Source: Haliotis asinina
Lineage: Eukaryota > Mollusca > Gastropoda > Lepetellida > Haliotidae
NCBI RefSeq assembly: GCF_037392515.1
Contig: NC_090282.1
Span: 53,096,843 to 53,160,842, forward strand
Direction of reading: 5' to 3'
Length of the DNA stretch: 64,000 nt
Positions within the stretch are counted from its first letter, which is position 1. Each line of letters begins with the position of its first letter. Made by a program: the position numbers and the translations under genes. Under the pieces are notes generated by a model that was not told where the DNA came from, made no database searches, and saw nothing but the letters and a program-made list of their open reading frames with translations. Shown piece after piece: positions 1 through 64,000 of this stretch.

Positions 1-1804
1 ATGTATTGTTGCTTTTTAAATGTTCAACGCCATTGTTTGCGTAGATGGGTCGTTCATGCATGGTAAGAGCTGACAGTCGTAACCGTAACGTCTGCAATTC
101 CGAATACTGTGCAGCTGCTTCTGAAAAAAAACCAATGGTATTTGAAGTAAGCATTGTAATGTTGAAGAGTTGAAGATGTCATTCAGAAGTTACTTGACAT
201 CGTCAAGTCGTAACTCTCAGGGTCGTTATGGATGAATCACTGTACTTGCATATCAGGTTAACGTTAAGTATACACCATGTCTAACTGAAACCCATGTTTA
301 ATGGGAACTACACCTTCATTGCCACATTGCTGAGTATATTTCAGATGTGATGTGGCATTTAAATTACATACCACAGTTATGAAAATATGCAGATACACGT
401 GGACATGTATCAGCACATTGGTACATAGCTGTAGATATTCAATTTCGTTGTTGTGGACAATCGGATCACTATATATAGCCCATGCATGTCTTCAATATAT
501 CGCAAGTCTAGATTACCGGTTTCAGGAAGATGGGGGACGTATATAGGCTTAAATGTATTATATTCTATTTTTCTATGAAAATATTTTCATTTCTGAGTCA
601 AGATGTTAGTTTTCGTTGTGGGTTATTTTGAACTCTGTGTCTTTCTGGAACTGGGAACAGGCTTCTTTGTTTTTTCGGCGATGTTCCAGCCAATTATCTA
701 TTCTGGCGCGACTTGTGTGCACCGATGAACGCTGTCCTGGTACGATGGCACTCAACCAAGTGACCGATCATCCTCGTCTATTAAGTCGCTTAAGTCGAAA
801 TAGCATCAACTAGAGATTGTTACACGTTGACGTCACTTAGGGCTCGTGAACGGATGGTGACGCAGGGTGGGGGAAAGGCATGACAGCAGTATTTATATGA
901 GTAAACACTCTCAACGAGAAGGATAACATACAACATTACGTATTTCACATACGTTTTCGCATTGAAACAGGTATCGCAACCCAATATAGTTTTACCCCGT
1001 GTTCATATTGATGCCTTTATATACAAGAACAAGTTCCAGCTCAGAGGAAAATGAGACAATGTCTACATCAAGGAGGACATGACAAGGTGCAGATACAGTG
1101 CAACACAATCTCGCCGGAGATCTGGAAATGAAGCAGAGGATCTGTTCCACTCGGACCAGTGATATCAGAGTTTATATTTGTGAACAGCGGGAAGGACTCA
1201 TACGTGTCATTCAAAGTGATTCTGACATCGACAGGTATAAGCCTTAGTAATGACGTGTATGTGTTTCACGTTCATGGTTCAATTATGAGTGTTTCGGTAT
1301 TCAAACATGTGTAAATGTACTCTTATTTATTTATTAATTGAATGTAGCATATAAACACACGACATATTCTATCTTTCTACTTGTATACGTTTGTATTAAT
1401 TTGTGTATCTACTATTCTTTGTCTCACCGCAAAACTATACAATTCTCAAGTTACATTTCCATGTACATATGTATCCAAGATTGAATAGTTGTATATATCC
1501 ATTTTTCTATCTTCTTCAGAACAATTCAGAGATCCAAACGCCGATCATAATCAAAACATCATACCAACTCAAATTTCACTATTACGAGGGAGGAACCAAT
1601 AGAAAGGGATAGCTAGGTGTTCAAGAAGCAGGGTCATATGTGCCGACAAAGGTATTTATTCATTAACCTGTGCAGTGCCGTCTCCATCCTTTCTCGCACA
1701 CCTGGCTGTCCCTTTCTCTGCACTCCTCCCATGTAACAAATAGTGAACTGAGTCAGTATTGTAATGATGTAATGTACGTTTCTTCTTCATTTCCACCAAC
1801 TAAG
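1..1804. other. Non-coding stretch, nothing recognised
   Basis: Only short chance reading frames occur here (under 70 codons) and none resembles a known protein. The composition is AT-rich with no obvious tandem or inverted structure. No tRNA-like or rRNA-like segment was recognised by eye. Confidence 0.5.
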
Positions 1805-2140
1805 GAATAACATCAGAGCGGCCTCAAGTGACAGGCCGGGAAACACCAACTAACGAAAGACGTCAGGATTGCCTCAAGTGACAGGCCGGGCAACAGCAAC
1901 TAACGAAAGGCGTCGGGATGGCCTCAAGTGACAGGCCGGGAAACAGCAACTAACGAAAGGCGTCGGGGTGGCCTCAAGTGACAAGTCAGGAAACACCAAC
2001 TAACAAATGGCGTCAGGCGGCCTCAAATGACAGGTCAAGAAACACCAACTAACGAATAATATCAGGGTCTCAATTGACAGGACGGAAACCACAAGCTAAC
2101 AGATGACGTCAGAGTGGCCTCAGGTGACAAGTCAGAGTGA
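1805..2140. repeat. 50-bp minisatellite, about 6.5 copies
   Basis: The word gcctcaagtgacaggccggg recurs at 1821, 1871 and 1921 and, with changes, at 1971, about 2020, 2067 and 2117, giving a 50-bp period. Each unit also holds a variant of aaacaccaactaacgaaagg followed by cgtcaggatg. The central units are nearly identical and the outer ones diverge, as is usual in a minisatellite that homogenises from the middle. It lies directly upstream of the Penelope-like element. Confidence 0.9.
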
Positions 2141-2257
2141 AGATGCAGCTCTTCTGAGCCTGGCTCGAAGTGACACGTGATACATCAAGCGACGAGGTAA
2201 TAACGTATCAAATGGCCACATCCTCTTTCCAACCACTCTGCTGGTACAGAAAGGTGG

Positions 2258-3161
2258 GTGACACCTTCACCATCCTTGATCCCGACCATAACCCTGCCAT
2301 CGTCCTTTGACCATCTCAACAAGCAGCACCTGCGCATCCAGTTCACGATGGAAATAGAAGACCAACAGAAACTACCATTTATAGATGTATCCTTATACAA
2401 CTCCCCCCAACAACATTACCTTCTCCGTCTACAGAAAACCCACCCACACCGACCAGTATATTCACTATCTCTCTAACCATCACCTCCAGATCAAACGTGC
2501 AGTTGTCTCCACCCTGACCAGACGAGCCAAATCTATCTGTGATCCTGACCATCTCCAAACTGAAATAGACCATCTAAGAACTACGTTCATCAACCTCAAC
2601 GGCTATCCAAAACAACTTGTAGACAGAACCATGTCATCAACCCTGCAACAGCAAGAACAACGCCAACCAAAACCTGAACCATCCCCAATTAGAAGTAACA
2701 TTCCCTTCCAAGGTCATATTAGCCACCACATCAGCCGACTGCTCAAGAAAACTGCCGGTATAGATGTGACCTTCAAGTCTGACAAAACACTCAAGACCAT
2801 TCTGAAGGCCAATGGCAGATGTACACCAACCAAGACCACTCACAAGCCCAGGGACTGCATTTACAAGCTTATGTGTGACTGTGGCAGTAGCTATGTAGGA
2901 GAGACATCTCGCCCCATAGACATCAGGCTGAAAGAGCACAGAACCTCAGTAGAAAAATCAGATCTAAAGTCAGCCCTTTCTGAACATATTGTCAACAATC
3001 CGTCACACTACATTGACTGGCAAGCAACTACAATCATAGCGACGAACGTCCATGATTGGCGACGACACAAACTCTCAGAAGCCATCAACATCAAGAGATT
3101 AGCCCCACAGATGAACAGAGACCAAGCGGTTTACCTACCCAATGCCTGGGAAATCAATTAG
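2258..3161 (+). pseudogene. Penelope RT C-terminus plus GIY-YIG endonuclease, frameshifted
   Basis: The first part (frame of 2258) reads FDHLNKQHLRIQFTMEIED then LPFIDV, the post-catalytic region of Penelope reverse transcriptases. A frame change at the C-run near 2401 passes to a 258-codon frame opening TFSVYRKPTHTDQYIHYLS, the conserved VYRKPTHTD block. Further on, IYKLMCDCGSSYVGETSRP followed by R.KEHR is the GIY-YIG nuclease, including the Cys residues and the Arg and Glu-His positions expected in canonical Penelope elements. In this family the RT copies element RNA and the nuclease nicks the target to prime synthesis. The frame ends normally at 3161 (NAWEIN stop). The family is certain; loss of activity is inferred from the frameshift and missing N-terminus. 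Confidence 0.88.
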
Positions 3162-3447
3162 ACACGAGGCTTCACCAATCATCTGCTATCCACCGTTACA
3201 GCATCATCCCACCCTTAGTATCTTAGCTTTTGTAAATTGTTAGTCTATCATCCCCCACCATTGTACACCTAACCATACATTGGCTTCTGCTGACTAATCC
3301 ATTGTAACAACACCATACCAGCCTTTGTATATTTTAATCCCCTTTTTCATCTGCTGTTTTAAATACATATACATGCTTAAATTACCTCTCTGGCTTCATG
3401 TACATTACTAGTATATATATCCTGTTTAACTGTTAGTTAGCATCCAC

Positions 3448-3478
3448 CTGACGAAGGGGCAAGGAATAGCACAGAAAC
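3448..3478 (+). ncRNA. Hammerhead-like ribozyme core in Penelope tail
   Basis: CTGACGA at 3448-3454 fits the hammerhead core CUGANGA, and GAAAC at 3474-3478 fits the second core strand. They lie 19 nt apart, about 290 bp downstream of the nuclease stop codon. Stem II pairing between them is weak here (better at 49447). Published work reports hammerhead motifs in Penelope-like elements. The assignment rests on the core words and the position; activity is inference. Confidence 0.5.
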
Positions 3479-3515
3479 GTTGTGAAAACAATAAAGAAGA
3501 AGTTGACATCCATAA

Positions 3516-4194
3516 CATTTTGTCGTGTATTAGAATACCGATTTTTAAATGCCTCTCAAGAACCCCAACTTTGTCTGGTGTGTTTGAAACTTTCTCACCG
3601 AGAAGATGCATCCGTTGCAAATATAATATTCAATACAAATATCTTTTATAATGGAATCAGGAAAGGTACATAAACATTCGGTATGCTATATGGATACTCC
3701 AGGAGAGTAGGTTATTATCTGCTGTTATTAAGTCAAGAGCACAGTCTTGGCCATTTGCACAACTCGGCAAATGTCAATAGCGTTGTCGTTATGTTGTCAC
3801 ATAACTGTCATACCCATACATATCCTTCGAAATGGATAATATTTGAAATACTTTCTCCGAACTCCGAACCTTTTCCCAACAATTCCGTTTTATGTTCCCT
3901 TTTCAGTTATTCATGGAAATGCAAAATTGCATCTGAACAATTTCTGTGTATAAAGTTCTGGGTATTTTTCAAAGAAATAATAATTATCATTGAGACGTTC
4001 AAGTACTAAATAATATAATTGTTATTTGGAAACTCTCAGAAAATTATTACTGAGATGTTTACGTAATATCTGAAGTGTTCTTACCCGTCGGTGGAGGCGA
4101 AAAGATTAATTAAATTCTCGGTATTGTTTGCACATATTTGGTGAAACACCATCACATTATTTCACTTAATATCACACTGATTTCGTAGTAACTT
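3516..4194. other. Non-coding stretch, nothing recognised
   Basis: Chance frames up to 108 codons occur on both strands, with no conserved motif. I see no inverted or tandem repeats. The stretch separates the Penelope tail from the LINE below. Confidence 0.4.
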
Positions 4195-4319
4195 TTGTTT
4201 TTATCTCTGTTGTTTGTTTGTAGGGCATCAATTTATATGGCGTCAGTTAAATTGCTTTCACTCAATGTTAGAGGATTAAGGGGTACTCAGAGAATTGTTT
4301 TTATTATTATGCCTCGTTC

Positions 4320-4512
4320 ATATGCACTGTTTTGCTCACGTGTGCAAATTTGCTCAGGTGTGCATATGCTGTCATGTGAACGCAAATGCACAGGTGTGCT
4401 AAATTGCTCATGTGTAAATTTACTCCTGGGTCAGACCCCATGCAAATGTATTTTTACACATGTGCAAAAATGCTCACGTGTGCATATGGGTCATGTGAAC
4501 GGATAGCTGTAT
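4320..4512. repeat. Short degenerate repeats of a gctcacgtgtgcaaa word
   Basis: Variants of gctcacgtgtgcaaa occur about six times (for example near 4333, 4352, 4397, 4471 and 4515), with caatatgc/catatg words between. It lies between the LINE endonuclease start and the Harbinger transposase fragment, so it may be Harbinger flanking or subterminal sequence, which often carries short repeated motifs. That link is inference. Confidence 0.45.
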
Positions 4513-4514
4513 TT

Positions 4515-4895
4515 GCTCACGTGTGTATTCAACATTTTTCGTCACAGCATCAACAACATCACCGTCATCGTTATGACCGATGTCGTCTTCTTGTCTGTCA
4601 TCGCGATCAATTGTACAACGTTCTTCGTAAACATCCTGACGCAACTCACAAATGTTGTGCAATATAACACAGGAGGCTACAACTGTAGGTGTAAACTCAA
4701 GATCTACGTCAAGACGTTTCTGGATCCGCCTCCATCGCCACTTTTATCTTCTAAACGTATTCTCGACTGTCATTCTGGCACTGCTCTGGCGGTAGTTAAA
4801 CATTGCTTGTATGAGATTAACCCTAGAATATGGCTTCAGCAGCCATGGTTTCAGAGGACAAGCCGGATCTCCAGGGATAACTATGGGTATGGAAG
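4515..4895 (-). pseudogene. PIF/Harbinger transposase C-terminal fragment
   Basis: Read on the minus strand, the segment gives IPGDPACPLKPWLLKPYSR, then FNYRQSSARMTVENTFRR, KWRWRR, KRLDVD and VVASCVILHNICE. This is the C-terminal half of a HARBI1-like DDE_Tnp_4 transposase; the family's last catalytic Glu lies in the ARM.VEN motif, and the Glu is visible here. One stop follows TFRR. The fragment lies between the endonuclease start and the linker of the plus-strand LINE, so it probably inserted there. Inverted ends and a 3-bp duplication were not found. Adjacent DNA at about 4320-4512 repeats gctcacgtgtgcaaa-like words and may belong to the same element. Confidence 0.8.
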
Positions 4896-5949
4896 CAACT
4901 TGATCAGGGAGTGTTATCTGCTTGTGTTGTCTTGGAAGAATGTAAAGGTATAGTTAGACCCAGTAATGCAATGGGATTGGATTAAATTCCCAATAATCAC
5001 AGTAAGTATTAAATATGCCAAAACTAAAACAAAAACAAAAAAGAAAAAGAAATTATAAAAACTGGATAATTAGTTACAGGATAGTGATGATGAAAACCAA
5101 TAGAAGGAACATGAAGATAACAAGACTGAATTAGAAATGATTATTGAACGGAGGGAAGAAGGGGCTTTCATAAGATCGCGAGCTAACTGGTCAGAAAAGG
5201 GTGAGAAAAGTAATACACATTTATATAGTTTAGAAAGACTGCGACAAAGTAAAAACGTTATCCGAAAATTAGTGAATGGTAACGTTGTCAGAATAGAAAA
5301 TTAACAAGATATACTTTCAGAAATTAAAGATTTTTACTCTACTTTATACTCAAGTCGAAACATAAAGACTGATGAGGACATTTTAGATTCAAGAAGATAA
5401 GCCCATGAAAGATATTGGTGTCGATAAGCTTTATAATGCTTTGAAACAAATCAAGCCGTGCAAGACGCCAGGTTTTAATGGTTTATCTAGTGAATTTTAT
5501 AAATATTTCTGGCAAGATTTAATTTTTTTCTTTAAAAAATCAGTGGAATATTCCTCTGCAATACATTCATTAAGTGTCGATGTTATAGTATTAATTTACA
5601 AACCAAATAAAGACGTAAACTACTTGAGAAATTGGAGGCCTATTGATATACGTAATATTGATTATAAAATATTTGCTAATTTTTTTTAAATAGAATAAAA
5701 TCTGTTTGAGATTATATAATTCATGAAACTGGTTTTATGAAAGGAGTGTAAATGAAAATGTGAGAGTGTTATTAGATATCATTGAAGATGAGGAACACAT
5801 ATTATTTTTCGATTTTGAGAAAGCATCTGATTCGGTTGAATTGAAGTTTATTACCAGTGCTCTGAAAATTTGATTCCCTACTAATTTTATTAATATAGTA
5901 ACCCTATGTTATGATGATATTTCATCATGTGTTATTAATGGTGGCCGAT

Positions 5950-5970
5950 CCCCCCCCCCACACACACACA

Positions 5971-6034
<64 letters not shown>
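5950..6034. repeat. Compound microsatellite (C)n(CA)n(TA)n
   Basis: A run of ten C is followed by about 22 CA units with one AA interruption and then about 14 TA units. It splits the RT coding part of the decayed LINE between motif A and the thumb region, so it arose or inserted after the LINE stopped coding. Confidence 0.98.
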
Positions 6035-6038
<4 letters not shown>

Positions 6039-6557
6039 GAATGATATGTACTGAGTTAATAAACAGCAAGCTTCGAAACATAGATTGACTCAATGGCTTA
6101 CAGTTTGCAGGAAAAGAATTGGAAGGTATATATTCCGCCGATGACTCTGCACCATTATTTACAGATAAAACTTCTATCCAGAAAACCCTTGATTTTTATG
6201 GATTTCAGTGGTCTAAAGCTTAATTTAAACAAATCAGTCCTGATGTCACTTAGAAAAGAGGACTTTTCACCTTGTGGTATTCAGAAAGCATCGCGATACA
6301 AATACTTAGGCATAATGCTAGTCTTTAATGACTTTGTTTGTTACCTAAATAACATTGAAATTTCACTAGAAGATCTAAAGAAGAGATTTGAAATCTGGAA
6401 GTCAAGAAATTTGACGATTCATGGTAGTCTCCCATTAAACAAATCAGAAGGCATTTCAAGGCTTGCTCACCAGACTGGCCGTATGTCATTCCGCGAAAAT
6501 TTTGTAAAGTCTATATCTTTTTACTTTTATTTGGAATGGCAAGTCTGAGAAAGTTTC

Positions 6558-6822
6558 GACCCGTGGAGGTCACGGGGTAGAATAGGCCTTCAGCAACCCA
6601 TGCTTTCCATAAAAGGCGACTATGCTTGTCGTAAGAGGCGACTAACGGGACCAGGTGGTCAGACTCGCTGACTTGGTTGACACATGTCATCGGTTCCCAA
6701 TTGCGCAGATCAATGCTCAGGTTGTTGGTCACTGGATTGTCTGGTCCAGACTCGATTATTTACAGACTGTCGCAATATCCCTTGAAGATTGCTGAATGCG
6801 GCGTAAAACTAAACTCACTCAC
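6558..6822 (+). mobile_element. SINE family 1, near full-length
   Basis: About 265 bp running from gacccgtggaggtcacgggg to aaactaaactcactcac. A near-identical copy with a clean target duplication is at 58252-58514, which fixes the limits. An internal tRNA-like part is suggested by ggtggtcagactcgctgact (A-box-like) and tcggttcccaattgcgc (B-box-like). The 3' tail gctgaatgcggcgtaaaac is shared with SINE family 2. Plus orientation; the last 27 bp are richer in ctcact repeats. Confidence 0.8.
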
Positions 6823-7449
6823 AAGTAGTAACATTGTTGGTCAGTTCTGAAGTGCCATAGCATGACCCCTTTGATCAAGTTCACCACTGGTTGAAACCAA
6901 AACCCAGGCGACTATGGAGTGTTCTCCAGCCCCAAGAACCCGAGGAAGCCAAAGATGGTGAGCAGACTGATTTACATGTATATGAGGCAGGTCGAGATAC
7001 CCCTTACCCCTATGACAATGTTCTATGTTTTTCCGCTGTTTAAAAAAGATCACCTTCGGGATTTTCCTATGATGACAGTTAAATATAATCTATTATTAAA
7101 CTCTTCTAAGACCTGATTTTGAAGCTCAAACCGATGGAACCTTTCGTCTACTTCCGTAGTTAGTACATTGGTAAATAAAGGGGAGAATTTCAGTACACAC
7201 CAGCTTAATGTCACTATTACCATTCTATTTATTTGGTACAAAACGAAAAATTGTACCGTTATCATTGTTCATAAACAGATGATGGAAAATTCGACATTCT
7301 TGCAAAGGTCTATGACGCTAAACTAAACGAAACTAAACTAAATAAATAAAATAAAATAAAACCTTCTTATGAAAGAGAGTTTTCGATTACCATAATAAAG
7401 ACTCACCACAGCGCCAATCCAATCATTGTGCACCCTACTGTCATGTAAT

Positions 7450-7965
7450 CTTATCATTGCACGTGCATTCGATGGACATGTTCCCAAAACACACTATTCA
7501 GAACAGAAAATACCTAAGGAGTGTCATGGTTTGGGGGTGCTTTCTGTGGGATTACCCGTTCCCGACTTTTGGTTATACGTGTGAACCTTTATCCTTGAAG
7601 GCTATCTCGACCAGGTGTTCGCCCCAGAGCGTAGTCCAGTCATGGCAGCACGTGGCCAGGTCTGCACTTTCAACATGACAATGACAGACCCCATTCAACA
7701 ATCTTGAGGAATTTTCTGCAGAAATGGGGAATCCACGTTCTTGACAATGTCATCTCAAAGCACATCGGGGATACTCTTGGTAGACGTCTGAGCACTTTCA
7801 GGAACAAACCTGAGAATTTGCAGGACCTTGGTGCTGCTTTGCAAGATCAATGACGCCGACTTACTGATAATGTGTTCTCACGTATCAGACAGTTCACGAG
7901 GATGCTTGACAGTCGTGAGCACAGGAGGTGGCCATTTACAGTACTGAATTTGAACCATCAGATTT
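7450..7965 (+). pseudogene. Tc1-like transposase relic
   Basis: SVMVWGCF at about 7525 is the Tc1 motif between the first and second catalytic aspartates. Further on, GDTLGRRLS at about 7768 matches the WD.LGRRL block just after the third catalytic residue, and RRWPFTVLNL near 7925 is the C-terminus. Frames change repeatedly and the catalytic residues themselves are not readable. Tc1 transposases cut and paste DNA at TA sites; this is a dead remnant. Inverted termini were not found. Confidence 0.7.
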
Positions 7966-10009
7966 AATTTCTTGTGAATTTACACTTTGTTTACACTTAT
8001 ATTGATAAATTCTGTAACCACATGGGGCCTATTACAGGCATTGTAATTATTCCTAGTTCATCCTACTGACCTTAACAAATACCGCTGTTCTTGTGTCCTC
8101 TCTTTTATGTTTTATTAAAATATTGTATTACTAAAATATGATTGTGGAGCAGCTTTGGCTTTTTGTCAAGTTTTGAATTGAAGACATAAACAAGAACGCT
8201 TACTTTTATGACACTTCATGTTTTTCGAAAATTGCGTTTATTTTGATGTTCAGTATATGAAAATATTGTCTGTGGAGGTAAAACAATATCTTTAACCAGT
8301 TTTTCTGCTTATATGTAAGAAACTCTTGTCAAGTTAAACACTGGAGACGAACAAACAACGGTATCTTTAATATTTGCCCCGTTTAAGCAAACGAACGTAA
8401 AATCACTCAGATTCGAATCGGGCCGACATCCACCACACACAGCGTGAAAACAGACAAAAGGAATCGAAAAGATAAAAGTTATTTTAAAAGTTATAAAAAT
8501 AACCATAAATAAACATGCAGCAAAACACTTTGTATGATGTTTGATGTCACCTTGTTCACACACCTCTGACCCTTTAACAAGATAATGTCCATCCACATGT
8601 CAGTCTTGTTGTTACAGATTTCCTGAAACCGTGGAACATTCTGGTACTCTCCTGGCCAGCTATCTGGCCAACCCCAGAATCAGACATAGGGGTTAGCTGA
8701 ATTGGGACAAGACACGGAACAACATTCCCCGAACTTTCTCAAATCACTTCGTGTCGTCTATGCGTTGTCGTTGTCATATCTGCATCAACATCGGTGGTGG
8801 CCACACACGATACTGAATTTGCGAACTGACAAAGGCGTGTCACCATGTCAAGTGTTAGATCGTATATATTTCAGCATCATCCTATCAACATTTAAACAGT
8901 CATTCAGAATACCCGCAAGTCATGTTAATATGTTTCTAATACAAAATGACATAACATGAAATAATGCACAGTTACCATATTCCAGTAGTATACATTGTTG
9001 CTTGAATATTTGACCTACAATTTGGTTATGAGGCCTAAACAAAACAATCACCAGTTCAACAGTAAAAATGAGCAACGTGAACATGCCACGGGCAGGCCTA
9101 ATGCTGCACATTCCATTTCAGCAGTTGCATGAGCTCTGGGTTGAAATCGCCAGCCAATACACAGTCTGAGGATCCGTGTGCTGCAATCCTTCAGTATTAA
9201 TCTGTCAGATGACAATGGTAATTTCTCAACAAATTTCTAGTCGATACCTGTGGTATGTAATATAAAGCTAACGAAAGAGGAAATCTCGCATTGCGTTGAA
9301 TATCATGTAAAGAACTTGGCATTGTGTGAAGGAGATTGATTTGGGTGCTGATCCTTCAGTTCGTCGTGATGGAAGAGTCTGTTAAGGCCGCGGGTAATGT
9401 TCTAATCTGACTGTGTAGTGATTGGTAATTTCAAACTGTGTAACTAATGGCCCAAATCACCCACCATACAAAGGCCTGGGGCGCAATGTGTGAATTCACA
9501 CCAAGCTGGCATACAAAAATGTTCACGACATCTCAACAGATTCCTGAGAGCAAATGCCAGTTGTCCTGGGTATCAGACAGACCAAGAGTCTGTTTACCAG
9601 TAATACTGCACAGCCCTACTAACCATTATTCAACATCACAAGCATCCCAAGCCTAAAAGCTCAGCACATTATTACTTTGGTGGCGCCATGAGGCAACCCA
9701 CCGGGACATATTGGGAGTACTTGAATAAACTCAGTCAAGGATATAGGACGTGTGACTTTTCACAAATGCACGTCTGACCAAAGCCAGCTTATCTTTACAA
9801 ATTATGTCTTTACAAAATTCGTTCTTTATATGTTTGTCACATCGTCAAAATTACATCCTTAGTCAATCAAGGCCTTGTATTTGTGAATTTTGGCCTCACT
9901 AAAATAACTTAAACAAGCGTTTGCCACTAACATGGTAATGTCCCCTCCGTTAAAAAAAAAGAAATATTTATAACATATTCACTACTTTTTACTCACACAC
10001 CAAGATACG
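7966..10009. other. Mostly unannotated; one tiny Tc1-like scrap
   Basis: No gene is supported. At 8791-8830 the words cggtggtggccacacacg and atactgaatttg echo the C-terminal coding end of the Tc1 relic at 7925-7955, so a short Tc1 scrap may lie here. The remaining chance frames (up to 95 codons) show no motif. Confidence 0.35.
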
Positions 10010-10335
10010 TGATAAGACTGGTGTCTGGATAATCACCCAGTGTAGGCTGCCGACATAACTGTGGACATTGGTTCCAATGTTTTATGGAATATTGCGTTAG
10101 TTCGGAAAGTAGACAAAGCGCTGTGGTCATGCTTGACATAAGATCATGGTCACACAAATCGGCCGGTGTCTGTGTAATCCCCCAGTCTAGGCTGTCATCA
10201 AATTTGACGACTATTTACAACAGTTTATGAGATATCGCGTTCACAAGAAAAGGGACTTACGGGCGTACGGACTGACGGACGTACATGCGCTACTGAATAC
10301 ACAGTCCCCCGTTCCGCGTTGAGGCGGGGGACCAA
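10010..10335 (+). repeat. Repeat with terminal GC hairpin
   Basis: Two related blocks (ggtgtctggataatcaccca near 10020 and ggtgtctgtgtaatccccca near 10163) are followed by a ggacggacgt-type tract and a hairpin: GTCCCCCG at 10304-10311 pairs with CGGGGGAC at 10325-10332. The arrangement of gacgga words followed by a strong hairpin recurs at 50200-50259. No coding capacity. Confidence 0.6.
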
Positions 10336-10530
10336 AACTCATACATTTAAGTTTACGATGAGCGTTTCTCCAAGATCCGAACACATTTATGATATCCCTG
10401 TAACTACTTGAGAGACTAGTAATTTGACCTTTTTTAAAGTATTAATCTTCATACTTCCGATAATTCCCAAATATCTGCAGTAATCATTGATTACATAAGT
10501 ACAGTTAGTGCTAGCACCGCTTTTTATTCA

Positions 10531-10640
10531 ATCAACATCGCGACAGGGGACACCAGAAATGGACCTGGCACATTCACAGTCTAACCATTCGTGTGGTGAA
10601 CGCTTTAACAAGGTTACCCCTCCGCTCACTCGTCATTTGT
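10531..10640 (-). repeat. SINE family 2 relic
   Basis: ggggacaccagaaatggacc, a stretch ending aacgctttaacaaggttacccc, and the order of these words match the tRNA-derived SINE at 37398-37577. It is diverged and partial. It lies just outside the 3' end of the mariner relic. Confidence 0.5.
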
Positions 10641-10696
10641 TACAAGTTTGGTACAGAAGTTAATGTACGAGAAACACAAAATATTGGTATGAATAT

Positions 10697-11590
10697 CATT
10701 TATTTTTCAACATAGTCCCCTTGTGAGTCAAGACACTTGTTCCATCTTTTCTGCCAGGCGCTGATGCCATCTCTGTAGAAGGCGCCATTTTGGTCCTCAA
10801 ACCAAGCCTCAGTAGCAGCAATAAGCTCATTATCATCCTGAAATCTACGATCACGCAAGATTTGGGAACAGATGGTAATCACTTGGTGCCAGGTCTGGAC
10901 AGTAGCGGGGATGCGGCAAGATTTCGTACCCGCATTCCTGGAGAGCAGCGGCTGCAACGCGAGAGGTGTGTACTGGAGCATTGTCTTGATGTCGAAGAAT
11001 ACCACGTCTGGCCTTGCCCCCGCGCTTCTCCTTCATTGACTGTCGCACTTGCCTCAACAAGTTAGCGTAATATTCCCCATTCATTGTTCTTCCTTTTGGT
11101 AAGTAATCTATGTGGATGACGCCTTTGCTATCCCAGAAGACTGTCGCCATTACCTTCTGCACTGATCTGGAGGCTTTTAACTTTTTGGTCCTGTGACATG
11201 TTTCCATTCCATGGATTCTTGTTTGTTCTCAGGATCATAGTGGTTGATCCAGGTTTCATCACAGGTTACTAGCCTAATGTGAAAATCTTCTGGATTCTTG
11301 TTGTATCTGGTTAGCATGGAATTGCTTATGGTGACCCTTGTTTGCTTTATTTCATCTGTAAGCATTCTTGGCACCCATCTTGCGCACACCTTAGACATGA
11401 CGAGATGTTCATGAAGAATTGTCTCGATGGATCCGTGTGAAATGCCTGTGGTCTCCTCTAAATCGTGGAGTGTGATTCGACGATTTTCCAGCACAAGTCT
11501 ATGCACTCTGTCAATGTTTTCCTGACTAGTGCTCGTTGTTGGGCGACCTGGACGGGGGTCTCTTTCTGTCAATGTGAGCTGTTCAATAAC
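10697..11590 (-). pseudogene. mariner transposase (DD34D), frameshifted
   Basis: Three overlapping minus-strand frames give one mariner protein. 11572-11177 has RDPRPGRPTTS, a helix-turn-helix part (GISHGSIETILHEHL) and LVTCDETWINHYDPE with the first Asp. 11207-10851 has MATVFWDSKGVIHIDYLPKG, HQDNAPVHTS (second Asp) and PDLAPSDYHLFPNL (third Asp). 11005-10700 finishes with FEDQNGAFYRDGI and GDYVEK. Exactly 34 residues lie between the second and third catalytic Asp, so this is a DD34D mariner. Frame changes fall near 11190 and about 10860. The first ~90 residues of a usual 340-350-residue protein are missing or unreadable. The residues are intact, but the frameshifts make it inactive. Terminal inverted repeats were not found. 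Confidence 0.92.
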
Positions 11591-12954
11591 GTCTGAGAGT
11601 AGGATACCAAAACTTATATATCACGTCAGCTACACCCCAAGGTTCAATGTCGTACCATAGGCTGTGACACATGGGTATGAAAAATGCTCAAGGCTCAAAA
11701 CATATTGGTCCGATGGGGCACGTTCTTGGGTCCAGAAACCCTCACAACTGAATTTATTCAGTTTATTTAACTGTGTTTATTTACACATGAGCACCACGTC
11801 AGTGTTTTAATGTCAGACAATTATTTTCGGTACCATAGCACCCAAAGTATGTGGACAAACTCAGACAGGGACACGGGAAGAGAACCAGTTATTCGGTTCT
11901 GAATAATACCAACAAGCACAGCTCCTTCAGTGATATATTTACTGAATACGAACAAGGTCGCACATACAGCACAATGATCCTTGTCGGCATCTATACGTGT
12001 GTACATGTGTCACCGTGTGTAATGCAAACCAACATTGTCCTCGTGAGAATCAAAAGCTGACCCCATACAGGAATGTACGAAGATGTGAACTGAATAGTAA
12101 AATTCAACATTTCAAATACTGGAAACAAAGACTGAAACAAAAAAGGTGTTTAACATGAACTTCAATAAATGTTAATCATTTTTAAATTAAATACTGCCTT
12201 GTTCATATACATATCCATGAAGAAATCTCGACTTCGGGTAAGTGAAAGTTAACGCACAATTTGCTGTTCTCATATTGTGAATGAACAGTAAAGAATACAA
12301 TGATTGTTTAGGTAGCGTGTACTCATTAAAGAAACCCGTTTGTTTTCACTGTAAATGATGACTCATTACCATGGATTGCTGAAATTCAACGTCTGCGCAG
12401 TTTGATGTAAACAGGAATGGCAAAACGAAATGCTGACGTTATGGAGACGTTATCTGTAGGGACCAGTCCACGCGTGACGTCACGTTAACTAAACGACCAT
12501 ATGCACATTTCCCTGGTGCTTTATTGGAATCGATACCAAACTGTCACATTAACAGCACGGACAATACCTGGCTTGGCGAATGACTAATCTTGCCAAGGCG
12601 ATGTTGTAAGGTGGATATGGTCGGCCTATACCGTCAAGTGGATGTAGCTAAGTACTGATTCCGATTCTACGTAAAAATGTCTCGTATTTCTTGAATTTGA
12701 ACGCACTGCCTGAGCGAAGGGTTCTTCCATACTACATGTACGAGGTCAGGCCATAGCCCATTTCAGTTTCTTTTATAGCCACAAGACTGGTTTGCTGGTG
12801 TATGCACCATCCGGGTTCTAATTCTCATTCCGTTATCGTGCAGTCACTCCAAATACCCTGGAAAGAAGATAGGGAGCAAACACCTTATTATTACCTTATG
12901 ATTGTCATGAACGATTCTGAAGAACCTATGGTAATTAGACAGTAATGTATAGTG
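11591..12954. other. Non-coding stretch, nothing recognised
   Basis: No frame over 70 codons and no clear repeats. Chance frames at 11821-12060 overlap on both strands and show no domain. Confidence 0.4.
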
Positions 12955-13812
12955 AAGAGTACCTCAAAGATCTGTCCTGGGTCCTGTGTTGTTTGTGCTT
13001 TACACAACTAATCTTGGTAGAGTGATAGAAAATAACAAAATGGGCCATCAATCTTATGTGATGACAGTGAACTGATTGACCGCTTCTTCTGTTGAAGATG
13101 GAAATGCTTTAATCCCTTTTGCTGACCATGTAAGAAACCTAGGCGTCATCTTTGACAGATCAACTTTGTACACCTTGTTTACTACCATCTCCGTTGTATC
13201 TGTCAAATACGCCAGACTTGTGCAAATGCTTGTTCATTCAAGACCTGACTATAGTAACAGCTTGCTGACAGGAATCAGTAAACGTCAGCTGTACAAACTC
13301 CAGAAAGTCGTTAACACTGACGCTAGGATACTGACGAGAACGGCAGAATCATCGCACATAACGCCAGTTCTTAAGGATTTCATTGGCTTTTCATCGAAGA
13401 GAAAGTCACCTTTACAATTTCATGCATGGTGTACAAATGTCAAAAGGATATCGCACCACCATATCATTCTAAAATGCTAGTAGACTACTATATCTTACCA
13501 GCTATGGACAGAAGTCCTTCAGTCATGTAGCTCCTCCACTATCGAACAAACTTCATCTGGACATCAAACTCTCATCATCATTAATTGCATTCAAATGAAA
13601 ACCCAAGACGCAACTATTTTCAGGCTATTATTCATAGACTGTTTTCACCCTGCCGTTCATGAACTATAATTCATAGACATCTTCCCTGCCATTATTCATG
13701 GGCTTTATTTCAGACTGTCATTCTTAGGTTTTATTTCAAACTATTATTTTTTAAGCACTTTGAGCATGAACCTTTTGGATGGATACAGCGGTTTATAAAT
13801 ACTCATTATTAT
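12955..13812 (+). pseudogene. L2/CR1-like LINE, 3' part
   Basis: VPQRSVLGPVLFVLY at 12959 is the conserved RT motif before the catalytic YXDD box. The box itself is broken: tcttatgtgatgacagt needs one extra base to read Y-x-D-D. After the frame change, 13076-13480 gives VRNLGVIFD, HSRPDYSNSLLTGISK, LQKVVNTDARI and HITPVLKDF, the thumb of CR1/L2-type RTs. YGQKSFSHVAPPLSNKL and FK.KPKTQLF follow at 13505-13620. The 3' end agcggtttataaatactcat plus ATT repeats is typical of L2-type LINE tails. The LTR element begins right at this tail. Confidence 0.85.
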
Positions 13813-14228
13813 TGTCAACGCGTTCATATAATGGTTGGTGCGTCGACTGGGGATCGGCTCATGGATAGGATGAACATTACGTTGACGAAGACAAATGAAT
13901 ACGTTGATGAAGACGAAGGCATAGTTTAGTTGTTTTTACTTCTTGAGTTGGTTCCACAAGACATGACAAACAAGTATACATGAATGAGGTGTGATGACAG
14001 ACACAGCCATTGGGGGTGACCAATAAAGGCCATAAACGTCATATACAGTAATTAATGGAAGTGACAAAGAGGAGCAAGGTAGCTGACAAAACAATGTCCT
14101 CTGCGGTAGTGATAAAGATCAAGATTGCAGATTGAATAATAATAACTAAATATCACATAGCCTGGCTACATAGCTTTTGGTGCGTAGAAATATTTGGACA
14201 TGGCTGTCCTGAAGTAGACACTACAACA
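13813..14228 (-). repeat. 3' LTR (left copy)
   Basis: 416 bp. It matches the right LTR over its length, including acgttgacgaagacaaatga and atggctgtcctgaagtagac, but lacks about 225 bp present at 16071-16297 in the other copy. That missing part includes the putative TATA region, so this copy could not drive transcription as the right one might. Confidence 0.88.
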
Positions 14229-14241
14229 ACTTCCCCCTGTT
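14229..14241 (-). promoter_or_regulatory. Polypurine tract of LTR element
   Basis: The minus strand reads aacagggggaagt immediately before the LTR start TGTTGTAG. A purine run at this place primes plus-strand DNA synthesis in LTR elements. It confirms the minus orientation. Confidence 0.75.
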
Positions 14242-14377
14242 CCGTAAAGCTTGGACACGGAAGCTTAAATAAATTGAGTCCACACTGATAGGAGTGAAGC
14301 TATGTAAATACCAACAGTGCGAATCAGTACATATTCACAATAAAGCAATTCTTCATGCCGTTGACATGCCGTGCAGC

Positions 14378-14766
14378 AATTGTTTGAGTAAAGTTCAGTT
14401 GGTAAGTGTGCTGACAATGTGTGTATAGATGCGTAGTTAAACATGTCACTTGATTGCTGAGTCCGTTAATCGTTACTTTTGATCTTTAGGTAGCACGTTT
14501 ATGAGGATGACTTCCGATTGCGCGACTGAATGTTTTCAGTTGCAACAACCAGTTTTGACAGTTCGAGACAAAGGGGTAAATTTGTACTTGTTAGAGTCTT
14601 TGGGGACCCTAAAATGAGTTCGACACAACCGGGAATTCGACACATCTAGTTCGACACATCAGGGTAAAAATAATGATAAATATAAGGAAATCGGCAGGGA
14701 CCGAGATGTCAGTTCGACACATCCGAGAATTCGTCTCAACCGAGTTCGAGACAATGGGGTTCGACT
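14378..14766. repeat. Truncated pogo-type element inside LTR element
   Basis: A 389-bp segment almost identical to 47708-48096, the right half of the complete element at 46970-48096. It includes the terminal run of ttcgacacatc-type words and ends gacaatggggttcgact. The left half is absent, so it is a broken copy lying within the LTR element's internal region. Confidence 0.85.
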
Positions 14767-15079
14767 ATATATCTATGCAGTGACGGTAAGAGAATGATCA
14801 TCTTGTCAATCTGACATCAGGAAAATAACCAAAGGATCGTTGCAATGTACATTTCAATTTCAGGTATTGGTTACTTCGGACAGATTATTTCAGAGAAAGT
14901 ATCTTCAAATCATGAGTTTGGCTTTGCGGTGAGGCTCAGTACCAAATAGTGATAATGATTAGTGCCATAAAAGATATACATTAGCATCTCAGCAAATATT
15001 TCACATTAAGAAAGTTGAAACTAGGAGTCTAGCTTTACCGCGTGACTCAGACGGTACTTGTGGGTACTGTTGCCCTTTT

Positions 15080-15240
15080 AAGTATGATGGGTGCTCTTCC
15101 CGTGTCTATGACGGAGCTTGCCCATATGGTGCGTGTGCCATGCCCAATTAAAACATAATACTCCTACAATGGGGGCTATTCCTGTGTCGTTGACAGAGCT
15201 TGCCCATATATTGTGGGTGCTATGCCCAATAAAGAAGTAT
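15080..15240 (+). repeat. Tandem duplication, about 85 bp unit
   Basis: atgggtgctcttcccgtgtc then gagcttgcccatat at 15088-15135 recur as atgggggctattcctgtgtc and gagcttgcccatat at 15170-15215, each followed by a gtg..tgccatgcccaat or gtgctatgcccaat word. It lies in the LTR element's internal region; no function is apparent. Confidence 0.75.
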
Positions 15241-15870
15241 TAATAACAACCCTACTCTGACTTCAAAATTCTAAAAGGCTCAATATTACTTTGCTGTTAA
15301 TGTCTTAATACTGACACATGATAAAATGTGGTTATGGATATCTGTACAAAAGAATATTCCTAATTTGACTTCATTCTATATCTATATAAGTAATCAATGT
15401 TCACATGCATGAAATACAATATGGTATAGACATAAGAAGGTAGTAATGTACTGGTTACACTTATCAACAATAACACATTGTATATCCTGCACTCAGTTTT
15501 TTAAGTACACACATATACGTAAGTCCTAATGATCTGTCTTGTACACAATGTCCACGTTGAAGATGTTCATAAGGTGGCGTCTGGATGAATACACGATCTC
15601 CATGTTGATGGCTGTGATAAGATCTCTGTGGGAGAGACGTACCTACTTGCTTGGTCTGTGGTATCTCGCTTCTTCCTTAAATTGTGGGTTGTCCATTAGG
15701 TGGTTGCTGTATGGTGCTCCATTCAAGATGGCAACTTTGAGGATCCTTGTTGATCGAGACGCTTGCAATCTCTTTATTTTGACGTAGATCTTGGGGAATC
15801 ATCCTTCATACATAATGTTAATGGTAGGCACATAGAGAGGTTTCAAGATCGGGAGTAAGCTAAAAAGTTA

Positions 15871-15892
15871 CTCTACCCGGATTCTAACACCA
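15871..15892 (-). promoter_or_regulatory. tRNA primer-binding site of LTR element
   Basis: The minus strand reads TGGTGTTAGAATCCGGGTAG two bases inside the LTR end. TGG is the complement of a tRNA CCA tail, and TGGTGT.AGAA resembles the PBS of many Gypsy elements (tRNA-Leu style). The exact tRNA is uncertain. Confidence 0.75.
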
Positions 15893-15894
15893 GT

Positions 15895-16534
15895 TGTCAA
15901 CGCGCGTTTGTGGTGAATTAGGATGACTGGAGAATTAGCTCATGATTTTGATGAACACAACGTTGACGAAGACAAATGAATACGTTGATGAAGACGAAGG
16001 CATAGTTTAGTTGTTCAAACTTCTTTAGTTGGTTCCACAAGACATGGCAAACAAGTATACATGAATGAGGTGAGCGGACTTCCAGCTCAACCCCAGGGGC
16101 TTTCGTGCGAGCGGCATAATCCTGCTCGCGATCGTCCCTACAAAGACAGTCGGAATGCCGGACTCCACAGTCACATGTCACATCTCACGTACAGTATAGA
16201 TGTGAGCATACATATATATAGTTTTTAACAACAATAGACAGGCAAAGATGCAACAATGGACAGATAGAGAAACATAGCACTTCCTTCTACAGTTGATGTG
16301 ACGACAGACACAGCCAATGGGATGACCAATAAAGGCCATAAACGTCATATACAGTAATTAATGGAAGTGACAAAGAGGAGCAAGGTAGCTGACAAAACAA
16401 TGTCCTCTGCGGTAGTGATGAAGATCAAGATTGCAGATTGAATAATAATAACTAAATATCACATAGCCTGGCTACATAGCTTTTGGTGTGTAGAAATATT
16501 TGGACATGGCTGTCCTGAAGTAGACACTATAACA
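15895..16534 (-). repeat. 5' LTR (right copy)
   Basis: 640 bp, starting TGTCAACGCG and ending ACTATAACA on the plus strand. It carries an extra segment (about 16071-16297) absent from the left copy. On the minus strand that segment contains a ctatatatatgtatg TATA-like word near 16218, which fits a promoter inside an LTR; this role is inferred. Confidence 0.88.
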
Positions 16535-17569
16535 TTATTATGTTTTACAGATTAAGATAGAAATGCAGCAGAGAGGGTTCGGGTGATCCTGGCACAGTCA
16601 GACTAGTAAGGCTCATCATAAGCTCAGGGCCCTCGCCCCCTCTACACACAGCCCAGACAGCAACTGGGACTACTCCCAGGAAACTTTACCTTGTCGAACG
16701 CACCAAGAACTTTCCGGAGAATATGAAGGCTTCCCAACACTGCGGCCCTCTGCATTACCCAGATTGTCAGAGGGCAGAAGGGCTGTGCTAGTTGCATGTG
16801 AACTAGTTGCTAGTTGTGTGAATCGGAATCCTTTCTCATTCCTCACGGAGTGAATGTGTTATTCCACAGTACCTTTAGATGGAACTTTGAGTCCAAGAAG
16901 GCCCCTGGGAAATGACGACTTGAGAACGGCCTTTTATTGCCATCCACAGATATCGGACGACTGATGGGGGTGATCATCATGTGACCATGTCACACGCCGA
17001 CGGTATCTAGTTCTTCCTGTAGATAACTTTGACCGCCGAGAGTTTCTCGAGAAGTTCTGACATCCAAATTGCAATAGTTATCGTATCAGTTTGACACCAT
17101 AACTAAGGCACCAGAAAAGGGTTGAGAGATATGAATGATCTACTGGTGATATGCCTCGTTACGACGTCTTCGTATATGACAACGGCCATCGGTACCTTTC
17201 ATCATACCAGTGAACCTTAGTATGGGATCCTGCACCACGCCACAGTCGTTATTGCCTGTAAGGAAAGGACCTCCAATCGAATGATGTGCCCTTATACCAG
17301 AAGGCCGTACCGTTCCATAATTCTATTTTATAAGAGTCGGTGAGGTCTTCGGCAAGAGCCAATGGTTTATGTTTCCTAGGATATGATCGCCTGTTCGGAC
17401 CAAAGTTTTATGAACTGGCCTTGGGTGCTTCTTAAGTAAGGCTCATATATGTATGCAATGACTGTTATTACAATTTATCGGACATATCGTACTTAATACT
17501 TAAAACCGTAGAAGTAGTTTTGAGGTGAGAAAAATATAAAGGAATCAACTTCAATATTGACATTACGTT
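16535..17569. other. Non-coding stretch, unrecognised
   Basis: A GC-richer segment (16560-17460) follows the LTR element. It has no frame over 60 codons and no motif I can name. It may be another decayed element. Confidence 0.35.
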
Positions 17570-17660
17570 AACCGCAATTGACCTTTTATGGATAAATCTT
17601 CTTTTTAATTCTTTGAAACACAACGTTTCGAGGTCATTTCAGACCCCTTCTTCGGGTGAA
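17570..17660 (-). ncRNA. Penelope-type tail with hammerhead-like core
   Basis: On the minus strand, CCGAAGA (a variant of CUGANGA) is followed by GGGGTC, a short loop, GACCTC, and GAAACGTTGTG. The six-base stem between the two core strands pairs almost fully. Downstream, aagaagatttatccataaaa matches the end of the other Penelope tails in this window. No coding part lies upstream, so this is a short 5'-truncated copy. Confidence 0.6.
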
Positions 17661-19990
17661 CCGAGTATTTGTTGGTAAAGTATCAGAATTGTGGCAGTTT
17701 GAGAGTCTTTGTACGAAAGTAACTCTTTATATCTCAATGGACATTCTGTCTCATCCAACCTAATGTCCAAGTGAAACCATGATCAAAGTGGCATCTTGTG
17801 CAAAGGAACACACTTAATGTCAACCAACAGACTTCCCTCCTCCACGGTCACAAGCATGTAACCAAAAAGAAACAGATTTCCTTCCTTTTTGGCAGCAGGG
17901 TGAATGCGTTGGGTACTCGTTCCTGCCAGAGTCCCCGTCGTGCTAGTATTTATCTATATGTCATCTAACTCTGTAACCAGCTACTACGTGGGTTTTGTTC
18001 GCTCCAGAGATATGTTGGAGTGATAAGCATTTGAAAAGGACATGTTGCAGCGAAGACTGATTATCGGATTCTAACACGAAGCCAAAAACTGATATTTGAC
18101 AAGCTTAAATAAGGTTTTTGCATTATAATTGTTGATTTGAGGTCATGGGCTTAGTTGTCTTAAATGATCTGAGTTTTGTTTGCTGCCTTATTTGAGTGAG
18201 ATATTGTACTGAATATTTTACTGATATTTCATAACATTGTAAGCCTCATGAATAAAAACATCGACAACAAATAAGGGAACTGTGGATTAACTGAACTGCT
18301 GGCATAACCAGGGTTGATCACTTCAAACTGTATTGTAGAATCAGTATGAGATGAATGGGTTAGGGTTATGTCACCTAAATCATAGTGGAAGAACGGCACT
18401 TGATGCAGGTGTCTTCGCGTAGGTCCAGGATTGGGCCATGCAGTTAAGCTCAGCAAATGTGTGAAACTGCCTTTAAGAGATTATCTTGATGAAACGACAC
18501 ACAGAGTCGTCAATATCATTGATGTCCAAGTGTCATCGGTGCCTCTGTGTAAAGCACAAACCTATACGGTAGCATCAATAGTTAAACCATATGTACTCTC
18601 TCGTTTCCAAATGACCCAGCTACGTCTGTGGTGTTCTTCGTTAGCATCACCTACGGGACAGTAGAGTCAACATGGTTTACTCTGTTTAGGTTAATGTGCA
18701 CCGTAAAAAAAAACCCAAATAAAATATGGTCCAAATATGTGAAATAGTCAGCAATTACTAGAACTTACCGTTAGAACGGCCCATCATCTAGCAAACATCT
18801 GTTTTCCCCTGTATCACTGGTCTAACTAACGTGAAGACCGCAGCTGTTGTTTCACAGAGCATATTTGACTAAACGCCAGCAAACAAACGTGCTTCTTGAT
18901 TAAAACGGTTTGATTAATTGGACTGAACTTACTATCCACAGAGACATAATAGCAGACTGCTATAGCTTGCATTCCTTCAGTTGAGTAGATTTACTCTCTC
19001 CAACTGCTGAAATATTTCTTTGTCGGAATTCTCGTTCACACTGTTGCAATCAATTTCCATTAGCAATGTGTGGTAGTAACGTTGGACAAATGGACGTTCA
19101 GCATAAACTGATAATAGTCACTTCAGGCAATTTCACGACAAGTTAATTAATTATTCATCAATTAACAAGCGTAAAATATTCTGTTTCCCTAAAGTATGAA
19201 AGACTACGTGATCCAAAGAATCGTGAGCACTGTTTCAGCAGAGGAAGACTTGTTTTCTTTCAGCAATGGCTGAACTGGGCACGCTTCCCAGGAACTAGGT
19301 GCATAGCAAAAATTCTGCTGAGGAACCTTGCAAGTAGCAGGTGGACAATAAATTCAAAATACTTGACGGAATCTTGTTGGAATCAAGAAATTTGTTTGTT
19401 TTGGCTTTTTTTGGTATTTTGGGGGGTACATTTTGTACATCAGAAAGAAGGATTAGGTGTGGCAAGGATGAAAGCTAAATGCAATAAAATGTGTTAATGA
19501 ACATCAAATAAATTGGTCTCTTAAAGAACAACTAACAAAATGTGCGTTTTTCAGACAAGAAAACACAAATGGACTATCATTTAAAGTATTTTTTTACAAA
19601 TTAATGTGGGCAAAATGGTAGCTGTTAATGGACAGAACAGGGCAGATGTGTCTCTGATACATATCACAGGAACAGAATCACAGGCTTTTTTTAACACCTT
19701 GAGTAGTCTCTCCGGAAGTGGATCACGTTACCAATAAACAGTTAACCGGGAATAGGTCTTGTAGAGAACTATATATGCAACCAACAGAGAAATATGTGCT
19801 TTGATTAACAATTGTATTCTAAAATGTACTCAGTTCACAAACCCAGTACAAATGAGGACAAAGAGCACTGTGGCAGTACAAATTCAGATATAATACCATT
19901 GTAATTGTAGCAATAAAGACAATGAGGGTAATATTCACCTATCTGTAACAATAATGCAACTTGGAAGAAAGGTGAAAAAAGGGAGTATCC
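17661..19990. other. Non-coding stretch, nothing recognised
   Basis: Frames at 18229-18664 (75 and 77 codons) show no domain. No tandem or inverted repeat stands out. Confidence 0.4.
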
Positions 19991-19999
19991 AGATTTTAA

Positions 20000-20333
20000 G
20001 ATGATGTACTGTCACATGCGAAATAAAAGTTACCTCCCCTTATCTACCTACTTTGGGCAAATAATTCTGAACTAAATCCCAGCTTGCCTGTTCCAGATCA
20101 TTCTATAATATTCTGTCCACATACGACAGAAAATCAAGGAGCTCCTCACAACATACCCCTGATAACTGCACAAAGTCCATAAAAGTTGCGCATAAAATTT
20201 GTATTTTGTTCCATGAATTGTGATCTGTGTCCACTTGAAAGGGAAACAATGTTGAAAGGGAGCAAACAACACAGCTTGAGTTTTTTTTCAATGGCAGTGC
20301 AATGTCTGTGATAACTTTCAATTTTCCAAGCAA
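20000..20333 (-). pseudogene. Possible decayed coding segment, unrecognised
   Basis: The minus-strand frame ending near 20046 reads CCEELLDFLSYVDRIL, a stop, then NDLEQASWDLVQNYLPKVG and a second stop. The balanced composition looks more protein-like than the surrounding chance frames. Three overlapping frames start here and none has a motif I recognise. It could be an exon of a host gene, a processed pseudogene or chance. Confidence 0.25.
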
Positions 20334-20360
20334 ACATAAGAAACAGTATGGTTAACAAAT

Positions 20361-20462
20361 GGTCAGTGAGTGAGTTCGTGAGTTCAGTTTCCTATCGCAC
20401 TGAGCAACATTCCAGCTATATGGTGTCTGTCTAAATAATCGAGTCTGGCAGAGGCAGAGATC
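20361..20462 (-). repeat. SINE family 1, 3' fragment
   Basis: gtgagtgagttcgtgagttc, then cgcactgagcaacattccag and ctatatggtgtctgtctaaa match the inverted 3' third of the SINE at 6558 and 58252. It is cut off at tcgagtctgg, so only about 100 bp remain. Confidence 0.75.
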
Positions 20463-20959
20463 CTCTTCGGGTGTTCCTAATGTTCCTTGACATCAGTGAT
20501 GGCATCAGCAATGTAGGTGTCATATGCCACAAGACTATCGTTAATGTTGTCACGTTGTTGGAAGGCGGCTTGAGCATTCTTTTGCATATATGGCATATCC
20601 TCGACATCAGTGTGGTCAATACATTTGTTTATTTAAATGAGAAAATTTTCATAACTCATTTAAAGATCCTATATAATACATTTAATCCCTAACCTAGAAA
20701 GGGCCCTGTCGGTAGTTTTCGCTCTGCATGCGTTATTCATTCTTTCAAGACCACGGAAAAAAGGCAGGCACTCTCTCAAAACCTCGAATCATTGTCATGA
20801 AAATCAAACGGTCCGAAAACCACAAATCTGGAAGAAAGTGCTTGCACTTCTCTATGATACAGTTTCATGAAAATGAAAGATGGCGAGCTCATTGCAATAC
20901 TAGAAGCCAAAACACCGAACTAACGTCTATGAATCCAATGCTGCAGACATCTGGAGTGT

Positions 20960-21068
20960 AAAATACTTGAGCTGACACATTTTCTCTTCTCTGACGAGTC
21001 CAGATTCCTCTTGCACTGCACCGATGGTCGAACCCAGAGTTTACCGACAAAGTATGCCAGGAATTATA
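20960..21068 (+). pseudogene. Tc1-like transposase scrap
   Basis: FLFSDESRFLLHCTDGRTQS, read at about 20975-21040, is the block around the first catalytic Asp of Tc1 transposases (SDESRF...DGR). It stops where the next Tc1-like element begins. Confidence 0.65.
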
Positions 21069-21700
21069 CTGAGTCAAAAAAGAAACTTCACAAAAGTGTA
21101 ATTTTTTCAAAATAATGAATATTTTTTCTCTTTCGACTCCACTGAAAAATCAACTGAAACCCATCCATTCGTCGTGCAGATGACGCTAGTGCCAAATCAG
21201 GTTTTGCACGTGCAGTCGATCACGTGGGATATAACCGTCGTACTCTGTGTTACTTGCGAGGTCGTCTACAACAAACTGGCACCACTTCTGATTGCCTAAG
21301 GACGGGTCGTCCACGTGTGACGTAACGAGCAGAAGACCGTCAAATCGTCCTGCGTGATCTACGTGACCTACGTGACAGATTTCTGCCGGCTACATGAACC
21401 AGGGCAGAGATGTTTAGAGGTCGACTGTCCTCGCAGACCATTCGAAATCGGTTGTGGACTGCCAATCTCCATTCTTGACGTCCATATCGTGGGCCAGCGT
21501 TGTGTACAGGAAGTCAACACATTCGGGGGCGGAAGTTGCATGGTGTGGGGTGACACGAAATTTCCTTCAAAACGCTGGAATCGACGTCAGGGACTGGCCA
21601 TCGAGGTCCCCTGACCTTAATCCAATAAACCACGTTTGGGATGCACTTGGGAGAAGACTTCGTGGTCTTGGGAACCACTCTTGGAATTTGTCATAGCAGG
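21069..21700 (+). pseudogene. Second Tc1-like element, internally deleted
   Basis: It starts after a TA with CTGAGTCAAAAAAGAAAC, a Tc1-style terminus. Parts in order: a DNA-binding region (GRPRVT at about 21310, then VLRDLRD), SSQTIRNRL at about 21430, a scrap of GGSCMVWG near 21535, and DWPSRSPDLNPINHVWDALG at about 21590-21650, which holds the third catalytic residue block (PDLNP..HVWD). The region with the first and second Asp is deleted. A right inverted terminus was not found. It lies inside the older Tc1 scrap above. Confidence 0.75.
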
Positions 21701-21923
21701 TATTTTTACACCCAGTCAAAGGTGGACTTGATCCCGGCACCTTATGCTTGCTGGATCACTGGGCTGGCGCCTTAGACAGCTCACATGCTATGCTCCCTCA
21801 CTGTGTCCCATTCACTTGTTGATACGGTATCAGGATTTGGCACAAGAATACAAGTGAACTTCAATCACTTTGATTTTGTTTAATAATGTCATTGTCCAGC
21901 AAATACTGAACATCCTTTTTTAA

Positions 21924-23930
21924 AGGGGCACTGATGCGGAGCAATTTCCGTGGACTGATGTAAACTTTTGTTATTGTTTTTCTCCCGTGAGTACCCGGAT
22001 GATATCCCAGAATTCGTGACTGGTTCGTGACCTCTGCTGCGCAGTCCGTAAGCGCAATTGATAGTTTAATTATAGACAGATCAACTTAGGTGAAGTCATT
22101 TTTACTTCATTACAAACGTATTATGAAAACAAATGAAACACTTTGAAGGTTAATCATCTGCCAGTGGTAGAAATGGTAAAAAACAATTAGGACGGAAAAT
22201 AACGAAGCCAGTGTACGTCTCTATATTTTGTCTCATAACCCTAATTAGTTTATTGTCATATTTATATGATTCTGAAAATTGATAAAAGAACACGCGATCT
22301 GCTTATACTTATACTAAATTTCTAACATAACAGAAACATTTATACATTGTATAGCTTGCCAATGTGGATCCTATTTCACACACATACACGATCTAGTGTG
22401 TGTTTTCTGTCATACAGATTCTGCTGAATGCTACAACAAATAGACTAAAACAAAATGCAAATTATGAATGTAAAACAGACTAATTTTATAGCAACAATGT
22501 CAGGCTACTACCTTGTTCAGGAATGTATCCATCAATATCCACGTAAAAGAAATCGTATTCCATTCATCTGCAGCTGGTAAATAATCCTGCTCTGTGTCGC
22601 GTGTCTTACAACTGTCTAATTTGCGAAAAAGTAACACATTGTTTCACGTCTTTCGTTGGTGAAAACCAGATAAACATCTCATTGGTCACCCAAGATAGCA
22701 CACCTGGCAACTAATTGTATGATGTCCGCTATTCTAAGTAATTTAGTTAACCAATAATGAGCAATCAATCAACGCAAGGGTGGTTAATTCTTTGAAGGGA
22801 GGATGTTGTTTTTGCACTCACACTTTACGACAGGGTGTAGTCATCTACACACACTGCCTTTTGACAAATCTGCTGTAGAAGATAAAAGTAATTAATCAAT
22901 CAGTGTGTTATCGGTTAATCCTTTGATCGATGTTTGTTTTCGTAACTCAGCTGATAAACCCTCTTGCATCACTTACATGCACATATTACATAACAGACAA
23001 TATATTTGCCATTACAGACCTTAATTTATAATGTTGAGTATTTACTCCAGACAGGAGAAATGCCAAATGGGAACCTCTGTTGAGTAACCGAAGTGGTGTT
23101 ACTACTAATTATACCTGTTACAAATTCATTAACTGACCATCCAGAGAATGATGACAAATAACACGTGTAGGTTTACACCATCAAACGCGAGTTACAGCAA
23201 GGAAGATGTAATCTCTGTGTCGCATGCAGCCTGAAAACACTTATGGGCCGAAACTGTTTTGAGGATACCAGCGGAATTTCGTTACATAAGGAATGCACAC
23301 TGGCATTTGCTGTGTACTTTGGTAAATAGGTGAAATAAGGGGTTTTTTTACGTAAGAAAATTTTCAGATTTCTCTACCAAAGGCAAAGTCATCATTTTTT
23401 GTTTACAAATTCAAATAAATCAACAGTGTGTTTTATTATCATAAATAATAAACCATTGTAGCTACCATAGCTACCAAAATGTACGTATGATATTTGCTAT
23501 CACAGCTGAACCAACACTCAAAACTACCTAAATATAAAGCTTTGCAATCTTCCATACTGAAACAAATGGCTTGCTAAGTGCCTGTAGACATCATATTTTC
23601 ATGTAACATGATTAAATATCGAGGTTAAAAACACAGAAATCAAATTGGATCAGTAACTATATCATCCAAGCATCCGAAAAGAAGTACACTGCTGGGATAT
23701 TTGGTTACGATTAGACAAGGACAAGGAATACCATGGATATTTTTAAACAAATGGCATATGATGGGCATTCGGCCTCCTGACTGTTTAGGTGAGGAAATTC
23801 TGCTAATATAGACAGGAGCCCAGTTCTTTTGTACGTCACGGTCGAAGGAGCGGGCGCTGACCAATTTGCGGTTTGGTTTCGTAATTAGACAGTTGGCGAG
23901 AAACATTATTCGCTCCGCATCAGTGCCCCT
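21924..23930. mobile_element. TTAA-flanked DNA element (piggyBac-like), copy 1
   Basis: Both ends read AGGGGCACTGATGCGGAGC inward, a perfect 19-bp inverted repeat, and both are bordered by TTAA (21920-21923 and 23931-23934). TTAA duplication is characteristic of piggyBac, also of some Sola elements. The 2007-bp interior has no transposase; the longest minus frame (23906-23640, 88 codons) shows no known motif. It is thus probably non-autonomous. Another copy starts at 63277, an older piece lies at 63060-63272, and a diverged inverted one at 29104-29990. Much of the interior is AT-rich. Confidence 0.88.
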
Positions 23931-24238
23931 TTAAGGCTGGAAGTCTGACTGGATTGGTGTCGTAAGGATACTGCTGTTTCACAGCGTCACCTACATCATA
24001 ACACTCTACTGCTAGACACATATTAGATGATCCTGCGCACTAAACACATTTGTGACAAGAGAGGCGGTACAACGAATTGGACGAGTACACTTGGCTGCTA
24101 CAGGTAGCTTGACGATTATGCACGCGCAATACATGCTAACCGTGACATGAAATCAACACCGCTACTGATTAACACCTGTCTCGCTACTGTTTTACACCTG
24201 TCTCAATACTGTTAAACAGATTTCAGTTGTAGTAAAAA
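23931..24238. other. Leader before DDE transposase
   Basis: No reading frame of note. It includes ctactg...acacctgtctc words repeated near 24165-24205. Possibly the 5' part of the transposon encoding the next gene, but no terminal inverted repeat could be matched. Confidence 0.35.
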
Positions 24239-25508
24239 ATGTCCAAGTTAGGAAAACATGGGCAAATAGTTCATTCACAGGCAAGGGAGATAACATACAA
24301 TGTTATCATGTATATGGACAAAAATTGTGCAACCAAAGCAGATTCTCTTTTACAAAGTAGCCTTGCTACTGGACTCTCAACGGCAACTTTAAAGCGCATT
24401 AAGGCAAAAGGTGGTAGGAGTGCGAGTGGACGTACATTTATCAGTCCCACTAAGTTGCGCAAACCCAAAACGTGCAGTTACAAACTTGATGATTTCGACC
24501 GGTATGCACTCCGTCAATTTGTACAAAGTCTATATGGCGTAAAACAACAACTACCCACTCTGCATACGATGTATGATATGGCAAAGTGCCAGTTGAACTA
24601 CAAGGGTTCTAAGGAAAGTTTTCGACAAAATCTCAAAGACAAAGGGTTTAGGTGGCGAAAAACGCAGTCAAACCGTAAACTTTTACTGGAACGTAAAGAC
24701 ATTGTTGCGTGCAATAAAGAAATACAGAGAAGAAAATCGAACACTCATCTTTATCGATGAAACATGGTTGCATGTACACCACATTGTCCCAAAGTGTTGG
24801 CAACTTCAGGGTGAAGTCGTAATAAATGGGGCTCAACCTCCGTCTGGCACCGGACCTCGGCTTATTGTGGTTCATGCAGGGGGTGAAAACGGTTTTGTTC
24901 TAAATGCTTTGCTTGTTTTTGATTCCAAACTCAAATCAGTAGACTATCATGACGAGATGAACTTTGATAATTTTTCCAAATGGCTCCAGGAAAAGTTGAT
25001 CCCAAACCTTCCACTGCACTCTGTCGTCGTTATGGATAATGTACCATATCATAGCAAGCAAGTGGACAAATGTCCGACAACCGCCAACAGAAAAGGTGAC
25101 ATAAAAGCGTGGCTACAAAGGCACAATATCTCATTTGATGAGAAAATGCTTAAAGCCGAACTATTGTTTCTTGCAAAATCCAACAAATCGGGCCCTGTCT
25201 ACAGAGTAGACACGATGTTGAAGCAACATGGTCATGATGTACTACGTCTCCCTCCATACCACGCAGAACTAAACCCGACTGAGTTAATTTGGGCAAATGT
25301 GAAAAGTTCCTTAAGAGTGGCCATAAATGAAAGGATGTCTGCAATCGGTGCAAAAGAATGGTCGGAATGTTGTAAACATGGTAAAACAATTGAAGATGGT
25401 TACTGGCAACGCGAAATCGCAGTAGAAAGGGAAATTGACAGACTAGTGATTGACTTGGACTTGCAAGTGATTCAGACACCGAGACTGATTCAGAGAGTGG
25501 TAATTTAA
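24239..25508 (+). CDS. IS630/Tc1-mariner-type DDE transposase, one frameshift
   Basis: Two overlapping frames (24239-24760 and 24702-25508) together give about 420 residues. The first holds the DNA-binding half: a helix-rich start (MSKLGKHG...), TGLSTATLKRIKAKG and an RKPKTCSYKLDDFDRYALRQ segment. The second holds the catalytic half: IFIDETWLH (Asp 19 of that frame), VVVMDNVPYHS (Asp 112) and PPYHAELNPTELIWANVK (Glu 194). These are the DDE_3 landmarks of IS630/Tc1/mariner. Between the last Asp and the Glu lie 81 residues, far more than the 34-37 of Tc1 or mariner; the nearest group I know is Sailor (DD82E). One frame change near 24715 separates the halves; it may be a mutation or a missed short intron. 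Only this break spoils an otherwise complete protein, so the copy is young. Terminal repeats were not identified. Confidence 0.85.
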
Positions 25509-26597
25509 GCATAAATCAGTACGTACGCCTAATTTTCCAGCATTGTTGTGTCTTGTATAATAATTGACACATACTATATCAGGTTTTTGCTGTTCCCATA
25601 CTTTGTCATAAAAAAGAGTAATCTTTGGTGAGTTGTCTGTATTTTCACTGATAACTCTACTGAGTCTGGTACTGAGTAATCCCCAAACCGACAAATTTGT
25701 GTACAAAGATATGTCTCACTGACTTATCAATGTCAAAAGGTATTTTCAGTTTTCTGTACACAATTTTGGTGACCATAATAAAAATATGACAGAAATTTGG
25801 AAATATTGTTTGAATACTAACCATTTCTCTGGAACCGGTCATATAAATTTCCAAGACACGTATTCCCGGTCGATCACCAGCGGAATTACGGACGAAAATC
25901 AGCCCGTACTGAGAAATAGGAACAAAATTATGGGATAAAAATATTTCCCCCTCACTACTGTGATTTAGCCACCACCATTCAGTAACAGAAAACTTGTAAC
26001 ATATCAAAAAGTTAAATGAAACACATTGTCATTTGCTTCGTGAAATGGATCGGTGGTCCTAAACATATATGCTCAGTATATTGTGTTGATTCAATTCGTT
26101 GGGATTGTACCTGTTCCCAAATCGAGTGTGCTATAACAATTCATGCATGAAACGCACGGGGAAAATGAACTTCTCGATATTTATCAGACAACCTGTCTCC
26201 CTCTTGTTTCAAGTGGATTTTTCTGTGGGGCGTTCCCATGTATGCAAATTGGGGTCATTTGTCAGGTCGTGGATCATCTTATATGTCTTTACCAGTAAAT
26301 GTATATTGCTTACATACAAGTTTCCATGGTTTCATGTTTTTTCAGATATTCAACATTAATATTTCAGAAATTTGAAAGACCATTTTGGTTGTTTTAGTTT
26401 TATTGAACCGTTTTGTACATACACGATCACATTGTGGCATGCAAGAACATCGCCCGTCTGAAAACTGCTATTTCATTTCTTGCCGTTCACTTATTTTTCA
26501 AACTTCAGGAAGTTGTCTCTGAAATTCAAAACAGACGCTGCCTTGTTGTGATTCACAATCAAAAGCGAATGAATGGGTTAGGTTTTAAGCTCCTTTC
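25509..26597. other. Non-coding stretch downstream of DDE transposase
   Basis: Minus frames of 87 and 116 codons (25443-26007) and plus frames of 86 and 63 codons show no known motif. Part could be the transposon's 3' flank. Nothing else recognised. Confidence 0.35.
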
Positions 26598-26598
26598 A

Positions 26599-26715
26599 GA
26601 GTAACAGCAGGGGACAGCAGACACTGGTGTCAAACATTGTACCCACAAGGGGAATTGAGTCCATGTTTTCAGTGTGAGTGCGAATGTTTTGCAAGGTTAC
26701 CTCACTGCCCTCGAA
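26599..26715 (-). repeat. SINE family 2 relic
   Basis: gcaggggacagcagacactg, caaacattgtacccac and ggggaattgagtccatgttt follow the order of the tRNA-derived SINE at 37398-37577 but are diverged. Partial. Confidence 0.5.
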
Positions 26716-26839
26716 GAGAAAAACCTTCAACAAATGCAGTATATATATGGTCCATCTATAGGCTGTTAATGTGTCTCTCCCTGACTTACGTTTTTTTCTA
26801 AATTTTACTTTAATAAACAACCTGCACATTATCATGTGC

Positions 26840-27690
26840 TCCCACATAGCACAGGGACTTGTATCGCTTAGAAACGACGTTCGAAAGACACATATGTGCA
26901 TAGACCCTACCCTAGCACTATACAAAAGGAAAGGGATATAACGAAGAAACCACCCCCTCCTCGATCAAAGTTACATGTCACCGTGTAAAATACTTTTAAG
27001 GCCCCCGTCGAGACAAACGGATCGAAAGCCAGGTGATTTCCCTGCAAAATGAGCTATAAATGGTCACAATGGGATCATTATTTCAAAACTTATACGCCAC
27101 GAACCATCGAAAACAGCTACCTCCGCAATTTCACGCCAAAATCATAGATCACCCAATACGGCGAAAATTCGTTTAACAATTCCAGCCACGTTGACAGCTG
27201 GATTCGATCGGCTGCGGCATTCCGCGGGTCAGAAAACTAACTGCAACATCTGCATGTCATTTTCTCGACAGTAAGCAAGCATTTTCACCAAAATCGCCGG
27301 CAATCCTACTCACTTGTCGGCCATAAGTGACATTGACATTCAAGTGGCTTGAGCAGATCCGCACAAACAGACTCGGGCCATCCGATTGGCCATTCCCACT
27401 GTATATCTTCATTCGTAACTACTCGTGTCATTCCGGCAAGCCGGATGGCGTCTTGTAGGTCACGGAAAGAGATGAGTAGTTACAAATGTGTATATCTTAT
27501 TTCCAACCATTCGGATGGCCCGAGTCTGTTCGTGCGGATCTGCGCAAGCCACTTGAATGTTAAGGTCACTTATGGGGGTGGTTTCTTTGTTACATCCCTA
27601 TCCTTTTATATAGTACTAGGGAAGGGTCTATACACCTGTGTGTCTTTCGAACGCCGTTTCTAAGCGATGCAAGTCCATGTGCTACATGGT
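26840..27690. mobile_element. Long fold-back element with asymmetric insertion
   Basis: The outer arms 26840-26956 and 27574-27690 are inverted copies (about 117 bp, roughly 86 percent alike by eye), both containing cgttcgaaagacac and tagaccct.ccctag.acta. The inner arms 27321-27425 and 27470-27576 also pair (ccataagtgacattgacatt against its inverse), closing in a loop near 27447. On the left, 26957-27320 (about 364 bp) interrupts the arm; on the right the arm is continuous. Either this segment inserted into the left arm or the right arm lost it. No coding sequence was recognised. Confidence 0.82.
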
Positions 27691-27794
27691 ACAATCTGGC
27701 AACAATATTGTCAGTCTCAAGAAAATACAATAGCTTCTTCTGAATAAATGAATCTGCCAAAAATTGAATGTCTTGTTTCTTTCTGGTGTACATG

Positions 27795-28424
27795 CAGTCT
27801 AAGTAAACTTAGTCTCAGTGTATTTCGTTACACTTCACTACTGAGTCTAACAAAACGTAGTAGAAGGTCGCGTCAGGTAACCTTTGAGCGACCAGTGACA
27901 TTCCAATCAAACGTGAGACAGTTAAATAGATTTAACCAATCAGACAAGGGCAACTATTTAGGGATCGGAGGGACTTTCAACATATTCAGGTCATTGACAC
28001 GGATCACTCCACAAACAAAAATCCGCATATATAACACAGTTATTTGACCTGCAGTACATACGCTTTGGGGTTTCTGTTGACATGGTTACTTTACCTAATA
28101 TTTCCACAAGATAACATCCTTGAATATTGCCAGAAAACACTATTTTCAGCTACTGTTCACTCACCGTTGTCATGGTTGTACGTACGCCGTATGCATCACC
28201 CGGAAGCGAGCGTACGCTAAATGGCATTCGGAATCGTTTGGGTACGAACTTTTTCGAGATAAAAATGTTCAAAAGGTATGTGCGAATGTGCACTTTCGCG
28301 ATTTGGTAAGCTGTGTTCTGATTGGTCAATCTGAAAGGTTACCTGACGAGACCTCCCATAAGGTTTTGTTAGACTCAGTAGTGGAATGTAACGAAAAGTA
28401 CTGAGGATAAGTTTACTTAGACTG
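27795..28424. mobile_element. Mutator-like (MULE) non-autonomous element
   Basis: The ends CAGTCTAAGTAAACTTA on the left and its inverse on the right start arms of about 120-130 bp that remain clearly related (for example cactactgagtctaacaaaa). Perfect 9-bp duplications GTGTACATG border the element at 27786-27794 and 28425-28433. A 9-bp duplication plus long inverted arms points to the Mutator superfamily. It is 630 bp long and has no transposase. Its centre holds a LINE scrap. Confidence 0.88.
27945..28080 (+). pseudogene. LINE RT scrap inside the MULE element
   Basis: FNIFRSLTRITPQTKIRIYN followed by TVI and, after a stop, PAVHTLWGF resembles the stretch before the LLYG.E.W motif of several LINE reverse transcriptases. 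It is short and has a stop. It lies between the two inverted arms, so it was captured by the MULE or inserted there. Confidence 0.55.
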
Positions 28425-28433
28425 GTGTACATG

Positions 28434-29103
28434 AGATGCGTGATGTCACAAAACAAGTGGCCTCTGCCTTGACATTTGTTTACCCCTATACCCAACTTGT
28501 GACTGTAGAAAGCAAATGCTTTTTCACTTCAGTGTTCTGAAGACAAGCAAACAGCAAACTACTGAAACTGAAAAGTACTAATTTCATTGAGAAGGGCATG
28601 TCTGAATATCACATTAACACTCACTTCAATTGCATGCATGGGTTGGTACAACTTTACAGAAGTGTGCTAGGTTAGAGATTTACATCTTTAAAGGTCACAT
28701 ATACTCCAAAAGGGTACAAATGCAAAATCACTTGCTGACATCGTTGTAAATGAAACCCCGTCATTAAAACTGCTCATTTCGATCTTTAATTACCTTAATT
28801 CGACCTTTTTGTCAACAGTGCACAATTCTCAGCCGCAAACGAAATTTCAATCAATCAGAGCGGCGCGTCTCCGTGACGTAATAGTGGCTATAGAAATGAA
28901 GGTCTGTGCAGTATTCATCTACATTTCAGGGGTTAAACTATTTCGTTTACAGGTTTGTACAAACCTGAAATCGCGAAATCTGTTGAGAAAAATGAAAGTT
29001 ATATGTTCTCACAATCTACTATCATTTAGTTTTGTCTCCTGCTGTGCCTAGTTTTCGAGTTACAACCCTTGTTTTCAAAGACGATTCTGTCAAAATCACT
29101 TGG
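28434..29103. other. Non-coding stretch, nothing recognised
   Basis: Frame 28809-29051 (80 codons) has no motif. No strong repeats seen, although 28690 opens with tttaaaggtcacatatactc, which could be a terminus of an element I cannot define. Confidence 0.35.
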
Positions 29104-29990
29104 TGTCGCTAGGTTGTAATCCGTGTTAGGTGGTATAAACCTACACGTTATTTGTCATCATTCACTTGATGCTCAGTTAATGAATTTATAACAGGTATAA
29201 TTAGTGGTAACGCCACTTATATTACCCGACAAAGGCTCCCATATGGCATTTCTTTTGTCTGGATCGATCAAAGGATTAACCGATAACACGATGATTGATT
29301 AATTAGTTTTATGGGGATTTAAATGGGGGATTTGTCAAAAGGTAGTGTTTATGTATGTACATTTACTAATCTATACTGAATACACTCTGTCGTGTCTGCG
29401 TCTATGTAAAACAACACCCTTCTTTCAAAGGATTAACCGCCAATACATTGATTGATTGCTCATTATTGGCTAACTAAATAACTTTTTAAAAAGAATGACG
29501 CACATTATGCAATGAGTTGCCAGGTGTGCTATCTTGGGTAACCAATGAAACTATACAGCCATGTGAAAAACCTGAAACTATACATCACGTTTTCGTATAT
29601 TAGACTGTTAAAAGACACATCACTTGGGATATCTGCAGATGAATTATATATCACTTGTTTTTGTGGATATTGGTGGATACATTCCTCGAAGGTAATAGCC
29701 TGACATTGCTCCTATAACTTTAATATTTGCGTTTTTGTTTTGATAAGTTGTAGCTTTCAACAGAATCATTGTTTTCGTTGTGAAGTGTAATGATGCAGAC
29801 GACATACACTAGGGCGTGCGTGCGAATTATGATTCATACAGGAAAACTATGAAATGTCTACATATTACATTCCTGTTATCCATTCGCAGATCGCTTCTTT
29901 TTTATTAAGTTTCAAAATGCATACAAGTATGATTATAAAGTAATTAGGATTATGAGACCAAGTATAAAGACGTATATTGACATGTGTCTA
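29104..29990 (-). repeat. Diverged inverted copy of the TTAA element family
   Basis: Read on the minus strand, the order follows copy 1 (21924-23930): taattaggattatgagac matches its region near 22235, tgtatccaccaatatccac its region near 22530, ccaataatgagcaatcaatc its region near 22755, and ttaatcctttgatcgatcc its region near 22920. Neither terminus was found. The similarity, about three quarters by eye, shows this insertion is old. Confidence 0.75.
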
Positions 29991-31040
29991 CATACTGGTG
30001 AGTGAACGTTACAAACCAAGTAAATTTAGCAAGTGAAGAAATTTATCGCGCAGGATTTTCACTTAGACCCCGACCTCGTTTAGGTTATGTTACAGGTTGT
30101 GTCATGCAAACTCCGTTTGGTAATGATTCAAATACATATTTACGTAGTTTTGATTTTCTAACGTGATGAGAACGAACCATACATATCTCATTAATTCAAA
30201 TGGATTTGATTTCACGCTTTTCAAACATGGCGGCGCCCGGTCTTGGGATGAATGCTATTTAAGTTTGTTTTCACAGACTTACAAAATCAAAATTAAGTTC
30301 GACTGGTAGTAAAATATGTATTTTATTGATGGACATTAGGATTTTACATGACATTGCTTATAACATAACAATTTCTCTCTTGGAATCGGTCAATATAAGG
30401 GGTCAATGTAAGATTACTTACGATAATATTGTCACTTCGACCACAACCTCGTTTCCTAGGAAGAAAGCGTTATATCCATACAAAATCCTTTTGGTCAGCA
30501 ATGTGTAGTAAGCAGTCTTAATTTTATAAACTCGATGGAACTTGAACTCCATTTTCTATCCTGGAAGCGTGGTATGGGGCGAACCATCCGATTTAGTATA
30601 CACCACAGACTTCCACAAATCTCACTTCGCACACACTAACAACCAAATTAAGCACAAACTACGGAGTCTGGTGGAAATCTGTGCATAGTGACACCATCAC
30701 CCGGTCCCAAGGAACATTTGACGGCAACACAACAATTCGGCATGTCTTTGGTGACGTCGGAAATCAGCAAATGAGGAGCTTCCTACACATTTTCTGTACA
30801 TTTAACGGGAAACCGTTCCTTCTATGAGGTCACTGTAGGGCTCTGGCGACAATGTTACGTAACCTGTCTGTGGTTTCGTTTGGGGGGTGAGAGGGAAGCA
30901 GACGTCTTTTTCAAACTTTCAAGCGCTTGGTATTGATTAACCACAAGTGTTTTTAAAAATAAATGGTGTTTCGTTTATGACTAACCAAAAGTCTTTCATA
31001 TGCAGTGATAAAAAGAGTACAAAAACAATTGAGTTTAGTG
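29991..31040. other. Non-coding stretch; possible promoter word
   Basis: At 30226-30240 the sequence aaacatggcggcgccc fits a YY1-type core-promoter or start-codon word, but the reading frame from that ATG closes after 11 codons. Otherwise nothing is recognised; 30540-30900 is GC-richer and unassigned. Confidence 0.3.
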
Positions 31041-31044
31041 GTCC

Positions 31045-31190
31045 TGAGAGTGAGTAGGATGTTAGACCGCTTCTAGCAATATTTCAAAAATATCAAGCCA
31101 GGGGACGTCAAATATGGGCTTCACAGGTTGTACCCATGTGGAGAATTGAACCTCGGTCTTTGGTATGACAAGTGAGTGAATCATTTGAGG
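31045..31190 (-). repeat. SINE family 2 relic
   Basis: tctagcaatatttcaaaaat, ccaggggacgtcaaatatgg, gcttcacaggttgtacccat and gtggagaattgaacctcggt follow the order of the SINE at 37398-37577. Diverged. Confidence 0.6.
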
Positions 31191-33026
31191 TGCCAACTGA
31201 CCATATCTATCCACTTTCAGTGACTACCAATGTGCAACTAAATGACATAATGACATAATGAATACCTTAAACATTAGGCTACCCAAACACCCCTTTACAG
31301 TAATTACATCTTAAATGATAACATGCTTTATAGCCAAGACAGAAAAACATAAACAAAACAAAAAAGTCATCAATATTCCCCACAATGGTAAAATACTCTT
31401 CACGAATATGTTCTTCAGACTGATTAAACAAAAACATACACATTAAACTAGTCACATACCGGTAAAGTAGCATGTTTGTGTTAATAACAGACTGCCTAAA
31501 TGCTTCCATGGTTCAATGTACCTTAGTAATGTTGATACAGAAATAAGAGTCTTAGTGTTGACATAAAGTGGAATTAGAGTATTGAAAGGTTTTCAATTAC
31601 AGGTTTGCTCCACACAGTAGCACAACCACCAATTTCAGTCAATGTAAAACTTGCAGCCATGGAAATGCAAAAAACAATTTATTCTAAAATCGAAAATACT
31701 GATGTATGCAGTGTTTGCCCTGGACATGAAACTTCAGGAGTCATCATGACTCCCTGGTGTCATGAGAGGGAGTAATGGACATGTTTTGGGGAGTCAACTT
31801 CAGTGTGGAACTTTAATCAAGACATTACAGTGATTGTTTAACAGCGACAAAAACAAGGTAAAGCAGGTCAGGTATTTAATCAACACTGAGAACTTATATA
31901 AATGGCAAACAATAAACTAAGTAGTTTAAACAAAAGCATATTACAATCTTACATTATCTGAACTCAGGGCCCAGTAGCTTTGTGTGAACAATGATGCAAG
32001 CTTTCATATTCACTGCATATTTGAGATAATTTGTGCATCAAATACGCAGGTCTTTCATGTCGGGACAAACACTGTATGTGCAAAGGTGAACACACATCAA
32101 CCAGTTTTCTGAAAATGAGCACAACCATCAGTGTCCGTCAAAGTCACACTTGTTGTCATCGAAAGACATACAAGTTTGGTGTCAATTTTTCCCCCGTTTT
32201 CATGTTTTGCTCTGACAAAGATTAATATGCACAGATGAACAAACAGAATATCCATGGAGGATAAGGTTACATTATATTTGGTCCCACATATTGAAGACTG
32301 AAACAAACACACAGAAAAACCAGGGACTCAATCTCTGCTCGCTGACTACTGACAGATAAACATTCAAGTTTAATATAAGCCAGAAACAATATTTGTCATG
32401 GTCTGTTGCTACTTTGCACAGTAGTAGATTTTGGCTGTCCCCTCCTAATGTGTCACAATCCAACTATTGAGTGTGTGACAGACAAATTTCACAATGTCCA
32501 CCTGGAAAAATTCTGCAATTGCCCTGACAACTTGGACAGCGTATAAAACTTTCAGTGTGTACTGTAAGGATGCTAACCTGTAAGTTTTCTGTTTCATTTG
32601 TCAAATATTTTCTGCAAAGATGTTAAGCGAGTGAGTTCACAGTGTTGCTATCTATACTATAATAATAGTGTGCTTAATGTGGGATGTGATGCAGGTCTCC
32701 ATTTTCCACCTTGGTGAAACTCAAAAGCATGGATATGGTAGTAACCAACACACATTATAGGGGCAAACCAGGATTTTTTTAAGCCTATGACTATGTTTTT
32801 CAGGCAAACTCAAAGGATGAAGATTGTACAACAAATTGTACCGCCAGTGCACCTTAGGAGTGACATATCCTTTTCAGGCTCATTTCACTTCAGCACATTG
32901 CTGGGTAAGAACATTTCCTGGTTTGCTGTTTCCCTGGATCAAACCCCTCACCTTCGGTTGTCCACCCAAATCTCTTATCACACCCTGGTGGGGCAAAAAT
33001 AATCAAATAAATCTGTGAAATCAATA
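31191..33026. other. Downstream flank of the zinc-finger gene
   Basis: No gene is supported. Frames up to 76 codons have no motif. Some words near 31655 and 32165 (ccatggaaatgcaaaaa, acaagtttggtgtcaa) resemble the repeat family at 34560 and 49612, so decayed copies may be present. Confidence 0.35.
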
Positions 33027-33032
33027 TTTATT
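33027..33032 (-). terminator. Polyadenylation signal AATAAA
   Basis: AATAAA on the minus strand, 75-80 bp beyond the stop codon of the zinc-finger gene. Position and strand fit its mRNA 3' end. Confidence 0.65.
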
Positions 33033-33106
33033 TTCTACCCTTTCTTGATCAAAGGTTCAACAACTGACGATAAGTCCACCTTAATATCATGATAGAAGAT
33101 TTTCAC

Positions 33107-36100
33107 TTATTTTTCTTCACTGTTCTGTGACCAGTCAACTCCAGGACGACTTGTTCTTTGATTAAGTGGCACTGACCTACATCCTGGTGAACTCTTCCTT
33201 GCTAAAGTAGCACTTAACTTAACTTTCCCATCCATCACTTTAGATGGCCTGGCAGTGGCTACTGACTGAACACCTACATTATTAACATCCTCTGAGTAAT
33301 TGTGGTCTGGTGCTTGACAGATTGTAATATCCCCAGTGCTCTTCCTCCTCCCAGAGCCAGCTCTTGGCGATCTTCTTATCAAAGCAAACATTTCCTTAAC
33401 TGACATGGGTTCTGAAGCCCTTGGCCAGGGAGCCAAGAAATCTTGACATTTCATATCTGGTGCAGATGTTTTCCTTTGTTCGTGTTGGAAGTTTGACTTT
33501 GCATATGATTTTTCACGCCTGGAATGAGAACAAGAGAAGTTTGAATCAAGAGGGACTTTTCTCCTTCCTTTTGGAACAAACACTCTCTCACAAGGCTCAT
33601 TCAATGCATCAATGCCAGCTTTGAAAGATTCAGAGTCTGCTTTTACTACAGTTAATTCATTATCATTATATTCCATAACTGAGTGCTTCAGAGAAGATGA
33701 AGATTCTCTGTTGCTATCTATGTTGATTCCTTCCATCTCCACTTCTGACTGCTTTGATGTGAATCGAGATGACCGCATACTGTAACCCATACATTTGCTA
33801 CCTTCAGATGTATCTTTGTCTTCTCTTTGTGATTCCCCTTGATCATTGTCTTTACCTTCAAGATGAAGCTTGGGTTTGGGATAGTAACCTTTACGAGTGA
33901 AAAGAGTAGTCATATTATCGCATTTCTGATATGGTCTTGTATCAAAATTGCGTGGTGAGTTACGGGTGGAAATATTGAATTTCCTAGCAGGATCAGGATC
34001 CTTCTCTTTCGACTTATCTTGTTTGGTTTTCTTAGTTTGGGTAGCATCAGCAAGTTGTTTATCGATTGTCTGTTTCTCATTTAATGAATGCAGTTTTGAA
34101 TGAGTTTGCATTCTTGAGGTTTCCCTATTGAGGTCAACAATGAGGCTCTCAACCGATGAAAGGCGATATTTTTCAGAATGTGTTCTCATGATGTGTGTAT
34201 TGCACTCAGATTTGTTATAACTGCTGAAGCGACACAATTTGCACTTGAATCTTTTCCAGCCAAGGTGTCTAATAGCATGACGACGCAGATTTGACACACT
34301 GGTGAATTCTTGTCCACATTTCTGACACTTCAGTTCTGCTTCATCAATTATCGCAGAGAGCTTTTCAGAATCCAAACAATGAAGTTTACAGTCAGTATCT
34401 GATTCTTTCACAAAGATACGATTAGACTTCACCTGCAAATAAGATACATTAATATGAAACAAACAGCCTTGTGATAAACTAACAAACACAAAATGCTCAT
34501 ACGATCGCCAGCACTGGTATGTTCAACTGTACAGCCAAAAACTGTGAACTATACTCAAGAAAGTTTTTAAATACACTGCTTGCATGGTTTCAGCCCTGGA
34601 AACGCTAAAAAGTATTGTATTCAGAATTCCAAAAGTATCAAAAGGCACCAGTACACCACCAGACCAAGCTATGTGTGTCAAGTTTGGTGAAGAAACATTG
34701 TATGGTTTGACAGTTCTGTTTGGGAAAAGAGCAACATCACCAATGTCAGTTGAAGTCTAACTTGTTACAATATTTTATTCAGAATACCCTAACCACCAGA
34801 TCTATCTATGAGTCAAGTTTGGTGAAGAAATATTTAAGAGTTTTCAAGTTCTGCTCTGGCAAAGATAAATGTGCAAAGACGGTAGGAGTGCATTTTAATA
34901 CCAGTTATGACATAAACTCAAACAGGTGAGCCAGAACTCAAAGTATCCTTATTTAACAAATATCCATACAAACCTTTTCTGTAGGTCTTCCAGGTTGTTT
35001 GTGTATCCATATTTCTTCAACTACATGCAACTTCTTGTCAGGTTTGGTGGCTTCCCGCCTCTTCCTCTTTGTCACTAACTGCTGATGAATGTTTTCACAT
35101 ATTGTCTCTTCCGGACTATTTTGAAGGAGTTTATTTTTGTTTATTTCTGTCTTGACTCCTTCATTTTGATACAAACGATTGCTCCTGGGTGATTTACCTT
35201 CCTTGTCTGTAATTAAACTGTCAACAGCATGGCAGTTGGGTTTTGACATTGTTGATTCATTCCAACATGAACGCTTATGATTCTCTAGGCTCACCTTTTT
35301 ATGGAAAGTCCTCTCACAGATCATGCAGCTGAATGAGGGAGATGCTTTTGGTGAGAGATGGCCAGCTCCATTAGCCTTGTTTGAACTTGTGTCAGGTACA
35401 TCAGAATGTGATGTACTTTTGTATCTGCACAAAACTTGATGTCTTTCCAGATTACTTTTTCTTAAAAATGACTTATTGCAGAGAGAACAGATATTTTGTT
35501 TTGAAACTTTAGACTGTGAACAATATTTTTTGTGATTTTTAAGGCGACCTTTCTTCCAGAACACTTTGTCACACCTGTCACAAGATAACTGATGAATGTA
35601 CTTTTGTGCAGTTTTCACCTTCTCCTTTTTGGGCACCTCTAGTGTGGGAACATGCCTTCTGGCAAACGTGTGCTTAACATATTTTGACGTATGCTTCACA
35701 GTGGCTGCTGAGCAATGCTCTCTTGTGGGACATGGAACATTTCTCCCTCGTCTCTCCTTGGCATTTGTTTTCCCATCCATACATTCCTCCCTAAACACAT
35801 TTTCTGTTGCACTGCATCCTTCTTCTACATCTGTGGTAAACTCAAGTTGATCCTTTGCCTGAATGCAGGTTTTGGTTACATTTCTGGTGAATGCAGATTC
35901 TCGCAAGATTGTTCTCATCTTATTTATCTGATTTTGCGTCTTCTTATGGTTTACACGTAAATGTCTTGTCAAACCCCAGAAGTAGAAGAACACATTTGAG
36001 CAATATGGACAAGGAAAGAAAGTGCGCAAACCAGAGTGACATTTTTGTATGTGATACTTTAATGTTTTGCTGGATGAGTATGTCACATTGCACTGAAGAC

Positions 36101-37061
36101 ACTTTAGTAATGAGACATTATGTGTATTGAAAAGATTTGTTTCTCCTTTCTCTAATTTCCTTTCTCTCAATATTATCTTTTCCGAAATACTGACTGGTGT
36201 AGATTGTTTTAATTTATTTTCCTCTTCATGTGGTATATCCATTGGATTTGGCAAAATGCCGGATGGCAGGGGAGTTATTGGCTGTATAGAATCACAAATG
36301 TCTTTATTCAAATCTGATTGAATTGTCACTACTGCATTACCCATCACATCTGACTTGAGTACACATGGTGCAGGTGAAGATGACTGAATGTCATTTCCAA
36401 AATCTGTTACGGTTTGCATTTCTGGCATAGAAATAGCAGCTTCCATGTTCTGAGTGGACTCTTGTACATTATTACAAAGACTTTGCTTTGAGGCTTCATC
36501 GCTGTCTTCACAAGATACTCTCACAGCATTGGAATTTGATGCAATTTGAGAAAGAACAACACTCAGGGATTTTTTCTGTTTCTTTGATCGATCAACCTTT
36601 TCTGCGGCTTTAGAATATAGCCTATACATTTCTGATTTTCCCAAAAGTCCACAATTTATCTGAGAAATGGTATCTCTCACTCTATCATCTGCTGACTTAT
36701 GGCAAGCTCCATCTTCAACTGTTTTTGTGTGTGTGTCTTCTGGAGCTGTTGGCTGAACAACAATCACCTCATCTTCTGGCAAACTGTCAAACATGCTCTG
36801 GTGAGTCATGATATATGCCTTTTTACAGTAAACCCGTTTATGGGCAACAAAATTTGGAAGTGCACGAAATAAACCACGACACACTCTGCATTCAAGTATG
36901 ATATCACACTCATCAAGCAACAAGCATCTAACTTCTGGGGAGCCATAGTGAACACTATTCAAAATCTGCTCAATCATGCGACCACCTAATTGAATAGATG
37001 TTCTAATTTGAGAAAAATCTATGTCAGCCACATTTTCTTCTTTTGTGTCATCTTCAGCCAT
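33107..37061 (-). CDS. ZNF800: ZNF800-like C2H2 zinc-finger protein, two coding exons
   Basis: Exon A runs 37061-34974 (696 codons), exon B 34432-33107 (441 codons plus stop): 1137 residues. The donor AAAAG|GTTTGT at 34974/34973 and acceptor ATTTGCAG|GTG at 34433/34432 join in phase 0. The N-terminal LECRVCRGLFRALPNFVAHK with C58, C61, H74 and C79 is the ZNF800 signature finger. Other fingers are C321-C324-H337-H342, C351-C354-H367-H372, three Cys2-His-Cys fingers at 494-514, 525-545 and 579-599, and C732-C735-H748-H752 and C760-C763-H776-H781 in exon B. A basic TKRKRRE stretch near 664 may be a nuclear signal. ZNF800 is a nuclear DNA-binding regulator; the human protein is about 660 residues, so this one is long, mainly through acidic, serine-rich linkers. 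The ATG at 37061 follows a ttttcag acceptor at 37077, so a non-coding 5' exon is likely upstream. I am sure of the family, less so of strict orthology. Confidence 0.92.
34560..34930 (+). repeat. Old repeat in the zinc-finger gene intron
   Basis: Two related blocks, one with ggcaccag..caccagaccaag and gtcaagtttggtgaagaaac, the next with aaccaccagatctatctatg and gtcaagtttggtgaagaaat then ttttcaagttctgctctggc. The words match the family at 38890 and 49612. It fills most of the 541-bp intron (34433-34973). No splice consequence is evident. Confidence 0.6.
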
Positions 37062-37076
37062 TGTTTACTTGTTCAC

Positions 37077-37397
37077 CTGAAAAAATGAAAGACGACCATC
37101 AATTCTCTCTCAATGTATGTTTAAACAGGGATAATCTACAACAGGGATAGGTTATTTACTTGCTTTCTTTACCATTTGTACTAATTAATGTGTGCCTCAT
37201 CATGCTTCAATGCACACAGTGACTTGACTTCAGCCAGTTTATTGTATCCATCGGAATTTTACAATGAATGAATTATAGTAAGAATTAAGAGCGAGAATTC
37301 AATGCGAATGAAAGAAAATGAATAAAAGAAAGAAGTATATATGTGAATGAATGAAAGAATAAATGATACACCACAGTCTTCTCTCCCAAAACACGTT
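37077..37397. other. Upstream flank of the zinc-finger coding exon
   Basis: AT-rich, with an aatgaatg-type tract at 37260-37370. It should be intron or 5' flank of the zinc-finger gene if the acceptor at 37077 is real. No other feature recognised. Confidence 0.4.
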
Positions 37398-37577
37398 AAA
37401 GAATGAGTGAGTGAGTGGGTTCAGATTTATGCCGCTTTCAGCAATATTCCAGCAATATCACCGCAGGGGACACCAGAAAATGGGCTTCACACATTGTACC
37501 CATGTGGGGAATCGAACCCAGGTCTTCAGTGTGACGACCGAATGCTTTAACAACTACGGTACCCCACCGCCCCTGTT
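37398..37577 (-). mobile_element. SINE family 2, tRNA-derived
   Basis: On the minus strand it starts ggggcggtggggtaccgtag, includes a Pol III A-box-like gtagttgttaaagc and a perfect B-box ggttcgattcc (37508-37519 on the plus strand), and ends with tattgctgaaagcggcataa...actcactcactc. Its head is different from SINE family 1, but its tail is the same kind. It lies about 320 bp upstream of the zinc-finger gene start. Relics are at 10531, 26599 and 31045. Confidence 0.85.
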
Positions 37578-37859
37578 AAAGAATGCTAAAGTATTGCAAG
37601 AACATGTGTGTTAACATCAGCTGTCCTTTTTAAAATCAAACTACTTTGAGACATTTTTGTTCACATTAATAATTAATTCTGATATCTTAATGCATGTGGG
37701 GAATAGAACGGACATTAACAAAATGTTAACTGATACTGTCACACATCCCTCAAAAACAAAGTGCAAAACTGTAACAAAGCATTGTAAACACCTTTCCATT
37801 TCTTCAAGTAATAAGTTCAACAAGAAAGGAAGGAGTTATGGGAACTATAACCCTCAAGC

Positions 37860-38365
37860 AATCCAATGGTGGATCAGATCAGATTGGTGATCTGTCATAT
37901 TTTTCACAAACATCACATACATCCTAACATTTTGTGTCAGATTATGAAACTATCACTATAACTGACAACAGCGTGTAGTATTTCAATGGTGGAGCAGAAC
38001 AGATTGGCAATATGTCATATTTTTCACACACCACAGCCTAACATTCTTTTTCAGATTATGAAACTATCACTATTATTTGCAAACACATTTCACCTAATAG
38101 TATATTCCCCTCATAAGAATTAAAGGTGTATGTGAAAGATGTTTTTGTTTTTGAAGAAATAACTAGAAACACTCACAGAACAGCAAGTAGAATTTCAATG
38201 GCGGATCAGAACAGATTGGTGATATCGCATATTTTTCACACACCTCAAATACACCCTAACAATTTTTGAAGTCATAAAACTATCACTATTACTTGCAAAA
38301 ACCTTTCAACTAAAGGCATGTTTCCATTTGAAAAATTAAACAAACGTGTGAAAGAAGTTTTTAAT
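37860..38365. repeat. Three tandem copies of a roughly 110-190 bp unit
   Basis: caatggtggatcagatcaga, then cagattggtgatctgtcata and atttttcaca appear near 37862; they recur with changes near 37985 and 38195, each followed by a tatgaaactatcactat or cataaaactatcactatt word. The spacing is uneven (about 123 and 210 bp). No coding potential. Confidence 0.8.
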
Positions 38366-38889
38366 GGCACAATTTAGTCTATCTTTACGGAGAATCGAAA
38401 ATGGATGCCAGTGTAGGACTTCAGTTATCATAACACTCAGCGAATTTAGTCAGCTGTTGCTAAAACCAGGCTCAATCTTAAATACCAAGCTGCCGCCATA
38501 TTGGCTGCACTGGTTATATAAGGACCTGAAGCATACGTTAAGGGACTTTTCAAGGAGGTTCTCCTCCCTCTCTATAAAGTCTCCCTGGTTTACAAATTGA
38601 ACAAAAGCACTATTAAAACAAGGAGTCCAAGGAGACATGAAGTACATACATTCTAGTTACTGTAACTGTTGCAGAATTTAAATATTTAGGCTCTTATTGG
38701 CAAGACTTTCAGTAGCTTTTACTTCATAAATGACTGCTGTCTGATAGAACATTTGACATTCACTCATTTTATGTGCTTAATTATGATCTTTATGTCAGAT
38801 CTGGCAATGACGTGTAAGAATGTCAAAAACTGAAAAAAAATCACAAAATGACCTACTGCTATCAGCATTTCGTGATGCCTTGTTTATCA
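38366..38889. other. Possible upstream promoter region of the zinc-finger gene
   Basis: At 38490-38515 the minus strand reads gtgcagccaatatggcggcagc, which combines a CCAAT box with a YY1-type word often near transcription starts. A 78-codon plus frame from 38364 has no motif. A promoter role for the gene at 37061 is inference from distance and strand only. Confidence 0.3.
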
Positions 38890-39340
38890 AACCCTTCCAC
38901 TGTGACACATGTGTATAAGGCAAACAAGAGTCATCAGGAGATGACAAATCCCCTGACCCCACTATTTGAAAGAACAAATAATCTGATAGTCCAAATCCAA
39001 AGAAAACGTGAAAAAAAAAATATGCCAAAAAATCATATTGCAAAAGGCTCTTTTGGGATCTGCCTCATATAGCTGCCAAGTATTGCTGAAAGATATTTTA
39101 AGTTATTCAAGATGTGCTATAAAATGCAGCCCACCCCTCCTTTCAGAGAGGTCCAAACTGTTTCTTGGGAAACCAAGAAAAATAGAAAAGCCAAAAGTTT
39201 GCTAACTTCTGTTGAAAGATAGTGTAAAGTCTTTGAAACAAAACAAATCCCACCTTTTCAAGAGATTCAAATCATTTCCATGGAAACCACGAAAAAATCT
39301 TTTGATACTTTACAAGTGACCTCCTTTCCATGGCAATGCT
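38890..39340 (+). repeat. Interspersed repeat, same family as 49612
   Basis: It opens gcaaacaagagtcatcagga and gatgacaaatcccctgaccc, close to the opening at 49617. It then has repeated ggatctgcctcatatagctg and ctgaaagatattttaagtta blocks about 150 bp apart. The terminal hairpin of the 50.2-kb copy is missing. Confidence 0.7.
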
Positions 39341-39696
39341 AATTTTATTAGAATTAACTCCCTTTTGCATTTTACTCATGTTGGTTTCACGCCCACATGC
39401 CATCCATCATTTGATATTTTGTCAGTTGTTTGTTTACATACAATCACCAAGTGGTTTGTGACGGCTGGCGTGAAGCCAAAACCAGTTTTCACAAGTTTCA
39501 CAGTTTCAAAAAAACTCATTTGGAATTTGAGTGTGAAGTTGTTGAGGCTGAAATCTTATCTCAGGATATTTATATAGCGCATGTATCCATGTACCTATTG
39601 TTTGCTAAAGGCACTGGTATTTGTTTTCCCTCGAAATGAAACGTCTACACCTCGAAGTCAAGGCAGATGAATCTCGGAAAGGAGGTGGAATGTCTT

Positions 39697-39914
39697 AGCG
39701 TTTACATGCACCGTTTACCCCCTGGGGTAAGATACCCCTAGGGGCGAATTTGCCTCCTGGAGGCAAATTTCGTCATGTAAATGGTACGTAAAGTGGGTAA
39801 ATATTTACCGAGGGGGTATTGAGGCAAAGTTTGCCCTAGGTCATGAGGTAGGGCAAATCTGTTTACCCCCATGGGTATATTTACCCCAGCGGGCAAACTT
39901 GTCATGTAAATGCT
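39697..39914. mobile_element. Small MITE with TTTACCCC-type arms
   Basis: gcgtttacatg on the left and catgtaaatgc on the right begin inverted arms that continue through ctggggtaa.atacccc words. The centre (39770-39800) holds another catgtaaatggtacgtaaa junction, so it looks like two half-units joined. 218 bp, non-coding. Confidence 0.75.
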
Positions 39915-41342
39915 TTTTATGAAAGGAGCTAGTGATTCGTCAATCAAGCGTGTTGATGATAAAATTGACAGTGCTCTCAGTGTCACAACTGATGGGGTTA
40001 AGATGTCAGGGAAACTACGAAAACTTGCTAATTATATGTGGGAGGAATCTTTTGAAATCTTACACATTCTGGGAAAAACAATTGACCTTGGCAAGGGTAT
40101 TACTTTGGATATTGGGAATCTTTGGCATAAAGAAAATTGAGGGAAGATGACTCAAGAAATGTGGACATATGTGAACACTGGTGTGTTAAAGGACATGATT
40201 CAGAAGAAGGCTGATCTTGTTGGTGTATAAGACTATTTCAAATAAATGCAGGATGTGTCATGTTTAATGTCCAAACGTGTGAGGCAGTGTGCTACTGTAC
40301 GATAATGAATATCGTCAGAGGCAGCACGAGGAGGGGTTCCTGTGGAGAAAACCCCACCAGGAAATCAGAGACATTCAACTAGTACACAGGCCTAATTCTA
40401 CCACCGCAAAAGCGCTATGTCATATGGAACAAGGTCGTAACCGTTCACGGGTGATGGGACAGACATATGTCGCCGCTTGAACTATGGCAGCTGCAGCCGA
40501 CCTGAATTGTGTAGACTTGCCCGGAGTGTCGCCACAAAGGACAACTATCACCACCCATAGACCCCGGTCAACAGGAGTGCAGAACCTGGCAGTCAACCTA
40601 GCCAAGGGCAGCTGACCATGAGGCTAAACACTTTTGCCACAGGGCACAAAATCACTAAACTACGAGACTTGGGCAAAATGGTTACCACAAGATGACCCAG
40701 ACAGACAATATATTTTGACTGAAATAAAGTATGGATTCTAACTAGGAAAACTTATTAACATAAGTTCACTGGATGTTTTTATTGATAATCATAACTCTAC
40801 CATGGTAAGAAAAATTGAAACTTAGAAGCAAATTTTTGAGAAAACAGATCTGGGTAATTAAGTGATAATCAGTTCCAAACCTACATTTGTGAACCCCAAT
40901 GCTCTTAGACTTATTATACCTGGCTGCCTTCTAGATGGTATAGGGCTAGCAGACAGCAGCATGAACATCTGATAGGGCACTTGACCTGGGCAAGCATGGT
41001 TTTTAACGGGGGCAGGGGTGATGGGGATGGGGGTGGGCATGGGTGTACCTTTTTATGTAGGTTTATTGATCTAAAAAATGCTATCAAATCACCACAGGGA
41101 TGATGCAAACATGATGGTAGTTTCAGTCTGGATATCCAGTGGTGGCTGTGTTTTTTTGAAATGTCATAATGGGACCACCCCGGTCATCGAAACATGCTGG
41201 GTATTAACTGCCTGTACTGACGCATGTAATGAAGGGGCAGGGGGTCACTACAACAGTGATTTCCATTACATTGAGACTTTGGTCATTACACTGACCGTCT
41301 GTAGGTAGTGCCATAAGCGGAAAAAACATAGACTGACAATCA
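39915..41342. other. Mostly unrecognised; possible gag-like relic
   Basis: Frames at 39910-40140 (76 codons) and 40289-40480 (63 codons) look protein-like. The latter, LLYDNEYRQRQHEEGFLWRK, faintly recalls the YDE.FR...W segment of some mollusc retroelement gag proteins. I cannot confirm either. 40980-41050 is a GT/GGG-rich tract. Confidence 0.3.
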
Positions 41343-41460
41343 GGGCCCGGTTGTTCAAAACTCGGTTACTTTAACACTTGGTTAACTCTTAAGTGAGTGT
41401 TAAATCCTTAACTCACCATTAGCTAACCGAACTGTAAAAGAGCGTTGCACAGTCCATGTT
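41343..41460. mobile_element. Short MITE beginning GGGCCC
   Basis: gggcccggttgttcaaaact followed by cggttactttaacacttggt matches, inverted and in pieces, the host element around 48858-49597 (ttttgaacaagcgggccc and acacttggttaactttaatg). It contains gttaact words that fold back on themselves. Non-coding. Confidence 0.6.
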
Positions 41461-42618
41461 TAAGACTGCCATTTACTAACATCATGGTTATCTTTAAGGT
41501 CATGGTTAAAGGCATGTTTAAAGTTCTATCCATCCCATAATGTTTGTTTACTTCCCTCAATGTCAACAATGGAGGCACCAAATGAGAAATCAATGCCCGA
41601 AAACCTAAAAACCAATAAAGAAAACATGTAGGAACTTTTTGGCGGAATTTTTGGAAAAAAGTTTTGGTAGAACTAGTCATAGTATGGACGTAGTTTAAGT
41701 AGTTTCACAATTCATTAAAAAAGATGACAACATACTACTTGCATAAAACAATACCACATTTTAGTTGATGTCATGGTATGTTTTGTCTGTTTTTGGGGTT
41801 TTTTTTTTAGTTCTGAAAATCTGAAATTGCTTTGTATCACACCCAATTTCCAATATAAAATGTCTCGGCTTCTATGCCAGAATGCAACATTCTTTAGACA
41901 AAACATAAACTGACTGATTTTACCACTGAATATATCAAGAATATTAACGATGTGCCAAATTTACATCATAATACTGAAAGTGTAATCAGAAAGATTGGGT
42001 AATTGTGTTTACTCTTGTTCAAACGACATTCACCTCAAAGAAGTTACCTATTATGTACAACAATGTTGACGGATGACATCACTATAGTACATGACCGATT
42101 TCATACAAAATGGTGACTTCGGTGACAAAGGGTACGTAGGGTTTTGAAAGGACTCTTCCTTTGATTTAGGGATCATTTGTACATAAATATGACATGTATG
42201 TAATTTGAATCGAACCTGTGTATTGTGATGTTTTTACTGGTTTCATGGTAAGTATGAGAAGAGACCAGAAATACTGATAATTACTGCTGTTGTTCTACAT
42301 GATTTTGCATCAGTCATGGCATCACGCTGCACGGAAACTTTGACAAGTCATTGCATACTATCTATTTTTGATTTCCTGCTACCATAATCTCGCCATGCAC
42401 AATCTAAAGGTATTGAGCTATTACAAGCAACGAATAGACGGTTGGATGTCAGAAAATTTCTTTAAATGCAACAAATTGTAAAATCTGAATTTTTCTTTGT
42501 TTAAACTTGAAACAAGCGCAGCCTTTCGAGCACAGTGTTCGTTTTCACACCGAATATCTTTCTTTTCCTTTTATCTTCACAGATGGTAGTGGTGACAAAG
42601 ACCTTTTGTAATTTGATT
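41461..42618. other. Non-coding stretch, nothing recognised
   Basis: Chance frames up to 85 codons, no motif. A poly-T run is at 41792-41808. No repeat relation noted. Confidence 0.4.
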
Positions 42619-42799
42619 CTTCAAGGCATTTAGAAGTTGGCGTAGCAATACAGGACAATTTTTATGGATAGCAACTTCTTGAGTTTATTTTCAGGGCTTA
42701 TCCTACCCCCCTCATCAGCTGATGAAGAAGCTGGGATAATCCCTGAAATGTCGTAAAAATAATCTCAAGAAGTTGCTATCCATAAAAATTGTCCTGTAC
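42619..42799. mobile_element. Mini Penelope-derived element, inverted dimer
   Basis: 181 bp between near-identical 16-bp direct repeats (ctttt[g/c]taatttgatt at 42603-42618 and 42800-42815). The 35-bp arms tacaggacaatttttatgga and its inverse, continuing to cttgag, mirror each other. At the centre, tcatcagctgatga is a palindrome that places CTGATGA on both strands, each followed about 19 nt later by GAAA. Each half therefore looks like one Penelope tail with a hammerhead-like core, joined head to head. Confidence 0.75.
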
Positions 42800-42826
42800 T
42801 TTTCTAATTTGATTGTAAAATATAAT

Positions 42827-43045
42827 TGTTAAAATCTAAATATTTTAGATATTTGAATACTTACCTTATCATAGGTCTATTGCATATTATCTCAAGCTTC
42901 GCTTAGTAGTAGCTCTGACAGAGTGGAATTGCTATTCAATCTTGAATGGCTACCTCGAATTCGACGACTGTAATGATACAGAAGCATCTGGATCTCCCCA
43001 CTGCGCATGCACGCCGACTCGACGAGAACTTCACTTTTACTTCCC
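42827..43045 (-). repeat. DIRS 3' inverted terminal repeat
   Basis: About 219 bp, starting gttaaaatctaaatatttta on the plus strand. The part cttaccttatcataggtcta...ttcacttttacttc matches the inverse of 46740-46942, roughly 80 percent by eye. The outer A/T part is repeated, inverted, in the internal complementary region. Confidence 0.88.
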
Positions 43046-43083
43046 GGTCCAAGGAGCATCCAGCGTTGGGAGGGACTAACCGC

Positions 43084-43165
43084 CCTATGGTAAGGTAAGT
43101 ATTTAAATATCTAAAATATTTAGATTTTAACAAATTATTTACTTACCTTACCATAGGTTTATAGC
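43084..43165 (-). repeat. DIRS internal complementary region
   Basis: The first half, ctatggtaaggtaagtattt followed by aaatatctaaaatatttaga, is the inverse of the outer end of the 3' repeat (42827-42870). The second half, ttacttaccttaccataggt, is the inverse of the outer end of the 5' repeat (46912-46940). A region joining the complements of the two outer ends, placed just inside the right repeat, is the DIRS hallmark used to close the circular DNA. Confidence 0.88.
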
Positions 43166-43379
43166 ATATGGATGCAACAGACAGGACGGTGGTGCAGGAC
43201 TCCAGAAGACTGTCAAAATGTCTATCATCCCACATATGCCTCAGGGCAGCCGGACCGCAACTGATAAACAAACACTGTTCACCGGTATGCCGCAACAATC
43301 TCTCGGGAAGGTCAACTGGAACCGGCATCAGAGTAGTAAGTCATGTGCTAACCACCGGAGGGGCACGGTACATTATCTC

Positions 43380-44130
43380 ACACAAGTACAAGAACCCATA
43401 GACCGAGGTAAGTAAGATTGTACCTTATAGGCCAGAAGCATCCAGCCATGTAACTGTAGAGTGTCTGTGCAGAACCACTGCCGATGCTAGCAATTGAATC
43501 TCGTGCGGGATGTTAGACGATGGGTGGGGAAGATTCTGTGCATTTTAAGCCGCCAAGATGGTCTGCCTCTACCATAAGGCTACTGTGTTCCTAGTGACTT
43601 CCCCTCAAGCAGTCATGGAAAAGGGCAGGAACAACCTCCTCCTAGTTCCCAGACGAGGAGAGGACTTCCTGATATATAATCTGAAGGCCTGAACCGGACA
43701 GAGTAACTGCTCTTCCCAATCCTCTGGTCTGATTTTCATGGGAAAATGGTGAATAACCTGTCTGGTTGACCTGGCAGCTGGTTCTTCGCCAGGAAATCCC
43801 AGAGAAGGCCCAAGTGTACAGCAACATGTCTGGTCAGTTCAGACCGGACCCTAGTCACATCCTGCCCGTGAATGTCACTAACTCACCTAGAGAAAAACTG
43901 TCGCCCTTGTTAAGTTGTCAAACGATGCCCTGTTCAGCAGCTCGTAGGGGTGACGTTCAGGTCCCACGCAGATGGCCAGAACTTAACCTTTTGGTCCTCC
44001 AGCTTGAATGCTTTCAACATAGCAACCAGTTTCGGGATCTTCAAGACCTTCCTATCTCCTCTGACAGCTAACACTGCTAAGACCCAATGGTACTGCACTT
44101 GAGTTTCCTCTAGCACCGTAAATAATGTAA
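43380..44130 (-). pseudogene. DIRS tyrosine recombinase, heavily decayed
   Basis: Minus-strand pieces in order: VLKIPKLVAMLKAFKLEDQK with FWPSAWDLNV (44116-43934), the P.WDL region before the recombinase core; then LPGQPDRLFTIFP near 43770; and a tail containing LPRSMGSCTCVR and LRWLAHDLLL near 43330-43400, resembling the S..TF..FYLRDL ending of DIRS recombinases. Stops and frame changes are many, and the catalytic Arg-His-Arg-Tyr set cannot be read. Assignment leans on position within the DIRS element. Confidence 0.5.
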
Positions 44131-44288
44131 AAACTCTGCCAGGAACTGGGGTGACGCTAACAATGGGTCCTGCGACTTCTGGGCACAGAGCTTCTCAAAT
44201 GTAGCCCACTTGTGATCATAGAGTGACTGAGTGGAAGCTCTGTGTGCAGGAACCAGGAAATCTCCCACCGTTCAAGAGGGAACAGGCC

Positions 44289-44881
44289 CTATATAAACAC
44301 TAGTTCTTGCGTGGGATGCAACTGCAATTTTTCACGGTTGATTATCCACCCTAACTGCTCCAGGAGACAGATGGCAAAATCTAGCTGTCTGCATAGCAAC
44401 TGAGGTTCGAACTGGTCAAGAAGGCAATCATCTATGTACAGCTCGAACTCTATCTGCCGGAGATGAAGAAACCGACTGATGGGCATTGTGATTCTGGTAA
44501 ATAGCCACAGGACATGGAAATGCCAAATTGCAGGACCTGCCACTGGTAATGTCGAACACAAACCTCAGAATTTTCCAGTGAGCCGGATAAATAGGGACAC
44601 AGAGATGCGCATCCTGTAAGTCAAGACTGGACCATGTTCCCAGGACCAACTTGAGGCGCAGCTGTTCCCGAGACACCATCTTTAAATGAGGAGCTCCATC
44701 CAGTAATGATCGAAAAGGGAGTTCTTATGAGACACCGCTTGAGCTCCTCCTGCCACGAACATGAGTCTAAAAAGCCCATCACCGTCGTCCTAGCTAACAC
44801 TGCCCGAACAGGTCGTGAAGCACCTTGCCCTGCCACATGAATAACAACATCAAATGCTCCAACTGGGACTCGTGAACTCAA
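44289..44881 (-). pseudogene. DIRS reverse transcriptase, frameshifted
   Basis: GTWSSLDLQDAHLCVPIYPA with HWKILRFVF (44679-44428) is RT motif A with its Asp, in the DIRS style DLKDAY.HVPI. The next frame (44561-44289) has FTRITMPISRFLHL, FELYIDDCLLDQFEP (YIDD catalytic pair) and LLEQLGWIINREKLQLHPTQ. A frame change near 44540-44570 separates them. Upstream, 44881-44680 adds CSWQEELKRCLIRTPFS and an LKM segment. The catalytic aspartates survive but the frame does not. The enzyme would copy element RNA in particles or in the nucleus. Confidence 0.85.
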
Positions 44882-45487
44882 AAACCGTCGCTGATGTTGC
44901 GGACGCTGGCGCCAAGATCGGCTTCAGGATACGCTGCAGCTCCATATCAATTGCTTGCATTCTGGAATCATGTACTTTATATGTGGAGCTGGAGGATAGT
45001 CTCTTAATGGCCTCATCTAACGCCGCCCCAAAATCAAGACTGTGAAATTTATAGTCCTATTTGTTCGAACTGGGTTCCCTAATCATGGAATTTAACAACA
45101 ACTCGGCAAAATTCTCGTTCAAACAGGATATGGCGTCGGCCACCTATTTGTTCGAACTGGGTGCCCCAACAGGATATGGTATCGGCCACCATAGGATGTG
45201 GCAGAATCATCCACTCCGGATCAACTCTGATAGCCTAGCGCTGTCCACACCTGACGACGAGAAAGGACAATCTGGGAGTCTGTCAGCGATCCAATCATAT
45301 ATTGCAGAAAGCGGCAGGTACGAGCTTTCTTAATCCTCGTGAGCAGGGTCTTCCGCATGATCGGGGGAAAAATACTGCTCCTAACCCACATCCCAAGATA
45401 TGCCCAACTTGCGCTGCGGTGTCTGTTTCCAACTGTCTGGCTCTAGCAGGTGACGCCGACTCGGATCGTGACCGCCTGCACCTTCTC

Positions 45488-46285
45488 CTACGATGAAGAG
45501 ATCTGTCCCGACGATCGGCAATGCTGACACACGCTTGACGAGCTGTTCCAGGGGCTTCTCGATCTGGATCTTCTCACATCTGTGCGCTCAGCTCTCACTC
45601 TCCTAGGAGGCTGATTGACCAGCTGCCTCTGTGCATCTTGATCTCTACTGCTGTTGACAGTAGTGGCGCCTCTAGGCACTCCATACACTGATGCACCCAA
45701 GCTCGGCACTCCTACTGATTAAGATGCACCACAGGTGCTGGTGCTGGTAAATGGATGTGTCCTCTCTTAGGATCGCTGCAAAGTCCGGGACCAACAGTGG
45801 TGCACTAGTTGTAGGCGCCGTCAGCTCCTGAAATGCTTCCCAACCCATTGAAGGGGTAGGTCCTAGCAACGATCGTAGAATCCATTGCACTAGGGCGTCT
45901 GGCCTTGACAAGTCCACCCAACCCCCAGCCTGGGTAGTTGGCATCAGCAACGGCGTCAGTGCCTGCATCAGCGCTGGCTCCACTCCTGACAAAGCATCAG
46001 ACGCCGCCCCAGGCACCCCCAGCATTGACTGTAACTCTGGTGTACAAGGTGCCTATAAATCTGGATCCTGATGAAGACACAGGTGAACGGGACATCTTGC
46101 GTAACTTCTGAGTTTTCCTCTTCTTAACCAGTCAGGAAAACTTTAAACTTAGTACTTGTCAATCCCGTACACACCACACAATGCTGCTAAAGGACACTGT
46201 AGCACAATCTGGACACCAGGGGTGAGGATCTTTGCCAGACTTTAGGCCTTTACATGCCACGCACAAGTGTCGTGTCATACACAAC
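45488..46285 (-). pseudogene. DIRS ORF1 (gag-like), broken
   Basis: On the minus strand at about 46270-46160, LCVACKGLKSGKDPHPWCPD with a further C is a Cys-rich motif (C..C...D.H..C..C) usual in DIRS ORF1. It is followed by a frame of 117 codons (46025-45672) rich in Pro, Ala and Leu (SGVEPALMQALTPLLMPT), then 45709-45488, rich in Arg and Ser (RRSRSRSPW). Such composition fits a nucleocapsid-like protein. Frames differ between the pieces. Confidence 0.6.
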
Positions 46286-46739
46286 TACTGTAACAAACGA
46301 AATATAAATGTGACAATAAGGACAAATGAAGAACACCCTTTACCACGTAATGGACTGCTCCACTCGCACATGCAGTGGCTGCTTTGCAAATGACAAGTGT
46401 AATGGCTGCCCCTCCAACAGGACAGCAGAATTACACTAGATATGAAACACAAAAGCTTAGATATGGCGGAAGAATTATCAACAGCAACCAATCCGCCAAC
46501 AAAAAAAACGTCCCCGTAAAATTACGGAGGTATCATAAAAAATTGGAGACACATGACTCGTCCGAGGTAGCCGATGAGTGTACAATAACGAATTTATACG
46601 CTATAACCGACACATGGATTGAAAAATATTACCCACCCCAACACCAAGAACCTGTAAAAGAAATCACTACAAAAGTGTAGTAAATCAAACTTTATTTGCT
46701 GAGAAATAGGTGGCAACTCAAACATGTCTAGACAAGACG

Positions 46740-46942
46740 ACGCTTGAAGTAAAAGTGAAGTTCTCATGGAGTCTGCATGCATGCGCAGTAGGGAGATCCA
46801 GAACTTCGTGTCCTTACAGTCACTGAATTTGAGGTAGCCATTCAAGATTGAATAGCAATTCAACTCTGTAAGATCTCCTACTAAGCGAGGCTTGAGGTAA
46901 TATGTTATAGACCTATGGTAAGGTAAGTAAAAAAATTTGGTT
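46740..46942 (-). repeat. DIRS 5' inverted terminal repeat
   Basis: On the plus strand it ends ctatggtaaggtaagtaa and begins cgcttgaagtaaaagtgaag. It is the inverse of 42827-43045. It lies upstream of ORF1 in the element's own orientation. Confidence 0.88.
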
Positions 46943-46969
46943 ATCTGCTTGTTGCAGCCGAATATAATA

Positions 46970-48096
46970 CAGTCAAACCCCGTTGTGTCGAACTCGTCGG
47001 GTCCAAGGGGAAAGTTCGACTTATCCGAGTGTTCGACACATCCGTCAGCACTGAAAAGACCAAGAACCAACACGACCCCGGTGCTTAACACATCGTTATT
47101 TTGCAGTAGGATACACATACGAAAAATATATCTTTGCAATAAACGTTTACGGCAGTATTGATCTGTAAATTACAACATATACAAATGTAAATCAATTCAA
47201 TCACTTTATTCGTCATGGCAAATAAATATGCATACAAAAAGATAAGAACAAGAATAATTTAACAAACTCACAAGCGATCCCATTTAATTGACAGCACTAA
47301 TTCATTTTCAGTCGGTAGAAAAGTTGTATAGTTCATACAAACGAAATAATAATGTACATACGTGTACATGTGGGGAATTTATCTCTTAAAAAATCCGAAA
47401 TTACAGTCTGTTTGGCGTTCGGGCATGGCATCACATCCCCCCCGGGTCCTTCGCTGAATTGCTCTGCCATGTTACTAACCGTACTGGTTAAAAAAAATGA
47501 TCCTACACCTTAAATACTAAACCAAAAACAAAACATCAATTTAGATAATCCAACTTCGTTTTCCTCACTTCTCATTTTGTATTTTCAAGGAAATCACATG
47601 ACCGCTAACATAGACTGTCACATGACAACAACATGCGCCATTGTTTGTTTAGAGATATCCTGTCGGTCCGTGATCAACATGTCACTGATAACAGCTTAAT
47701 TATGGTTAATTGTTTGAGTAAAGTTCAGTTGGTAAGTGTGCTGACAATGTGTGTATAGATGCGTAGTTAAACATGTCACTTGATTGTTGAGTCCGTTAAT
47801 CGTTACTTTTGATCTGTAGGTAGCACGTTTATGAGGATGACTTCCGATTGCGCGACTGAAGTTTTCAGTTGCAACAACCAGCTTTGACAGTTCGAGACAA
47901 AAGGGTAAATTTGTACTTTTTAGAGCCTTTGGGGACCCTACAATGAGTTCGACACAACCGGGAATTCGACACATCTAGTTCGACACATCAGGGTAAAAAT
48001 AATGATAAATATAAGGAAATCGGCAGGGACCGAGATGTCAGTTCGACACATCCGAGAATTCGTCTCAACCGAGTTCGAGACAATGGGGTTCGACTG
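46970..48096. mobile_element. pogo/Tigger-type non-autonomous element
   Basis: 1127 bp starting CAGTCAAACCCCGTTGTGTC and ending gacaatggggttcgactg, which are imperfect inverted ends. TA dinucleotides border both sides (46968-46969 and 48097-48098). Words of the type ttcgacacat and tcgaac repeat near both ends as subterminal motifs. TA duplication plus a CAGT start points to the pogo branch of Tc1/mariner. No transposase frame is present. A 389-bp broken copy lies at 14378-14766. Confidence 0.85.
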
Positions 48097-48164
48097 TAGA
48101 TCTATATACTTGATGTAATTGGCGCCTCAATGCCGCTAACGCCGTTTCATAACTACGATCCAAC

Positions 48165-48356
48165 ATGGCGGAAAGGGCACTTCGGCGTTTATTTAAGTGT
48201 ATTTTTGATAACATCCCAACTGATTCTGGGTTCACTGGAAACGTTTCAGGATTATCATTAGTGATTTCATGGAAAGCTGTGAATAATGATTTTGTGTCAA
48301 AAATGGCGACATTTACAATGAAGGCTATTTTGGAAAGGCTATTTTTAGCATTTTAA
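48165..48356 (+). CDS. Short frame with promoter-like start, hypothetical
   Basis: A 63-codon frame begins in the context ccaacatggcggaaag, a YY1-type word frequently seen around metazoan start codons, and reads MAERALRRLFKCIFDNIPTD. It could be a first exon or a chance frame. I recognise no domain, and no continuation downstream was found. Its position just outside the pogo element is notable but may mean nothing. Confidence 0.2.
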   Translation: MAERALRRLFKCIFDNIPTDSGFTGNVSGLSLVISWKAVNNDFVSKMATFTMKAILERLFLAF

Positions 48357-48473
48357 CTTTGTCTGAGTATGAAGAAATGGGGGAATTCCCGCAGAATTCA
48401 AACCCATGAAGCATATTAGTGTGCATGATATGTTTAAAATTTTATTGGACTTCAAAATGAGGGTTGAAGGGCG

Positions 48474-48476
<3 letters not shown>

Positions 48477-48527
<51 letters not shown>

Positions 48528-48538
48528 AAGAGAAAGAG
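48477..48538. repeat. Compound microsatellite (GT)n(GA)n
   Basis: About 18 GT units are followed by about 10 GA units with AAAG interruptions. Probably polymorphic. Confidence 0.97.
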
Positions 48539-48935
48539 ACCCATGTTTTCATAGCTATCTCAGCGCTAAGAAGTGAATGTCTCTCAGTTGTAAGTGTGTT
48601 AATGTATGGTTAAGATCATCTTCTAAAGTGTCCACCATATACTCGACAAACCTGTCATGCATACGCAGTTCACTATCCGAATAGTCTAGAATGTTTATAT
48701 CATAAGCACTATATACTTTCTCTCGTCCTTGGTTCTTCACAGCACCATGAACAGGACGTTTGGTTGAATGACCAATGCCATCTTGCCAATGTAAACAACA
48801 CGGTTAACTATTTAGCAGCAGTCCATAGGTGTGTTAACTTAAAATGCCAGGATAACAGTGAGAAACGCTTTTAACACTTGGTTAACTTTAATGGCTGGTT
48901 AAAAGGATTTAACCAGTGGTTAAAAGATAACCAAG

Positions 48936-49562
48936 AATGAAGATTTTTATGGATATCAACTTCTTTATGAGGTAGGTAAGGATGTACTCGGGTAGATTGG
49001 CTATACATGAATTACTTAGATAGAATGTACACAGGTAGATGAGATTAATTTATCAATAAGTGTACATTCTATCTATGTAATTCATGTATAACCAATCTAC
49101 CCGAGTACATCCTTACCTACTTGTGTTTGTACATCATCAACCCTCATGTAAACATGCTCATCCCCTATTGTGTGTTATGTACATCATCCTATCATGCGTA
49201 ATGTATCACCATTGGCTTCCATCCTCATCCCCAATCATGTACATCGTCCTTACCCCGTATCTGTGTTATGTAAACATATCCAATCAACTGTAATGCATTA
49301 CCATTGGCTTCCATCATTGTTATCTTAACTATCGGCTTCCTATCAGTGCTTGTTTATACTAGCTTTCGTTAACTCATTCCACTTGTTACTTTGTTATTGT
49401 TTTACCTGTACATATAAATACACCTCTGTATCCCTTTCTCAATCACCTGATGAAGGAGTAAGCATTAACTCCGAAACGTTGTGTTCTCTCATAAAGAAGT
49501 TGATATCCATAAAAATCTTCATTCTTATGTATTTTCACTTCTAAATGACATTCAAAGACTTG
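48936..49562 (+). mobile_element. Short Penelope-derived element with 14-bp duplication
   Basis: 627 bp between perfect direct repeats AAAAGATAACCAAG (48922-48935 and 49563-49576). The 3' part carries a hammerhead-like core and ends taaagaagttgatatccata. An inverted piece of this tail lies at the left edge (48933-48969). Next to it, an inner inverted repeat (48972-49031 and 49061-49120, 60 bp with two differences) forms a large hairpin. There is no coding sequence. Inverted 5' fragments are known for Penelope-like insertions. Confidence 0.85.
49447..49485 (+). ncRNA. Hammerhead-like ribozyme core
   Basis: CTGATGA at 49447-49453 is a perfect core word. GGAGT (49455-49459) pairs with ACTCC (49468-49472) as stem II over an 8-nt loop. 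GAAAC (49473-49477) gives the second core strand and is followed by GTTGTG as in the other tails. This is the best hammerhead match in the window. Stem I and the cleavage site were not resolved by eye. Confidence 0.65.
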
Positions 49563-49611
49563 AAAAGATAACCAAGTTTTGAACAAGCGGGCCCAGGTAG
49601 CAAATGGCTAC

Positions 49612-50262
49612 TGTTAACAAGAGTCATCAGAAGGTGACATATCCCCCCAGACCCCTACATATTTGAAAGGACAAATCATCTGACAGTTACTTATTGTGTT
49701 TTTAGACCAAGTCTGAATTGTTCCCATGGAATTCATGAAAAATATAAATGCCATATATCTGTAATCGGAAAAAGTCACCATTTCAAGATCTGTCTCATAT
49801 ATCTGCCGAGATCTTTTGAAAGATATGAAAAGGTTTTCGAGTTGTGCTACGGTAACGAAGTTAGCAACGTGTTCATGGAACCGAGAAAATAATACATCAT
49901 AAAAACCTGTAAATAGCAAAAGGCACCACTTTGGGGTCTGCCACACATATCTACCAAGTTTCACTGACAGATATTTAGAAGTTTTTGAGTTCTGCTTCGG
50001 AAACGAAACACAACTCTCACTTTTGAGACCCAACCATAAGACCAACACCAAAATGTTCCATGGAAAAAAAATAAAAAATATAAATGCCAAAAATCTGTAA
50101 ATAACAAAAGGCATAACCATAGGCTGAGATTACTATATCTATCGAGTTTGGTCTAAAAATATTGAATGGTTTCTGAGTTATGCTCCGGAAACAAAATGAT
50201 TACGGATGGATTGACGAGGCGTCGACTATATCCCCCGCATTACATGCTGGCGGGGGATAACA
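49612..50262 (+). repeat. Interspersed repeat with terminal hairpin
   Basis: It opens gttaacaagagtcatcagaa, and blocks with ggtctgccacacatatctac and ttttgagttctgcttcggaa recur at roughly 120-170 bp. Near the end come gattacggatggattgacga and a perfect hairpin, TATCCCCCGC (50229-50238) with GCGGGGGATA (50250-50259). Relatives are at 34560, 38890 and, by the end structure, 10010. The family is non-coding; a strong 3' hairpin recalls Helitron ends, but I cannot show this. Confidence 0.75.
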
Positions 50263-50890
50263 AAGGGTCATGTAGGACTACATTAGTGAACGATTGGTTG
50301 AGGTACCTCTGGTGGTTAAAAGCTTCCTTTAACTTTGCTGTAAGCGCTAAATATATACCAGGTTGGGAAAATAGACTGGCTGACTAGATTTCTAGATTAC
50401 ATGAATCAGGAAGCTTCTCATGTATATGACATGCTACCTCATTGTAGTTTGTTTAGGTTTAACTTCTTATGCTGATTCATTGCATTCTTATGCTCTGGCA
50501 TGTCACTTCCATTCATCTGTTCCAGCTGGAGGCTAAGCCCAGTCCCTCCTGCAGCAGAATGTAGCCAGACTTATGTCTCAAAGGTGGATGGAGTCAACGA
50601 AGCACACTTAAAAGTCCCAGATGAATGTCTCATGGACCTTTGTGACTAAACTGGAGGGAATCAGGTACCTATGTCCTCTGATACAATTGCTCTATATGTT
50701 GCATACCAAGTGGACTTAAGATGAAATACTCATCCATTTGCCCATATTTGAATGCTGTTAGTAACTGACACAAGGTTAATGGTTTTGATGATCCAGTAAA
50801 GTCTGATTGGTATTTAACCAGCTTGTGAAGGGAGTCAAGTGTGAACTTAAGGACTCTCAGTCTGGGGCTACTCCACTCACCCCTTAGCAC
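50263..50890 (+). pseudogene. Tyrosine-recombinase retroelement fragment (DIRS/Ngaro type)
   Basis: It begins with the end of an RNase H region, FNFAVSAKYIPGWENRLAD. Then, across frames, STKHT with KSQMNVSWTFVTKLEGIRYL resembles the start of the SAM-like core-binding domain of tyrosine recombinases, and SSICPYLNAVSN with HKVNGFDDPVKSDWYLTSL completes it. RNase H followed directly by a recombinase is the order in DIRS and Ngaro elements. The catalytic recombinase domain is missing because the Gypsy integrase fragment begins immediately after. Several stops. Confidence 0.65.
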
Positions 50891-50904
50891 CTACTTCTCT
50901 CATA

Positions 50905-51440
50905 AGGTAGTTGAGAGAGAATGTGCTTCAGTCCGCTAATGAGGGTCACCTGGGCATTGTGTGGATGAAACAATGTTTACGTAGTAAAGTGTGGTGGCTA
51001 GGAATAGATGCTGATGCGGAGAAATTCTGCAGATCATGTCATGGATGTCAAGTGGTGACCTTGCCAAACTCTCCTCCACCAATGTGCGGTACACAGTTGC
51101 CAACATCCCAATGGCAACATCTAGCTGCAGACCTGATGGGACCACTACCGACTGGAGAGCATGTGTTTGAGGTAGTAGACTATTACAATCATTACTTTGA
51201 AGCTGAAGTAATCAACAACACCAGTGCAGCAAGAGTGTTTGACAACAGAACAAGCACTCCATATTGGCCTCAAGCCAATGGGTGAATGTGAACGTGAAAA
51301 TTGGATGATACTGAAAAGGATAAAGATTGTCCAACTAGAAGGAAAGGACTGGAAGACAGAATTAACTCCATTCCTTTTTATGTATAAGACAAAGCCCCAC
51401 GCAATAATTTCTGGATTCCTGTATGGAATATGATTTTTGA
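50905..51440 (+). pseudogene. Ty3/Gypsy integrase, internally deleted
   Basis: ANEGHLGIVWMKQCLRSKVW with WLGIDADAEKFC then CHGC is the HHCC zinc-binding domain (the first His is Asn here). LAADLMGPLPTGEHVFEVVD holds the first catalytic Asp of the core. The core then jumps to TPYWPQANG, so about 50 residues with the second Asp are lost. After a frame change, GECERENWMILKRIKIVQLE with GKDWK and a YKTKPH ending match the end of Gypsy integrases. Gypsy integrase inserts LTR-element DNA; this copy cannot. No LTR was found next to it. Confidence 0.85.
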
Positions 51441-54185
51441 AGTTAGTTTGTTTAGATTATAAAATAATTATTTATAGGGCATACAGGGATATATTACATT
51501 TTACAAGCTAAAAGCATGATATTGTTCATACTCCATTCATAGATCTATTTTGGTTGTGGTGAAACGTGATGTAGTGTTTGTACTGTAAAATCACAATCTG
51601 AATCTGAATCGTATTTTGTTTTTGGGATGTGGCAGGGATAAACCTGGCTCAGAAAACATGTGAGATAAAATCTCACATGGGATCAAAAGCATGAGATTTT
51701 TTCAAATCTTATGAGATTTAACTGTTCATGATCGTTCAGAAGAAAAAGAATACGAGACAAATAAGACATTGTCATAATCAATTTCAAGTCAAGCAATCCT
51801 GAATTGCAATGAATTAAAAGTCTGTAGATCTACTAGCATCACCATCGGTGTCTGCATTCTGGTTGTCATCAAGGTCAAGGACTTACCTCTTTCAACACCA
51901 GTCAACCAGAGGCATATACTGCCATGACACCGAGTTCCTAGCAACTCTGAGGTCGAAGATGAAGTTTATGTTCATCAAGAGAAAATATCAACTTATGAAT
52001 CATACGCCAGTTGAAAGGACTAATCTTACTGTTTATAAATATGAAAGTTATTTTTATCATATTTTTCACGTAATAAGATTACAACTTAAATAAGTTAATT
52101 TTTAATGAAAATGCAGGCATACACATCTACATGTATAGATGAACCACAGAGGAAGAAAAAACTGAAGCGTTTTTTTTTTCTGTTTGTAACAAGTCATGAC
52201 ATCCCCTTCACTTTTTCTTTCATATGTTCATTTATACACGATCAGAAAATTATTCTAGAAAGATTCTTGAAGTAATATATATTCCCGATATCAGTGGCAA
52301 TTCGCTTGGTAACGTGATACAACAGCGTGAAAAACCTCTGTTTTTAAATCTTTGTCTGATAATGAATGACATGTGATGTGATTCATTTGATGGCGGGTAT
52401 CATTCGAAAGCTCTGAACATCAACAAAATGACTGTATCCTTGCCAAGAGTATTTTCATAGTTGTAAGAAGCGGTTTTATTGGATAAACATTGGTTTCTAA
52501 TGACGCTTTTTAGCCTCAGTCTGCAGTAAGGATTGTGATTGGTCAAAATCAGACAAGTGACCTAAGCCAGCCAATCAGATAACAGCAATGGATACTGTTT
52601 CCCCCCCACCCCTTACAAAAGAAAAAGAATGACATGACATGATCGTGCAATAAAGATTGAATAGTAAGTTATAATGTTCGTTAGACAATTTTTATGAGTA
52701 CTGTTGTTGATTCTATTCTTCAGTTTATGTGATTTGTTTAATTATATCCTCTACACATTGTTGATTTGCTCACTGAGAACTCGGATGTGGACCCGTTGCC
52801 GTAGCATGTGTGTGAGAAGAGGTTTTTTTCAATAACATTGAAATGTAATAAGTGTTGACAGGCATTATGAAGAGTGATAGATTTGATAAATGAATCATAT
52901 GTTCGTTAGATTCCTAAAAGTATAAATCATTTTGATGCAACTACTGACTGGTCGGTTTTTTTACCTACACTGGCTACAGCTCCTGGGGACTGGTGATGTC
53001 TTGGCCAATTTTACAGCCTACGGTGTTGAATGGGTCAAGTTGTTTCTTCGTTTTCATTCGTAGTTTTTAAGAATTTAAAGATTTTAATATCGAATAAGAT
53101 GGTTTCGTTAGTGTGACGTTGCAGAACACAACTTCCGAATGTGAACTCTGTACACCATCGCACAGTGCATAAACAACACAGTACTGCGAGGTTCAGAGTT
53201 TGCGCAGCTTATTTTGTGCAGCACTGTGTAACAATGTTCGATGTTCCATATCAGAAGTTATGTTTTGAAGATTAAAAATAGGTAGAAAGCAACAGGAATA
53301 TCTTTCACAGGACAAAATAATGACAAATCCTTTCTCAGTAAAACAGATTTAAAAACTTCCTATCATACAGGTGAGCAGGATGCGATTTTAAATCGCTGCA
53401 GGTAGATTTGAGTGCGATTTTAAAGCAACTGGTGCGAGAAAATCGTGATATCGCAGTCCAAGTCAATCCCTGTGTGGTGATATTAGGTCGAATTAAATTC
53501 CATTTCGGATTTGGTATTTTGTATTGGACCAATTTGAATATGCGTGGGCATGCGCAGTCTAAACAATGACAGAGTTTGTGAATAAAGATCTACATGTGTG
53601 GAGAAGCAGCAACTCACCTCGTGTCTTAAATACTGAATAGCTTGAACAGGAAGCTGCACACAGTACACATATCTGGAAACCTGGAAAAGAATAAGGGGAC
53701 ACTTGTACTTTCATGTGCTCATTGTTATATGTTTCCTTGTGTATATTTTATAGAACTGTGTGGGGACATTGGTATGTCAGAAGCAAGCACGTTGTTGTGA
53801 TGTGAAAGAAATGTTTTTCACTCCGGTTGTTACCTGCATCTCATGGAAATCCATATCCAAGACTTACAGCTTGCACAAGTATTCTCAGTTAATCCTGATA
53901 ATCAGCCTCATCTCTGTTGTAAGTGAAAAAGAATTAAGATGCTCCTACATTCAAATCCATCTGTGCCTGCACGTTTCCATGATGTCAATTCCATTAAAAG
54001 TCAGACCGATGTGTTTACAAAAAGTAAAAGTAAAAACAAGGTGAACTAGGATTGCCTCAAGGGCAATACTGACGGTCTTCAGACTTCCTCCATACACCCT
54101 CCGAGGCTATCTTCACTTGAACAGTTTCTTTGGGCGCCAGCTGGACCGTCCATTGCGGTAATTTTTACATTCATTTGGCACTGAG
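51441..54185. other. Non-coding stretch, nothing firm
   Basis: AT-rich with chance frames under 95 codons. tgtgagataaaatctcaca near 51660 is a short perfect palindrome. A poly-T run is near 52170. No host exon recognised. Confidence 0.35.
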
Positions 54186-55000
54186 TCAACACTGCTGGCA
54201 CGACCACCAAATTCACAAACTGCAGAAAAAGAAACTGGATGGCAAAGTCAGATATACAACGTACTGGAAAGATTACAACCTGACATTTCCCAAACACTAA
54301 CTGTTTTGTTTGTAGGCAATAGGTTCCAAATTATGCAGGTCGATGCTCATGCTGTTGAACAGTGGATTGTCTGGTCCAGACACCACAGTCATATAGTTGG
54401 AATAATGCTGAGTGCGGCGCAAAACAATATACAAACTAGTGGAAAGATTAGAGCCTGACATTTCCACAACACCAACACAGCTGAGTGCGGCGTAAAACAA
54501 TATACAAACTAATAGGTTCCAAACTGTGCTTGTCGATGCTCATGCTGTTGATCACTGGATTGTCTGGTCCAGATTCGATCATTTAGAGACCACAGCCATA
54601 TAGGTGGAATAGTACTGAGTATGGCGTAAAATTCAACTCACTCATTGTAACAAAATCGACTATTTCCTTAATCCTCATGTATTTCTGTGAACACTCACTG
54701 CTATGCCAGTGTAACGCAGGAATATGGCTGAATGCGACGTAAAGCAACATACAAACTACTGGAAAGATTAGAACCTGACATTTCCATACCACTAATACTG
54801 CTGAGTACGGCGTAAAGCAATATACAAACTAATAGGTTCCACATTGCGCAGATCGATGCTCATGCTGTTGATCACTAGCTGGAATAATGCTGTGTGCGGC
54901 ATAAAACTCAACTCACTGACTTTTACACAATCGACTATTTCCTTAACACTCCTGTATTTCTGTGACCATTCATTGTTAACCCAGTGTAATGCAGGTGAAG
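54186..55000 (-). repeat. Tandem block of SINE family 1 fragments
   Basis: The words aataggttccaaa, gatgctcatgctgttga, tggattgtctggtccaga and gctgagtgcggcgtaaaaca belong to SINE family 1 in plus orientation. They recur three times, interleaved with an unrelated ggaaagatta..cctgacattt word (about 54215, 54440 and 54762). A second shared block, cgactatttccttaa with tgtatttctgtga, occurs at 54650 and 54940. So a unit of about 300 bp carrying a SINE piece has duplicated. The annotation strand is arbitrary. Confidence 0.75.
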
Positions 55001-55249
55001 GGAAACTTGAGTTCTAATTTGAGTGTGCTTAAGCGGCGTTAAAAATAGATATCTGCCTGTCACAGCGGGGCGGGAACATTTTGTTAAAACTTGAGTTGAC
55101 TCAGGCTGGAAATGTACAAATTTTCTTTCCGTCGTAATTGTGACGTAAGTATTGATATTTACATAACCATAATGTGACACAAAGATGTTCGCCGTTCAAT
55201 TAGCTAGAGTTTTGTACCATAAACAATGAAATCCAGTGTGTTTTCGCAG

Positions 55250-55850
55250 AGTTATGACATTTTAATTAACCCTATGAAAATGCGTCTTTGAAAATTTGAC
55301 CAACTTTCAAGGGCGATAACTCCGAAACTATTTAAGATATCACGATGCCTTGAACAAATTAGGCTTTCCTGGATATGGGCTTTCTAATGGTGTAAGAAAC
55401 ATGATTGTGCTATATGCTGTTCTGGAGAAGAAGATTTTCAAAGACAGGCACTGTCAAAACGCGAAATCAGCGAAAATTTCAGTTTTTTCAAAATAGCGGA
55501 AAACCTATCATGGCGGTCAACTTCCACTATGCTCTGAGTCAATGGAGAATGATGTTGTCTACATTGTGTGAAACTTTCGTTAATTTATCTCTTATAGGTT
55601 CCGAGATATTCAGGGTGAAAGATTTTTACATTTTGGGTTGTCTGCCCTTACCGGAAGACGGAAGTCGGGATTTTTTTTCCATTGTATCAATTTCAGCATA
55701 CAGGCTATCATCCCTGAAAGTTTGATCAAAATCCATCCAGTGGTTAGGTCAGGAGAGATGGTACAAAATTCGTACAAATAATAATAAGAAGAAAAAGAAA
55801 AATATTCGGATAATAACAGTAGGTCTTCCAGACATTTGTCTGAAGAGTTT
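55250..55850 (+). repeat. Interspersed repeat with hairpin end
   Basis: Includes gggcgataactccgaaacta, tgatcaaaatccatccagtg and a rich aataagaagaaaaagaaaa tract, then gtcttccagacatttgtctg with a stem CAGAC/GTCTG. I know similar non-coding repeats from mollusc genomes; the class is not established here. Frames across it (86 and 106 codons) are not protein-like. Confidence 0.5.
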
Positions 55851-56249
55851 GTGAATGAATTTTTCTCCAATCCTCATCCCCATCAGTCAGAGCAAATACA
55901 TAGTGCCAGTATTTGCATAAATACAAATACATGCCTCATAAACCCGTAAACCCAAGCTGTATAACTATATGTATAGCTCATTGTCATATACAGTGGACTC
56001 TGGCAATATTGGCCTCCGTAAACATGGGCACACTGTCTACATCAGCAGAAAGTTTTAGTCCCTGCAGAAATGCACTTAATTATCATTCGGAAACATCTGT
56101 AAACATCAGCTTCTGTCTACTCAGGATATCTGCATTGTTTTTCACGAAGAAATTCTTATGAAAATGAATCTGTAAAAAAAACCCCAAATCCTTAGGAAAA
56201 CGAATTCATAAAAAACAGCAAATGAAAGAAAGCGCAACTCTTTCATGCA

Positions 56250-56550
56250 GTTAGGTCCAAGTAATGTAACAACACAATTCGTGGTTACTCCCAAGATCAT
56301 TCAGAAATGGAAAGTGTCTATCAGTATCTTGTTAATTAGTGAGTGGTATGGGTAACTTACATTGAGAGATAAATAGTGAGCAGTTTGACTGTAAAAATGA
56401 GCAAGAGTTTACATGTTGTTGATTCGAGGGTATTATATTTTAAGGTAAAATCATAATGTAACGACACAACACACAAGATTATTCAGAAAAGGGAAGTGTC
56501 AGTCAGTTTGTTGTTAATCAGTTAGTGGTACATGTCACTTGTACAGAGTA
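56250..56550 (+). repeat. Tandem duplication, about 190 bp apart
   Basis: aatgtaacaacacaattcgt, then aagatcattcagaaatggaa and ttgttaattagtgagtggta at 56263-56345 recur as aatgtaacgacacaacacac, aagattattcagaaaaggga and ttgttaatcagttagtggta at 56455-56530. Diverged. Non-coding. Confidence 0.75.
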
Positions 56551-57213
56551 GAGGCATCTGCGTACAAAATACAAAGTAAGATCACTGACTTTTTCCACAA
56601 TGTAAACAAAATATACCTTGTTTTATTTGAATGAATAACATGAATGTGCAAACAAATTGTTAATGCTAAAGTGACAGTACAACAGTGAACTTTGGTATTG
56701 ACCGAGTACACTCTACATCTGTATTTTTTCCCCCACCATTTAAATTTAGGGGTATACAGACGACATCTTACCTGCGGTGTTGAATAGGTTAAAATTGAAC
56801 AAATAAATCTTTGTTCGTATGCTGGTACATCAATAACGTATCGTGATACATAATTGTTACAATTGCGTACTGCGTTATATGAGTAATACCATGCATCCCC
56901 ACTTGTCACCTAGTTTAAAATAGTGTCAGACTAAATCATTTCAATAGGTTTCCTTAAAACTTCATTTATTCAAACAATCTATTTGTTTCAATATAAGTCC
57001 AAAGTGCACCGAAATTCTTTCCCCTTTGTCTATGTAATGTATTCGGCAAACATTCGGTGTATCCCCTCTTATCATAAAACCCCCTCCGGTCAGGACCCTT
57101 AATTCTCAAACGCTATCAGTACATGTCAATTAACACCTCCTTCAGTCGCCTAATCTTACGTGTGTACATGTGCATGGGCCAGTGACCTTGCACAATGTGG
57201 CGTAATGACTCTG
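56551..57213. other. Non-coding stretch, nothing recognised
   Basis: A minus frame of 124 codons (56909-56535) is the longest, with no motif. Possibly part of an LTR that ends near the TATA box below. Confidence 0.3.
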
Positions 57214-57310
57214 TATAAAAACCTGACCGATATGGTCAGTCGACAGACCATCCAGTGAGACCAACCGGCGAGACCATCCAGCGAGACCAACCAGCAAGAC
57301 CAACCATGGA
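57214..57310 (+). promoter_or_regulatory. TATA box and short GACCATCCAG-type repeats
   Basis: TATAAAA at 57214-57220 is followed 25-30 bp later by five to six copies of a 11-13-bp word (gagaccatccagcgagacca). This looks like a Pol II core promoter; the GACC repeats would be in the 5' transcript. The context, ending with a pyrimidine-rich ctaacactgactcatgtcct tract, recalls an LTR, but no second copy is present. Function is inferred. Confidence 0.4.
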
Positions 57311-58251
57311 GACTAGATCATCGACAGAAGTGGACGGATTGTGCGTCTAGTCGGGGTGTTGGCCAAGGCCGTCGCCCAACCTACGACTACGTCGACGATG
57401 AAGAATCGCCGTCAGACTTCTAATATGTGTGTAAGTGACAGAGCAGGTCTCCACATTGGGATCATTGGCCATTCAGTCCTGATGTGCGTTCTGTCACATG
57501 TTTACCACTGTATTTACCATTTCGACCATCCTTCGACCAAACAGTAATTAACATGGCTGCTGCCGTCTTCATCTCTAACACTGACTCATGTCCTCCCTGT
57601 CTCTTGTCCACCATCCTAAACTACCACCCGAGAGCGACCACTACGGACGCTCTTGGACAATAGGTACCAAATCCCTTACCAGGTAGCAGCATTCTTTCAT
57701 ATTACTGATTATCCCTGCCTCCCAGTCACAACACTGTCTCTGGCCATATGGACCTGTATTAGGTCTCCTTGTACTAGCACTCAGTAGCAGACAATGTTTT
57801 AATAACTTTTATCCTCCTAACACAGGAAATGATGAGTCATAAGAGTCCTGTTTCAAGTGAATCAATGGGCAACCAGTGGTTTGAATTTCTATATTTAGTT
57901 AACTATAATGCAAATGATACGACATGCATGACACTTAATTAGTTAATACCAATGGAAAACAAAACTCAGCATTTGAAAAATATTTCCATCTCCCGATGCC
58001 CAGGACAAGTCAGTTTTCATTATGGACAATCAAATAATGGTATCTTACTTGTCCGTGGGCTACTAGATAATTTCCACTTATGGTTTCAAACTAGAGATAA
58101 ACTTGGGTTCATTTCATATCTGCTCATAATGTAGCCATTACATTTCACAATAATAGTAATTTAGAGCTATAGTTAGTTGAAATTTATAACTCGAACACTT
58201 AGTAACAGATCAGTACACATTAACATCAAATATTGTGTCATAAAATCAGGA
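57311..58251. other. Non-coding stretch, nothing recognised
   Basis: Frames of 60-68 codons, none conserved. Contains taccaaatccc and related words but no clear repeat. The SINE below is inserted at its end. Confidence 0.35.
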
Positions 58252-58514
58252 GACCTGTGAAGGTCCCGGGGTAGAATAGGCCTTCAGCAACCCATGTTTG
58301 CCATAAAAGGCAACTGTGCTTGTCATAATGGACGAATAATGGGATCGGGTGGTCAGGCTCACTGACTTTGTTGACACGTCATCGGTTCCCAATTGTACAG
58401 ATCCATGTTTATGTTGTTGATCACTGGATTGTCTGGTCCAGACTGGATTATATACAGACTGCCGCCATATAGCTGGAATATTGCTGAGTGTGGCATAAAA
58501 CTTAACTCACACAC
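58252..58514 (+). mobile_element. SINE family 1, complete with target duplication
   Basis: 263 bp, from gacctgtgaaggtcccgggg to cttaactcacacac, between perfect 14-bp direct repeats TCATAAAATCAGGA (58238-58251 and 58515-58528). The same internal order as the copy at 6558 is seen: caacccatg...aaaaggc, tcggttcccaattg, ggattgtctggtccagac and gctgagtgtggcataaaac. This copy gives the family boundaries. A duplication of this length is typical of LINE-driven insertion. Confidence 0.9.
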
Positions 58515-58528
58515 TCATAAAATCAGGA

Positions 58529-60530
58529 CAAGTGGAAAATTGGTCTGGACAAGTTACTTTTAATAAAAAAACTGAACCCTTGGCAGTAATGCACAAGACC
58601 ACTCAAAATCATTTGAACGAGAATAACTACATACGATTTCAGTTTTGGGTTGTAGAAGATGGATTTATCTGCTTTTTCAGGTACCAGGAACATTTCTGTA
58701 TGTTGACTTTGTTTAGAGTAGACTACATTTCTGTAGTACCTGTACCCACAATGACTCCTCCAGCATTACTTATCGGCTGGAACAATACATAGGTCAAACT
58801 TCAAACTAATGATTATTACAACAAGATACCACACAACCTCCTTGGGAATGCTTGGAGGACCATCCAATCAACGTGACAAATGAACACACGTGGTTTCACA
58901 TAACGAAACCACACTGTAGGTGCTATGTGGCTATACTACTTGTTTCATTACATGAGTATTCATAAAGACAGAAATAACATGTTTACAGATCAAAGTAACC
59001 ATTTTTCAAACTTATTCGACGCAGCCATTGCTGGCAGATGTAAACCCATTTGTAGGCAATATGACATCCGCGATCACACTGAACACTCGTGTGAACGAGA
59101 CGATGGTTGCTGCATTTACATAAACATATATTGTCTGTTATTTTATCTTTAACTGCCATACTTAATACTACCACACCGAGCATCAATGGAATGTCTATGA
59201 CTTAATTTAATGGTGTCGGTGATCGTAACCTTTTTTAGAGACAAATACTCGGTAGTAAATGTATGTGGATCCAAATGATACGTTCATAACTAACACTCCA
59301 TATTTTCAATGAAGTAACCTCGTTATGTATAAAGCGTGTTCGCAGGGCATGTTATTGAAGCATTACATGGATGAAGTCCATACCTTTTGCTGCCTACAAC
59401 TTGTAATAAAAAGAAGTTCGATTGTTGAAATATGCTGGTCACCACCTTCCCTGCATTCGACGAACTAGGCCATACCGGAGGCGTCTCACACCTTTCGAAT
59501 GTAGTCGACACTTTCCGCCTCTTGTCGTACAAAGTTCGTAAACACTCGTATCATTCCGGAACTAACTGAGATCCGTCGACTCATGCGACCGTCAACTTCT
59601 GAGAAGCAGATATGCCTCCCTTGAAAACAGTCCACTCGATAAAACTAACGCATGCCCATGTCACCTGAGAGGAATTAAAATAGCGACGACCGATAAAGAA
59701 AGACTCCTGTTCACTAATAGAAATATTATTATAATGTGAATGTAGTTTAGTACAAACATATAATGGTCGTAAAAGAGATGAGGATGTAATGGATATAATT
59801 TATGAAGGAGCATAGGCGGTTTTTGATGGGAGGGTTGTCATATATCAGAGAGAACACTGACTACAGTATAATCTGAAGTTATTGCTAACACACACGCGCG
59901 CGCGCGCATAAAATAAAAAGAAAGGGAAACGCACGCACACAGTTAACACACACACATCTCCGCCTATGGGGTGGGTAGTATCAGGGAGCCTATATAGAGT
60001 ATCCCTGGTAGTATTAAAGGTTATACTGATTTCTGGGGGTTGGGGACACTAATTTGTACTGGGGCCTATCTGTATGGTGCACGGGATGCTATGGGGTTCG
60101 TCACTGATATTGTACATTATATTCGGGGTTCGAGGGCATTTACTTTGTACATAGATTTTAGAGGGGTCATTTACATTTTACATGAAAAAGGGTGATCTCC
60201 ATACCTTATGAATTTATGAAGGGCCCCTTACGATGTTCGGAAACAAGTCCTCGGAAAAATATACCAGTACAAAATGCTAAAATTGCCTAGGAAAAACGTC
60301 CTCCTGTAAAAGTCCTACTTGTTTTATAACCAATGCTGAGAGAGAGCTTAACTATGCATGTACATTTGCAGGATTTTATATACTTTATTCACATAGGCAC
60401 TTTCACATACCTCAAGATAAATTGATAAAAATGTGCATCTACACTGGTACATTTGCGGGACGTTTTTGGTATAGACAGGTAGGTCAGAAAGTGATAAATA
60501 CTTAGCGTTAGAAATATAGTATTAGGCACA
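58529..60530. other. Non-coding stretch, one microsatellite
   Basis: Frame 58532-58792 (86 codons) and others have no motif. A (CA)n(CG)n tract at 59888-59945 is the only clear simple repeat. GGGG-and-GTAC-type words alternate at 60035-60175. Confidence 0.35.
59888..59945. repeat. CA/CG microsatellite
   Basis: acacacacgcgcgcgcgcat and cacgcacacagttaacacac form a short, imperfect alternating purine-pyrimidine tract, which can adopt Z-form DNA. Confidence 0.9.
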
Positions 60531-60539
60531 GTTTGTTCC

Positions 60540-61262
60540 CGAAGATAAGATAAGGTAAACTTTGTTGCCCCTCAAGGGAAATTTGTCTTGCATTCAAGGA
60601 GCCAATACAAAGTAAATAACAACAAATAGTTTAAAGGACATGTACACAGTGTCAAGCTAATCAGAATATAATGATGAATCATAACATAATCAAAGTACAT
60701 GATATGCTAATCACTTGTGCTTCATCATAGATTTCTCTGTTACAGTTTTTTAGACAGAATTTGAAGTTTTATGCTGAATGGGACCAATGATTTTGAAGTT
60801 CTTCAGTTTTGCAACATATCATTTTGAAACGGCGTCCAAAAGGTAGAACTTCATAATATTCAAATGAAAGTGTGATGGATCCGGCTGAATGGCCAGAGCT
60901 GTCTTCTTGACTTTTGACTGATACTGAAAATGCATAGAGGTTCGATACTGAAGCCGCAAATCTTGCTGGATATGTTGACAATTTTATCTTCTCTGTGTAA
61001 GAGCAAGCTTGCCATACCAGGCATGAAAGCAGAAAGTTAGAATACTATTTATGAAGGTTTGGTAGAATAATTTTAAGATATTAACGTCTACATTAAATGA
61101 TCGCAATTTTCGGAAAGAGAGAAAAAACACCGTCTGTTGTGCTGTCCCATGTACCCAATGTAATTACCATGAAAGTTCATTATCAATGATAGTCCCCAGG
61201 TAATTATACTCTTCTACTGCTTCTTTCTGTCCCTCAATGCAAACAGGTTCCAATTATTTTTT
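60540..61262 (-). pseudogene. LINE RT end and 3' tail (minus)
   Basis: On the minus strand, EYNYLGTIIDNELSW near 61200 is an RT thumb block (EY.YLG..ID..L). FINSILTFCFHAWYGKLALT near 61060-61000 follows, and the coding end lies near 60770. The 3' end reads gacaaatttcccttgagggg then ttaccttatcttatcttcgg, the TTATC-repeat tail of several LINEs. The middle of the RT should be at 61262-62310 but is replaced by other DNA. Frames are broken. Confidence 0.7.
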
Positions 61263-61439
61263 TTTTGCGCTTCGGAAGCTGTTACCTCTGACAGACACCC
61301 ATTTGACAGACAGTCGATTGACAGACATTGAACCAGATGGCTAATTAGGGTAACACCTGCAAGTATAAAGGGACAGACCACTGTCTTGTGAGTAGAGGAA
61401 GGTGATTCGTTACTGAGACGTTTGTCAGTGCAAGGTAGT

Positions 61440-61730
61440 ACAAATTTTAATCGCTGTTTGTAAAAATATGAGCTCGAGATCTATAGGTGAAAATATTCGA
61501 TAAGAAGATAAGTCGAATGCTTTTATATGACACTGAAATATGGGGATTACAGCAACATGACAGTATTGAAATAGTTCCTTTATGTGTCTGCAAAACGTTT
61601 CTTGGTGTAAAACTGAACACATGTGATTTGATGGTTTACGGAAAATTAGGTAGATCTCCCTTGTTTATATATTCTTCCATTAAAGCCATAAAGTATTGAA
61701 TACGATTACTGCATCATGCCATGGCACAGG
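61440..61730 (+). pseudogene. Plus-strand LINE thumb fragment
   Basis: KISRMLLYDTEIWGLQQHDS with IEIVPLCVCKTFLGVK, then a DLMVYGKLGRSPLFIY stretch, matches the end of a LINE reverse transcriptase (LLYGSEIWG..., VYGELGR.PL). It lies in opposite orientation between two pieces of the minus-strand LINE, so it probably inserted there or was joined by rearrangement. Confidence 0.75.
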
Positions 61731-62309
61731 TTTCAGAAAAAAATGTTATGATATGATGAAATTGTAACTATTGTTAAGAAAACACTCTGATTTTCAATAA
61801 ATGACAGACCTACATTACCATGTAACTTAAGGTCAGGGTGAATAGTAGACGCTGAAGATTATCCCTGATAAGATTGATTCCAATCGGTTTTCTGGTTTCA
61901 ACAGTACTTGACAATGTAAAGATTGTCAGAGTTCCTATATTTGAATAGTAATACTATACAATGAACTTTCAAGAATGTAAGGATAAACATTCTCCCATCC
62001 ATGGATACATTGACATGATGCGTCATTATGATGATGCCAGCTCCCGTTAGATCAGAAGGTAAAACCGAAATTTTTATGGAAATCAAATGTATTTATATTG
62101 CAGCAATCAAAATTCAAATTAATAGATTTTCGGCCATCTTTCAAAGCAAATGATAAAGATTCGTTCTTTTTCCATGTGTTTTTATTTGGACTATTCCATT
62201 ATAGTGTGTAGGTAAAGAGGTAGTCGCTAAACTGTTTAATGAACTGTAACTGAATATTAATCTTCCTAAATGTTGGCATCACATCAAGGTCGGTTATTAC
62301 TAAATTATC
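61731..62309. other. Non-coding stretch between LINE pieces
   Basis: No recognisable coding. Possibly decayed 3' end of the plus LINE. Otherwise nothing. Confidence 0.3.
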
Positions 62310-62921
62310 ATCTTCTGGTAGTCTTTAAATAAAGGCATTTCTTGTCTGAGAATAGCTATGTGCATCAACTCCTGTGTAGAATTGACTGAGATCTCTCGTA
62401 AATAAGGCATCGTGTTGACTGTCCATGAGTTTACATTTACTGTTGTTGCCAACCAAGGTTTTACCTCCATTCCACGCCGCTTTCAGGTTATTACTTTGAA
62501 ATTCCTTATGTATTTTCTTTTTGCAATGAAGTTTACTTTTGTTAGTCACACGTTTGATGCCTCGTTGTATTTCTTTCACCCGAGTTCTGTCTCTTGTGCA
62601 GAAAGCATGCTTCTTGTCATTGAGGAGTCCTTTCAATTCAATGCTAATCCAAGGTTTGTTGTTAAGGAAAAGGTTTATGGTTTTTGACGGGACAATACTA
62701 TCGATACAGAATTTGATACAATCTGTTACAACGTCACTCAGCTCATCCAGATCAGTCGCGGCATGACCCGCGGAAGTTATCCCACTCTGTACAGTCAAAA
62801 CAACTGTAAATGTAATGAACTGTAAATCCAGATGATGAGAAGAAAACACATTATGGAATAAGTTATGAAGTAAGTAAATATGTTTTGTTTTTCTTCTCAT
62901 GAGGAATGATAGTTTACCCAT
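62310..62921 (-). pseudogene. LINE linker region (minus)
   Basis: A 198-codon frame. LFLNNKPWISIELKGLLNDK with KHAF, then RVKEIQRGIKRVTNKSKLHC and a KKKIHKEFQSNNLKAAWNG stretch, is the linker between endonuclease and RT in L2/Rex-like LINEs (NNKPW...K..AF...K..+...W.G). The upstream endonuclease is not readable. It fits with the RT end at 60540 as one element cut by later events. Confidence 0.75.
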
Positions 62922-63059
62922 ACATTTACATTTTTTGAGCAGTATATAGGTGAGTATGTGTGCAGGTCTTTCATATCATTCCTTACCCTATTTTTTTATT
63001 AGCTTAGAAGCATTTGATAGATAATAATAAATTGGATATATATATAGCCATGGAGAGAT
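62922..63059. other. AT-rich spacer
   Basis: Short spacer between the LINE linker and the TTAA family. Nothing recognised. Confidence 0.4.
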
Positions 63060-63272
63060 TATCCCTGCAGCTGGTAAATAACCCTGTCGTGCCTTTCAAT
63101 GGTCTAATATGCGAAAAAGTGATACATCGTTTCAGGTTTTTCATATTGGTGTATAGTCTCACTGGTCACCCATGACAGCACACGTGGCGACTAGTTGTAC
63201 GATGTCCGCCATTCTAAGTAATTTAGTCAGCCAATAATGTGCAACTAATCAATCAACGCATTGGTGGTTAAT
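63060..63272 (+). repeat. Older copy of TTAA family, interrupted
   Basis: ctgcagctggtaaataaccc, tggtcacccatgacagcaca, ttctaagtaatttagtcagc and ccaataatgtgcaact match 22568-22790 of copy 1 in order. It ends at ttaatt, where the next copy begins. Its left part is not recognised. Confidence 0.8.
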
Positions 63273-63276
63273 TTAA

Positions 63277-64000
63277 AGGGGCACTGATGCGGAGCAATTT
63301 CCGTGGACTGGTGTAAACTTTTGTTATTGTTTTTCTCCCGTGAGTACCCGGATGATATCCCAGAATTCGTGACTGGTTCGTGACCTCTGCTGCGCAGTCC
63401 GTAAGCGCAATTGATAGTTTAATTATAGACAGATCAGCTTAGGTGAAGTCATTTTTACTTCATTACAAATGTATTATGAAAACAAATGAAACACTTTGAA
63501 GGTTAATCATCTGCCAGTGGTAGAAATGGTAAAACACTATTAGGACGGAAAAATAACGAAGCCAATGTACGTCTCTATGTTTTGTCTCATAACCCTAATT
63601 AGTTTGTTGTCATATTTGTATGATTCTGAAAATTAATAAAAGACACACGATCTGCTTATACTCATAGTAAATTTCTAACATAACAGCAACATTTATACAT
63701 TGTATAGATTGCCAATGTCGATCCTATTTCACACACGTACGCGATCTAGTGTGTGTTTTCTGTCTGAATGCTACAACAAATACATTAAAACAAAATGCAA
63801 ATAATGAATGTAAAACAGACTAATTTTATAGCAACGATATCTCCACACACTGCCTTTTGACAAATCCGCTAAGAGATAAAAGTAATTAATCGATCATTGT
63901 GTTATCGGTTAATCCTTTGATCGATGTTTGTTTTTGTAACTCAGTTGTTAAACCCTCATGCATCACTTACATGCACATATTACATAACATACAATACATT
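63277..64000 (+). mobile_element. TTAA-flanked element, copy 2 (runs off window)
   Basis: Starts TTAA|AGGGGCACTGATGCGGAGC at 63273-63295, identical to copy 1 at 21920-21942. It follows copy 1 closely until ttttatagcaac (63823), then skips about 340 bp present in copy 1 (about 22497-22845) and resumes at acacactgccttttgacaaa. It sits inside the older copy at 63060. Its right end lies beyond the window. Confidence 0.9.

Follow-up and report, generated by a model that had tools for sequence, protein, structure and literature searches.

How Penelope elements integrate is treated as unsettled in the available parts of PMC11167929 and PMC3846280, where self-priming and internal initiation are the ideas under discussion. 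The endonuclease-containing Penelope of Adineta vaga, as presented in the available text of PMC3846280, shares much of its layout with the copies described here: an inverted pLTR adjoins the element and is 37 bp shorter than the full one, so that an inverted, shorter left arm is a known PLE arrangement; a 31-bp tail stands at one inverted pLTR; a TATA box is followed by an Inr-like TCACT; and short target duplications and internal deletions occur. The tail is called optional there, on few copies, whereas here one tail was found in 52 of 52 double-ended insertions. For Poseidon of Anolis carolinensis (PAc), the accessible sections of PMC11167929 (Frangieh 2024) report a protein that cuts and extends both target strands in vitro, two adjacent internal RT start sites bounding the tail, and a hammerhead beside the start codon, all of which resemble what we describe below. 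Unlike the genomic insertions analysed here, the start site was alike for both strands in vitro and strict pairing was not seen in that part of the work, which leaves tails per insertion uncounted.

Metazoan non-LTR retrozymes, in the available portion of PMC7229834, are likewise short, non-coding, hammerhead-bearing and flanked by target duplications, with PLEs suggested as their mobiliser. They are, however, built of 150-450 bp tandem repeats, carry type I hammerheads of canonical form and have circular RNAs, whereas the element studied here has one minimal core and consists of PLE 3' sequence in a single copy arranged head to head. It lies in a 64-kb stretch of Haliotis asinina DNA, hereafter the window, to which all positions refer.

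Structure and family of the inserted element

The element is one shortened copy of a large Penelope-like (PLE) family. Its parts are listed in Table 1, with element position 0 at its right end. From left to right, they are an inverted piece (-36/-39 to -74), a second inverted piece (-442 to -531) and a forward arm (-502 to 0), which comprises a 3' untranslated region, a promoter-like part, a hammerhead-like core and the tail. The duplication ends in AAG, which extends the match of the tail-less end to -36. As a source of the -74/-442 skip, an intron was rejected: by eye, no GT...AG is present on either strand.

Table 1. Features of the element and its flanks in the window.
Feature	Positions	Strand	Remark
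Left copy of 14-bp target-site duplication	48922..48935		AAAAGATAACCAAG; 14/14 identical to 49563-49576
Whole insertion	48936..49562		627 bp, perfect 14-bp duplication on both sides
Tail-less end, inverted element positions -39 to -74	48936..48971	-	outer edge at putative RT start site B
Inverted element positions -442 to -531	48972..49061	-	includes 27-nt loop 49033-49059; preceded by 367-nt skip (-75 to -441)
Forward arm, element positions -502 to 0	49060..49562	+	97.5-99.2% identical to right arms of 39 other loci
TATA-box-like TATAAATA	49413..49420	+	first base 32 nt upstream of probable transcript start
TCACC, probable transcript 5' end	49443..49447	+	49445 = -117
Hammerhead-like core CTGATGA - stem II - GAAAC	49447..49480	+	core pattern and stem II
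Stem II, GGAGT/ACTCC	49455..49459 / 49468..49472		8-nt loop
35-nt tail, right end only	49528..49562	+	outer edge at putative RT start site A
Right copy of target-site duplication	49563..49576		matches left copy
Inner inverted repeat	48972..49032 / 49060..49120		61 nt, 97% complementary, 2 differences, 27-nt loop
Outer inverted repeat	48924..48971 / 49488..49535		48 nt, 92%
Exact reverse complement pair	48933..48971 / 49488..49526		

An earlier, sequence-only reading had described a non-coding, Penelope-type element without RT, with a perfect 14-bp duplication, nested inverted repeats, a stretch of its own end region turned round at the left edge and a hammerhead-like core with a clean stem II. 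All of this is borne out, the core as a pattern-based candidate; no stop-to-stop ORF of at least 150 aa overlaps the element, and having no RT it took its enzymes from elsewhere. The same reading had considered a simple truncated copy with an inverted part unique to this locus, and had asked whether copies sharing the interior all carry the inverted piece. Truncated it is, relative to a fuller element, but only its particular deletion is unique. The right arm is shared by the 39 other scored loci, and at 24 of these, not at all, an inverted arm ends within the fetched stretch about 35 nt short of the element end, with the same outer edge as in the window.

These 39 loci (L009-L047), selected for long matches, were fetched after a search of the species' own genome with the window element, which gave 1,848 candidate places; 40 were scored, window copy included. 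Allowing up to one mismatch, a 26-nt end motif is present at 854+835 = 1,689 places in the 1.14-Gb genome, and its reversed control at 0+0. Between the arms of family copies lies a variable amount of coding sequence. An ORF of 549 aa in L018, and frames in L013 that are related to it, run into the shared 3' region, which in the window is 49060-49562 and is common to the RT-bearing longer copies. The relatives show RVT_1 similarity at E=1.4e-6 (28.7 bits, just below the 29.6 cut-off) and a weak one to telomerase RT chains (E=0.003, with AbiK at 0.0003 in the same listing). Coding frames with RT similarity in the longer copies mean that the Penelope-like family has coding members, the window copy being one without the coding part. 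In the endonuclease-like end of the relatives, inspection by eye shows IYQIPC...LYIGET, a candidate GIY-YIG motif; in Pfam, no GIY-YIG match was found at their C-terminus at E<=10. Altogether, the family combines PLE-type traits (inverted pLTR-type copies, one of them shorter, a tail at one end and, in the window, a 14-bp target duplication) with a telomerase-like RT that is weakly recognisable, through the relatives, the window copy having none.

Two other places in the window hold frames of interest by eye. The 258-aa frame at 2385-3161, without a Pfam match, resembles a PLE endonuclease C-terminus; it is followed at ~3400-3550 by a hammerhead-like CTGACGAAGG...GAAACGTTGTG and then by a 3' end resembling the main family's. 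At 24236-25508, two overlapping frames look like a Tc1/mariner-type transposase.

The full 627 nt fold far better than 20 shuffles (z -15.6), because of the inverted repeats. The two mismatches of the inner repeat are split, one per arm; of 61 other arms, 59 show the family state at the two sites, and a single one shares the base of the window's right arm at a mismatch site. This pattern suggests that the window's two arms were identical when inserted.

The pattern CTGA(T/A)GA...CGAAAC has a single match on both strands of the window, at 49447. Stem II is the sole helix of the centroid fold; the 65-nt stretch around the core folds no better than shuffles (z -0.27), and 49482-49562 shows no clear folding excess over them (z -1.02). 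At gathering scores Rfam gives no match anywhere in the window, and its 12 matches at E<=1 in 48800-49700 include no hammerhead family. Because Rfam recognises no hammerhead, it is the core pattern that argues for a candidate ribozyme. By the NUH rule, the putative cut would fall after 49480, at about -81.

Tails of double-ended insertions

In each of 52 double-ended insertions, the 35-nt tail is present at one outermost end and absent from the other: none has two tails and none has no tail. A first set of 27 consists of 24 loci, the window copy, and L013 and L040 (completed by the C1 stretches L082 and L083). The other 25 are head-to-head pairs from the C1 listing, made with the 26-nt motif, which sits just inside the end, is common to tailed and tail-less ends and is thus blind to the tail. 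The 27 were found with a tail-containing query and the 25 independently of that choice; under an independent 50:50 choice of tail, the probability of 25 out of 25 is 3e-8. The C1 sample comprises the first 100 listed motif places, all but 12 of which were fetched, a few being covered by earlier loci; being exact matches, on one contig, its copies are young. Left out of the 52 were L065 (two arms in the same orientation), 24 single places (L084-L107), and the 15 of the 39 long loci that had no second recognised end in reach, L013 and L040 among them until completed. An additional short copy lying alongside the insertion in L032 was removed by hand, and for L050, L059 and L060 the comparison was limited to the outermost ends.

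Target duplications of at least 8 bp flank 49 of the 52, against 29 of 2652 mismatched pairings of flanks, which supports reading such duplications as marks of insertion. The exceptions measure 7 bp (L016, L055) and 4 bp (L079/L080); the 14-bp duplication of the window copy was scored as 10 bp in this count, its flank being shortened there. Since L020, L021 and L040/L083 share one duplication, 50 of the 52 are independent.

Among the 24 places with one recognised end only, 10 have the tail and 14 do not; most of them may yet be double-ended, as is L093, where another arm with a tail is present. In L084 (no tail) and in L100 (tail), a single arm is flanked, by eye, by a short duplication, so either start may serve alone, and perhaps not every insertion needs the pairing.

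The window itself holds a diverged mini-PLE (42619-42798) whose tail (~30 nt) is on the left only, in agreement with the one-tail rule. With its duplication (42603-42618 / 42799-42814; 16 bp with one mismatch by eye, a 10-bp exact core computed), it spans 42603-42814 as a head-to-head hairpin around a hammerhead-like relic. The available text of PMC11167929, PMC3846280 and PMC7229834 does not state one tail per insertion; the rule may already be in print, possibly in the subscription literature.

Proposed insertion mechanism and its alternatives

The window copy ends in the family's two standard ends, tail-less on the left and with the 35-nt tail on the right, inside its 14-bp duplication. We read it as a single double-ended PLE insertion, moved by the RT/endonuclease of coding relatives in a two-start, two-strand scheme, and give this reading a probability of about 0.8. 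The endonuclease would cut both target strands, probably ~12 bp apart. One strand would offer its 3' end as a primer for RT at start site A (right end, tail kept), from which 503 nt would be copied; the 3' end of the other would prime at start site B, which lies 35 nt deeper in the element (left end, tail-less). The site-B cDNA would take up 36-39 nt, skip to -442 and continue for 90 nt more, and the head-to-head cDNAs would be joined at a 2-nt overlap. The coding part would be left uncopied, so that the window copy would have depended on enzymes in trans. Other double-ended copies would arise by the same two starts on two strands. As judged from sequence, the one-tail rule fits the start sites in the available text of PMC11167929, with one site per target strand; the genomic rule would add that the two ends of one insertion use different sites.

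In such a scheme, a specific first cut would feed start A and a looser second cut start B. The tail-side cut edge is enriched for AC/A (the slash marking the edge), with 27, 25 and 23 of 44 (p 3e-5, 8e-8 and 0.002), and the other edge is mainly without A (2 of 44), at positions picked after looking and with edges that can shift through chance matches. Arms are truncated independently, the tail-less one being longer than the tailed one in L020 and L043. Their divergence is 0.46% within and 1.25% between insertions; the partner is the nearest arm, or tied, in 13 of 18 insertions, and in the remaining 5 of 18 the tailed arm has its nearest relative in some other copy. Both arms thus seem to stem from the same source RNA or locus.

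Given the instability of long inverted repeats, a fuller double-ended insertion could have lost its middle and part of its left arm afterwards: the -74 to -442 skip could be one such palindrome deletion, and the absent coding part another. That history needs two separate deletions, however, while similar skips occur elsewhere at other positions (-695 to -1670 in L009, -66 to -435 in L039, -68 to -295 in L081) and the C1 sample has many short double-ended copies; we consider this history unlikely.

Self-priming, proposed as a hypothesis in the available part of PMC3846280, has a cDNA or antisense transcript fold back and prime its own second strand. The resulting head-to-head palindrome would agree with the palindromic centres and the near-identity of arms within an insertion, but it should have the same outer end on both arms, against one tail in 52 of 52, and neither arms of independent length nor duplications, 8 bp or longer in 49 of 52, follow from it. 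This makes self-priming quite improbable.

Twin priming of the L1 type on one RNA recalls the short inverted middle piece that abuts a forward piece in at least 3 of the 39 long loci (L024, L025, L035). An L1-like inverted piece lies upstream of the 3' end and excludes it; the inverted arm of the window copy instead begins at the element's 3' end (-36 to -74), as in the other counted copies, an outcome that priming twice on the same RNA would not give, and we consider it very improbable.

Hardly credible at all is the proposal of the sequence-only reading that the element founds or belongs to a non-autonomous hammerhead Penelope family of its own, comparable to retrozymes and amplified via circular or dimeric RNA: the copy is non-coding, has a hammerhead-like core and was moved in trans, and the genome contains one tandem array (L050) besides short hairpin copies without coding sequence, but its left-arm junction, with up to 3 mismatches allowed, matches only itself in the 1.14 Gb, so that no family of such copies is found, 48850-49650 contains no tandem unit of 150-450 bp, the core pattern is single in the window, 49060-49562 is common to RT-bearing copies, and the inner junctions of short copies differ among copies. 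The window copy is best read as a single event.

Short hairpin copies and probable transcript start

Of the 54 arms in the C1 set with a 5' end closer than -200, 33 terminate between -121 and -111, and these come from 20 loci; the long loci, picked because their matches were long, have 1 such arm among 67. The p value of this pile-up was computed against a uniform expectation, and ATCACCTGAT, being locally self-complementary, may contribute to it. The stop point is TCACC, 32 nt downstream of the first base of the TATA-box-like TATAAATA; a TATA box and an Inr-like TCACT are reported for an A. vaga pLTR (available text of PMC3846280). From this we infer a TATA-box-placed transcript start at about -118/-117. 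An RT starting at a site copy so near the RNA's own 5' end would run off after ~80-120 nt, and run-off from both strands would leave hairpins of ~200-230 bp, a size found in L051-L054, L056 and L057. The short non-coding copies look as if RNA of the coding element had been copied incompletely.

Self-cleavage was rejected as the setter of arm lengths: 13 of the 54 arms end at -83 to -63, near the putative cut, but without a pile-up at -81, in copies found by a motif reaching to about -61, so that shorter arms are invisible.

Two further copies have unusual structures. L050 holds, at 191-978, the most retrozyme-like structure found, an array with motif spacings of 226, 226 and 176 bp; its units carry hammerhead pieces in both orientations and an inverted 97-nt PLE coding piece (-1840 to -1744), and it is framed by one tail-less and one tailed end and an 11-bp duplication. 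In L067 (79-886), an inverted 5' piece and a coding-region start continuing from the tail are followed by the hammerhead end again, which looks like template switching.

It is about an even chance that double-ended integration is obligately asymmetric, with a paired complex that uses sites A and B, never the same one twice, and so leaves one tail, and with transcripts starting at the hammerhead that would yield swarms of ~230-bp hairpins as by-products. The window element itself is ordinary; the comparison of copies is more informative. A strict one-tail rule, if valid beyond the 52 insertions, would tie genomic layout to the start sites seen in vitro and give a yes-or-no prediction for a biochemical assay. 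The hairpins would give a simple origin for the kind of short, non-coding repeat with a hammerhead that could otherwise be mistaken for a separate non-autonomous family.
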